A DNA stretch of 40,330 nucleotides, from the IMG/VR virus record IMGVR_UViG_3300028706_000016, positions 1-40,330 of that record. One strand, given 5' to 3'. Shown here piece by piece: positions 1 to 40,330 of this stretch. Below the pieces are notes generated by a model, which was not told where the DNA came from, did no database searches, and saw only the letters and a program-made list of their open reading frames with translations. How positions within the stretch are numbered: the first letter of the stretch is position 1; every line of letters begins with the position of its first letter. The position numbers were made by a program, and so were the translations under genes. The stretch comes from a virus.

Positions 1-101
1 GTCTGCGTCATATTAGCTGTTGCTTGATATGTGCTAACACTCCAAGTGTAAGGGTTACTAGCCCAAGTAGTATCTGCTGCTGCCCAAGTGCTTTGTGCCA
101 T
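1..101 (-). CDS. Small head-tail region protein, N-terminal part (cut by window edge)
   Basis: This is the first 33 and two-thirds codons of a leftward ORF that begins MAQSTWAAADTTW and runs off the left edge. The start codon overlaps the stop of the upstream adaptor gene by one base (TAATG), which points to translational coupling. Joining base 1 to base 40330 continues the same frame for 38 more residues to a stop at 40213, giving a 72-residue protein. It is rich in Trp, Thr and Asn at the N terminus. It sits between the head-tail adaptor and the tail-fibre genes, so a minor structural role is likely, but this is inferred from position only. Confidence 0.7.
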   Translation of the reverse strand, partial: MAQSTWAAADTTWASNPYTWSVSTYQATANMTQ

Positions 102-745
102 TAGCCTTCCACTCCAGAGTAAATATTTCTTACTCTCATAGCTGAGCCTGAGTGTCTATCTCTCTGGTCTGCTTTTTGTAATTTGTCTATAGCATTACCA
201 TAGCCATTTAGCCACACTGCTACTCTTTCATCATTCTTAATAAAAGGCTCTGCTTCCATAAGAGCACCATATAATAATATGTCTGGTGCATTCGTAGTTA
301 ACCAGTTGCTTGTGACTGTACCTGATGTACCATCACCCAATGCTGTAAATTTCTCATAGAAAGCCATTTCTAATGTGTAGGCTGAATCAGGTATAGGTGC
401 TAGTTGAATCTCGTCTCCAATAAGCGTATAGGCTCTTGGCTTACCTGTTGTACTGCTACCATATAACCTATCTAACATCTCTGGTGTAATATACTCAAGA
501 GGTGTGGTAGGATTTGTATTTAGTTGTATGTTACGCATTTGTATGTAACCACCCGGCAGATTAAAATATTGATTGCCTGCTGTAGTGGTCATTGTACTTC
601 TTACTTCCATAGGGCGTATGCGTAGTTCCCTATTAATTCTAGCTTCTGCTAGTGCAATAAAGTCTGGTATCCTTGCGGTCAAGTCTGACCTATCTAACCA
701 GTCTGCTATTGCATCTTTTAATTCTGTAAATGTACTTAATGCCAT
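101..745 (-). CDS. Head-to-tail adaptor / tail-tubular-like protein
   Basis: The 214-residue product starts MALSTFTELKDAIADWLDR and has the layout of the small adaptor proteins of marine podoviruses. An N-terminal helical part ('ARIPDFIALAEARINRELR') is followed by a beta-rich middle ('LPGGYIQMRNIQL') and a C-terminal helical part. These proteins sit under the portal and connect the head to the tail. Its place directly after capsid and one small gene fits. The start ATG overlaps the upstream stop by one base (TAATG) and its own stop overlaps the next start in the same way, so the three genes are probably translated as a coupled set. Family-level recognition is from memory of sequence pattern, not a search. 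Confidence 0.7.
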   Translation of the reverse strand: MALSTFTELKDAIADWLDRSDLTARIPDFIALAEARINRELRIRPMEVRSTMTTTAGNQYFNLPGGYIQMRNIQLNTNPTTPLEYITPEMLDRLYGSSTTGKPRAYTLIGDEIQLAPIPDSAYTLEMAFYEKFTALGDGTSGTVTSNWLTTNAPDILLYGALMEAEPFIKNDERVAVWLNGYGNAIDKLQKADQRDRHSGSAMRVRNIYSGVEG

Positions 746-1038
746 TATACTTTTCCTTTAGTAGTTCTCCACATAGCGTTAGCTGGGTCGTTCATCCAAA
801 CTTTCATTCTTTCTTGGTTTCCCCATATGCCTTCTCGCATCATTTGTTCTACCACAATAAGTGGTATGCTTGCTACTTTGTGAGACATTACTGAATCACC
901 TTTGTATTGTGTACTTCTGTTATGGAACTTATCTTTTGTGTTTAGCTCGGCTAGTTTCTTAACTACCTTGTCATTTTGCTGACTAGCTACTGTAAGGCTT
1001 CCATCTAAATTCGCTATTATTTTTGTATCAATTGCCAT
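745..1038 (-). CDS. Conserved small head-region protein
   Basis: This leftward gene follows the major capsid gene. I chose the ATG at 1038 (MAIDTKIIANLDG, 97 residues); an in-frame GTG at 1050 would add four residues but lies inside a hairpin. The C-terminal half, ending MWRTTKGKV, matches a pattern ('GIWGN...KVWMNDPANAMWRT') that I recognise from small proteins next to capsid genes in many podoviruses; no function is known to me. The Shine-Dalgarno region is the G-rich 3' arm of the hairpin at 1046..1069, so translation may depend on opening that stem. The stop overlaps the adaptor start by one base. Confidence 0.65.
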   Translation of the reverse strand: MAIDTKIIANLDGSLTVASQQNDKVVKKLAELNTKDKFHNRSTQYKGDSVMSHKVASIPLIVVEQMMREGIWGNQERMKVWMNDPANAMWRTTKGKV

Positions 1039-1045
1039 AATGTAA

Positions 1046-1069
1046 ACCACCCCAGTTGCCTAGGGTGGT
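1046..1069 (-). promoter_or_regulatory. Hairpin between capsid gene and next gene
   Basis: The arms ACCACCC and GGGTGGT (1046..1052 and 1063..1069) pair perfectly around a 10-nt loop. In the leftward transcript the stem lies just after the capsid stop codon and its 3' arm includes the only G-rich stretch before the ATG at 1038. There is no T-tract after it, so it is not a classical intrinsic terminator. It could attenuate expression after the capsid gene, be a processing site, or mask the ribosome-binding site. Confidence 0.45.
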
Positions 1070-1080
1070 AGTAGGTTGTA

Positions 1081-1983
1081 TTAACCTGTAGTGTATCTAA
1101 TCTTACCGTTAGCAGCTTCGTTGCCACAACGTAGACCGTACTCAACTAGAAGCATCTTCTTCTCTGAGTCACCTTCTTTAGCGATGTCCACAGTTTGGAA
1201 ATCACGCAAGTAGTCAACTGACCACATGTCGTGGTCTAGGAAGTATACAACATCTTGGTCACAGAATCTATCCATAACAATGTTGTAAGTACCAAAGTCT
1301 GATACATATACATCAACTGAGTTTTGGATAGTCATATTGTTATCTGCTACTGAGCGAATTGCATCAGCACGACCTGACATAGCTGTGATTAACTTCTTGT
1401 TAGTCGCACCTAGTAAGATTGTAGAGGCTTCTCCGCCTTGTGTCCATACTGCTTCAGCAACAGCTAGAACGTCAGCTTCAACTATTGCAGCGTGAGAACC
1501 AGAAGTACCAGCATCAGTTACGTTTGTTGAAATAAAGTTAGCAGCACCACGAGTCTCACGAGCAGTTGATGCATTACCTGCAGCAGCTGCGTTGTCAGCT
1601 AGTAGTGAGCCTTCCATATCACGCTTAAGCTCTTTAGAAGCCTTTGCTAATTGGTGAGCCATTTCTGACTTCTTACCAGCGTTGTTGACTGTCTCGTGAG
1701 TTCCAGTAACCTCAACAACTTTCTTAGAAATTTGTGTTTGGTTAGTTAGACGAGTAGTCGCAGTAGTTGCAGCCGTACCAGCAGCAGCTCCTTCAACGTG
1801 ATAGTTATTAATTACAGCAGCAGCGAGTGCGTCTGTTTGCCACTCAAATAGAGTGTTAGATACTGAACCCTTGCCAGCAATGCTGGATAGGAACGGAGTA
1901 TCCGTTGGTGAAATATCATAGATGACATCTGACAAATCCTCACGGATTGCAGTTGCATCGTATGTCTTAAATTGCGTAGGCAT
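1081..1983 (-). CDS. Major capsid protein, SU10/DUF5309-like
   Basis: The 300-residue protein opens with MPTQFKTYDATAIREDLSDV and continues 'IYDISPTDTPFLSSIAGKG', then 'NTLFEWQTDALAAA'. These are the signature stretches of the SU10-type (DUF5309) major head proteins found in many podoviruses, which adopt the HK97 fold and form the icosahedral shell. It lies after the acidic scaffold-like gene and before the adaptor gene, as expected for a capsid gene. A strong ribosome-binding site (GGAGATAGGATA) precedes the ATG. An Ala-rich region around residues 125-160 and a conserved C-terminal 'GLRCGNEAANGKIRY' are visible. A hairpin follows the gene, which may set its expression apart from that of downstream genes. 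Confidence 0.85.
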   Translation of the reverse strand: MPTQFKTYDATAIREDLSDVIYDISPTDTPFLSSIAGKGSVSNTLFEWQTDALAAAVINNYHVEGAAAGTAATTATTRLTNQTQISKKVVEVTGTHETVNNAGKKSEMAHQLAKASKELKRDMEGSLLADNAAAAGNASTARETRGAANFISTNVTDAGTSGSHAAIVEADVLAVAEAVWTQGGEASTILLGATNKKLITAMSGRADAIRSVADNNMTIQNSVDVYVSDFGTYNIVMDRFCDQDVVYFLDHDMWSVDYLRDFQTVDIAKEGDSEKKMLLVEYGLRCGNEAANGKIRYTTG

Positions 1984-1995
1984 TATCCTATCTCC

Positions 1996-3039
1996 TTAAA
2001 GCATATCATAAAAAACAGAAGCAGCATCTTGTTGTTTGCCTGACTTCTGTAACCTTGTACGCTTTTTCTTAATAGCTTCAGTGGCTGCATCTTCTTTTGA
2101 ATTTCCTCTTCCAGATTTTTGTACTTTCGGAACTGTCTTTACTGCTTTTTTCTTTGGAGCAACCTTAGTTGTTAACTTGTCATACTCCATAGCCTTCTTA
2201 ATTATTAGAACGCTACGGTGGTCAGCCAACTGGTTAATCTCTTCTGGCAAAAAGCCTACTGAAGTGGCGTACTCTTGTACATCCTTCTTGATAGTAGACT
2301 TTGCATCGTTCCACTCAGGTAAAGCATTGACTAGCTTAGAGTATTCTTGTTGAACAAAATGTGCTCTAGCTTTATTAGCTTCTTCAGCACGCTCTTGTTG
2401 TATAAGAACTTGCTGTTGTTGTACATTGTGTACTTTTTCCTGTGCGTCTCTGTACTCATCTTTCTTTAGCATGTACTGGTATGGGTCTTCACTTTTCAGC
2501 TCTTCCCAATTAGTACTTTCAAACTCTTGAAGTTTGCTATTTTGTTGCTCTTGCAACATCTGTAAGCCATTAGCGTACATTTGCCTCTCTTGCTCTAGCC
2601 TTTGACGCTCGGACTGAATTGCTTCTGTCTCCTTACGCTGCTCTGCTAATGCTTGAGACTTACGAGTATAGTCAGCCTGCCTTTGATAGCCGTTCTTAAG
2701 TTCATCAATACCAACTTCTAATTCTTCTCCATCCACTTTAATAGTGTACTTCAAATCTTCTTCCGCTACTACATCATACTCTTCTTCTTCGGATACCTCT
2801 TCCTCGGTTTCTTCTTCAGCTTGTCCTTCCTCTTCCGATTCTGGGGCTTCTTCTTCTACCTCTTCAGCTTCCTCTGTTTCCTCCACCACTTCCTCGTCAA
2901 CAGGGGTGTCGGTTACCTCGCTTGCGGTTTGCTCTTGTGAGTCCCACATACTAAGGATTTTATTACTTGCTTCAGCAGTTGTGCCTGCATCAGCTCTATT
3001 ACTATTTACAACTTCTTGGGTGTTCTCTTGAGAATCCAT
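1996..3039 (-). CDS. Scaffolding protein
   Basis: The 347-residue product is placed directly upstream of the capsid gene. Residues about 45-95 are extremely acidic, with long Glu/Val/Asp runs. Residues about 115-230 are Gln/Glu/Lys/Arg-rich and read as a long coiled coil ('ERQRLEQERQMYANGLQML'). The C-terminal part is basic ('KKKAVKTVPKVQKSGRGNS', 'KKKRTRLQKSGKQQ'). A disordered acidic N-terminus, a helical core and a basic C-terminal tail that can bind capsid protein is the usual architecture of phage scaffolds such as P22 gp8 or T7 gp9. No protease motif is apparent. Long ORFs on the opposite strand here are only shadows of the Glu codons. Confidence 0.75.
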   Translation of the reverse strand: MDSQENTQEVVNSNRADAGTTAEASNKILSMWDSQEQTASEVTDTPVDEEVVEETEEAEEVEEEAPESEEEGQAEEETEEEVSEEEEYDVVAEEDLKYTIKVDGEELEVGIDELKNGYQRQADYTRKSQALAEQRKETEAIQSERQRLEQERQMYANGLQMLQEQQNSKLQEFESTNWEELKSEDPYQYMLKKDEYRDAQEKVHNVQQQQVLIQQERAEEANKARAHFVQQEYSKLVNALPEWNDAKSTIKKDVQEYATSVGFLPEEINQLADHRSVLIIKKAMEYDKLTTKVAPKKKAVKTVPKVQKSGRGNSKEDAATEAIKKKRTRLQKSGKQQDAASVFYDML

Positions 3040-3055
3040 TGGTTACTCCTCTCAC

Positions 3056-3310
3056 TTAATTAATAAAGTCTTCTTGCTCCCTTTCAGCAAGTTTGCCTGT
3101 CTCAAGCACTGACTGTATGTGCTGATGCACTAAGTCTAATGCTTTGATTGTTATATACAATCTATCTCTTTCCACTTCCTCGGCAACTCTGGTGTCTAAA
3201 AGATGCTGTATTAACGCTTCTCTTACGGTGGCTAGAGCCTCTACATATAGAGGATGTTCTAAAATCTGTTTAGCTTGGTCTGCCCTTGCTATCTCTTCTC
3301 CCTTTCCCAT
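3056..3310 (-). CDS. Small conserved helical protein between portal and scaffold
   Basis: An 84-residue, mostly helical protein (MGKGEEIARADQAKQILEHP) lies between portal and scaffold. The pattern 'A.QILEHPLYVEALATVREAL' followed by an acidic helix resembles small proteins found at this site in other podovirus and siphovirus head operons; no biochemical role is known to me. Its ATG is placed a few bases after the portal stop (TGATTATG), with the ribosome-binding site AGGGAAC inside the end of the portal gene. A head-assembly or portal-associated role is inferred from location. Confidence 0.6.
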   Translation of the reverse strand: MGKGEEIARADQAKQILEHPLYVEALATVREALIQHLLDTRVAEEVERDRLYITIKALDLVHQHIQSVLETGKLAEREQEDFIN

Positions 3311-3312
3311 AA

Positions 3313-5355
3313 TCAGTTCCCTATTTTAACTGCTCTTTTCTGTTCTCTTTCTAGTACAAGTTCTTGCTGTTTAAGTGCAAGCTCTGCTTTCTTAATCTCA
3401 AGCTCTTGTGCTTTGATTTGCATTTCTACAGTAGCTTCTTGTTTCTTAAGTTCTAAATCTTGTTGTGCAATCTGTGCATCAATCTGCATCTCTTGTTGTT
3501 TAAGCTCAGATTCTTGTTGTATCTTTTGCATCTTAACTTGCAACTCTTGTTGTTTCAGCTGTGCTTCCATTTGTTTGGCTTGTTCTTCTGGAGAAGGCCC
3601 TTGTTGTTGTGGCACATCTGCATCACCGGGGTCTTGTATAAAGTCATCTACATTCTTCATACCCATGGCTTTTATTTGCTCAGCTACTAGGTTGTATACA
3701 TGTTTAGGTTTAAGTAACATACCTGCTGCTGGGTGTCCAGCAATCATTTGTATTGTTTGAGCAAGCCTACCTAAATGCATTAGGTTCATGTCTTTATTAC
3801 CAAACCCTAATCCCACCTGTGCTACACAATCCATCTTTTGTTTCCACTCACTTGGATATAATGTAACCCATTTGTTATTTAACCTGACTAATTTCTCAGG
3901 CTTTTCATACTTTTGTACTAACATATAGACAGAGTTTGCTAGGTCTTTCATTCCTGTTTCAGCAAATATTCTGGCTATTAATTCTATTTTTTGCTGTGCT
4001 GCGGTCATTACTTGACCTACGCCTGTAGCAGTTTGGTGAGATTTTAACCCACCTTCAGATAGACCCATTGAATTCTTACTAACGCCAGTTCGCTCTTCTC
4101 TAATACTGTCTAGGTATCCTAGCATATTAAAAGAGTTCTGGTCTAGTTGTGGTGTTCCCAGAGGGTTAACAGCACCCGGTGTGCGTACTCTTACAATACC
4201 ACCCGGTCTAGAAGTCATTAGGTCATCTAAATTTGCTTGACCTTCCACTACCTCGTATCGCCCATTATTTGTTAGGTACATGTTGTCTAACAAGTTACGC
4301 ATTAGTGTAGTCTTAATGAGTTGAAGGTCGGAGATTAAGTCATAAATACTCAGACCGTAAAACTTATGAGGCATTGGTATAGGTGTAAGGGAGGAGAAGG
4401 GAACACTATCCACGGCCTCATTATCTAACAGTTCATCTCCAACCTTCGTTACTTTTCTTAATTCGGCAATGCCATCGTCATCGTAGTCTACTCTTAAGTA
4501 GCACTCTGTGACCCAGACTCCATCATCAATATCACCTTCTGGTGAGTTGTCTTGCTCATGTGAGAATCTAGAAAGTCTTTCAGCTTTATAGTTAGCCTCA
4601 TCATTATTAAATACATTCTTTATTTTAGACTTGGGATAGCCTTGTTGTATTAACTCTGATTTAGTTCTTTTTACTCTGTGAGCGACAAATCTTGCAGTAT
4701 CAATTGTCTTGGCGTACTTGTCAATTAAAAATTCTTCTGGTGGTACAGGTTCTATTCTTACCTGCCCATCTTCATATGTTCTATTTACTACAACATCATG
4801 TGTTATTTGTTCTGGCTGTAAAGACATTTCATCTTCTTCGCCACCATTTTCTGTGTGTTGTTTTATTTCTACACTATCATCCATTAACAAAGCCATGAAC
4901 TCTTCTTCTGTTAAGTTCTTGTACTCTTCTCTTAATGTTTCGCTGGTGTCATCCCAGTAGTGTTTAACTATACCGTTCTTTTGTAGCAGTGCATCCTTGA
5001 ACCACTGGTATATTGTACTAAACCCCGGGTTCTGTCTCATAATAACATAGTTCACATAGTCTGTGGACTGTTTTGCCATCTCAACATCTTCCGGACCTTG
5101 CGGTTCAAACTGTACTACCTTATCACCCGAAGTAAATATCTTCATGAGGCTAGGCATAATCCATTCGATTACATCTGCTACATCTCTTGTGACAATTTGA
5201 GAACGACCTTCTTGCTCATTACCATACTTCTTACCATAGTAACGGTCTAATGCGTCTGAGCGTTGCTCTGTAAGTTTACCATCTTTATACCCTAGTGCAG
5301 AACTAATCTCTTGCTCTAAGTGAGCAGATAGCTCCCTCTTTGTCATTTTTGCCAT
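3313..5355 (-). CDS. Portal protein, P22-like
   Basis: The 680-residue product is the dodecameric ring at the packaging vertex. The N-terminal third has the pattern 'SQIVTRDVADVIEWIMPSLM' and 'KIFTSGDKVVQFEPQG', which I recognise from the large podovirus portal family. The middle has 'GVSKNSMGLSEGGLKSHQTA' followed by 'AAQQKIELIARIFAETG', the helical segment usual in these portals. The last 90 or so residues are a Gln/Lys/Glu heptad-like coiled coil that would form the barrel or tail facing the capsid interior. The gene follows terL and a 45-residue ORF and precedes head genes, the normal order. Length fits the family. Confidence 0.88.
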   Translation of the reverse strand: MAKMTKRELSAHLEQEISSALGYKDGKLTEQRSDALDRYYGKKYGNEQEGRSQIVTRDVADVIEWIMPSLMKIFTSGDKVVQFEPQGPEDVEMAKQSTDYVNYVIMRQNPGFSTIYQWFKDALLQKNGIVKHYWDDTSETLREEYKNLTEEEFMALLMDDSVEIKQHTENGGEEDEMSLQPEQITHDVVVNRTYEDGQVRIEPVPPEEFLIDKYAKTIDTARFVAHRVKRTKSELIQQGYPKSKIKNVFNNDEANYKAERLSRFSHEQDNSPEGDIDDGVWVTECYLRVDYDDDGIAELRKVTKVGDELLDNEAVDSVPFSSLTPIPMPHKFYGLSIYDLISDLQLIKTTLMRNLLDNMYLTNNGRYEVVEGQANLDDLMTSRPGGIVRVRTPGAVNPLGTPQLDQNSFNMLGYLDSIREERTGVSKNSMGLSEGGLKSHQTATGVGQVMTAAQQKIELIARIFAETGMKDLANSVYMLVQKYEKPEKLVRLNNKWVTLYPSEWKQKMDCVAQVGLGFGNKDMNLMHLGRLAQTIQMIAGHPAAGMLLKPKHVYNLVAEQIKAMGMKNVDDFIQDPGDADVPQQQGPSPEEQAKQMEAQLKQQELQVKMQKIQQESELKQQEMQIDAQIAQQDLELKKQEATVEMQIKAQELEIKKAELALKQQELVLEREQKRAVKIGN

Positions 5356-5358
5356 ATG

Positions 5359-5496
5359 TTATTTACCTTTATTAATAGGGTATTTTGTTTCTTTAGGTGG
5401 TGGCGTGGACATGCTGACTGCTTTCATAATATGTTTGAGGTCTTTAATGTCCTGTGCCATTTCTAATATTTTATTTTCTAACCATTTCGGATTCAT
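5359..5496 (-). CDS. 45-residue ORF between terminase and portal
   Basis: This ORF (MNPKWLENKILEMAQDIKDL, ending PINKGK) fills the gap between terL and portal. The ribosome-binding site AGGAGAAGAT precedes the ATG and overlaps the end of terL. The stop lies three bases before the portal ATG (TAACATATG), so coupled translation is likely. The predicted product is one amphipathic helix plus a short Pro-rich tail. I do not recognise the family; a packaging-motor accessory role would be a guess from position. Confidence 0.6.
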   Translation of the reverse strand: MNPKWLENKILEMAQDIKDLKHIMKAVSMSTPPPKETKYPINKGK

Positions 5497-5504
5497 ATCT
5501 TCTC

Positions 5505-6794
5505 CTATACTATCCAACTTAAATCAGTCTTAGGGAGTTCCTTTCCCCAGACACTATCGTTACCTGTGAATACAACATCTGTTACACACAAGTACCTAAA
5601 TGCATCGCTAGCGTGTGAGGTCCAATCGTGCACTGGTCTTTGTGACCATATCTTTTTCTTGTCATCATAGCTACTTCTATATTGCAGTAATGCTTCTAGT
5701 CCTTTCTTTGTGCTTTCTGCATCAAACCAACACTTGTTTAAATAAGTTCTAGTGGTGTCAATACCATCCATTACCTTTAACTTAGGTGCTACTTGAAAGT
5801 CTATTCCTAGGTCAAATGCTAGGTCTCGTCTTGACTTACCAGTAGAAAATTCTCTAACTACTATATCGTGTGGTGCTATGTGTGCACCATAATGATAACC
5901 CTTTCTATTAAGTACCTCTATATAGTGAGGCAGTCCTTCATTAGAGTTTTCATAGTAATCTATTACATGTACCGCTTTGCCTATAAATTGACAGAACCAA
6001 ATTGAGGTTGCGTCACTTACTCCTAAGTCCCAGCTTGTTACTACTTGTTTAGCCGGGTCATAAGGGACTTTCCCCACTCGGTCTTCTTCATAAGCAGTTT
6101 CAATCTCTTTAGCATAATACGCACCTCTAAGTGCAGCAGACCAAGAACACTCGTATTCTTGTTCAAATTCAGTCTCTGCCATATCTTGTTTCGCAAGTTC
6201 CAGTTCTTCATCATCTAATATTCCTGTTTCACTCGCCTTGTATAAGAATCTGGCCCATCCCTTCTTCTCTGGGGCAGAGTGGTATAAATCATAAAATTCG
6301 TTTTTCCCTTTAGGTGTACCAATAAATATAGCATACCCTTTCCTGTCTGACAGTGCTGGCCTTATAACCTCAGAGAACATCTTAGGGTTCATCTGGGCGT
6401 ACTCATCAAGCACCACACCATCTAAATAAATTCCCCTGAGAGTGTCGTAATTGTCTGCCCCGTAGAGCTGTATCCTCGCTCCCATAAAGTCGGCTCTTAG
6501 TTCTGCCTCGTTAAACTTTACTTCTGGAAATACTTTACATAGTCTTTTTAATTCATCCCAAGCAACTGTCTTAGCTTGCTTAAATAGTGGTGCTATGTAT
6601 GCATACCTTGGCGCTGGTTTACTTTTACCTATATCTTCTACAGCACTTTTGATTAGCTGGTTTATAGCAAACACAGTCTTACCAAATCGCCTATGACATA
6701 CAACTACATTAAATCTATCTAGCGTTGTGTGTAAATGTCTTTGTAATTCCCTAGGTGTATAGGGTATTACTATAGGTTTTCTCTCCTCTTGCAT
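5505..6794 (-). CDS. terL: Terminase large subunit
   Basis: The 429-residue packaging ATPase and nuclease. The ATPase half has an Arg-rich Walker A loop 'CHRRFGKT' (residues 33-40), Walker B 'VVLDEY' with D130-E131, and the coupling motif 'FIGTP' near 157-161. The nuclease half has candidate metal-binding acidic residues at D256 ('SWDLG'), D310 ('PHD') and D397 ('HASDAF'), the RNase H-like arrangement expected of TerL. It moves DNA into the prohead through the portal and cuts it. It is encoded just after terS with a 5-bp gap. The length is in the usual range. The packaging mode (headful or site-specific) cannot be read from sequence alone, but the circular closure of the window favours headful. 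Confidence 0.92.
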   Translation of the reverse strand: MQEERKPIVIPYTPRELQRHLHTTLDRFNVVVCHRRFGKTVFAINQLIKSAVEDIGKSKPAPRYAYIAPLFKQAKTVAWDELKRLCKVFPEVKFNEAELRADFMGARIQLYGADNYDTLRGIYLDGVVLDEYAQMNPKMFSEVIRPALSDRKGYAIFIGTPKGKNEFYDLYHSAPEKKGWARFLYKASETGILDDEELELAKQDMAETEFEQEYECSWSAALRGAYYAKEIETAYEEDRVGKVPYDPAKQVVTSWDLGVSDATSIWFCQFIGKAVHVIDYYENSNEGLPHYIEVLNRKGYHYGAHIAPHDIVVREFSTGKSRRDLAFDLGIDFQVAPKLKVMDGIDTTRTYLNKCWFDAESTKKGLEALLQYRSSYDDKKKIWSQRPVHDWTSHASDAFRYLCVTDVVFTGNDSVWGKELPKTDLSWIV

Positions 6795-6799
6795 AAAGT

Positions 6800-7387
6800 C
6801 TAGTGTACCTTACTGTTTTTATCCCTTAATATTTGATTAGCGTCTGCAATGTCAGTCTCATCACTAGCCCATTGTATGTCAAACTGTCTATCTTCTACAA
6901 CAACATGGTGTTTTGGAGACCATCCGGCTTGTGTCTTTAGCCAGAATGTAGTCATACTAGGAGATTCCCCACTAACTGCCATTTCATAGGCAACACCAGC
7001 AACTCTTGCTGTACGCTTCTCTTTACCTACTAATAAATTGTGTGCAAAATATTTTGTTAGGGTGGCATTACTTACACCCATAATCTTAGCTATAGTATGC
7101 TGGTCTAATCCTATGGTAACCATCTCTTCTACCTTAGAATAGTCATCATTAGTAGGCTTATATGTCTGTCCTCTTTTAATTCTAGATTTTTTACCACCTG
7201 CTTTCTTAGATTCTGCACTAAGTCCACCAGTAGGTCTGCCTTTTTTACGCTCAATCTTTAATACAGCATCAGCAGGAACTATACCTTTAGCAGATGCTAC
7301 AGCATATCTTAGTTCTTCTTCTAGTTCTTTCTCGATTTCTCTGATTTCATCTTCAGAGTCTACAGAAATGTTACCTTTGTTTGCCAT
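6800..7387 (-). CDS. terS: Terminase small subunit
   Basis: The 195-residue product has a charged N-terminus, a basic stretch around residues 47-73 and a helix-turn-helix near residues 94-114 ('LDQHTIAKIMGVSNATLTKY'), followed by helical segments. This is the DNA-recognition subunit that starts packaging with TerL; its position at the head of the late operon supports this. The ATG at 7387 is the only reasonable start, since the next Met is at residue 89. There is no Shine-Dalgarno sequence before it and a perfect extended -10 element ends only 9 bases upstream, so the transcript may be leaderless. Confidence 0.82.
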   Translation of the reverse strand: MANKGNISVDSEDEIREIEKELEEELRYAVASAKGIVPADAVLKIERKKGRPTGGLSAESKKAGGKKSRIKRGQTYKPTNDDYSKVEEMVTIGLDQHTIAKIMGVSNATLTKYFAHNLLVGKEKRTARVAGVAYEMAVSGESPSMTTFWLKTQAGWSPKHHVVVEDRQFDIQWASDETDIADANQILRDKNSKVH

Positions 7388-7396
7388 AAGTTTAGT

Positions 7397-7405
7397 ATTA
7401 TACCA
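7397..7405 (-). promoter_or_regulatory. Extended -10 promoter candidate for the late operon
   Basis: On the minus strand this reads TGGTATAAT, a perfect -10 hexamer with the TGn extension. No good -35 is present 16-18 bases upstream. The start point would fall about 2-5 bases before the terS ATG. Confidence 0.5.
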
Positions 7406-7432
7406 GAATTCAAATATTGTTTAGGTTGTTTC

Positions 7433-7497
7433 CTAGAATATTCTAGTGATTGTTTAATTTATAAAATATATATAGTATATCTTCACTAGAATTCTAG
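7433..7497. repeat. Pair of CTAG palindromes flanking an A+T word
   Basis: CTAGAATATTCTAG (7433..7446) and CTAGAATTCTAG (7486..7497) are both perfect palindromes that share the arms CTAGAA/TTCTAG. Between them lies TATATATAGTATA (7467..7479), which recurs exactly at 12465..12477 in the second control region. In both places the word is followed by TTCTAGGT. Confidence 0.6.
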
Positions 7498-7697
7498 GTA
7501 GTCTTAAGCATTTAACCTAAAGATAAACAATATTATACCATATGAAGTACTGTACCCTAAGATTATTTTCTTATGCCGAAATGCCTGTGCCGAAATCCAG
7601 GCCTCTGGGTTGAAAAATAATAATTTTATACACGGGTTAGTTTCCCGGGATGGACTTTGTACAGTTTGGGTGGGGTAGGCTCGGTCTTTCAGGGATA

Positions 7698-7900
7698 AAC
7701 ATATATATGAATTCATACACAGCTTTGACTTGGTCATCTATATGAATACATACACAGCAATTCATGTAACGGATTCAAACATATATATGAATTAATACCT
7801 ATCATTAGATGCATAGCAATTCATACAAATAAATTCATTGATACGATGTCATATACATGGATTGATATATACCTATTCATAATAACGAATTGATACATGG
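7698..7900. repeat. Iteron-like A+T-rich repeat array
   Basis: The 17-mer AAACATATATATGAATT occurs exactly at 7698..7714 and 7778..7794, 80 bp apart. Related units of the form (T)GAATTNATAC lie at about 7709, 7742, 7789, 7831 and 7886, with GCAATTCAT twice (7757, 7816) and ATACACAGC twice. The repeats are imperfect and partly in both orientations. Such arrays bind initiators or regulators in other replicons; no function is shown here. Confidence 0.5.
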
Positions 7901-7913
7901 TTTTAAAGCGTGG

Positions 7914-7927
7914 CACTTCTTGAAGTG
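7914..7927. promoter_or_regulatory. CACTTC-TT-GAAGTG palindrome, copy 1
   Basis: A perfect 6-bp inverted repeat with a TT centre; the flanking bases (G before, T after) do not extend it. It lies 33 bp upstream of the -35 box at 7961 and is the only copy not close to a start codon. Confidence 0.6.
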
Positions 7928-7960
7928 TGAACCCTTGCAAAAATAAAGTTGCTATTTCGC

Positions 7961-7988
7961 TTGACTTTGAAATAAATATCATTAATAT
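7961..7988 (+). promoter_or_regulatory. Rightward sigma70-like promoter candidate
   Basis: TTGACT (7961..7966) and TAATAT (7983..7988) are separated by 16 bp in an A+T-rich setting. The -35 is 5 of 6, the -10 is 4 of 6. It would drive the isolated gene at 8146 through a leader of about 150 nt. Confidence 0.45.
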
Positions 7989-8058
7989 AGAGGGTGTTAA
8001 GGCAATTCAGCTTTAATCAGTGCCGAAAGGCCGAACAATTGAAACGGTATATCTTAGA

Positions 8059-8083
8059 GGTTCACGCCTTTAAGGTTAGAACC
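8059..8083 (+). other. Nested hairpin in the early leader
   Basis: GGTTC (8059..8063) pairs with GAACC (8079..8083), and inside it CCTT and AAGG pair around one base. A GCC-GAAA-GGC tetraloop hairpin lies upstream near 8022..8031. Together they suggest a folded 5' leader ahead of the gene at 8146. Confidence 0.35.
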
Positions 8084-8111
8084 AAAGAGACATCCTTTCA
8101 ATATTATTAAC

Positions 8112-8127
8112 ACACTTCTTGAAGTGT
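8112..8127. promoter_or_regulatory. ACACTTC-TT-GAAGTGT palindrome, copy 2
   Basis: A perfect 7-bp inverted repeat with a TT centre, 18 nt before the ATG at 8146. A TATTAT box at 8102..8107 ends 4 bp upstream, so the palindrome could overlap a start point, or as RNA form a CUUG-capped hairpin. Confidence 0.65.
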
Positions 8128-8145
8128 AAAACAATGGAGAAAAAC

Positions 8146-8772
8146 ATGTCAAAATCAAAAGATAACACTAAGAATATACCTAAGCACATTCCACTTGATA
8201 AAACGGTGGTTGAGAAGAAGTTTAAAGAGTCAAACGAATGCCAACTGGCTGAAAAAGAGTTAAGCGCTCTAGATACAGCCAACAAAGCATTTGATAAAAG
8301 AGTCTTCAAATGGATAACAACAACCAACCCAACGGGAGTTCAAACTAGTATTCACAATGTTTTTGAGTTTGCAAACTTTCACAAGGTAGTTGAGCCGAAT
8401 CAGCCAAAACTGAATCAGCTAAAACAAGCCTTTGATAGAGCATACAAAAAAGCTGAAAATGATGATAAGTTGAAAAGTTTTGTTAAGGAAAGCCGTAAGA
8501 CTATCCATAACAACACAATTAATAACAATGAGTCAATCAAGCTAGATACACCATTGGCCCGTAAAGGTGGCATAATTAGAACGATTATTGACATTACCAA
8601 AGATAAAGATGATAACTTCAAAACATCCGAGGAAATGGCAACTAAATCACCTAAACAGATTCAAGCGCTTAAAAACTTACTTAATGAATTCTGGATTGAT
8701 GTTGAATTAATCAAAGAAGAACAAACTAAGAAAATAAAAGAGCGTCAAGAAAAAGAAAAATCTGTTGCTTAG
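8146..8772 (+). CDS. Isolated lysine-rich early protein, possible regulator
   Basis: I placed the start at the ATG at 8146 (MSKSKDNTKNIPKHIP, 208 residues) because GGAG lies 7 bases upstream; the ATG at 8134 has no ribosome-binding site and upstream in-frame codons fall in the palindrome. I do not recognise the family. The product is rich in Lys and Asn, mostly helical by eye, and ends in a charged helix ('KKIKERQEKEKSVA'). It is a single-gene unit: promoter and palindromes before it, a strong intrinsic terminator after it. It is the first rightward gene next to two of the five palindromes, which makes it a candidate for the protein that binds them; that is inference. Confidence 0.75.
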   Translation: MSKSKDNTKNIPKHIPLDKTVVEKKFKESNECQLAEKELSALDTANKAFDKRVFKWITTTNPTGVQTSIHNVFEFANFHKVVEPNQPKLNQLKQAFDRAYKKAENDDKLKSFVKESRKTIHNNTINNNESIKLDTPLARKGGIIRTIIDITKDKDDNFKTSEEMATKSPKQIQALKNLLNEFWIDVELIKEEQTKKIKERQEKEKSVA

Positions 8773-8783
8773 GTTCACAAACG

Positions 8784-8813
8784 AAAAGCCCCGTTTTATA
8801 CGGGGTTTTTTTT
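8784..8813 (+). terminator. Rho-independent terminator
   Basis: CCCCG and CGGGG pair around a 7-nt loop (TTTTATA) and are followed by eight T residues; an A-tract precedes the stem. It ends the transcript of the 8146 gene and separates it from the downstream promoter at 8864. Confidence 0.9.
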
Positions 8814-8863
8814 GGTTCTTGAAAATTAATAAGTGAGATGGGATAAAGAATATTGCTACCCGT

Positions 8864-8891
8864 TTGACTTATTCATTTTTATATGGATAAT
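8864..8891 (+). promoter_or_regulatory. Strong rightward sigma70-like promoter
   Basis: TTGACT (8864..8869) and GATAAT (8886..8891), each 5 of 6 to consensus, are separated by 16 bp. The start point would be near 8898. The CACTTC palindrome at 8907..8922 lies just downstream, in a classical place for a repressor operator or in the mRNA leader. Confidence 0.65.
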
Positions 8892-8906
8892 TAAGTATAA
8901 ACACTC

Positions 8907-8922
8907 ACACTTCGTGAAGTGT
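8907..8922. promoter_or_regulatory. ACACTTC-GT-GAAGTGT palindrome, copy 3
   Basis: A perfect 7-bp inverted repeat with a GT centre, 18 nt before the ATG at 8941 and about 9-24 nt after the predicted start of transcription. Confidence 0.65.
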
Positions 8923-8940
8923 AAAAATACAGGAGTATAA

Positions 8941-9141
8941 ATGTACGATACAATGAAAGAATACCTAACTGATTTATATATAGATGATTGGGATAGTAAA
9001 GAGTATAAACTAATGCAAGAACAAGCGTTATACTATGTTGCCGATGATACTGGATTAGTTATGTTGGATAATGTAGACTTTGAGACTGCTTATAAATATG
9101 CCGATAAGATGGAGAATTGTGGAGCATATAGAAAAGTATAA
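8941..9141 (+). CDS. Small acidic early protein
   Basis: A 66-residue product (MYDTMKEYLTDLYIDDWDSK) with many Asp, Glu and Tyr residues. The ribosome-binding site AGGAG precedes the ATG. It is the first gene after the promoter at 8864. I do not recognise a family. Size, acidity and early position are like those of phage host-takeover or anti-restriction proteins, but nothing in the sequence proves this. Confidence 0.65.
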   Translation: MYDTMKEYLTDLYIDDWDSKEYKLMQEQALYYVADDTGLVMLDNVDFETAYKYADKMENCGAYRKV

Positions 9142-9306
9142 GAATTTGTATGTTTGTCTCCATAGGCATACATCTTAAAAGCCCTGAGCATGGCTAGGTG
9201 GAAGTCCTGTAAACTGCTCATTAGTTGTAAACAGTATAGGCTATTGCTATTGACTCCGGAGGGCGATAGTCTATACTCTTTATAACTAAAATGGAGGTAT
9301 AAAGCA
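9142..9306 (+). ncRNA. Structured intergenic leader
   Basis: This 165-nt gap looks folded rather than random. GTATAGGCTATTGC (9234..9247) pairs over 14 positions, with two G-U pairs, to the strand at 9263..9276. Its 15-nt loop contains the palindrome CTCCGGAG (9254..9261). Upstream, TGAGCA (9185..9190) pairs with TGCTCA (9215..9220). GCCCT (9181..9185) can also pair with AGGGC (9260..9264), which would compete with both stems, so two alternative folds are possible. The loop bases CTCC can pair with the GGAG of the next gene's ribosome-binding site (9293..9297). It could be a cis-regulatory leader or a small RNA. Confidence 0.45.
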
Positions 9307-9933
9307 ATGAAAAGAAAGATTGTCTTTAAAGGCAATACGCTGACAATGCATACATGCAAGAAAAACATTAAGCATATATACATAAAGCGTAAAGCTATTG
9401 AGGAAAATCTGTGGTATTGGGATAATCACTGGAAGTGTAGAGAAGGTGCGACATCTAGCAGGATAAATTGGAAAGAGTATGTTCATTGTAATATACCTTT
9501 GTCAAAATATATTGCTGTTGTTTCAGCGTCTTCACCTAGACAAAACTGGAAACGAAACTTGCTAGTTGCTGATGAGTTGATAAAGTATGGTGATACAGGT
9601 ATCATCAAGCAATTCAAAGATAAAGCAAAGCAAGTTATATTTTCAAGTGGTAAACCTGATGAGTTATGGGATATTCTGAACGGCAACAAGACTCAGAATT
9701 TCTTTATGAACTTACTATACCCAGATGATAAGCGATATGTAACAGTGGATAGACATGCACTAAGTATCGCCTTAGGTCGTACATGTACTGACCAAGAAAA
9801 AGGATTGACTGACAAACAGTATGAGTTTTTTGCTGAATGTTACAAGGAACTAGCACAAGAGTTAGACTTAGTGCCAAATTTCCTGCAATCAATTACTTGG
9901 CAGGCATGGAGGCGAATTAATAATATAAAATAA
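9307..9933 (+). CDS. Conserved phage protein, possibly DNA-glycosylase-like
   Basis: The 208-residue product has the conserved stretches 'VVSASSPRQNWKRNLLVADE' (about residue 73 onward), 'NGNKTQNFFMNLL' and 'YVTVDRHALSIALG'. I recall a family of phage and plasmid proteins of unknown function (DUF7178-like) with the same SPR-NW and VDRHA motifs. The 'GNKTQNFF..L' then 'VTVDRHA' order resembles the helix-hairpin-helix and catalytic-Asp region of HhH-GPD base-excision glycosylases ('GxKxA..F...L....VDxHV'), so an enzyme acting on DNA bases is possible. This is inference from motif spacing. The start has GGAGG 9 bases upstream; the long structured leader may control it. Confidence 0.7.
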   Translation: MKRKIVFKGNTLTMHTCKKNIKHIYIKRKAIEENLWYWDNHWKCREGATSSRINWKEYVHCNIPLSKYIAVVSASSPRQNWKRNLLVADELIKYGDTGIIKQFKDKAKQVIFSSGKPDELWDILNGNKTQNFFMNLLYPDDKRYVTVDRHALSIALGRTCTDQEKGLTDKQYEFFAECYKELAQELDLVPNFLQSITWQAWRRINNIK

Positions 9934-9942
9934 GGAGGGTGT

Positions 9943-10128
9943 ATGGTAAATACTTACCTAGACAATTTGACACCTAAGAAGAAGTTTGTACACTTCGATA
10001 TTTTAGGTTTCAAATTTAGATTAAAGACTTATCCAAGAGAGTCAATAAAGAAATATAATATTTATATTGACCGTCAAGGATTGGGTGTGAACTTTAGCAA
10101 GAGAAATTTCAAAATTTATCTAGCATAA
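9943..10128 (+). CDS. Small basic early protein
   Basis: A 61-residue, basic product (MVNTYLDNLTPKKKFVHFD) with alternating aromatic and basic residues, probably a small beta-rich fold. AAGGAGGGTGT gives a near-perfect ribosome-binding site. It lies between the glycosylase-like gene and the endonuclease VII gene. No family is recognised. Confidence 0.6.
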   Translation: MVNTYLDNLTPKKKFVHFDILGFKFRLKTYPRESIKKYNIYIDRQGLGVNFSKRNFKIYLA

Positions 10129-10138
10129 AGGAGGTTGT

Positions 10139-10558
10139 ATGGATGCAAGTGTTCCACTAAGAAAATGTGTTAAGTGTGGATTAGAAGCACACACAGATGA
10201 TGACTTGGAATTGTTTGTTAGGGAGGAAAATTGTAAGTACAGTAGAAGACTTCTATGTTATTCTTGTAATAGAAAAAGAGTGGCAAAATGGGGAAAGGAA
10301 AATCCTGAAAAGAATACAAAAGGTAAACTCGATTCTCGTGCTCGAAGAATATATAAGATAACATATGAAGAATATGTGAAGAGGATGTCTACTTCGGATT
10401 GTTGTGAGATATGTGGTGTTAAGGAGCAATTGTGCTATGACCACGACCATAAGACGATGGAGTTTAGAGGTGTTCTTTGCAGTAAGTGTAACAGGAGTGT
10501 TGGACAGCTAGGTGATACGCTGGAATCAATACAAAAAGTAATAGACTATTTAAAATAA
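10139..10558 (+). CDS. Recombination endonuclease VII-like nuclease
   Basis: The 139-residue product has a C-terminal treble-clef His-Me finger: 'CEICG' (first Cys pair), 'YDHDHKTMEFRGVLCSKCN' and 'RSVGQLGDTLESIQKVIDYL'. This is the signature of T4 endonuclease VII (gp49) and its many phage relatives, which cut Holliday junctions and branched DNA before packaging. The His in 'DHDH' is the expected catalytic residue and the two CxxC pairs bind zinc. The N-terminal half has another CxxC pair set ('CVKCG', 'CYSCN'), a second zinc ribbon often seen in phage versions. The ribosome-binding site AAAGGAGGTTGT is excellent. A RusA-type resolvase is also encoded (20744), so branch cutting may be duplicated. 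Confidence 0.85.
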   Translation: MDASVPLRKCVKCGLEAHTDDDLELFVREENCKYSRRLLCYSCNRKRVAKWGKENPEKNTKGKLDSRARRIYKITYEEYVKRMSTSDCCEICGVKEQLCYDHDHKTMEFRGVLCSKCNRSVGQLGDTLESIQKVIDYLK

Positions 10559-10568
10559 GGAGATGTAT

Positions 10569-10817
10569 ATGTTTCAAGATATGTTTGATAAAGCTAGTGC
10601 TAAACCTAGCATAGATGTCACTACTTTAGTAAAAGATAATTGGTATGTGATTGATTTAATGGGTATGAATGTCCGAGCCAAGCTATTGGATTCACCAAGG
10701 CAAGGCAGGGGATGGAAGAAAACTGTCATGATGGATGTGCGTGGCTCTGATGTGGGTATGTATGATGAGATGGGCAGTGTTTATGTCTCTGACATTGTTG
10801 GAGAGCATGAGGAGTAA
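10569..10817 (+). CDS. Small early protein of unknown function
   Basis: The ATG at 10569 (MFQDMFDKASAKPSID, 82 residues) is preferred over the one at 10563, which has no room for its GGAG ribosome-binding site. The product looks like a small beta-barrel ('NWYVIDLMGMNVRAKLLDSP', ending 'YVSDIVGEHEE'). No family is recognised. The next gene starts 8 bp after the stop. Confidence 0.55.
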   Translation: MFQDMFDKASAKPSIDVTTLVKDNWYVIDLMGMNVRAKLLDSPRQGRGWKKTVMMDVRGSDVGMYDEMGSVYVSDIVGEHEE

Positions 10818-10824
10818 TGGTCTT

Positions 10825-11202
10825 ATGAACAGAACTTATGTGCTGTCAGATGGCAGAGAAGTAAATGTGTATGATGTTATGGATGCTACCGGTCTTACAA
10901 AGGCCGGTGCATACAAAAGATTAGCACACAACAGAGATGTTGATGATGTGTTTGCTAAAGCAGGTCACATGAAAGGCAGGAGAATACTTAAACATGTATG
11001 GGAAAGTGAGCCAGTTAGAGTAGTAATGGGCATACCTATCAACCCAGAGTATTTAGATGGCAAAGTAAGTGGCAATTCTATGTACGACAGGGATGGAAAA
11101 CTGCTAAAATATGGTGACCGTGTTGCTTTACACAAATATAGGACAAAAAACAGGCAAGAATGGCGAGAAAACACACCTAATATTAAAAATAAGGAGCGAT
11201 AA
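10825..11202 (+). CDS. Putative helix-turn-helix DNA-binding protein
   Basis: I start the gene at the ATG at 10825 (MNRTYVLSDGREVNVYDVMD, 125 residues). An upstream in-frame ATG at 10807 would add six residues and overlap the preceding gene. Residues 18-38, 'DATGLTKAGAYKRLAHNRD', have the look of a helix-turn-helix in which a small alternation of Gly-Leu-Thr-Lys precedes a recognition helix. The rest is charged and lacks other motifs. It could be a small transcription regulator or a DNA-binding accessory protein. The stop overlaps the next start by one base (TAATG). Confidence 0.55.
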   Translation: MNRTYVLSDGREVNVYDVMDATGLTKAGAYKRLAHNRDVDDVFAKAGHMKGRRILKHVWESEPVRVVMGIPINPEYLDGKVSGNSMYDRDGKLLKYGDRVALHKYRTKNRQEWRENTPNIKNKER

Positions 11203-11375
11203 TGGCTGATATATACTTAAAATTGTATGAAGAATGTACAAAAGAGAGAAAAATACTAGATGCTGAGGTAAAAAAGGTGACAGATGACGCATCTTTGCAG
11301 GTATTTCTTGATAAAGTCAAGAGATTGGAAGGTAAATATAATAAACTTAAACGAATGGAGCGTAACATATTATGA
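11202..11375 (+). CDS. Small coiled-coil protein
   Basis: A 57-residue ORF (MADIYLKLYEECTKERKILD) with AAGGAGCGATA before its ATG. The whole product is predicted helical with heptad-like Leu/Val/Lys spacing. It overlaps the previous stop by one base and the next start by four (ATGA), typical of a coupled operon. No family recognised. Confidence 0.6.
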   Translation: MADIYLKLYEECTKERKILDAEVKKVTDDASLQVFLDKVKRLEGKYNKLKRMERNIL

Positions 11376-11656
11376 GTATAGATATAACAGTATATGCAAG
11401 TGATATAAGGAATTTGGGTGAGGAGATAGAAAACCACCTGAATATTGAGAATGAGTACGGACACAGTATATTTGATGAGGATGACAGGCTTAGTCTGATT
11501 GACTATGACTATTCACTTGAACCTCACACATATATAAGTATAATGGTAGATATGCAGGAGCAAATCCATGACTTGCGTAACCAGATAGAACTACAGAAAA
11601 AGTGGATTAAAAATAGAGAGGAGGTAGAAAAATGGGATGGTTCAATGTTAAAGTAA
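11372..11656 (+). CDS. Small acidic protein with C-terminal helix
   Basis: A 94-residue product (MSIDITVYASDIRNLGEEIE). The first 60 residues are rich in Asp, Glu and Tyr ('IFDEDDRLSLIDYDYSLEPH'); the last 35 form a likely coiled coil ('MQEQIHDLRNQIELQKKW'). No family recognised. It overlaps both neighbours. Confidence 0.6.
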   Translation: MSIDITVYASDIRNLGEEIENHLNIENEYGHSIFDEDDRLSLIDYDYSLEPHTYISIMVDMQEQIHDLRNQIELQKKWIKNREEVEKWDGSMLK

Positions 11657-11880
11657 AGCTAACACAGGAGTCAGTTTTTAATGTAGATGTAGAAGCTGAT
11701 AGCCATGATGAAGCAGAGCAAGTGGCCAAGGACAGTGTATGGGATGATGACTACGCTGACTGGATAAGAACAACACTTGAGATTACTGATGAAGAGTATG
11801 ATGCTGATGAGTGGTGTCGAGAGTGTGACAAGCCTATTGATTACTGTGAATGTGAGGAGGATGAAGATGAATCCGAATAA
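11632..11880 (+). CDS. Small very acidic protein with C-terminal Cys cluster
   Basis: An 82-residue product. The N-terminal half ('VKVKLTQESVFNVDVEADS' then 'DEAEQVA') resembles the short beta-alpha domain of DpnD/PcfM-like phage proteins. The C-terminal half has 'CRECDKPIDYCEC', four Cys that may bind zinc, in a tail made almost only of Asp and Glu. GGAGG lies before the ATG at 11632. Function unknown; the charge pattern is like that of DNA-mimic proteins, which is only a hint. Confidence 0.6.
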   Translation: MGWFNVKVKLTQESVFNVDVEADSHDEAEQVAKDSVWDDDYADWIRTTLEITDEEYDADEWCRECDKPIDYCECEEDEDESE

Positions 11881-12058
11881 CAATATGAATGCTTACAAAC
11901 AGGCACTGCAAATCAACAGGGATTTAAAGAGAAGAATCGACAATGCTAATAAAATAGTTGATGAACTTCTAGAAGTAAACGAGCATATGCAATATTTACA
12001 TGCCTTAAAAGAGGTGTTGAATCCCTTAGTATTTAAACTAGAAGAGGAGGATAAGTGA
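11867..12058 (+). CDS. Small helical protein
   Basis: I start at the ATG at 11867 (MNPNNNMNAYKQALQINRDL, 63 residues), 6 bases after GAGGAGG; the ATG at 11861 is too close to it. The product is Asn-rich at the N-terminus and otherwise a helical hairpin. It begins inside the end of the preceding gene and its stop overlaps the next start by one base (TGATG). No family recognised. Confidence 0.55.
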   Translation: MNPNNNMNAYKQALQINRDLKRRIDNANKIVDELLEVNEHMQYLHALKEVLNPLVFKLEEEDK

Positions 12059-12219
12059 TGGATGCAATGGAAGTGTTACAGGACTTAGGAATGAATGTTT
12101 TTAGTGGAAGTGACATTGAATTCTTTATGAAGTATGGTATAACATTACAGATGTTAATGGGTGAGGAGGAAATACCTCAAGAAATTTTAGACAAAGTAAA
12201 GGAGGATATGAATGGCTGA
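12058..12219 (+). CDS. Small acidic helical protein
   Basis: A 53-residue ORF (MDAMEVLQDLGMNVFSGSDI, ending VKEDMNG). GAGGAGG lies 6-8 bases before the ATG. It overlaps both neighbours by a few bases. The product is Met- and Glu-rich with no recognised family. Confidence 0.5.
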   Translation: MDAMEVLQDLGMNVFSGSDIEFFMKYGITLQMLMGEEEIPQEILDKVKEDMNG

Positions 12220-12409
12220 TATAAATGGTGTTGAGTGTACCTACGCTAACAAGGATGAGTACGATTTCGAGGGTGGAGAATACGACAGTAATGAAGTAGA
12301 TACTATAATGCAGAGTGATGAGTATGCACAAGAGCATTTAGACTACAGTAAATTATTACTTGAAGATTATATAAAGAGTAAAGACAGGTGGATACAAAGA
12401 AACCTATGA
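12212..12409 (+). CDS. Small acidic protein, end of the early small-gene run
   Basis: A 65-residue product (MADINGVECTYANKDEYDFE) with many Asp, Glu and Tyr. AAGGAGG precedes the ATG. It ends the chain of overlapping small genes that began at 10825 and is followed by the 256-bp palindrome-rich gap. No family recognised. Confidence 0.55.
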   Translation: MADINGVECTYANKDEYDFEGGEYDSNEVDTIMQSDEYAQEHLDYSKLLLEDYIKSKDRWIQRNL

Positions 12410-12665
12410 TATAATAATACTTAGTATATATACTAGGTATTCCTATGATGTTATTAGTTGTAATTATATATAGTATACATTCTAGGTGTACCTAGTTAGT
12501 ACCTCTAGAAGTGCTACAGTTTTTCTTCCATTTTTTCTGTGGCACTTCTAGTGGTATTAATACTACTAAGGGCAATTTCTTGATGATATGAGAGTCTTTG
12601 CTAACAGAGGTGGGCAATCTTGTACTAAAGAGCCTCTTAAAATAACTAGGATAGGTGGAGCGTAT
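12410..12665. other. Second control region, dense in palindromes
   Basis: This 256-bp gap lies upstream of the SSB, primase-helicase and polymerase genes. Within 150 bp it holds TAGTATATATACTA (12422..12435), the word TATATATAGTATA (12465..12477) shared with the first control region, CTAGGT-GT-ACCTAG (12482..12495), a 15-bp stem (12505..12551) and an 18-bp near-palindrome (12550..12567). The rest, to the ribosome-binding site at about 12656, shows no clear promoter. An ORF opening at 12588 has no ribosome-binding site. Candidates are a secondary origin, a middle-gene control site or a processing site. Confidence 0.55.
12505..12551. repeat. 15-bp stem with 17-nt pyrimidine-rich loop
   Basis: CTAGAAGTGCTACAG (12505..12519) pairs with CTGTGGCACTTCTAG (12537..12551) over all 15 positions with one T-G pair. 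The 17-nt loop is T and C apart from one A. No T-tract follows in either direction, so it is not a standard terminator. The arms contain the same half-sites (GAAGTG, CACTTC) as the dispersed palindrome, but facing the other way. Confidence 0.7.
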
Positions 12666-12839
12666 ATGGCAGTGGTTCAGCATGGACATAGCATTGGCTA
12701 CGAGAGTAGGCTTAGAACTGAAGGTAAGAGTCACCTTCCCAACAAAGACTCACCAAAAGGGTTGCACTTCAAGAAGTGTGACATTGATGTTAATTATAAA
12801 GGAGATATATATGTCAGAAACAATGGCACTAACTGGTAA
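12666..12839 (+). CDS. Possible small protein overlapping the SSB start
   Basis: A 57-residue ORF (MAVVQHGHSIGYESRLRTEG) with GGAG 5 bases before its ATG. It overlaps the SSB gene by 29 bp in another frame. The CACTTC palindrome at 12765 falls inside it. I do not recognise the protein. It could be a leader peptide whose translation affects the SSB gene, or simply an open frame within a long leader. Confidence 0.35.
   Translation: MAVVQHGHSIGYESRLRTEGKSHLPNKDSPKGLHFKKCDIDVNYKGDIYVRNNGTNW
12765..12778. promoter_or_regulatory. CACTTC-AA-GAAGTG palindrome, copy 4
   Basis: A perfect 6-bp inverted repeat with an AA centre (flanks G and T do not pair further), 32 nt before the SSB start at 12811. 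Confidence 0.6.
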
Positions 12840-13197
12840 GGTTGTATTTAATCATGTAACTATACCCGACAACTTCAAGGGTTCAGAGAGATATGCTTTG
12901 ACCATTGCGTTGGATAAGGCTGGTCTTAAAACTGCTGAGAAAGCAGGTCTTAAGACTAGTGAGTATGATGGTAATGTACAAATTACTAGTCGCAGAAAGG
13001 TAGACTTTGACCGACCTAGGATTTACAATAAAGACAAAGACTTGGTTGATGCTGGACACCTGTCTCTGTTTGGAGATAAGGTAACTGTGGCTGTTAAGCA
13101 AGGAAAGGGAGACTTGAGTGGATATACTTATCTAGAGGCTATCCGTGTAGAAGAGAAGGCAGATGGAGTGGAGGACTTCGACCCATCTGAATTCTAA
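12811..13197 (+). CDS. Single-stranded DNA-binding protein, T7 gp2.5-like
   Basis: The 128-residue product (start MSETMALTGKVVFNHVTIPD) has the beta-strand pattern 'YALTIALDKAGLKT', 'ITSRRKVDFDRPRIYN' and 'VTVAVKQGKGDLSGYTYLEA' of an OB-fold and ends in an acidic tail with a terminal aromatic residue ('GVEDFDPSEF'). T7 gp2.5-type SSBs share this design; the tail recruits the polymerase and primase-helicase. The gene precedes those two partners, as in T7-like replication modules. AAAGGAGATATAT precedes the ATG. An internal near-repeat 'AGLKTAEKAGLKTSE' is visible. It is preceded by the palindrome at 12765 and followed by a UUCG-capped hairpin. Confidence 0.8.
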   Translation: MSETMALTGKVVFNHVTIPDNFKGSERYALTIALDKAGLKTAEKAGLKTSEYDGNVQITSRRKVDFDRPRIYNKDKDLVDAGHLSLFGDKVTVAVKQGKGDLSGYTYLEAIRVEEKADGVEDFDPSEF

Positions 13198-13220
13198 TTC
13201 TGATAAGGCTGTTAAACATG

Positions 13221-13238
13221 GGGCATCTTCGGATGCCC
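13221..13238 (+). terminator. UUCG-capped hairpin between SSB and primase genes
   Basis: GGGCATC and GATGCCC pair around a TTCG tetraloop, an unusually stable cap. The stem is followed by TTTACATTTT, an interrupted T-tract. It may be a partial terminator that gives more SSB than primase, or a 3'-end stabiliser of the SSB message. Confidence 0.6.
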
Positions 13239-13264
13239 TTTACATTTTAAGTAAGGGAGAAAAC

Positions 13265-14911
13265 ATGGAAAATAAATTACTCCGGAAGGAGCAGTGCCCT
13301 GACTGTGCAGATGCTGGTGGTGATACAAGCAAGGATAACATGGCTGTCTATTCAGATGGACAGACACATTGCTTTGCCTGTGACAACCACGGGTTTGTAG
13401 AACACAGTGAGAAGGTTATAATAGAAGATGCAAAAGACAAGGACTGGATAGTTGAGTATAGAGGAGACCATTATGCGTTGCCTGATAGAAAGCTAAGAGC
13501 CGAGACACTTGAGAAGTATAAGGTCAAGGCAGAGAAGGATGGCAAGGGCAACATCATCAAGCACCACTATCCTAATCACAACACTAAAGGTGAGATGGTT
13601 GGTATAAAGACTAGGCTTGTTGCAAGCAAGACTTTTTATGGTAATGGTAACACCAAGGCAAGCAACCAGTTGTTTGGACAGAGTTTGTTCAGACCGGGAG
13701 GCAAGTTTGTTACTGTATGTGAGGGTGAGTTGGATGCGATGGCTACCTATGAGATGTTTGGTTCTAAGTGGCCTGCTGTTAGTGTAATCAATGGTGCTAA
13801 TTGTATTGATAACATTAAGGCTAACATAGAATGGCTTGATTCATTTGAGACAGTGGTATTATGTTTTGATAATGATGAGGCAGGAAGGGCATCAGCTAAA
13901 AAGGTAGCGCCTATACTTGGACCGAATAAATGTAAGATACTAACGCTAGCCAAGCACAAGGATGCCTGTGATTACCTGTCAAGTGGTGATGGTAAGGCAT
14001 TCTATGATGAGTGGTGGAATGATTCTAAGGATTACACTGTCAGTGGCGTAGCTACGATTGAGGACATGCGTAATGCCATGCTGAATTATAGAGACACAGA
14101 ACTCATACCACTGCCTGAATCTTTTGGTAACCTCAATGAGATGATGCGAGGTGGTGTAGCTAGAGGTGAGCTAGTCAGTATCATTGCACACACCAGTATA
14201 GGTAAGACTACTATACTTAATGAACTAATCTACCACTTTGCTTTCAATACGAAAGAGAAGATAGGTTGTTTCATGGTTGAAGATAATATAGATGAGACCA
14301 TTAGAAAGGTGGTGAGTGTACACACTGGTGAGAATATGCAGTTGACTAAGCCTAATGATTTAGATGTTGATAACATAATGAACAACGCTGTTGACATAGG
14401 CTTTGGCTCTAGGATACAGCTACATAATGATGGTGGTGGTAGTATAGACTTGGAAGAGATGTTTGCTAAGATTAGATACTTCATTAAGGGAGTGGGTTGT
14501 TCTGTTATACTTGTTGACCCACTACATACTGCTATTAAAAACCTTAGCAATGAGAACATCGAGGAAGTTATGGATAGATTTATTAAACTATGCAAGGAGA
14601 CAAAAGCTACAGTGATACTGTCTACCCATACTAGAAAGCCAGATGATGGCTCGCACCCTCATAAGATTAGTGAGTATGATGTCAAGGGTAGTGGTGCTAT
14701 ACCTCAGGCATGTCATACTAATATACTATTCTCAAGAGACAAGTTGGCAGAGGATGAGTACACTAAGAACTCCACTCGAATAAGAGTACCTAAGATGAGA
14801 AGAACTGGACAGACTGGTGAGGCAGGATGGGCATACTTTAATGGTATAACAGGTAGACTGGAGAAAGGACACAATCCTATAGCCGATGGAGGTGGCGATG
14901 CGGACTTTTAG
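13265..14911 (+). CDS. Primase-helicase, T7 gp4-like
   Basis: I start at the ATG at 13265 (MENKLLRKEQ, 548 residues), with GGGAG 5 bases upstream. The domain order is that of T7 gp4. A zinc finger uses C11/C14 and C36/C39 ('CPDC', 'CFAC'). A TOPRIM primase core has 'VCEGELDA' (151-158) and 'CFDNDEAG' (200-207). A RecA-like hexameric helicase has the Walker A loop 'AHTSIGKTT' (308-316, with Ala in place of the first Gly) and Walker B 'VILVDP' (414-419). A conserved 'KGSGAIPQACHTNILFSRD' follows. It unwinds the fork and lays primers for the polymerase encoded next. The C-terminus is acidic, as in gp4. It overlaps the polymerase gene by 14 bp. Confidence 0.9.
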   Translation: MENKLLRKEQCPDCADAGGDTSKDNMAVYSDGQTHCFACDNHGFVEHSEKVIIEDAKDKDWIVEYRGDHYALPDRKLRAETLEKYKVKAEKDGKGNIIKHHYPNHNTKGEMVGIKTRLVASKTFYGNGNTKASNQLFGQSLFRPGGKFVTVCEGELDAMATYEMFGSKWPAVSVINGANCIDNIKANIEWLDSFETVVLCFDNDEAGRASAKKVAPILGPNKCKILTLAKHKDACDYLSSGDGKAFYDEWWNDSKDYTVSGVATIEDMRNAMLNYRDTELIPLPESFGNLNEMMRGGVARGELVSIIAHTSIGKTTILNELIYHFAFNTKEKIGCFMVEDNIDETIRKVVSVHTGENMQLTKPNDLDVDNIMNNAVDIGFGSRIQLHNDGGGSIDLEEMFAKIRYFIKGVGCSVILVDPLHTAIKNLSNENIEEVMDRFIKLCKETKATVILSTHTRKPDDGSHPHKISEYDVKGSGAIPQACHTNILFSRDKLAEDEYTKNSTRIRVPKMRRTGQTGEAGWAYFNGITGRLEKGHNPIADGGGDADF

Positions 14912-16622
14912 TTGTGACATAGAGACAGATGGACTAGACCCTAGTGTTGTATGGTGTATAGCTGTGCAGGATGTAGACTCGGGACAGGTCATTACTTTTT
15001 CAGGCACTACCCTAGGTTTGTTCAAGCCTTGGATGTCATCAGAGGTAGACTGTCTCGTGTTTCACAATGGCATAGGGTATGACATACCAGTGCTTGAGAG
15101 GCTGATGAACATAGACTTTAGTGGTGTCCAGATAGAGGACACACTGGTCATGAGTCAGCTTGATGAGCCACGCAGAGATGGAGGACACTCACTAGCTAGT
15201 TGGGGTCAGAGACTTGGGTTCGATAAAGGAGACCATGAAGACTGGTCCAAGTTTAGTGAGGAGATGTTAACCTATTGTATAAGAGACACAGAGATTACAA
15301 CTAAATTATACAGAAGGATGTTGTTGACTGAGCTAAGCGAGGATGCCAAGCTACTTGAGTATGCAACCAAGAAACACTGCACACTACAGGAGAAGAATGG
15401 TTGGTACTTTGATTTGCACGGAGCAATCCTGTTGTTGCAGGATATCAATGAGGACTTGCGTAAGGTGGAAGAAGAAGTACATAAAACATTTGTACCACTA
15501 GCTGTTTGGAAAAGTAAAAAGCCTGTGTCGCAAAGGTTTAAAAAGTCAGGTGGTAGAACATTAATGTATCAAGCTGAGGTAGACCTTGAGTGCCATACTA
15601 ATGATGAGGGTGACTACGGTTACTGGCACTACCCTGAACTCAATCTTGGTAGTAGACAGCAAGTAGGCAGACATCTAACACACTATGGATGGAAACCTAC
15701 TGAGTTTACTGCAACTGGATTGCCTAAGGTAGATGAGTCTACACTTAAAGATGTTGAAATACCTGAGGCTAAGTTGATAGCTAGGTACTTGATGCTACAG
15801 AAGAGACAAGGACAGGTGAGTAGCTGGGAAGATGAATACAATCATAAGACTGGAAGAATACATAGCAGAGTACACACCATGGGCACTGTAACACACCGAA
15901 TGTCCAGTAGTAATCCTAACTTACAGCAGGTAACTGCAAGTAACAAGGAGTATGGACAAGAGATGCGTGGTTTGTTTACTGTGCCAGAGGGTAAGGTAAT
16001 TGTAGGTGCTGACCTTAGTGGACTAGAGCTAAGATGCTTAGCGCATTACATGCGTGATGATAACTATACAGAGGAGATACTTAGTGGTGACATACATACA
16101 GCCAATCAAAAAGCTGCCGGTCTCGCCACTCGTGATGAGTCCAAGCGATTCATCTATGCCTACCTCTATGGTGGAGGTGACTTCTTGATAGGTAACATAT
16201 GTGGTGGTGGTAGAGATTTAGGTAAGAAAGTTAAGGAACAATTCTTATCTAACACACCTGCTCTTGCTGTGTTGCGTAAGAGGATTGAGTCAGCCAGTAA
16301 GCGTGGCTGGATTAAAGCAATTGATGGTCGCAAGGTACATGTGCGTAGCCCACACTCAGCACTGAACTTCTTGTTGCAGAGTGCAGGCTCAATCATAGCC
16401 AAGAGAGCGTGGGTTATATTCCATTCTCTTGCACAACAGTTTGAATACACACAGCTAGGTGTTATACATGATGAGATACAGATAGAGTGTGACACATCAG
16501 ATGCAGATGCAATAGGTAAGTTAGTTGTTCAAGCTATGGAAGAAACAACAGACTATTACAAACTGAACTGTCCAATAACTGGAGAGTATAAAATAGGGAG
16601 AAGCTGGAATGAAACACATTGA
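14898..16622 (+). CDS. polA: Family A DNA polymerase with 3'-5' exonuclease
   Basis: The ATG at 14898 (MRTFSCDIETDGLD, 574 residues) has GGAGG 5 bases upstream. The exonuclease has 'DIETDG' (D7, E9), 'FHNGIGYD' (D62) and 'YCIRD' (Y126, D130). The polymerase has motif A 'ADLSGLELR' (D372), motif B 'RDESKRFIYAYLYGGG' (K416, Y420) and motif C 'IHDEIQ' (H524, D525, E526). All catalytic residues are present. It is shorter than T7 gp5 (704 residues) and has no 5'-nuclease domain. Y420 aligns with E. coli Pol I F762 and T7 Y526; Tyr or Phe at this site is associated with fast-replicating, virulent phages. A host or phage thioredoxin-binding insertion is not obvious. Confidence 0.93.
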   Translation: MRTFSCDIETDGLDPSVVWCIAVQDVDSGQVITFSGTTLGLFKPWMSSEVDCLVFHNGIGYDIPVLERLMNIDFSGVQIEDTLVMSQLDEPRRDGGHSLASWGQRLGFDKGDHEDWSKFSEEMLTYCIRDTEITTKLYRRMLLTELSEDAKLLEYATKKHCTLQEKNGWYFDLHGAILLLQDINEDLRKVEEEVHKTFVPLAVWKSKKPVSQRFKKSGGRTLMYQAEVDLECHTNDEGDYGYWHYPELNLGSRQQVGRHLTHYGWKPTEFTATGLPKVDESTLKDVEIPEAKLIARYLMLQKRQGQVSSWEDEYNHKTGRIHSRVHTMGTVTHRMSSSNPNLQQVTASNKEYGQEMRGLFTVPEGKVIVGADLSGLELRCLAHYMRDDNYTEEILSGDIHTANQKAAGLATRDESKRFIYAYLYGGGDFLIGNICGGGRDLGKKVKEQFLSNTPALAVLRKRIESASKRGWIKAIDGRKVHVRSPHSALNFLLQSAGSIIAKRAWVIFHSLAQQFEYTQLGVIHDEIQIECDTSDADAIGKLVVQAMEETTDYYKLNCPITGEYKIGRSWNETH

Positions 16623-16803
16623 TAAAAACGGACACGAGTATGAATATGTTCTTCTTGAGCATGTTGACTGGCAGTCATACCCAATGTTCAATACCATAGA
16701 AGAAGCACATAAACACAAGCATGTATTAGAAGATGAACACCCATTTGTTTACATGCTAGAGCCAATAAGTGTTGTAGTATATAGAAAAAATAGGGTAAAA
16801 TAA
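16609..16803 (+). CDS. Small hypothetical protein after the polymerase
   Basis: A 64-residue product (MKHIDKNGHEYEYVLLEHVD) that overlaps the polymerase end by 14 bp; its ribosome-binding site AGGGAGAAGC lies inside the polymerase gene. It looks like a small alpha-beta protein with many His and Tyr. No family recognised. Confidence 0.55.
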   Translation: MKHIDKNGHEYEYVLLEHVDWQSYPMFNTIEEAHKHKHVLEDEHPFVYMLEPISVVVYRKNRVK

Positions 16804-16831
16804 ATACTAATTTTAATGAGAGGAGAAGACT

Positions 16832-17638
16832 ATGAAGTCTATAGAAACACTAGTACCTGATATATATAAGTTGATGGAGTCTAAATCATATGATGGTGAC
16901 TTAAACTCTATTGCTATGCAAGCAGGTAGAGAAGTGGAAGATGCAATCAAAGATGCTTTCACACCTAGAGAAGACAACAGAGGTTTGCGTATGTCTGGCA
17001 TAGGTAGATGTGAGAGAGCACAATGGTACAACTATAAAGGACACACCCCTGAGGCAATCAAGGGTGAGGTATACTTGACTTTCTTACAAGGTCATATACT
17101 AGAGGCTGTGCTTGTTGCTTTGATTAAATTATCAGGACATACAGTGACAGAACAACAAAAGAAACATACACTTGAGGGTGTCAATGGTTCTCAGGACTGT
17201 ACGATTGATGGTGAACTGGTTGACATTAAGACAGCAAGTGCTTGGTCTTGGGAAAACAAATTTAAAGAGACTGGCATTGATGGTGATGCATTTGGTTACA
17301 TCAAACAACTATCTGCCTATGGTAAAGCAGACAAAAGAAAGAAAGGATACTTCCTTGCCTTAAATAAAAACAAGTCAACACTTAAGCTATGTGAACAGCC
17401 ACTCGAGCAAGACATAGATACTTATGTTGTTGATTTAAAAGCTAAGATGGAACTAGACACACCACCTATGAGACTAGCTAACGCTACAACTTGGAACAAA
17501 GCTAAGACAGAAGAGAAGTTGTGCATGACATGTGCGTTTTGTGGATTTAAGAATGATTGTTATGGTAGTCTGGATGCTAGACCTATACCATCTGGAAAAA
17601 TAACTAATTACTATGTATCTAACGGAGCTAACTTTTGA
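16832..17638 (+). CDS. Cas4/RecB-like PD-(D/E)XK exonuclease with Fe-S-type cysteines
   Basis: The 268-residue product has the core of the RecB/Cas4 nuclease superfamily: 'GHILEAVL' (E91), 'TIDGELVDIKTAS' with D126/D131 and K133 as the D-(D/E)XK part, and 'YIKQLSAYG' as the QxxxY motif (Q159, Y163). Cys60 and the C-terminal group C231, C234, C237 and C243 ('CMTCAFCGFKNDC') are placed like the four Cys that hold a 4Fe-4S cluster in AddB and Cas4. It lies after the polymerase, as in many marine podoviruses, so a role in host DNA degradation, end resection or recombination is likely. No CRISPR array is present, so a Cas4 role in adaptation is not implied. Confidence 0.8.
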   Translation: MKSIETLVPDIYKLMESKSYDGDLNSIAMQAGREVEDAIKDAFTPREDNRGLRMSGIGRCERAQWYNYKGHTPEAIKGEVYLTFLQGHILEAVLVALIKLSGHTVTEQQKKHTLEGVNGSQDCTIDGELVDIKTASAWSWENKFKETGIDGDAFGYIKQLSAYGKADKRKKGYFLALNKNKSTLKLCEQPLEQDIDTYVVDLKAKMELDTPPMRLANATTWNKAKTEEKLCMTCAFCGFKNDCYGSLDARPIPSGKITNYYVSNGANF

Positions 17639-17811
17639 AACAATTACCTGAACTAAAGGCATACATCTCAGCAACATATGATGTGTGCCTCATCTGTGAT
17701 GAATTAGAAATTGAACCACAGGAATTGCTTGATGCTTTTGAGAAAAGACTTATAGAAAAACAAGACAGATTTCTAGAAGAATTTGAGGAGAGTGTGGAAT
17801 GGAATACATAG
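17635..17811 (+). CDS. Small acidic protein with TTG start
   Basis: A 58-residue ORF starting with TTG at 17635 (KQLPELKAYISATYDVCLI after the initiator). GGAG lies 7 bases upstream. The start overlaps the nuclease stop by 4 bases (TTGA). The pattern 'LEIEPQELLDAFEKRL' is one I have seen in small ORFs beside phage reductase genes; the function is unknown. It overlaps the next gene by 13 bp. Confidence 0.6.
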   Translation: MKQLPELKAYISATYDVCLICDELEIEPQELLDAFEKRLIEKQDRFLEEFEESVEWNT

Positions 17812-17999
17812 AATTAAGTATTGCTTTCATAGTGCTGGGTGCTGTTGCTATATACTTTACACACAAACGAGCATATGAAAAAGGAATTACTACTGCTGTG
17901 CTGTTGCACAGGAATGGTAGATTAAAATATAAAGACTATCTAGATGATGCAGGTGAACGCATGGTAGACATAGAGATAGAACCAATGGAGGATGAATGA
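17799..17999 (+). CDS. Small membrane-anchored protein
   Basis: A 66-residue product with one N-terminal membrane helix (residues 5-20, 'ELSIAFIVLGAVAIYF') followed by a basic segment and an acidic tail ('DIEIEPMEDE'). This suggests an inner-membrane protein with its C-terminus in the cytoplasm. Its start is inside the preceding gene and its stop overlaps the reductase start by four bases (ATGA). No family recognised. Confidence 0.6.
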   Translation: MEYIELSIAFIVLGAVAIYFTHKRAYEKGITTAVLLHRNGRLKYKDYLDDAGERMVDIEIEPMEDE

Positions 18000-19960
18000 A
18001 AAAATTACCAACAGATTATCAAAACTTTATTGCTCTGAGCAGGTATGCAAGATGGCTACCTGAGAAGAACAGAAGAGAGACATGGGAAGAGACAGTAGCT
18101 AGGTACTTTGACTTTATGGAAGAGCACCTAAAAGAAAATACTAATCAAGAGTTAGTGCCCAAGACTAGACAAGTGCTTGAAGAAGCAGTGCTTAACTTAG
18201 ATGTCATGCCAAGCATGAGAGCTTTAATGACAGCAGGCAAAGCACTTAAAGATAATAACATAGCAGGATACAACTGCGCTTACCTAAGTGTGGACCACCC
18301 CAAAGCATTTGATGAGTGCTTGTATGTACTCATGCATGGAACTGGTGTAGGCTTTAGTGTAGAGAGACAGTTTATTAGAAAACTACCTGAAGTACCAGAA
18401 GAAATGATTGATGTTGAAGACATTGTGGTAGTACAGGACAGCAAGGAAGGTTGGCAGTCTGCGTTTAGAAAACTAATTACATACCTATACAACGGAGAGA
18501 TGCCTAAGTGGGACTTCTCAAAGATTAGACCCAAGGGTGCAAGGCTTGCTACCTTTGGTGGCAGAGCGTCAGGACCAGAGCCATTGCTTGACTTGTTTAA
18601 CTTCTCTACTAATCTATTTAAAGATGCAGTAGGCAGACAGTTAACCAGCTATGAGTGTCACCGTATGATGTGTAAGATTGCAGAGGTTGTAGTAGTAGGT
18701 GGTGTGCGTAGGTCTGCACTCATCTCACTTAGTAATCTAACTGATGAGAGAATGCGTAGTGCCAAGTCTGGTCAGTGGTGGAGTGACACGCCTGAGATGG
18801 CACTAAGTAACAACAGCGTATGCTATACAGAGAAGCCGGACATAGGAATCTTCATGAAAGAATGGCACTCACTGTATGAGTCTAAGTCAGGCGAGCGTGG
18901 AATCTTTAATAGAGAAGCAGCCATTAAACAGGTAGCATCCATAGGCAGAAGAGAAACAGACCATGAGTTTGGATGTAACCCTTGCAGTGAAATCATATTA
19001 AGAGATGGACAGTTCTGTAACTTGACAGAGGTAATAGTAAGAGCAGAGGACACACAGAAAGACATCATGCGTAAGGCTAGGCTAGCTACCATACTAGGTA
19101 CATTCCAAGCCTCACTTACTAACATCAAGAGACTCAGGCCTAAGTGGGTACACAATACAGAAGAGGAGGCACTACTAGGTGTCAGCCTTACAGGTATTAT
19201 GGACAATGCATTTATGAATGGTAGCAGTAAAGACAGAGGGTACTATGGAAAGAAAAGTTTGCCAGACTTCCTGTCAGATGTAAGAAAAGAAACTGTCAAG
19301 GTAAACAAAGACTGGTCAGAGATGCTAGGCATTAGCCAAGCTACTGCAACCACAGCTATTAAACCTAGTGGTACAGTCAGTCAGTTAGTTGACAGTGCTA
19401 GTGGTATACATACCAGACACAGTGACTACTACATCCGTAGAGTAAGGGCAGATAGAAAAGACCCTATAGCTAGACTAATGGAAGACCAAGGCATACCTGC
19501 TGAGAATGATGTAATGAAACCTAACAGTGTTAAGGTGTTCTCATTTCCTATGAAAGCTCCTGATGGTGCTGTTACTAGGAACGAAAGGAATGCTATAGAA
19601 CAGCTAGAGTTGTGGCTCATGTATCAAAGGTACTACTGTGAGCACAAGCCTAGTGTAACCATAAGTGTTAAAGAACATGAGTGGATGGAGGTAGGTGCAT
19701 GGGTGTACAAACATTTTGATGAGGTCAGTGGCGTTAGTTTCTTACCACACTCAGACCACACTTACCAGCAAGCACCTTATGAAGAGTGTGACAAGAAGAC
19801 ATACACTGACCTGCTTAGTAAAATGCCTGAGGCAGTTGACTGGGATTTGATTAGTGAGTACGAACTTACTGACCAGACAGTTGGCACTAAGACATTAGCA
19901 TGTACTGGTAGTGTATGTGAGTTAGTTGATTTAGTTGAAGAAGAGAGGGACACAGAATGA
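17996..19960 (+). CDS. nrdJ: Class II (adenosylcobalamin-dependent) ribonucleotide reductase
   Basis: The 654-residue product has the layout of the monomeric ribonucleoside-triphosphate reductase family. 'GYNCAYL' gives one Cys of the redox pair (C94), 'CNPCSEIIL' gives the thiyl-radical Cys (C330) with N328 and E332, and 'FCNLTEV' gives the second redox Cys (C341). The C-terminal 'CTGSVC' (C636, C641) is the shuttle pair that hands over electrons from thioredoxin. 'MHGTGVGFSVERQF' and 'KPSGTVSQLVDSASGIH' are conserved stretches. It makes deoxyribonucleotides for phage replication without needing NrdB, but it needs cobalamin, so the host must make or take up vitamin B12. No NrdA/NrdB or glutaredoxin gene is seen nearby. 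Confidence 0.9.
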   Translation: MKKLPTDYQNFIALSRYARWLPEKNRRETWEETVARYFDFMEEHLKENTNQELVPKTRQVLEEAVLNLDVMPSMRALMTAGKALKDNNIAGYNCAYLSVDHPKAFDECLYVLMHGTGVGFSVERQFIRKLPEVPEEMIDVEDIVVVQDSKEGWQSAFRKLITYLYNGEMPKWDFSKIRPKGARLATFGGRASGPEPLLDLFNFSTNLFKDAVGRQLTSYECHRMMCKIAEVVVVGGVRRSALISLSNLTDERMRSAKSGQWWSDTPEMALSNNSVCYTEKPDIGIFMKEWHSLYESKSGERGIFNREAAIKQVASIGRRETDHEFGCNPCSEIILRDGQFCNLTEVIVRAEDTQKDIMRKARLATILGTFQASLTNIKRLRPKWVHNTEEEALLGVSLTGIMDNAFMNGSSKDRGYYGKKSLPDFLSDVRKETVKVNKDWSEMLGISQATATTAIKPSGTVSQLVDSASGIHTRHSDYYIRRVRADRKDPIARLMEDQGIPAENDVMKPNSVKVFSFPMKAPDGAVTRNERNAIEQLELWLMYQRYYCEHKPSVTISVKEHEWMEVGAWVYKHFDEVSGVSFLPHSDHTYQQAPYEECDKKTYTDLLSKMPEAVDWDLISEYELTDQTVGTKTLACTGSVCELVDLVEEERDTE

Positions 19961-20025
19961 TTGAGGGTATAATACTGATACTTGTTTTACAAATAATAGT
20001 TATCAATATAACGGGAGGTATATGA
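19957..20025 (+). CDS. Possible 22-residue membrane peptide
   Basis: A tiny ORF (MIEGIILILVLQIIVINITG) starts in a 4-base overlap with the reductase stop (ATGA) and ends in a 4-base overlap with the next start. GAGGG lies 7-8 bases upstream. Nearly all residues are hydrophobic, so it would be a single membrane helix. The tight overlaps favour real translation; function unknown. Confidence 0.4.
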   Translation: MIEGIILILVLQIIVINITGGI

Positions 20026-20144
20026 AAAAAAAATTAGAAACAATAGTACAGACTGCATTTTTTATTGCAGGTATGGTTTCTGCTGGGTGTCTAGTGTATG
20101 TTGTTATGTTCCTAGACGCACTCAGAAAAGGGTGGCTTGTATAG
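20022..20144 (+). CDS. Small single-helix membrane protein
   Basis: A 40-residue ORF (MKKKLETIVQTAFFIAGMVS) with GGGAGG upstream. Three Lys precede a hydrophobic helix ('AFFIAGMVSAGCLVYVVMF') and a short basic tail follows. It is the second of three consecutive small membrane proteins. No family recognised. Confidence 0.5.
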   Translation: MKKKLETIVQTAFFIAGMVSAGCLVYVVMFLDALRKGWLV

Positions 20145-20174
20145 CACATTGTGTTTAATAATAAAGGAGTAAAA

Positions 20175-20414
20175 ATGTTAGAGAAAATTAAGAACGGTGC
20201 AGATGGTGCAATAGATGTAGGCATCAAGTTGATTAGCTTATCGATTGTATTGCAGATTATCTTTGGTCAGAAGGTAGCCTTCCTGACAGGAAATGTAATC
20301 GGTTCTATACTTGATATAGTATGGACACTTGGCAATGCAGGACTAGCAGGAATAATTGCTGCTGGTATTATCTGGAAACTACTCGATAAAGACATCACGA
20401 GTGGAGGCAAGTAA
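20175..20414 (+). CDS. Small membrane protein with two or three hydrophobic segments
   Basis: I start at the ATG at 20175 (MLEKIKNGADGAIDVG, 79 residues) with GGAG 5 bases upstream. Hydrophobic segments cover 'LISLSIVLQIIF', 'VIGSILDIVW' and 'LAGIIAAGIIWKLL'. The product resembles a small holin or membrane remodelling protein, but it is in the early arm, away from the lysis-like group in the late arm. It could act in superinfection exclusion. Both are inferences. Confidence 0.55.
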   Translation: MLEKIKNGADGAIDVGIKLISLSIVLQIIFGQKVAFLTGNVIGSILDIVWTLGNAGLAGIIAAGIIWKLLDKDITSGGK

Positions 20415-20538
20415 GCCAATCAAAAAACCTAGTGGTCTTGTTCAAATGGACAGGACTGCTAGACTATACAGACAACTAACCCGCACTTCAAGAAGTGTGA
20501 AGCCGAGGGAATTATGGAAAAGGGACTGGAGCAAGTAG
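20401..20538 (+). CDS. Possible small basic protein
   Basis: A 45-residue ORF with a GTG start at 20401, reading EASKPIKKPSGLVQMDRTAR after the initiator. It overlaps both neighbours and has a weak ribosome-binding site. It is rich in Lys and Arg and contains the CACTTC palindrome at 20484 in its coding sequence. It may be a real DNA- or RNA-binding peptide or just an open frame in a leader. Confidence 0.35.
   Translation: MEASKPIKKPSGLVQMDRTARLYRQLTRTSRSVKPRELWKRDWSK
20484..20497. promoter_or_regulatory. CACTTC-AA-GAAGTG palindrome, copy 5
   Basis: A perfect 6-bp inverted repeat with an AA centre, 16 nt before the ATG at 20514. Confidence 0.6.
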
Positions 20539-20747
20539 GTGATGTAGTCAACTCACCTAGTCATTACACTAAAGGAAAGATAGAAGTAATAGATTTTATA
20601 ATAGACCAGAATATGAATTACCTAACCGCAAGTGCATGTAAATATTTGTGTCGCTGGGAGCACAAGCACAAGGGTGATGGGCAAATAGAAGACTTAAGAA
20701 AAGCTAGGTTCTTTATTGAAAAACAAATAGAGGAGTTACTTAAATGA
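20514..20747 (+). CDS. DUF3310 protein, T7 gp1.7-like C-terminal domain
   Basis: The 77-residue product has the DUF3310 pattern: 'VNSPSHYTKGKIEVIDFI', 'YLTASACKYLCRWEHKHK' and 'IEDLRKARFFIEKQIEEL'. The same domain forms the C-terminal half of T7 gp1.7, described as a nucleotide kinase. It probably acts in nucleotide metabolism with the reductase upstream. It is shorter than T7 gp1.7 since the N-terminal zinc-finger-like half is missing. The ribosome-binding site is GAGGG, and the palindrome at 20484 lies just before it. Confidence 0.8.
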   Translation: MEKGLEQVGDVVNSPSHYTKGKIEVIDFIIDQNMNYLTASACKYLCRWEHKHKGDGQIEDLRKARFFIEKQIEELLK

Positions 20748-21133
20748 TTACCTTTCCCATAGCACCAGTGGTAGCTAGCAGGGCAAGAGTAACACGCTGG
20801 TCTACATACTTTCCAAAGAGGTACACACAATTTAGAAAAGAATTTAGAGAGTTGCTTGAGAAATATAAAGCAGAACCAACAGATGGTTTGCTGTATGTGA
20901 AGCTAGACTTCTATGTCCAGCTACCTAAAACTATGTCTAAGAAAAAGAAAGAAGAGAAAGAAGGCAAGCACTGTGATAACAATGCAGACTTAGATAACTA
21001 TGTTAAGGCCACACTAGATAGCTTGGAAGGTAAGTACTATAACAATGACAAGCAGATAGTAATGATTAGAGCAAGAAAATATTGGTCTGATACTGGCCAC
21101 ATAGAATTTAAAATGGAGGAGATATGTCCTTAA
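20744..21133 (+). CDS. rusA: RusA-like Holliday junction resolvase
   Basis: The 129-residue product matches RusA in size and in its active-site region, 'NADLDNYVKATLDSL', with D82, D84 and K88 spaced as E. coli D70, D72 and K76, and a later Asp in 'NNDKQIV' (D102) in the place of D91. A Lys-rich stretch ('TMSKKKKEEKEGKH') precedes it. RusA dimers cut four-way junctions symmetrically. The ATG overlaps the previous stop by 4 bases. Having both RusA and endonuclease VII in one small genome is notable. Confidence 0.88.
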   Translation: MITFPIAPVVASRARVTRWSTYFPKRYTQFRKEFRELLEKYKAEPTDGLLYVKLDFYVQLPKTMSKKKKEEKEGKHCDNNADLDNYVKATLDSLEGKYYNNDKQIVMIRARKYWSDTGHIEFKMEEICP

Positions 21134-21525
21134 ATAAAAGTAAAGACATTAAAGAATTAAGAAAGTTTGATGTTGACCTAGAGTTTGGTCAGCAGTGGGA
21201 AGAACATATAGATGAATTATTCTCTGGCGCTAAGAAGTGTGAGATTAAAACAGAGAGAGATACATGGGCCAAGACTGGCAACATATGTATTGAGATTGAA
21301 AGCTACGGTAAGCCATCAGGGTTAGCCAGCACAGAGGCTGATGTATGGGTACACAATCTAGTTAAAGACAATGAGTTGTGTGCTAGCCTTATGTTTAACA
21401 CACACAAGCTACGCAAAGTAATGGAGGAAATGAAACCCTATACAGTCATGGGTGGTGACAACAACGCATCTAAGCTACACCTAGTGAGCATAGCTAAGCT
21501 ACTCAAATCCATTAGTACATCCTAG
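21124..21525 (+). CDS. PD-(D/E)XK nuclease-like phage protein
   Basis: The 133-residue product has 'FDVDLEFGQQWEEHIDELF', then 'CEIKTERDTWAKTGNICIEI' and 'SYGKPSGLASTEADVWVH'. The E-I-K after an upstream Glu, followed by 'W..TGN..IE', is the arrangement of a small restriction-endonuclease-like family often found beside RusA or polymerase genes in aquatic phages. The role is not known; DNA repair or host DNA breakdown is likely. It is the last rightward gene and its 3' end overlaps the convergent gene by 14 bp. No intrinsic terminator is visible at this junction. Confidence 0.65.
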   Translation: MSLNKSKDIKELRKFDVDLEFGQQWEEHIDELFSGAKKCEIKTERDTWAKTGNICIEIESYGKPSGLASTEADVWVHNLVKDNELCASLMFNTHKLRKVMEEMKPYTVMGGDNNASKLHLVSIAKLLKSISTS

Positions 21526-21748
21526 ATAGTTCTTCTTCAGTCTTGCCTCTGCGCTCATCGTAAGGCACGCCTTCAGAAACAGCCCTCAAGTAACCTTCTC
21601 TAAGATGGTCTGCTAGAGGGTTTGTTCTTCCAATATGCACTGGCTTTATTCCAAATGCTTCAACATGTTTGTTATATGCCCTGCCTGTAGGATGCATGTT
21701 AAACTGTTGCAGTCTTTTAGCTTTCATTGTTTCTAAGTTATCTGACAT
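21512..21748 (-). CDS. Small hypothetical protein at the end of the late operon
   Basis: I start at the ATG at 21748 (MSDNLETMKAKRLQQFNMHP, 78 residues); the upstream GTG would add four residues. It overlaps the metallopeptidase gene by 11 bp. The product is basic, with 'PTGRAYNKHVEAFGIKPVH' and 'GVPYDERRGKTEEELSRMY'. It is the last leftward gene and meets the rightward arm tail to tail. No family recognised; a virion component is possible from position. Confidence 0.55.
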   Translation of the reverse strand: MSDNLETMKAKRLQQFNMHPTGRAYNKHVEAFGIKPVHIGRTNPLADHLREGYLRAVSEGVPYDERRGKTEEELSRMY

Positions 21749-23684
21749 ATGCTTTCTCACTTGTATTATTTATTATTGGATTGCTTTTCTGTAGACTTAC
21801 ATCAAAACCTATATCTTCTAAAAACTCTACTTGTCCTTTAAAATCGTCAATCATGTTTTCAAATGCATCTGCTAAATTTGGCATGTCTTGTTTAATTCTA
21901 TTCCAAGCATGTTGGTCTTTGCTAAACTTGGCTTCAAACAAATTTGCAGCAGTTTCCATCAGCTTAAAGTTCCCATGTGCCTGCTGGTACTCATCAACAT
22001 CCGGCCCAAAAGTCTTGCGACCATGGCCAAATATATTGTAATCATCTCTTGCTACTCCACCTGACATAGCATCTATTATATCATAGTATCCTTCCAGCCT
22101 AGAATCATAGACACCATCTTTATAAACATCATTTATATACTCTGTATAAATAATCTCCATGGTCATTGGCTCATCTATAACACCATTATATTTATTTTCA
22201 ATAAGACTTAGGTCTTCACTGAACGCATCCCCAATTCTTCTATCATATTTGGTAATGTCATGGTACAGTGTGCTAGTACCTGCTAGTGTTCTAAGACTCG
22301 GGTGGTCAACTAAGTACATTCTCCAGAGTTTGTTCATTGCATGGTGGCCATACTCGTGAAGAATAGTTCTATAAAACTGCTCAGCAGGAGCTGAACCATT
22401 TACAGTGTGTATGTGCAAATCAGCAGTTATCATATCTCTTGAAACATCCCATGAACCTGCATACCTATTACCATATTCATCTTCTTGGTTTTCTAAAAAC
22501 TGTACATAGGAAGGAACTCCTTTTTCTACAACAAATTGTATTCCTTCATCCGACATGCCAACTGCTAGAGATTCTGCAAACATTCCATTAATGTCTTCTT
22601 TTCTTAAGCTGCCTTGTGATACTCTCCTGTTCGGATAATAAAAACTTTCAGGAGCTTTCATGTCAGGAATTTTATTTACATTTTCTTGCTCTTTGGGAGT
22701 GAGGTTTTGCTTCTTAGTGTGTACATCAAAACGATTAACATATTCTTGAGAAGGAGAGAACATAACGCCACCCTCTCGGCCAACATATTGTACATCCTGG
22801 GCCATAACTAATGCACCCACTTGGAGTACCCTTGATGCACTAGAAACTGGCAAGAATGTAGTCTTATCGTAGAAGAAACCTGAACGATTAGGATTCATAC
22901 CTATCTGTTTCCATCTGGACTCAGGTTGTTTACTGTCTTCTAATGCAGCAGTTATTTCTTTATGTGTTTGCTCAGGTGTTTGGCTCTGCCATTCAACATC
23001 CATTACAGCAAACGGAGATTTGTTTGTACCAGTAGCAACTCTAATTGCTTTGCTAGAGTGCTTTCCAAAATCTACATTAGTACCGGCACTGGCTGTTGAG
23101 TATGCATTGCCCGGTCTAGTACCCTCTACCTTTTCTTTAAAGTGTATAGCATTAACCCAAGTGTCCATGTTTTGGTATGCTGGTATGTCCAGCCTTAATC
23201 CTACCCTTGTTCCTTCTTGTATTTCTATTCCCGGTAGTCCTATTATTCTACCCTTACCTGCTTTGCCTGCATCCAATGCCCTTGCTAAGTTTGTTACGCT
23301 TACAAGTTCAGGTACTTCTTGCATAGGTGTTATAGGTGAGTCACTCTTTTGCACCAGCTCTCTAAATTTCTTTACTGACATCTTACCACTCTTAACTTGG
23401 TTTGCTGCAAACACCAGTGCGTCAGGCTGTGACATGTCTTCCTTTCTTTGAGGTGCATTGACTTCTCTTGGCTTTCTCCAAGCAAGTGCATCATCAGGAT
23501 GCCTGCCCTCTTCTCTTATATGCTTAACAGTCCTGACCGCCTCATTAATATCCTGAGGTGTGTTAGCAGTAGGCTCATAAGCAGAGCTATCCATTAGCTT
23601 ATTGTATGCTATCTCATCTGTAGGGTTATTAAGTTTTCTATTAGCGTCTTGAAACCCCGGTACTATGTTAGTGCCACATGCCAT
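21738..23684 (-). CDS. Virion-associated protein with zincin metallopeptidase domain
   Basis: The 648-residue product has two recognisable parts. Residues about 158-300 ('GLRLDIPAYQNMDTWVNAIH' ... 'QIGMNPNRSGFFYD' ... 'ASRVLQVGALVMAQDVQY') match a domain I know from very large phage and plasmid polyvalent proteins, of unknown function. Residues about 420-615 have the zinc-binding motif 'ILHEYGHHAM' (HExxH core at 443-447) and, downstream, 'FGHGRKTFGPDVDEYQQAHG' and 'METAANLFEAK', the third-ligand region typical of phage MuF-linked and toxin zincins. It probably travels inside the virion with the large protein encoded upstream and acts after ejection or during maturation. The substrate is unknown. 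It overlaps that upstream gene by one base. Confidence 0.7.
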   Translation of the reverse strand: MACGTNIVPGFQDANRKLNNPTDEIAYNKLMDSSAYEPTANTPQDINEAVRTVKHIREEGRHPDDALAWRKPREVNAPQRKEDMSQPDALVFAANQVKSGKMSVKKFRELVQKSDSPITPMQEVPELVSVTNLARALDAGKAGKGRIIGLPGIEIQEGTRVGLRLDIPAYQNMDTWVNAIHFKEKVEGTRPGNAYSTASAGTNVDFGKHSSKAIRVATGTNKSPFAVMDVEWQSQTPEQTHKEITAALEDSKQPESRWKQIGMNPNRSGFFYDKTTFLPVSSASRVLQVGALVMAQDVQYVGREGGVMFSPSQEYVNRFDVHTKKQNLTPKEQENVNKIPDMKAPESFYYPNRRVSQGSLRKEDINGMFAESLAVGMSDEGIQFVVEKGVPSYVQFLENQEDEYGNRYAGSWDVSRDMITADLHIHTVNGSAPAEQFYRTILHEYGHHAMNKLWRMYLVDHPSLRTLAGTSTLYHDITKYDRRIGDAFSEDLSLIENKYNGVIDEPMTMEIIYTEYINDVYKDGVYDSRLEGYYDIIDAMSGGVARDDYNIFGHGRKTFGPDVDEYQQAHGNFKLMETAANLFEAKFSKDQHAWNRIKQDMPNLADAFENMIDDFKGQVEFLEDIGFDVSLQKSNPIINNTSEKAYVR

Positions 23685-26600
23685 TACTTATCCACTCCAA
23701 ATAAATCTCCTGTTGGTGTGAAGTATATACCTGCCACACCTAATGTACTGTCAAGGCTTTCAGTTAGCCATTCAATTAAGTTACCACCTACTTCCATCTT
23801 AGCTTCTGAATCACCTGACCATATAGGATTGATAGCTTCTTCCCATGCTCTGTCAATAAATCCTGCACCAGTTCCTAGTAAAGAAGTAGTAGCACCATCA
23901 TGGAATCTTCCTGCATTACCTAGTAGTCCAACAACACCAGTCAGTCCTGCTCTGTCCATCACTTCCAATACTGTAGGGTCTTCCCAATCTTGTCCTTTGA
24001 TTGCATCCTTCATTGCTTCACCAATAAGTACAAGTGCATAGGCTGATGCTATGCCACCTACAACTCCAATGGCTGCGCCAAAGTCTGGACTGCACTGCTT
24101 AGGGTTTAGCTTTCTCAATAATCTTTTAACTACTGTATTACCAAACACAACAGGGAATGTCTTAAGCTGTGCTATGATTGCATACTTAGGGTCAGACATC
24201 CACAGTGGTTTGTTGGTAGCCTTAGGGTGTACAACTACATCATCAACTACTTTGTGTAGCCAAGGTATAAGAACTTCTCTTACCTTCTTACCGTTTGGCA
24301 TTGCAGTATTAAGTGCAGCCTCATTAGTTATATCAACTATGGTTCTGCCATCCTCTTTTTCAAATACTTTTGTAATAAAGTTCCATTCATCTTTACTAAC
24401 ACCATTCTCTTTAAGCTCATTCTCAAGTCTCATTCTTTCCATGTTACTTAGAGTACCTGCTTTCATTCTGTTTGCTCTTGTATTGATGTTAGTCATCATA
24501 GCCTGAGCTGCCCAGTTTCTGTTAAAGTTTGTCCACTGTGTTAGGAATCCACCCGGTAATGTTCTGAAGTACATGTTAACTACCATGTTGTGGTCAGTAG
24601 AAAAGATTTGGTCTAGTCTTTCATTAACTCTAGGGTCTAGGTTAAATCCTAGTGTAGCCATTGCCATTGCACCTTCACCCGGCTGTACATACTTACCTGC
24701 TAGTCCTCTTCTTGTTCCTTTAATAGCGTAGTCAAGTGCCTTAGGCAATGTCTTAAGCATGTTCAAGAATCCTGCTCTCTCTCCTATCCATGCAAGCTCA
24801 GTTATAGAGGATATAGTTGCAAGTCCTAAGTGAGTAACAGCACCTACACCGGTAGCTAGTTTACTTAATGCTGATAAGTTAGGGTCTAAGTCTTTCTTGT
24901 ATGTGTTGTGTGCAGCATCATAGGTGTCATATATTTTATCACGCTGTTGTTTAGTTAGGTTGCCAGCCTTCTTAAGAATCTTCATGTCATCTCTTAAGGC
25001 TTGTGCATCTTTACCGAATGCTCTGACAGATGCTACACGAGCAGCACCTCGTTGTAAGTAACCAGTCAATACTTTCTCTATGTCTGTCTCTCTAAAGTTA
25101 AGGCTTTCTTTGGCTGCAAATTCATCTAAGTATTTCCATGCCTCAGCTCTTGACTTTTCAAATCCTTTTCTCTTTTGTCCTTTAAACTCTGCGTTGGCTA
25201 ATGCCTCTTGCTCTCTAGCTGTAAGCACATCAGGCTCAAGACCTTGTATTATTTCATCAGCTATTTGCTCTGCGCCTTTTCTATTCTTACTGCCTTTACG
25301 AGTAATAGGTTTAACTTCTTTGTTAAGGCGATTAGCTTTTCTGCTAGATGCGATAAGCGCTTTGATAAACGCCTCTCTATTTTCTTTTACTACATCAGCA
25401 CTGATAGGGTTAGTTAAGTAGTTGTCTATTAGTCCTATAGAAACACCAGAGTCCACTAAGTTATTACGAACAAGAGCTATCTGGTCTTGTACTATTTGAA
25501 AGTCAGTCTTACCCTCAGGATTCTGATTAGTAATTCGAGCTTTCCTTGCCTGTTCTATTTCTTCTGGTGTAACACCCACACCTTCAAAGCTGTCAATAAA
25601 CTCTTGGTCTACCTTGGCTGTTATAGGTTTGCCTTGTATTCTTTCTCTAATGTACTTACTTCTTTCAGGGTCAACACGCTGTCCTATAAATCCTATACCT
25701 GCTTTCTTTTGTGCATACTTATTTATTACATTAACAACAGGAGCTAAGTACTCACCAGTCTTAGTTTCTTTTATAGAAAAGAAGTTGTCTTGTACCTGTG
25801 TTGTTCCACTTGCTGTACCTACAGGCGCAAACCTTTGGTATGCTCTGTTAGCTGCATGAAACTCAGCACCAGTCCTAGCCTCATTTCTTATTTTAACTAG
25901 GTCACTAAGTGGCTTGAACGCTAGTCCTTTAGTAAACTTCTCTCCAGCTTTTGCAACATCAACACCAGTAACTTTTTCTATTTTAAGGTTGGCTGACTTA
26001 GCTAGTTTCTTTATGTTACTGTCTAGCTCCGGTATGTCAATGAGTGGTTTGTTTTTTCCTGCCTCTACTTTTTCCGTACTAGTAGGACTAGTTCCTTCCA
26101 TTACTTGTTTGTTGTAACCTTCAGCTAACCTGCGTGCTGTTGCTATATCTCTGTTAGCTTCTCTTGCTACACCTACAGAACCCGGAGAACCAATAGCTCC
26201 AGCAATAGGACCTGCAATAACAGCTTCTTCAAGTATGTCTTGCATACCTTCGGATGTACCAAGCCTGCCCGGAGTAGCACTAGTTCCTATTTGTATAGCT
26301 TTCTGTGCAGCCTCAGTAGACATTTCTGTACCAATTAACTTACCCATATGCTTAGCACCTTTGCCAAGCTGTTGGCGTAAGCCTTCTCTGTTAGAGTTAA
26401 CTAATTTTTCTAATGATTTTTTAGTTGTTTCAAGACCACCCTTACCAAATGTTTTAGTAATTAGGTTTGATATAGGTGCAGCTCCTTTCATTGGAGCAAG
26501 CATGTCTAGGTAAGTAACTCCTGATGCAACTGCTGCTGCTTTTGCTTTTTCACTAGCAGTCAGCTCTCTTCCTACTGCATCTTCATGCTCTTGTAAAGTG

Positions 26601-27001
26601 TCTGCAAAATTAGCATTGTATGTAAGAGCGTATGTTCCCCAGTTTATGGCAGTACCTATTACTTTTGCTACTGGGTGTGGGATAGCTTGCATTGTAGTAC
26701 CAATAGCATAGCCTAACATAGGTACTATTGTATTCATTGAGTTGAGTGCAGCTTTTTCTGTCCACCATTGAACTGGCTTTTCAGTTTCAAGCAGACGCTC
26801 AGGAAACTTAGGAGTAAATCCCTTAAGACTTTCTTCTAGTTGTTCGTTAAGTAAGTCAACAGGCGCAGTGTCTATGCCAAATATGTCACCAGCAGCACCA
26901 ATACCTTTTGTCTGCATAGAGCCATACATAGGAACTGCTGCTTGACCAGCACTCAGTTTCTTGACTTGGTCAATCTCTTCATCTTCAAAAAAGAATCCCA
27001 T
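23684..27001 (-). CDS. Large internal virion / polyvalent protein
   Basis: At 1105 residues this is the longest protein in the window. It has hydrophobic segments near residues 87-128, 255-278, 970-995 and 1018-1032 and long charged helical regions between. The C-terminal part ('AAIGVVGGIASAYALVLIGE' followed by 'AMKDAIKGQDWEDP') resembles the membrane-like C-terminal domain (LPD38-type) of phage polyvalent proteins. Size, membrane segments and position next to the gp10-like and metallopeptidase genes suggest an ejected protein that forms a channel in the cell envelope, like T7 gp15/gp16 or P22 gp16/gp20. No lytic transglycosylase motif is evident. The function is inferred. Confidence 0.7.
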   Translation of the reverse strand: MGFFFEDEEIDQVKKLSAGQAAVPMYGSMQTKGIGAAGDIFGIDTAPVDLLNEQLEESLKGFTPKFPERLLETEKPVQWWTEKAALNSMNTIVPMLGYAIGTTMQAIPHPVAKVIGTAINWGTYALTYNANFADTLQEHEDAVGRELTASEKAKAAAVASGVTYLDMLAPMKGAAPISNLITKTFGKGGLETTKKSLEKLVNSNREGLRQQLGKGAKHMGKLIGTEMSTEAAQKAIQIGTSATPGRLGTSEGMQDILEEAVIAGPIAGAIGSPGSVGVAREANRDIATARRLAEGYNKQVMEGTSPTSTEKVEAGKNKPLIDIPELDSNIKKLAKSANLKIEKVTGVDVAKAGEKFTKGLAFKPLSDLVKIRNEARTGAEFHAANRAYQRFAPVGTASGTTQVQDNFFSIKETKTGEYLAPVVNVINKYAQKKAGIGFIGQRVDPERSKYIRERIQGKPITAKVDQEFIDSFEGVGVTPEEIEQARKARITNQNPEGKTDFQIVQDQIALVRNNLVDSGVSIGLIDNYLTNPISADVVKENREAFIKALIASSRKANRLNKEVKPITRKGSKNRKGAEQIADEIIQGLEPDVLTAREQEALANAEFKGQKRKGFEKSRAEAWKYLDEFAAKESLNFRETDIEKVLTGYLQRGAARVASVRAFGKDAQALRDDMKILKKAGNLTKQQRDKIYDTYDAAHNTYKKDLDPNLSALSKLATGVGAVTHLGLATISSITELAWIGERAGFLNMLKTLPKALDYAIKGTRRGLAGKYVQPGEGAMAMATLGFNLDPRVNERLDQIFSTDHNMVVNMYFRTLPGGFLTQWTNFNRNWAAQAMMTNINTRANRMKAGTLSNMERMRLENELKENGVSKDEWNFITKVFEKEDGRTIVDITNEAALNTAMPNGKKVREVLIPWLHKVVDDVVVHPKATNKPLWMSDPKYAIIAQLKTFPVVFGNTVVKRLLRKLNPKQCSPDFGAAIGVVGGIASAYALVLIGEAMKDAIKGQDWEDPTVLEVMDRAGLTGVVGLLGNAGRFHDGATTSLLGTGAGFIDRAWEEAINPIWSGDSEAKMEVGGNLIEWLTESLDSTLGVAGIYFTPTGDLFGVDK

Positions 27002-27010
27002 TAGGTCTCC

Positions 27011-27886
27011 TTACCTTAAATCTTCTAGTTTTCTATCCTTCATTACCTGCTCTAGTGCTAGTTTTCTAACTTCACCCGGAGTTTTGTCAGGATAAGCAAC
27101 AGTTATTGCCTTAATGTTTGTTGCTACTTGAGAAGCAAGACTCATCATTGCAGCCTCATCACTAGCATTAGGATTGGAAGAAACACTACCCCAGAAAGTG
27201 TCACCAAACATCTCTTTTACATCAGGCAACACATCAACAGTCAAGTCTTCTATAGTTTTCTTTCCATATATTTCATCTGCTCTTTTTGCACCTGCTGCTA
27301 GAACTGCTGCTTTATTCTTTTGTGCTGCTGCTTCATTAGCTGCCCATAGCTTGCTCGGGTCATCAGAAGCATCCCTGCCTTTAGGTGTCTTACCATAGTA
27401 ATTCATTAGCTGTCCTAGCCTCATGAGTCTGGTGTCTGATGGCAGTCCACTAATGCTTTCACTCCACCACTCAGGGTTCTTCATGTTTTCCATTAGTCCT
27501 TCCATCCCTGATTTTTTAGCTGATGCATCAGAAAGTTTTTTTCCAGTTCTTGGGTTTATACCTGCATCAAAAGTTTGTCTACGCTGTTCATTCGAGCTTA
27601 TAAAATTAGATTTTTCTTTAGGTCTTGTTGATACAGGATTCCAGCCGGGAGGAGTATAATTCATTTTGTGAAAAAAATCATCCATGCTTTTAGCTACTGT
27701 ACCCGGTTTGTATTTAAACTTCTCATAGTTTTCAGGGTCAAACCAGTTACCAAATATTTTAGAATCTCTAAACAATTGGTTGTTGTTTGATTCTGGTGTT
27801 GATTGGCCATCTTCAGCCCAAGTGCTGCCTATAGGACATTGTCCTTTTATTCCCGGCACTGGTTTTCCATTCATCATACAAGGCAT
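27011..27886 (-). CDS. Putative internal virion protein
   Basis: A 291-residue product (MPCMMNGKPVPGIKGQCPIG) with a Cys- and Gly-containing N-terminus, a disordered middle rich in Asn, Ser and Lys, and a helical C-terminal third ('AANEAAAQKNKAAVLAAGAK', 'EMFGDTFWGSVSSN'). No enzyme motif was found. It sits within the block of large virion genes, so it is probably injected or structural. The family is not recognised with confidence. Confidence 0.6.
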   Translation of the reverse strand: MPCMMNGKPVPGIKGQCPIGSTWAEDGQSTPESNNNQLFRDSKIFGNWFDPENYEKFKYKPGTVAKSMDDFFHKMNYTPPGWNPVSTRPKEKSNFISSNEQRRQTFDAGINPRTGKKLSDASAKKSGMEGLMENMKNPEWWSESISGLPSDTRLMRLGQLMNYYGKTPKGRDASDDPSKLWAANEAAAQKNKAAVLAAGAKRADEIYGKKTIEDLTVDVLPDVKEMFGDTFWGSVSSNPNASDEAAMMSLASQVATNIKAITVAYPDKTPGEVRKLALEQVMKDRKLEDLR

Positions 27887-27911
27887 TACTTGTCTCCTTT
27901 ATTAAATTTCA

Positions 27912-30245
27912 TTATGCAAAAATATTCCTAATGTCTCTGCGTGTTGCAAAATTGTTGTTCACGCTTTTTGTACTGTATCCTCCTGCTGGGGCAGTAGGTC
28001 TAGTTACTGTCGCAGGTGCTCTGGCTACTGGTCCTGTTTCATACCTGTCATTCATACGCTTTTGAGCTGCTGCTGCTTGTCTTGCTTTTTCTGCTGCTGC
28101 TGCTTGAGCTTGTGCTTTAGCTTGTGCTGCTGCTTGTGCTTTAGCTTGTGCTGCTGCCTGAGCTTGTGCTTGAGCTGCTGCTTGTGCTTTAGCTTGTGCT
28201 GCTGCCTGCTCTTGTAATAACTTGTTTGCAACTATAGCATCTATAGCACCTGTACTACCCGGTGCATAATCAACTTCACCATCTATACCACCACTCATTT
28301 TTTGCATTAGGTTTGTTAAGTCAGGTCCAGCCTCATATGCTGGCATGACTCCGTTAGTAGGGTTAACCACTGGATTTGCAGAACTTGAATAACTATTTCC
28401 TGCTACACCTGCTATGGTTTCCATAACACTATTCCATATTGAAGGTTCTTTTACCTGTATTTCTCCTTGGTAACTAGGCGCTGTTGAACCAACAGGTCCT
28501 TGCAATGGAGCAACACTATCATCTTTAAATAGATTAGAAACATATTTATAGGCATCAACAACTGCTTCATCTAAACCATACTGTGCTGGAATAGGATTCA
28601 CTGGTTTATTGCTATCACCTAAATTGCTTATGTCAACTTCAAAGAATTGGTTGGAATCAAATAAGTTGTCTGTAGTATTAAAAGCATCACTGCCAGCTGG
28701 TCCAGTTAAAGGACTAGAATTAAACACGATAGGTACATCTTCTTCATATGGGTCGCTTGTAGTTGTGACTAAGTTTGAACCATCCCCATAATCAGCAGGA
28801 AAACTAGGCATAAAAGTCTGGTTTGATTGTACTAAATCTATTTCTGGCACAGTTCTTGGGTCTACATATATACCTCTGTATTGTTGTGTCTCTTCATTAG
28901 GATTTCTCATAATGTTATTAGGCAGGCTATTACCTATAATCTCATTTGCAGTTTCAAAGTTTCCTCTGTTGCTAATAGAACCACCATAATTAAATGAACC
29001 ATCATCGTTAGGATTCATATTATAAGAACCTTCAAACACCTGCTCATCATCAGCTATATTTCTATTCATACCACTGTAGTCATATGCTCCATCATCAGTA
29101 GGTAACATAGTATATTTAGAATCAAATACTTGTTCTTCCCCACCTATCATTGTAGGAGATGTCATTGTTTCATATATGCTAGGACCAATAGGTGACATAG
29201 CATTATTAGCACCTACTGTATACTGCGTGTCATATATGCTAGGACCAATAGGTGACATAGCATTGTTAGCACCTACTGTATACTGCGTGTCATATATGCT
29301 AGGACCACCGGTAGGATTAAATCTTTCCATCTTAGCTGCATCAAATCTAGCTTGGTCTTCTGCACTTACAGTTCCATTGTTTGTGTAATTAGCAAGACCA
29401 ATGTCTGGTCCTTGGTCAGCTTGGCTTATAAGAAAATCAGGATTCATGCCATTAAATCCCGGCATGTTAGCTTGTTTAGTAGAACTTATTTCTTGACCCG
29501 GACCGGGGAATAATGTGCTAGGTGCATCTCCGGGAGCAATTCCCATCTCAGCTATTGTTTCAGCGTAAGTTAAATCCTTATCTTTCTTTTTGTTACTTGC
29601 ATTGTTTGAGGGTATTTGTGGTACTCCATCTGGCATAGTTACAGCAGGCAATTCAATTGCACTGTCCGCAACTCCCGGCTTAACAAACCCTTCACCAAAC
29701 TGTCCTTCATAATATAGGTTAGGTCCTACTGGTGTACCATATACACCATAATCCATAGGAAGTCCTTGACCATAGGTGTATTCAGAAACTCCACCCGGAC
29801 CTTGGTAATCAAACAAAGACGCATTCTCAAATGCTTCCATGCTAGGATTATATATAGTACCTGATGGTGTGCGCTGTCTTAAGTCTTGTGATAGGAAAGG
29901 ACCTGAAGCAGTAGGCACAGGATTGCTTGTTATACCTGCATTTTTTGCTGCTTGTGCCATTGCTGTATTTTTGTCTACATCTGGGTCATAAAATTTACCA
30001 CCCGGTGCAAAATCTTTAGCAAGCTGTGGATTGTAAGGCACATTGTCTATTCCTAGTTCCCATCCTGCAGCTTCTAATTCAGGAGTCATTTTTGTAGGAC
30101 CTCCTAATGCTTTTGTAATAGCAGTACCATAGTCATTTAGTTTTTTTTCTATAACTTTTTTTGTTACATATTTTTCTGCATCTTCTTTAACATCAGTAGC
30201 CCATTCTTTACCTGCGTTCCATGCATCTTCAAATATATTAGACAT
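27912..30245 (-). CDS. Large repetitive low-complexity virion protein
   Basis: The 777-residue product is mostly disordered and rich in Pro, Asn, Gly, Tyr and Asp. A 20-residue unit ('SIYDTQYTVGANNAMSPIG') is present twice in tandem plus a partial third copy, matched by 60-bp DNA repeats. A second degenerate unit ('EQVFDSKYTMLPTDDGAYDY' / 'EQVFEGSYNMNPNDDGSFNY') follows. Near the C-terminus, about residues 677-730, is an Ala/Gln/Lys repeat (AAAQAKAQ) that would form a long helix, then a basic tail ending 'RRDIRNIFA'. I see no enzyme motif. It could be an elastic or internal virion protein; position supports a structural role. Confidence 0.65.
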   Translation of the reverse strand: MSNIFEDAWNAGKEWATDVKEDAEKYVTKKVIEKKLNDYGTAITKALGGPTKMTPELEAAGWELGIDNVPYNPQLAKDFAPGGKFYDPDVDKNTAMAQAAKNAGITSNPVPTASGPFLSQDLRQRTPSGTIYNPSMEAFENASLFDYQGPGGVSEYTYGQGLPMDYGVYGTPVGPNLYYEGQFGEGFVKPGVADSAIELPAVTMPDGVPQIPSNNASNKKKDKDLTYAETIAEMGIAPGDAPSTLFPGPGQEISSTKQANMPGFNGMNPDFLISQADQGPDIGLANYTNNGTVSAEDQARFDAAKMERFNPTGGPSIYDTQYTVGANNAMSPIGPSIYDTQYTVGANNAMSPIGPSIYETMTSPTMIGGEEQVFDSKYTMLPTDDGAYDYSGMNRNIADDEQVFEGSYNMNPNDDGSFNYGGSISNRGNFETANEIIGNSLPNNIMRNPNEETQQYRGIYVDPRTVPEIDLVQSNQTFMPSFPADYGDGSNLVTTTSDPYEEDVPIVFNSSPLTGPAGSDAFNTTDNLFDSNQFFEVDISNLGDSNKPVNPIPAQYGLDEAVVDAYKYVSNLFKDDSVAPLQGPVGSTAPSYQGEIQVKEPSIWNSVMETIAGVAGNSYSSSANPVVNPTNGVMPAYEAGPDLTNLMQKMSGGIDGEVDYAPGSTGAIDAIVANKLLQEQAAAQAKAQAAAQAQAQAAAQAKAQAAAQAKAQAQAAAAEKARQAAAAQKRMNDRYETGPVARAPATVTRPTAPAGGYSTKSVNNNFATRRDIRNIFA
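28060..28212. repeat. Short tandem repeats encoding Ala/Gln/Lys
   Basis: Units of the form GCTTGTGCTTTA and GCTTGTGCTGCT repeat imperfectly on the plus strand, inside the 3' part of the large repetitive gene. They encode the AAAQAKAQ-type helix and are prone to slippage, so copy number may vary among strains. Confidence 0.7.
29171..29306. repeat. 60-bp tandem repeat within a coding region
   Basis: Copies at 29171..29230 and 29231..29290 are identical except for one base (29205 A, 29265 G), followed by a 16-bp partial copy. The unit is 20 codons long and keeps frame, so it reflects a recent in-frame duplication. Confidence 0.9.
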
Positions 30246-30246
30246 T

Positions 30247-31053
30247 TTAAAATCCTAATCCCATTAGACTTGCTGCTTGTGCTAATCCTCCTATGTTGCT
30301 CATTGCACTAGCACCCGGAGTAGTAGAGACTTGTGTTCCTGTTGTTGGAACTAGCCCACTAAACCCTGCAATACCTTGTTGGTATTTGTTAAATTTATCG
30401 TATGGAAGGTTTTGTTCAAACTGTTGTCTAGCTTGTGCATCTCTAATTAACGCCTGCTCTCTAGATTGCTGTTGCCCACCAGATTGATTTAACTGCTGGT
30501 ATGGACTAAACCCTGCACCCATAATACTGCCTGTCATTCCTAGTGTGTTGGCTTGATGTCCTAAACCTTGGCCATAGGCATTACCATATATCTGTGCTGC
30601 TGCTTGATTAGCTGAATCTGCTGCTCCAGCAAGTGCATTGCCTTCTGCAATACCCTGTCTGCCACCACCATATCCACCTGACATGATTGCACCGCCTCTA
30701 ATGTCTGCAAGCTGTGGTGTTAAAGCACCCATTGCTCTGTCTGCTGCTGCTTGTGCCATGTTATTTACATAAGGGTTGTTAGCTACATCTAACATGTTGG
30801 AGCTAGTGCCTTGTTGATATGCACTCATTGCTGGGTTCATAATACTCGGCGCACCTTTTACAGCAAAGTCTCTTATACCTTGCTGTGATGTTAGTTGGTC
30901 AGGTGTAAATCCTGCCTGTGTCTGGCCAGTGTAGTACTCAGGGCTGTAATTGTTGTATAAATTCTGTGCTTCTTTAAAGCCACCTTCCATGTAGGGTACA
31001 GCCACATCCCACGGGTCGGCATTTACAGTTGATGTATCTGGACTCTTTGACAT
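30247..31053 (-). CDS. Gly/Ala/Gln-rich internal virion protein
   Basis: The 268-residue product starts MSKSPDTSTVNADPWDVAVP and continues 'YYTGQTQAGFTPDQLTSQQG', 'IRGGAIMSGGYGGGRQGIAE' and 'AQIYGNAYGQGLGHQANTLG'. This Gly/Gln-rich composition is one I know from small ejection or internal virion proteins in marine podoviruses, where it lies between the gp10-like gene and the large virion genes, as it does here. No catalytic motif. Its ATG overlaps the upstream stop by one base. The exact role is inferred from context. Confidence 0.65.
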   Translation of the reverse strand: MSKSPDTSTVNADPWDVAVPYMEGGFKEAQNLYNNYSPEYYTGQTQAGFTPDQLTSQQGIRDFAVKGAPSIMNPAMSAYQQGTSSNMLDVANNPYVNNMAQAAADRAMGALTPQLADIRGGAIMSGGYGGGRQGIAEGNALAGAADSANQAAAQIYGNAYGQGLGHQANTLGMTGSIMGAGFSPYQQLNQSGGQQQSREQALIRDAQARQQFEQNLPYDKFNKYQQGIAGFSGLVPTTGTQVSTTPGASAMSNIGGLAQAASLMGLGF

Positions 31054-31460
31054 TATTTTATCTCCTTAGCGAATAGTCGTGTTACTTCTTTATAGTCTAT
31101 ATCTTTGAGTACCTTTCCCCATCCTTTGCGACCAAATAGTTCTACATACTCACAGTTGTGTTGCTTTCCAAATGCGTTTAAGAGTGCATCTGCTTCATCT
31201 CTCCATGTGTGAAACTCATTGCCACCTAATAAAATGACGCAAAGCAAATTCTTTTGTGGGTACTTAGCTATCTTTGTAACAAAAGCACCTTTAGCTTTCT
31301 TTCCTACTTTTACCCAGAGCTGCATATCTTTCGATTTACAGGCACTTTTTATATCAGCTATACTATACTCCCCTAAACCATGTTTCAGGGCTGCATTCAA
31401 GTATTCTTCAACGAGAGGCCACCAAGCCTCTACACTCTCTCCCTTAATCCCTTCAATCAA
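31053..31460 (-). CDS. GNAT-like conserved phage protein
   Basis: The 135-residue product has the pattern 'WWPLVEEYLNAALKHGLGEY', 'MQLWVKVGKKAKGAFVTKIA', 'LLGGNEFHTWRDEADALLNA' and 'CEYVELFGRKGWGKVLKDID'. This family is common in the structural gene block of podoviruses and siphoviruses and has a GNAT acetyltransferase-like fold by general annotation; the acetyl-CoA loop is not well conserved, so activity is doubtful. The start is TTG at 31460, overlapping the previous stop by four bases (TTGA) without a Shine-Dalgarno sequence, implying coupled translation. Confidence 0.7.
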   Translation of the reverse strand: MIEGIKGESVEAWWPLVEEYLNAALKHGLGEYSIADIKSACKSKDMQLWVKVGKKAKGAFVTKIAKYPQKNLLCVILLGGNEFHTWRDEADALLNAFGKQHNCEYVELFGRKGWGKVLKDIDYKEVTRLFAKEIK

Positions 31461-31726
31461 GAGTGTGCAAAGTTTAGTTTATGCCAATGTGCATCAACAC
31501 CATCATAGTAATATAATGCTTTACCGTGCCCCGGATTCCAATTAGTACCATCAGCATAACGAATGTCACCGTCTCTTGGTTTCTCTGGTGCTACGTTAGA
31601 TACATCTATATGTCCGTCAGCAAGATTACCTATGACAGCAGATATCCTATCTAGCTCTGACTGCAAGTAGGATGATAATTCCTCTGGAGAACTAGGTACA
31701 GGATTCTTGGTATACCTTATACTCAT
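31457..31726 (-). CDS. Conserved small tail-region protein
   Basis: An 89-residue product (MSIRYTKNPVPSSPEELSSY) with the signature 'PRDGDIRYADGTNWNPGHGK' and 'LYYYDG' that occurs in many phage tail regions, often at the ends of fibre proteins or as stand-alone small proteins. An N-terminal helix ('LQSELDRISAVIGNL') is likely to trimerise. It overlaps both neighbours by four bases. Confidence 0.65.
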   Translation of the reverse strand: MSIRYTKNPVPSSPEELSSYLQSELDRISAVIGNLADGHIDVSNVAPEKPRDGDIRYADGTNWNPGHGKALYYYDGVDAHWHKLNFAHS

Positions 31727-33273
31727 ACACCAACGCCTCTATTACCAGATGGACTCCAGTGTACTTCTAAATTAGCTAGTGCCCAAGTGTTATCATCTGT
31801 AGACTCTGCTCTAATTCCTAAATAGTTACCTGTCACTCTTACTGGTATTTCTGAATGCACTCCACTTGTAAATGTATAAGGTCCTTTCCATACAGTTCCT
31901 GCGTGTGGACTCATCTCACTACCCACATAGAAATCAACAGAACCAGTACCACTTATTCTAGGAACAAGTTTGTTTATAGATTTAGTTCCCGGATAGCCTA
32001 GTTGCATATTGTCTTTCTCTACCCAAGCTCTATAGCTGACACCTGCATTCTGATTACTTCCTAATACATACACCTTAGTAGCACTTGGTGAGGCTAGTAG
32101 TAGAGATGGTTTGAGAGGTGAGTCCCAAGCATCACTATCAGTATCCCAGTCACCAGACTCTGTCCAGTCTGTGGTACTAACATACTCTACAACACCCCAG
32201 TCAATGAAACTAACATAAGGTAAATCTCTTTTAGACCAGCTATTGTTTCTAAAGTTATACACAAAAGCTGTGTCTGCAAATGCGTTAGTGTTGTTTGTAT
32301 TTGATACAAAGTTCACCCACATCTCATTCTTCTCTCTGTCAACAGAAACAAATGTTCTTGTCTTATAGTCCGGATGCATTGAATTAAACAACTCATCTCT
32401 TATTTGACTATCTACTATTGATTGTTTAGTTTGACCATCATGTATGTATACATCATCCACAGAAACAACGAAATGCTTATTGTCGAAGTCTTTTACACAA
32501 TGCCTACCTAGTATACCTGCATCAGAAAATAGTTGCCTAAATCCAAATATAGACTGTCCACCCTCAAATGACATGGACCAAATAGAGTCTTCTTTATAAA
32601 CTATATTAACATCACCTAGTGGTAAGCAATCAATAACAAATCCAGCAGACTGGGATAAGTCAACATATCCAGTATCTTTTGTAGCATCTGAAGCATCCCA
32701 ACTTGTAGGCACTGTACCACCCTCTGCAGGATGAGACCAGCGTACTCTAAATGGATAGCGTGTAGCTGATTCAGTTGTATCTAGTGCTACTAGAAAGTTT
32801 CTAAACGGTCTCATTACCGCACATGTAGTGCTACTTAACCAGTTAGTTAGGTTTGCAAGTTTTGCACCAGCTGCTGTGCCCATAAATTGTGGCTCATCAA
32901 CACCATTATTAAGTATGGCTATACCACCTAGAACACCACCATTCCAACCACTACTTGCAGTTGCACTATAGTCACCACCAGTTGTTCTTGTAAGGTCAGT
33001 ATGTGTAGTAGTTGTACCTGATGTATGTACTCTGTATACTTTAGCTAGTCCCGGATAAATCCAAGAGTTAGTGCTAATAGTATCAAAGGGCATTAACCAG
33101 TAAGGTGCTACAGTAGGTGTACCAAATACTTGTAGGTGTCCTTTTACTTTAGCAGTCTTGTCATTATCAAACTCTACATTATTACCATCAGACCATTGTG
33201 TCTCTGGTAACTCATAAGAGTCAATGTCTCTGTTAATACCACTAGGATTTAATACTGTTATTTGTGCTGGCAT
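31723..33273 (-). CDS. Tail stabilisation protein, P22 gp10-like
   Basis: The 516-residue product starts MPAQITVLNPSGINRDIDSY, with the early 'VEFDNDKTAKVKGHLQVFGT' and a series of beta-propeller-like repeats ('GGIAILNNGVDEPQFMG', 'IVYKEDSIWSMSFEGGQSIF', 'VDDVYIHDGQTKQSIVDSQI', 'AFVYNFRNNSWSKRDLPYVS'). This pattern is that of the tail-hub proteins related to P22 gp10, which close the tail tube and hold fibres or the needle. It lies after a fibre-like gene and before small accessory genes. Length is in the family range. Confidence 0.75.
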   Translation of the reverse strand: MPAQITVLNPSGINRDIDSYELPETQWSDGNNVEFDNDKTAKVKGHLQVFGTPTVAPYWLMPFDTISTNSWIYPGLAKVYRVHTSGTTTTHTDLTRTTGGDYSATASSGWNGGVLGGIAILNNGVDEPQFMGTAAGAKLANLTNWLSSTTCAVMRPFRNFLVALDTTESATRYPFRVRWSHPAEGGTVPTSWDASDATKDTGYVDLSQSAGFVIDCLPLGDVNIVYKEDSIWSMSFEGGQSIFGFRQLFSDAGILGRHCVKDFDNKHFVVSVDDVYIHDGQTKQSIVDSQIRDELFNSMHPDYKTRTFVSVDREKNEMWVNFVSNTNNTNAFADTAFVYNFRNNSWSKRDLPYVSFIDWGVVEYVSTTDWTESGDWDTDSDAWDSPLKPSLLLASPSATKVYVLGSNQNAGVSYRAWVEKDNMQLGYPGTKSINKLVPRISGTGSVDFYVGSEMSPHAGTVWKGPYTFTSGVHSEIPVRVTGNYLGIRAESTDDNTWALANLEVHWSPSGNRGVGV

Positions 33274-33276
33274 TTA

Positions 33277-33897
33277 TTAGCTCATGTTTAAACCATTGAC
33301 TACAGCATACCAGTTTGTACCTGCGTCAATCGTTTCAAATGTAAGAATGTCTATTCCACTTGTTGTTAGTGTAGGTGTAGTACCTCCAGCAAACTTAACA
33401 CTTGAAGGCCAAGGGTCTGCCACTGTACCACCGTTAGTTAATATTAATTTAAATTTACCGTATATACCAGATGTTGGTGCGTTAGTAATTGTAAACGCTC
33501 CACCACTTGCAAGTACCGCAGTAACTACATTTCCTAATGCAAAGTTAATTGCAGTAGAACTGCTTACTGTACCTACAGGATTAACAATCTCTGTTTGTTT
33601 TTTAGTCTTTAAATTAGTTGTTGTTCCTACAGCATCAGCAGTCACAGTTCTTGATGCTTCTACTGTACCTAGTGTTGGCACATCATTGTAGTTTAGTTCT
33701 GCTGTTGTTCCAGTGTAGCCATCTATTTTATTTAATTCTGTGTGTGTAGCTGTCATAGCACCAGCAATGTTTGGGAATGTAGCTTTAACCGCAGACTTGA
33801 CTAATCTTATGTGGTCATCTCCCTGACTTCTTGAGTCTGTGCCTGTAGGGTTTGTTGCTACTAGCCCATCTATGTATGTTGTTGATTCTAATGCCAT
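33277..33897 (-). CDS. Tail fibre or needle-like protein
   Basis: A 206-residue product starting MALESTTYIDGLVATNPTGT and 'SQGDDHIRLVKSAVKATFPN', an N-terminal module found in many phage fibre proteins. Then come Thr/Ala-rich repeats ('TATHTELNKIDGYTGTTAEL') and a beta-rich C-terminal domain ('FETIDAGTNWYAVVNGLN'). It probably trimerises and attaches to the gp10-like hub encoded next. It could bind the host surface. Confidence 0.7.
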   Translation of the reverse strand: MALESTTYIDGLVATNPTGTDSRSQGDDHIRLVKSAVKATFPNIAGAMTATHTELNKIDGYTGTTAELNYNDVPTLGTVEASRTVTADAVGTTTNLKTKKQTEIVNPVGTVSSSTAINFALGNVVTAVLASGGAFTITNAPTSGIYGKFKLILTNGGTVADPWPSSVKFAGGTTPTLTTSGIDILTFETIDAGTNWYAVVNGLNMS

Positions 33898-33898
33898 G

Positions 33899-34336
33899 TT
33901 ATTTTCCTTTTGCTAATTGTGCTCCAAAATAGAACTCTATTATCATTGTAGCCCAGCCAAAGATTTCATCCATCTTTAACACTGAACCAGCCTGTATCTC
34001 TATGTAATCTATTATGTCTGGTGTAAATTGTATACCAAAGAAACTAAAGCCTTCTGTTACAGTAGGTATTACTGTTGGCACATTAAAGAACACTGGAGCT
34101 ACTTGTGTAAATATAATTAGTGCTAGTATAACAAATATAATGACTCGTCTGTTAAGTGCAGCCATTGGACTTTCTTTATCTGCTCTGTCTCTAGCTTGGT
34201 TTATAGAATCGTTGCGTGCCTGCAAGTTCTGTATCATTAGCTTTTGATTTTCTGATGCTGCTTGACTCTTAAGTGCAAACAACTTAGCTACAAAGCCTAA
34301 TGCTATTGGTGCTACATTTGTTAATAATGCCATCAT
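33899..34336 (-). CDS. Putative holin-like membrane protein
   Basis: I start at the ATG at 34336 (MMALLTNVAPIALGFVAKLF, 145 residues), where GAGGG lies 8 bases upstream and the codon overlaps the previous stop (ATGA). A first hydrophobic segment is near residues 5-20; a strong membrane helix is near 67-90 ('VIIFVILALIIFTQVAPVFF'), and a weaker amphipathic segment lies near the C-terminus ('FGWATMIIEFYFGAQLA'). Three hydrophobic segments in about 145 residues are like the three-helix holins of gene transfer agents and marine phages. It is next to two other membrane proteins in the late arm, so a lysis role is likely but unproven. Confidence 0.55.
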   Translation of the reverse strand: MMALLTNVAPIALGFVAKLFALKSQAASENQKLMIQNLQARNDSINQARDRADKESPMAALNRRVIIFVILALIIFTQVAPVFFNVPTVIPTVTEGFSFFGIQFTPDIIDYIEIQAGSVLKMDEIFGWATMIIEFYFGAQLAKGK

Positions 34337-34542
34337 AACGCTACCCTCATTGCTTCTATAATTCCTACTTGGCCTATAATGTACCAAGCAAATGCACCAA
34401 ACACACCCCATTTAATCTGAAGTAGTGAGGTGTTAATCTTTTGTATGCACAAATTAGTGTCATCAATCTTGCTAAACAGCTTTGCTATTTGTCCAGAGTG
34501 TTTGTCTAATTGAAGTTGCATTCTATTAATATTATCTTCCAT
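34333..34542 (-). CDS. XhlA-like small membrane protein
   Basis: A 69-residue product (MEDNINRMQLQLDKHSGQIA). The N-terminal 40 residues form a coiled coil; the C-terminal part is one membrane helix ('WGVFGAFAWYIIGQVGIIEA'). This matches the shape of haemolysin XhlA-like proteins, which work with holins. It overlaps the next gene by four bases. Confidence 0.6.
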   Translation of the reverse strand: MEDNINRMQLQLDKHSGQIAKLFSKIDDTNLCIQKINTSLLQIKWGVFGAFAWYIIGQVGIIEAMRVAL

Positions 34543-34551
34543 AGTTCCTTG

Positions 34552-35040
34552 TTAGTTAGCAAGTGGATTGTCTAATGCTCTTTGCAATTTAGCACCAAGC
34601 CTATCCTCTAATTCTTTAATCTTTCTATCTGTATCAGAATAAAGAGCATCTCTTCTGGCATCAAACCTTTCTCCAGCTATGTCAATGGTCGCATCTATTT
34701 CATCTTGTGAAGCATTTACTTTGTCTTCAAGTCTTTCCATAAGTGACTCTTGTCTAGCAAGGTCATCTTTTAAATCATTTTTAATTGTTCTTGTATAGTC
34801 TTTGGCTTGTTCCACTGACTCACTTACACTTACTAATGTTTCTTCTATGACTGCTATGTTCTGTTGTATACCAGTAATGTCAGGTGGTTGGTATTCCATT
34901 ACAGTAGCTTTAAGAATTCTAAACTCATTGTACAATTCAAACCCAGCCCAAGCACCACCACCAATCATACTTAATAAGGGTATAACAAGAAGCAATTTAC
35001 TACCACCTACTTTAACTCCTTGATATTCTATCTCTGCCAT
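34552..35040 (-). CDS. Membrane-anchored coiled-coil protein, spanin-like shape
   Basis: The 162-residue product has an N-terminal membrane helix (about residues 15-33, 'LLLVIPLLSMIGGGAWAGF') followed by a long charged coiled coil ('KDYTRTIKNDLKDDLARQES', 'ESLMERLEDKVNASQDEIDA'). A protein anchored at its N-terminus with a long helical domain outside has the form of an inner-membrane spanin, and similar proteins occur in the late arm of marine podoviruses. No o-spanin partner with a lipobox could be assigned with confidence. It overlaps the next upstream gene by 13 bp. Confidence 0.55.
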   Translation of the reverse strand: MAEIEYQGVKVGGSKLLLVIPLLSMIGGGAWAGFELYNEFRILKATVMEYQPPDITGIQQNIAVIEETLVSVSESVEQAKDYTRTIKNDLKDDLARQESLMERLEDKVNASQDEIDATIDIAGERFDARRDALYSDTDRKIKELEDRLGAKLQRALDNPLAN

Positions 35041-36563
35041 TGTAAGTCCATTAATTTATTATGTAGTATTTCATTAGCCAATCCGTTTCTTAATCCTCTT
35101 TGATTGTCTGGTATGTCCTTGTCTAAATATATACCCTTGTCTTCATAGAATACACCATCAATAAGTAGTTGTGTGTTGTAGCTATTGAATCCAGCATTGA
35201 AGTTTAAGAGTGCAAGTATTAGGCTTTGTAGTTTCTGCTGCTCTTCTAATGATGCAGCTTCTCCCATTTCAGTTGCAAGATTCTTTAGCTTGTTGCCTAT
35301 AATCTCACGCATCTTATCTTTCTTGCTGGCTTTCTTAGCTACCTTTTTTAATACTGGTTGCTCTACAACTTCTACTACTGCTTCTTGTTCTGGCTCTTCT
35401 TCTGTTTGTTCTTCTTGTATGGTATTTTCTTCTGGCTCTGGCTCATCAAGTTCCTCTTCTATTGGTTCTTCTAAAGGTTCTTCTTCTAACTCTGGCTCTA
35501 GGAATTCTTCTAGCTCTGCTTCTATTTCCTCTATCAATTCTTCTTGTGCCATCTCTTCAAACAAGTCTTCCATCTCTGGTATTGCTTCTTCTAGTGTGGT
35601 GGCAATTAGAGTGTAATCATCTAATGCTTCTATTTCTATTACTTCAAAAATCTCTGGCTCTTCCAAGACGAATACAGATTCAATATCTTCCTCATCAACT
35701 TCCCAAACTTCTGGCACATCTTCCTCAACATATTCTTCATAGTAAGCATCATCCCATCCATCACAGCTTTCATCATATAGGGCACTAAGACCGCATTGCT
35801 GGTCTAAGTAAGCATCGTCCCAACCAGTACATCCGTAATCATAAAGAGGATTGAGTGAGCATTCATTGTTGTATACATTATCAGCATAGACTTGTGGGTA
35901 GTATAAACAACTGATATGACTGTCTGGTATTACACTGCATACACTTTCTCCGTTTGCTATTTCTACTGGGTCATCTTGTTGACTGTTCCAGAATACTGCT
36001 CCACTTGTCGGATGATTATAGAACCATTGTTCGTACTCACCTTGACTTAAATCTCCTACCACTGCTACTGTTACTGCGTGGTTAGTTATTTGTACCTCTT
36101 CATAGTTTACATCTATGTTACCCATTGGGTATATTGTTAGGTCAAATGTATTTCTTGAATTAGGTAGGTAGTATTCTGACAAATCTTCCCACATATATTT
36201 CTGGAATGTTTCGTCACCTTGTGTATAGAATCTACCTATACCTGTGTCTATTAAATCTGTGTTCCAAGGCATTATGGTGTAATTAAATCTTACACCTGTG
36301 AATGAACTTAAGTCCTGTCCATCACAACACAACCCATCATATACAATGCCAGTACCGGGTACATCAAGAGGGTCAAGAAACCCCACAACACCATTACTAA
36401 ACATAAAACTAGTGACATAACTATTTCCATAAAAAGGAAAAGTAAAGTCAAGAGGTACTTCAACCCAACCATCATCTGCTATCTGATGCTCAATTATCTC
36501 TGGGTCAGACCACGAGGATAGCGAGCAAGATAACGCCAATAATACCGCTAACCAATTTCTCAA
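35028..36563 (-). CDS. Secreted acidic phage protein with nidogen-like N-terminal domain
   Basis: The start is TTG at 36563 with GGAG 6 bases upstream. The 511-residue product begins with a signal peptide (about residues 1-19, 'LAVLLALSCSLSSWS'). Then comes 'FPFYGNSYVTSFMFSNGVVG', a beta-sandwich pattern like nidogen-type extracellular domains. Two Cys-bearing repeats of 'CSLNPLYDYGCTGWDDAYLD' type follow (about residues 234-275). Residues about 280-400 are very rich in Glu and Pro, and a C-terminal helical domain ends the chain. The design suggests an exported or periplasmic protein. I know similar proteins only as unknowns from marine phages. Its first 59 bp overlap the end of the upstream gene. 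Confidence 0.65.
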   Translation of the reverse strand: MRNWLAVLLALSCSLSSWSDPEIIEHQIADDGWVEVPLDFTFPFYGNSYVTSFMFSNGVVGFLDPLDVPGTGIVYDGLCCDGQDLSSFTGVRFNYTIMPWNTDLIDTGIGRFYTQGDETFQKYMWEDLSEYYLPNSRNTFDLTIYPMGNIDVNYEEVQITNHAVTVAVVGDLSQGEYEQWFYNHPTSGAVFWNSQQDDPVEIANGESVCSVIPDSHISCLYYPQVYADNVYNNECSLNPLYDYGCTGWDDAYLDQQCGLSALYDESCDGWDDAYYEEYVEEDVPEVWEVDEEDIESVFVLEEPEIFEVIEIEALDDYTLIATTLEEAIPEMEDLFEEMAQEELIEEIEAELEEFLEPELEEEPLEEPIEEELDEPEPEENTIQEEQTEEEPEQEAVVEVVEQPVLKKVAKKASKKDKMREIIGNKLKNLATEMGEAASLEEQQKLQSLILALLNFNAGFNSYNTQLLIDGVFYEDKGIYLDKDIPDNQRGLRNGLANEILHNKLMDLQWQR

Positions 36564-37098
36564 GAAATACTCCTCTATCCATATTTGCTGTCTGTTGTTT
36601 CTTTGGAATCTTCTTAGGATTCAATCTCCATTCTGCTGTAGCTTCTTGTCCTATTAGCCCCTCACCTGTAGTGGGCGAGTTTATCGGGCAGGGAGTCCCG
36701 GCAAATTTCATTGCGTCATATACCGACCTCGTTTGGCACATTAAAGCAACTGCTGCTACCTTCATACCCATATCATATAATACTTTAGAGTTCTTCAATC
36801 TCATACAGTTTTCATCTGTGTAAGCCTGTCCTGTGCTGATACCTAGTATCTGTGTCTGTACTGCTCCACTAACTCCTACCATACATAGGTCACTATTACT
36901 TGCGTTAATGCTCGGACTAATTGCACTAGGTGGGTTTGTCCTTATTGTACTCTTAGCATCTGTACTTGTAGTTACTGTGCTATTACTTGTACTGTTTGTA
37001 ACGATAGGGTCAGCAGCCATTACTGGCAATACAAACACTATCCAAAAAGCTACAACTATAAACCCAGCTATAACATTGTTACGCAGTCTGTCAGACAT
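36505..37098 (-). CDS. Membrane protein conserved in marine phages
   Basis: The 197-residue product has an N-terminal membrane or signal segment ('GFIVVAFWIVFVLPVMAADP'), a Thr/Ser-rich linker and a conserved Cys-containing core ('SGAVQTQILGISTGQAYTDE', 'CMRLKNSKVLYDMGMKVAAV', 'CQTRSVYDAMKFAGTPCPI'), and ends in a second membrane helix ('GIIGVILLAILVV'). I recognise the core from late genes of marine podoviruses, where the function is unknown. The Cys may form disulphides outside the cytoplasm. The last membrane helix is encoded by the same DNA as the signal peptide of the next gene. Confidence 0.6.
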   Translation of the reverse strand: MSDRLRNNVIAGFIVVAFWIVFVLPVMAADPIVTNSTSNSTVTTSTDAKSTIRTNPPSAISPSINASNSDLCMVGVSGAVQTQILGISTGQAYTDENCMRLKNSKVLYDMGMKVAAVALMCQTRSVYDAMKFAGTPCPINSPTTGEGLIGQEATAEWRLNPKKIPKKQQTANMDRGVFLEKLVSGIIGVILLAILVV

Positions 37099-37382
37099 TA
37101 TGGTTTAGGATACTTATCCTTAGTTGTCTTAATCGTAGCCTTCCAAGCATCAATACCATTGTGGTATATGTCATCTAGTTGGTCTGCTATTGATGGGTAT
37201 TCTGCCTTGCGAGGTGCTTGATAATCTTCAAGTGCTTGAAGTCTAACTATCTCAGCATCTATTGCTGTATTCTCAGCATCAGTTGTTGTGTGTCCATCTT
37301 TCCAATCAATCTTATCTGCTGTCGCTTTATCATAAGAACCTTTATGTAAAGACCTAATTGCTTCTACTCTATGAATTGCCAT
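37098..37382 (-). CDS. Tail-fibre accessory protein
   Basis: A 94-residue product (MAIHRVEAIRSLHKGSYDKA) whose C-terminal part, 'RKAEYPSIADQLDDIYHNGI' followed by 'DAWKATIKTTKDKYPKP', is a widespread phage fibre-associated motif. It resembles the protein at 38032 in the 'DAE(I/V)RLQA' and 'PKP' ends, so the two are probably paralogues. It probably assists folding of the fibre encoded just upstream. Confidence 0.6.
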   Translation of the reverse strand: MAIHRVEAIRSLHKGSYDKATADKIDWKDGHTTTDAENTAIDAEIVRLQALEDYQAPRKAEYPSIADQLDDIYHNGIDAWKATIKTTKDKYPKP

Positions 37383-37383
37383 A

Positions 37384-38022
37384 TTATGCTCCTATCCTTA
37401 CACCAGTAAACCAAGAAACTGATGAATTATTTGTATCACCAGCAAAATAACCATTACCATAAATATCAAGAATATCATCAGCAGCACACTCAACTAATAC
37501 TGTTGCATCCACACCTAAATAATTAATTTCTGTATTACCTTGCCAAAATATATGTCCTAATTGTCGACTTGCATTTTTGCGTAAATACATATCCATATTA
37601 TCTGCAAATGCTGATGCGTTACTAAGATGAAAACTTACCAAATACCAACCAGCAGTACCTACTGTAATTCTCCCACCACTTTCAGTACAATTAGAACCCA
37701 AATGAATTGAGGTTGTCCAATCTACTACCGCAGCACTATCCATATCTGTTGTATCACTTATTCTTGCCCAACCATCAGCATCAACATCTATTGATGGAAT
37801 ACCTGTAAGACTAGCACCACTAATCGCTGGAAGAGAGCCAGTTAATTGTGCAGCTGGTAGAGCAGTAAGACTAGCACCACTACCAGCAAAGGTAGTCGCA
37901 GTTAATAACCCAGCTTGGTCTAGCGTGGCTACATTCGAGCCATTACTCTGAAAGATAATATCGTTATTAGCACCATCGGCATTAAGCGTTAGGTTTTCTG
38001 CGGATGATTTTATCGTTGACAT
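37384..38022 (-). CDS. Tail fibre protein, cassette 3
   Basis: A 212-residue product (MSTIKSSAENLTLNADGANN). The N-terminal repeat region ('LTALPAAQLTGSLPAISGAS' and similar) is a trimeric fibre shaft; the C-terminal domain ('TVGTAGWYLVSFHLSNASAF', 'YGNGYFAGDTNNSSVSWFTG') is a beta jelly-roll of the C1q/TNF-like kind common in phage tips. The tip likely binds host surface sugars or proteins. Confidence 0.7.
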   Translation of the reverse strand: MSTIKSSAENLTLNADGANNDIIFQSNGSNVATLDQAGLLTATTFAGSGASLTALPAAQLTGSLPAISGASLTGIPSIDVDADGWARISDTTDMDSAAVVDWTTSIHLGSNCTESGGRITVGTAGWYLVSFHLSNASAFADNMDMYLRKNASRQLGHIFWQGNTEINYLGVDATVLVECAADDILDIYGNGYFAGDTNNSSVSWFTGVRIGA

Positions 38023-38031
38023 CTAATACTC

Positions 38032-38319
38032 CTATGGTTTCGGATGGGCTGCTTTGATTGCATCAATAGCATCTACCCAAGTTGTTGTTGAATTCTTTAC
38101 ATCGTCATACCGCATTTCGTCTTGATTGAGTAGGTCGTATTTAGCTTTGCGAGTTCTAGCGTATAGCTGAGAGTCATAGACTGCTTGGAGTCTAGTTACT
38201 TCAGCATCAACTAATGACTGATTTAATGTTACTGAATTACCATTAGTATCAAAAGCACCTTCGGTGTCATCAATAGTAACTACATTAGGGTGCGTGTTAT
38301 ATATTGCTTCGTGGTTCAT
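38032..38319 (-). CDS. Tail-fibre accessory protein, paralogue
   Basis: A 95-residue product (MNHEAIYNTHPNVVTIDDTE) with 'LVDAEVTRLQAVYDSQLYAR' and a C-terminal 'WVDAIDAIKAAHPKP'. It shares the DAEV-RLQA and PKP parts with the 37098 protein. It is placed between two fibre genes and is a likely assembly chaperone or fibre-base protein. Confidence 0.6.
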   Translation of the reverse strand: MNHEAIYNTHPNVVTIDDTEGAFDTNGNSVTLNQSLVDAEVTRLQAVYDSQLYARTRKAKYDLLNQDEMRYDDVKNSTTTWVDAIDAIKAAHPKP

Positions 38320-38320
38320 A

Positions 38321-38929
38321 TTATCCTCCTATCTCTAATGCTGTAATTGATGACTGTAGGACAAAACTTCCAGCTATTGATGGTCTATTTACATAAGTTG
38401 TACCAGCCTCTGCTTTTAATCTCATCTTATAAGTAACAGCACTTGTTGATGATGGTGAATGTAGATAGACGTGAGTAAAAGGAAATGCAATAAGCCCACT
38501 TTCTGCTCTAGCAAAAGTGGTCATTAGTTGTGTGTTGTCACTTAAAGCAAGTTGACCTTGCGCCCATCCAGTAGATATAGCACTATGATTAGAACTTAAA
38601 ATAATTAGAACTTTATTGCTTGTTGATGATGGGGTAATACTTACTGACATCCCAGTTACATCAACATATGAACCAGTAGTTGATGTAGAAAAAGTATCTG
38701 TTTTTACTGTTTGAACAACTTGTAATACTTTTCCACCAGCTGGAAGGTTAGTTAAACTAGCACCACTAATAGCTGGTAACGCTCCTGTTAATTTACTAGC
38801 TGCTACATTAGCTACATCAGCATCTACAATAGTGCCTGTTGCTATAGTGCCACTATCGACTGTACCATCAGGCAATCCACCGACTGCTAGTCCTGTTACT
38901 GTTCCGTCACCGCTTAGTATTAGTGCCAT
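38321..38929 (-). CDS. Tail fibre protein, cassette 2
   Basis: A 202-residue product (MALILSGDGTVTGLAVGGLP). The N-terminal shaft repeats ('SGTIATGTIVDADVANVAAS', 'LTGALPAISGASLTNLPAGG') are followed by a beta-rich tip ('VLQVVQTVKTDTFSTSTTGS', 'VLIILSSNHSAIS'). This domain is common in phage fibres. The stretch 'LPAISGASLT' is shared with the fibre at 37384, showing the two are related. Confidence 0.7.
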   Translation of the reverse strand: MALILSGDGTVTGLAVGGLPDGTVDSGTIATGTIVDADVANVAASKLTGALPAISGASLTNLPAGGKVLQVVQTVKTDTFSTSTTGSYVDVTGMSVSITPSSTSNKVLIILSSNHSAISTGWAQGQLALSDNTQLMTTFARAESGLIAFPFTHVYLHSPSSTSAVTYKMRLKAEAGTTYVNRPSIAGSFVLQSSITALEIGG

Positions 38930-39153
38930 TAGACTGATGCTCCTTTAAGTTGGTCAGTAGTTGTCATAGCATCTACTTGATTGGTTATATCTCTAAGCCT
39001 CTGTTTCTCTGTAACAATAGCTGAAGTATCTGAGCCAGCTTCTTGTGCCTTCATAAACAAAATGTCTTGTTCTTCTAATAGAGGTGTTCTGTCAGCCCTA
39101 AGTCTGTCCTTAGTTATGACTTTAGCTTTATCCATATTGATACTAACTGGCAT
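38929..39153 (-). CDS. Tail-fibre assembly-type small protein
   Basis: A 74-residue product (MPVSINMDKAKVITKDRLRA) with 'DRTPLLEEQDILFMKAQEAG' and 'VTEKQRLRDITNQVDAMTTT', a pattern I know from phage tail-fibre assembly proteins. It overlaps the preceding gene by 11 bp and the following one by 1 base. Confidence 0.6.
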   Translation of the reverse strand: MPVSINMDKAKVITKDRLRADRTPLLEEQDILFMKAQEAGSDTSAIVTEKQRLRDITNQVDAMTTTDQLKGASV

Positions 39154-39433
39154 CGTATTCCTCCTGTGTAATCTTGTTGTACTTCAGTTGGTCATCAAGG
39201 CTTAAGTCTGCTGAAGTCTTTTCACTAGCACCAGCTACATATTCCCAAGCATCTCTAAATGTTCTGTCGGATAAGTCCTCGTCTGTAATCTCGTATTTAG
39301 TTCCAGTAGGTAAGTCTTTGTTTGCTATGTGTATTAGCTTTTCTTCATCAGTACCTGTTAGTTGTGCTAGGAATTTAGGTGCTGGTGTTAGTTGAGCTAA
39401 TGTGTTATTTGTTGTGTTATATATAATCTTCAT
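39143..39433 (-). CDS. Tail-fibre accessory protein
   Basis: I start at the ATG at 39433 (MKIIYNTTNNTLAQLTPAPK, 96 residues); GGAGATTAAT lies just upstream. The pattern 'DLPTGTKYEITDEDLSDRTF' and 'RDAWEYVAGASEK' is typical of small proteins beside phage fibre genes. It overlaps the next gene by 11 bp. An assembly or chaperone role is inferred. Confidence 0.6.
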   Translation of the reverse strand: MKIIYNTTNNTLAQLTPAPKFLAQLTGTDEEKLIHIANKDLPTGTKYEITDEDLSDRTFRDAWEYVAGASEKTSADLSLDDQLKYNKITQEEYDAS

Positions 39434-39434
39434 A

Positions 39435-40226
39435 TTAATCTCCAAATACTGCCATAGAAACAGTGTCAGTGTCGGTGTTGGTACTGGTATTCATTGCATA
39501 AGTTGCAATAAGAGCCTTCGAGGTTGTATTCCAGCCGTAATGAGTAGATATATATTGACTACTTGCACGATTGCCGTTTGTTAATATGGGGTAATCATCA
39601 TTAGCCATATTATTAGCGAAGTTAACATCGTAAGCACCAGTACCAGTATCAGTAATACTACTGACATTATGAGAATCAAAAATAGCCACAGTACCAGTAC
39701 CATTAAAATTACACCAAACCTTTGCAGTAAACTGTGATAAGCCTCTGCCATCTTGAGTAATAGTAAGTTGTTTTGTATAAGCGATTGAAGGACTTGAGTT
39801 ATTACCAGCGTTAGTATGAAACTCTAAAGCACCACCCCAATTAGAACCCGAATTTGCTCCGCCTATTTTTCCAAAACCCCATTCTGTGCTATTATATATT
39901 CCGTGAAATGCTATAGCTGAACCATCACCAGTTGAGTTATTATTACTTGTTTGTACTTTTATAACATTAACTAAACCAGCATCAGCAGAACTTGCTTTGT
40001 AAGCGTGTAATGTTTCGCTTGGAGAACCTGTTCCAATGCCTACCTGTTCACTTGAGTTAATAGTAATAGCAGTAGCATCAGCACTACTTACAATTCCAGA
40101 TACACCACCGCCTAAAGTAACATCTTCATCAGGTAAGGTAATCGTTCTGTCAGCATTAGTGTTTGGCGAGGTAATAGTTAAAACACCTGTTCCTGAAGCG
40201 TGTCCTTGTAGCTTAATTTTCGCCAA
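39435..40226 (-). CDS. Tail fibre protein, cassette 1
   Basis: A 263-residue product. The start is TTG at 40226, since the family begins 'MAKIKLQGHASGTGVLTITS' and continues 'NTNADRTITLPDEDVTLGGG'. The middle ('SPSETLHAYKASSADAGLVN') and the C-terminal 'KVWCNFNGTGTVAIFDSHNV' and 'SITDTGTGAYDVNFANNM' are typical tip domains of marine phage fibres. AGAGGAGGCTCT precedes the start. It overlaps the upstream gene's end by 14 bp. The tip is a likely host-recognition part. Confidence 0.75.
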   Translation of the reverse strand: MAKIKLQGHASGTGVLTITSPNTNADRTITLPDEDVTLGGGVSGIVSSADATAITINSSEQVGIGTGSPSETLHAYKASSADAGLVNVIKVQTSNNNSTGDGSAIAFHGIYNSTEWGFGKIGGANSGSNWGGALEFHTNAGNNSSPSIAYTKQLTITQDGRGLSQFTAKVWCNFNGTGTVAIFDSHNVSSITDTGTGAYDVNFANNMANDDYPILTNGNRASSQYISTHYGWNTTSKALIATYAMNTSTNTDTDTVSMAVFGD

Positions 40227-40330
40227 GAGAGCCTCCTCTTACTGCTGTAAGTTTTGTACTAACACGACCTAGGTCATAACCATTAGGTTGGTTTCCTTCG
40301 TGACAGAATGCCACATTAGTTCCGTTGTTA
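40213..40330 (-). CDS. Small head-tail region protein, C-terminal part (cut by window edge)
   Basis: This is the end of a leftward ORF, reading 'NNGTNVAFCHEGNQPNGYDL' and ending 'VRGGSLGEN'. It enters from the right edge in frame and joins exactly to the ORF at 1..101 when base 40330 is linked to base 1, giving 72 residues. The stop is inside the start of the tail-fibre gene at 40226. See the entry at 1..101. Confidence 0.7.
   Translation of the reverse strand, partial: NNGTNVAFCHEGNQPNGYDLGRVSTKLTAVRGGSLGEN

Follow-up and report, generated by a model that had tools for sequence, protein, structure and literature searches.

The window analyzed here (the whole stretch of DNA, a virus record of 40,330 bases) comes from a marine podovirus-like phage whose portal protein is nearest, at about 40% identity, to those of LUZ24-type podoviruses and some environmental phages. 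A palindrome-rich segment in this window is followed by genes for a single-stranded-DNA-binding protein (SSB), a T7-type primase-helicase, a DNA polymerase, a Cas4-type exonuclease, and a ribonucleotide reductase. The SSB ends in an acidic tail with a terminal F. Its AlphaFold model (pLDDT 80) matches the Enc34 SSB (E 2.3e-5) and T7 gp2.5 (E 5.9e-4) in the PDB, and 6 of 13 members of the SSB family match PHROG 112 (gp2.5-like SSB); no Pfam match was found for the SSB. According to the predicted structure, the ssb product is an OB-fold SSB that is gp2.5/Enc34-like, and a gp32-type SSB, which was also considered for the gene downstream of the leader, was rejected on this basis.

A first-pass annotation, made from the sequence alone, described four palindromic elements in this segment, the largest being a 15-bp stem with one T-G pair and a 17-nt loop of T and C with a single A. 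All four are present (the smaller ones at 12422-12435, 12482-12495, and 12549-12568), and the large stem, with arms at 12505-12519 and 12537-12551, is exactly as described. Beyond one mismatch, an outer 7 bp (12497-12503/12553-12559) brings the hairpin, here called P2, to 22 pairs in the window, and the consensus across relatives has 23. P2 is far beyond chance. As RNA, positions 12496-12560 have a minimum free energy (MFE) of -33.3 kcal/mol, compared to -9.35 +/- 2.4 for dinucleotide shuffles (z -10, 0/200), a comparison of folding energies that the annotation had proposed. The longer interval 12419-12570, which runs from the probable start of the transcript through the last palindrome, has a z of -10.7 and a predicted junction-like fold composed of P1 and P2. 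The annotation was also right that no T-tract follows the stem. None follows P2 or P3 in the window sequence, and both stems were therefore rejected as intrinsic terminators.

Table 1. Positions of leader elements and of ssb in the window
Feature	Position	Strand	Remark
Extended -10 promoter element TATGATATAAT	12405..12415	+	Kept in nearly all relatives
P1, stem-loop at leader 5′ end	12432..12496	+	In predicted MFE structure of window
P2, main hairpin	12497..12559	+	Apical 15 bp, 17-nt loop, outer 7 bp
P2 pyrimidine loop TTTTTCTTCCATTTTTT	12520..12536	+	17 nt, one A
P3, alternative hairpin TAGTGGTAT/ATACTACTA	12549..12568	+	5′ arm doubles as 3′ side of P2 base
Orphan insertion, ~195 nt	12570..12764	+	Between P3 and P4, in no relative
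P4 position	12765..12778	+	In window, one of five dispersed palindromes CACTTCnnGAAGTG
TGTTAA element and ssb Shine-Dalgarno AGGAG	12788..12804	+	AGGAG at 12800-12804
ssb, gp2.5-like single-stranded-DNA-binding protein	12811..13197	+	AlphaFold model and PHROG 112

The same order of elements is found in this phage and about 60 distinct relatives: a host-type extended -10 promoter, a folded leader of ~130-390 nt, the gp2.5-like SSB gene, and then the primase-helicase and polymerase genes. The leader comprises P1 (the 5′-end stem), P2, P3 (a 3′ hairpin that competes with the base of P2), P4 (a variable hairpin), and an accessible ribosome-binding site that follows GUUAA. Nearly all relatives have TATGnTATAAT or a close match ~180-275 nt ahead of the ATG of ssb, in many cases together with a good -35 element, and a scan of the window alone with the promoter consensus gave nothing above chance. 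The transcript of the window is expected to start near 12421-12422.

The first-pass annotation placed the hairpin just upstream of the SSB gene. It does precede ssb, but in the window it is 250 nt away because the orphan insertion intervenes; in relatives, ~80-140 nt separate the loop from the ATG. We found no counterpart of this insertion in any relative or in phage records and no match to a known element, and the insertion was rejected as a structured RNA (z -0.6). Within it, the ATG at 12667 is in frame and has a good Shine-Dalgarno sequence, and a start there could add 48 residues to the SSB.

Scans of IMG/VR with the SSB and primase yielded well over 150 loci, many of which share contigs, and these were reduced to 65 distinct leaders. 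Members of the main group of relatives carry the promoter followed by the hairpin with a pyrimidine loop. Alignment A3 holds 42 leader sequences, of which 36 are distinct. A covariance model matches P2 of the window at 82.1 bits, and its minus-strand match at the same place (34 versus 82 bits) is the shadow expected of any hairpin. The window and each of 11 long contigs from relatives have a single copy of the element, always upstream of ssb.

Covariation among homologues, which the first-pass annotation had suggested looking for, is strongly present. In A3, 95.3% of the cells in the 23-pair stem of P2 are paired, and 12 pairs have changes on both sides (100 such cells). When the alignment was shuffled, the paired percentage or the cell count was reached in 0/500 trials and the pair count in 2/500, and slid P2 partners pair in only 33-56% of cells. 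Mapped onto a tree of ssb plus the beginning of the primase gene, the pairs of the stem have undergone at least 45 changes of type. P1 behaves similarly in the sister clade, where its 14 arm pairs are 96.4% paired and include 4 double-changed pairs, whereas slid versions reach 25-49%. In three leaders (L182, L183, and L184), a small open reading frame (ORF) is inserted between P1 and P2, which suggests that each stem can work as a module of its own.

The wobble cells indicate which strand folds. Within P2, 111 cells are G-T versus 17 that are A-C, and 15 of the latter fall at one internal mismatch. This excess implies that the + strand, most simply the transcript, is the folded molecule. Furthermore, in 27 leaders the + strand is more stable than its complement and folds far more strongly than most coding controls, whose z values span +0.5 to -3.3 across the set. 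Divergent relatives with other leader sequences (L177, L180, L190, and L198) still have folded leaders (z -2.6 to -5.7), and those of the most distant group (L203 and L204, 31% SSB identity) are not clearly folded (z -2.6 and -1.4). In L177, L179, L180, L190, and L198, the leader is still folded, but its sequence is wholly different and is built from repeated CTTAG/CTAAG-like blocks. Judging from these comparisons, the element is almost certainly a conserved structured RNA leader of the ssb mRNA that has been kept by natural selection. The mRNA with this leader also carries the primase-helicase and polymerase genes.

The element appears to represent an undescribed RNA family, for which the 42 sequences provide a model. 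With Rfam 15, no family reached the gathering threshold in the window, and the leaders gave only sub-threshold chance matches. No description was found in the literature searched, which was mostly without subscription papers. The STAXI motif (PMC2864571) is likewise a structured element near SSB genes, but STAXI is a tandem pseudoknot repeat, whereas the stems here are single, nested, and non-repeated and have no Rfam match. We found no DNA relatives of the element in annotated phages and none in prokaryote genomes. LUZ24 gp37 (SSB) starts ~22 nt after an annotated promoter and has no such leader, and in the Pelagibacter phage HTVC115P the 400-nt leader before the SSB gene shows no special folding (z -1.3). 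On these grounds, we assign the element to the present group of marine phages.

Conservation of sequence is distributed unevenly over the leader. In divergent pairs, the loop is 81% identical, the apical stem 59%, and ssb third codon positions 44%, while the three segments that form the P2 base and P3 are 84-87% identical. A conserved single-stranded loop over a drifting stem is as expected from the usual picture of a protein-binding hairpin, and these identities are consistent with such a role for P2. Two close relatives (L138 and L139) have a loop that lacks the CTTCC core. In four others (L021, L022, L023, and L025), the pyrimidine loop is enlarged by an inner hairpin (GTGTTTGTCAGACAC), with CTTCC retained.

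At the other end of the leader, AGGAG is preceded by GTTAA or GATAA in 49/49 distinct leaders, usually in one or two copies only. The ribosome-binding site is unpaired at 0.59, compared to a leader average of 0.38. Because this site is accessible, repression would need a bound factor rather than sequestration. In these phages, at least one further gene also has GUUAA ahead of its Shine-Dalgarno sequence, so the motif is not specific to SSB and constitutes weak evidence. We make no claim for a kissing interaction between the loop and the Shine-Dalgarno sequence: 4-6 pairs are possible, both sides are conserved so that covariation is uninformative, and the complementarity is weak in the clade of the window. 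A separate motif, TATCTCC, is conserved near the transcript start in nine leaders (L163, L165, L078, L087, L187, L191, L194, L196, and L197). It is complementary to the ssb Shine-Dalgarno AGGAG, and long-range pairing is possible in this one subclade.

P3 is paired in 99.1% of cells in the 36 distinct sequences and has one pair with double changes, and its support consists of these two observations because independent-contrast tests of single pairs on the tree, which correct for phylogeny, are underpowered. Alignment column 68 tracks both column 8 (A-U or C-G, in P2) and column 73 (T-A or G-C, in P3). Where column 66 is G, a C is usually present at column 10 or column 83 and rarely at both. 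At equilibrium, the P2 base is predicted to form at 0.90 versus 0.03 for P3. Since the P2 base is thermodynamically favored, P3 would form only if something opens it, and we advance as a hypothesis that the P2 base and P3 constitute a switch.

What might such a leader do? The best-described precedents come from phage T4, in which the mRNA of gene 32 is repressed by its product, gp32, by way of a folded 5′ element (a pseudoknot) and a UUAAA-rich ribosome-binding site (PMC535899, PMC3014915), and in which the operator for gp43 (DNA polymerase) is a hairpin with a conserved loop (PMC3014915). By analogy, the best reading of the leader is a putative autogenous translational operator of SSB, a role that we consider possible, if somewhat short of probable. 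With more SSB than the single-stranded DNA of replication can take up, the protein would bind the 17-21-nt pyrimidine loop, exposed at the tip of a rigid stem, and from there cover the open, A/U-rich region of ribosome binding. P3 may form as the P2 base opens. Translation of ssb, and possibly also of the downstream replication genes, would be shut off. Once replication exposes single-stranded DNA, SSB would be drawn away and translation would resume.

Several observations favor the operator. First, the leader is always immediately upstream of ssb and is single-copy. Second, P2 shows strong compensatory change, with the + strand as the folded one. Third, the sequence of the loop is conserved, as for a protein-bound single strand. 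Fourth, the ribosome-binding site is open and follows GUUAA or GAUAA, as would suit repression by a bound factor. Fifth, the gene product is predicted to be an OB-fold SSB, and T4 gp32 and gp43 give precedent. The first-pass annotation had suggested a regulator loop site, and this idea fits well when moved from DNA, where it does not hold, to a regulatory RNA element. Several findings stand against the operator. The distance between the loop and ssb is not kept, given the insertion in the window and the ORF between the first two stems in three relatives; GUUAA is shared with another gene; L138 and L139 depart from the usual loop core; and LUZ24 and HTVC115P have gp2.5-type SSBs without such a leader.

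The resemblance to the T4 systems is one of arrangement. As with the T4/RB69 gene 32 operator, a folded 5′ element stands before a phage ssb gene, and the open A/U-rich ribosome-binding site that follows it has GUUAA or GAUAA, usually in one or two copies, which may correspond to the UUAA-type elements of T4. However, the T4 element is a ~28-nt pseudoknot bound by gp32, whereas the leader here has large P1-P2-P3 stems with a pyrimidine loop and precedes a gp2.5-like gene. We found no pseudoknot in the leader, whose conserved fold consists of nested P1/P2 plus the alternative P3; this was checked by eye, as the folding programs predict no pseudoknots. Because no pseudoknot was found and the protein belongs to another family, the leader is not classed among the T4 gene 32-type operators, and the likeness is an analogy at most. 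The gene 43 operator is similarly an upstream hairpin with a conserved loop before a replication gene, but it is a 16-18-nt hairpin, in contrast to a 23-bp stem with a 17-21-nt loop here, and there is no homology.

In a more elaborate and rather unlikely version, the leader is an RNA that senses single-stranded DNA and has an origin independent of T4. An SSB of the gp2.5 family would read its own leader, and a bistable switch of three complementary segments (the P2 5′ base, the P2 3′ base/P3 5′ arm, and the P3 3′ arm) would be flipped by SSB trapping the loop, so that expression of the entire replisome operon would follow the level of free SSB. Only in T4-type phages is self-control of an SSB via its mRNA leader well known, and wider study has been called for (PMC3014915). 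A covarying leader before an unrelated SSB family in marine podoviruses would be a second, independent system, and it raises the question of whether SSBs commonly read their own mRNA. The 42-sequence RNA model can be used to search elsewhere.

The main rival to the autogenous operator is mRNA processing or stabilization, which we regard as unlikely but serious. P1 would shield the 5′ end, and host RNase III would cut or bind P2, giving a stable, separately controlled ssb-primase-polymerase message. The R sites of T7 early mRNA are RNase III sites in a phage transcript, and they too are intergenic hairpins ahead of replication genes. The first-pass annotation had listed an RNA processing site among its proposals, and the 23 consensus pairs of P2 could indeed make it an RNase III substrate, for which ~20 bp or more of duplex is the criterion. 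This long duplex is present in every member of the main group and shows compensatory change, P1 starts near the expected transcript start, the element lies between early genes and replication genes, and insertions are tolerated on both sides of P2. Such processing leaves the conserved loop and the competing arms of P3 unexplained (81-87% identity versus 44% at third codon positions). Neither feature is known from the T7 sites.

An effect on transcription elongation is distinctly improbable. Leader RNAs such as the put RNAs of phage HK022 let host RNA polymerase read on, and a complex fold near the host-type promoter of a ~9-kb replication operon might act likewise; alternatively, the P2 base and P3 comprise three segments complementary to one another, which suggests a switch that could serve as an attenuator. 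The missing T-tracts argue against an elongation element, as does the fact that P4, which bears a lineage-specific palindrome, is the sole terminator-like match in the window. Moreover, the ORF separates P1 from P2 in L182-L184, and the element is tied to ssb in every case and not to other operons. Still less probable is a riboswitch or a leader for a host protein, such as ribosomal protein S1 or a cold-shock protein acting on the U-rich loop. The leader position and the conserved single-stranded loop would suit it, but there is only one such loop, without a compact aptamer-like core, no Rfam family matches, and the gene downstream is always ssb. Least probable is a replication origin or a single-strand initiation hairpin acting as DNA, as the first-pass annotation had entertained: the segment adjoins the replisome genes, has palindromes, and in some members has an AT-rich P1, but this idea was rejected on skew and strand bias, since the turning points of GC skew and composition are not at the hairpin but near 8 kb and 21.5 kb, at the switches in gene orientation, the P1 interior is not AT-rich in several relatives, and the conserved upstream promoter, the 5′ leader position, and the preference for G-T over A-C point to a transcript, although G-T would also be tolerated in same-strand single-stranded DNA.

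Lastly, the arms of P2 had been linked to the dispersed palindrome of this phage through shared half-sites. That link does not hold, because L003 and L010 share the P2 arms (AGAAGTGCTACAG/CTGTGGCACTTCT) and yet have ACGCATTTAAATGCGT as their palindrome, so the resemblance is coincidental. The five copies of CACTTCnnGAAGTG in the window (7914, 8113, 8908, 12765, and 20484) mostly lie 16-40 nt before a start codon. At syntenic sites, the closest relatives (L012, L010, L009, L007, and L013) carry a different palindrome, with little or no variation inside any one genome: CAAGCATTTAATTGCTTG in L012, ACGCATTTAAATGCGT in L009 and L010, and ACGCAATTAAATGCGT in L007. This turnover indicates that the dispersed palindrome is separate from P2, and its concerted nature between phages suggests a co-evolving regulator. 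Just downstream of two of the palindromes, at 8146-8772, is a 208-amino-acid ORF that has no family match and is ~25% identical to its counterparts in relatives. Its product is a candidate for that regulator.
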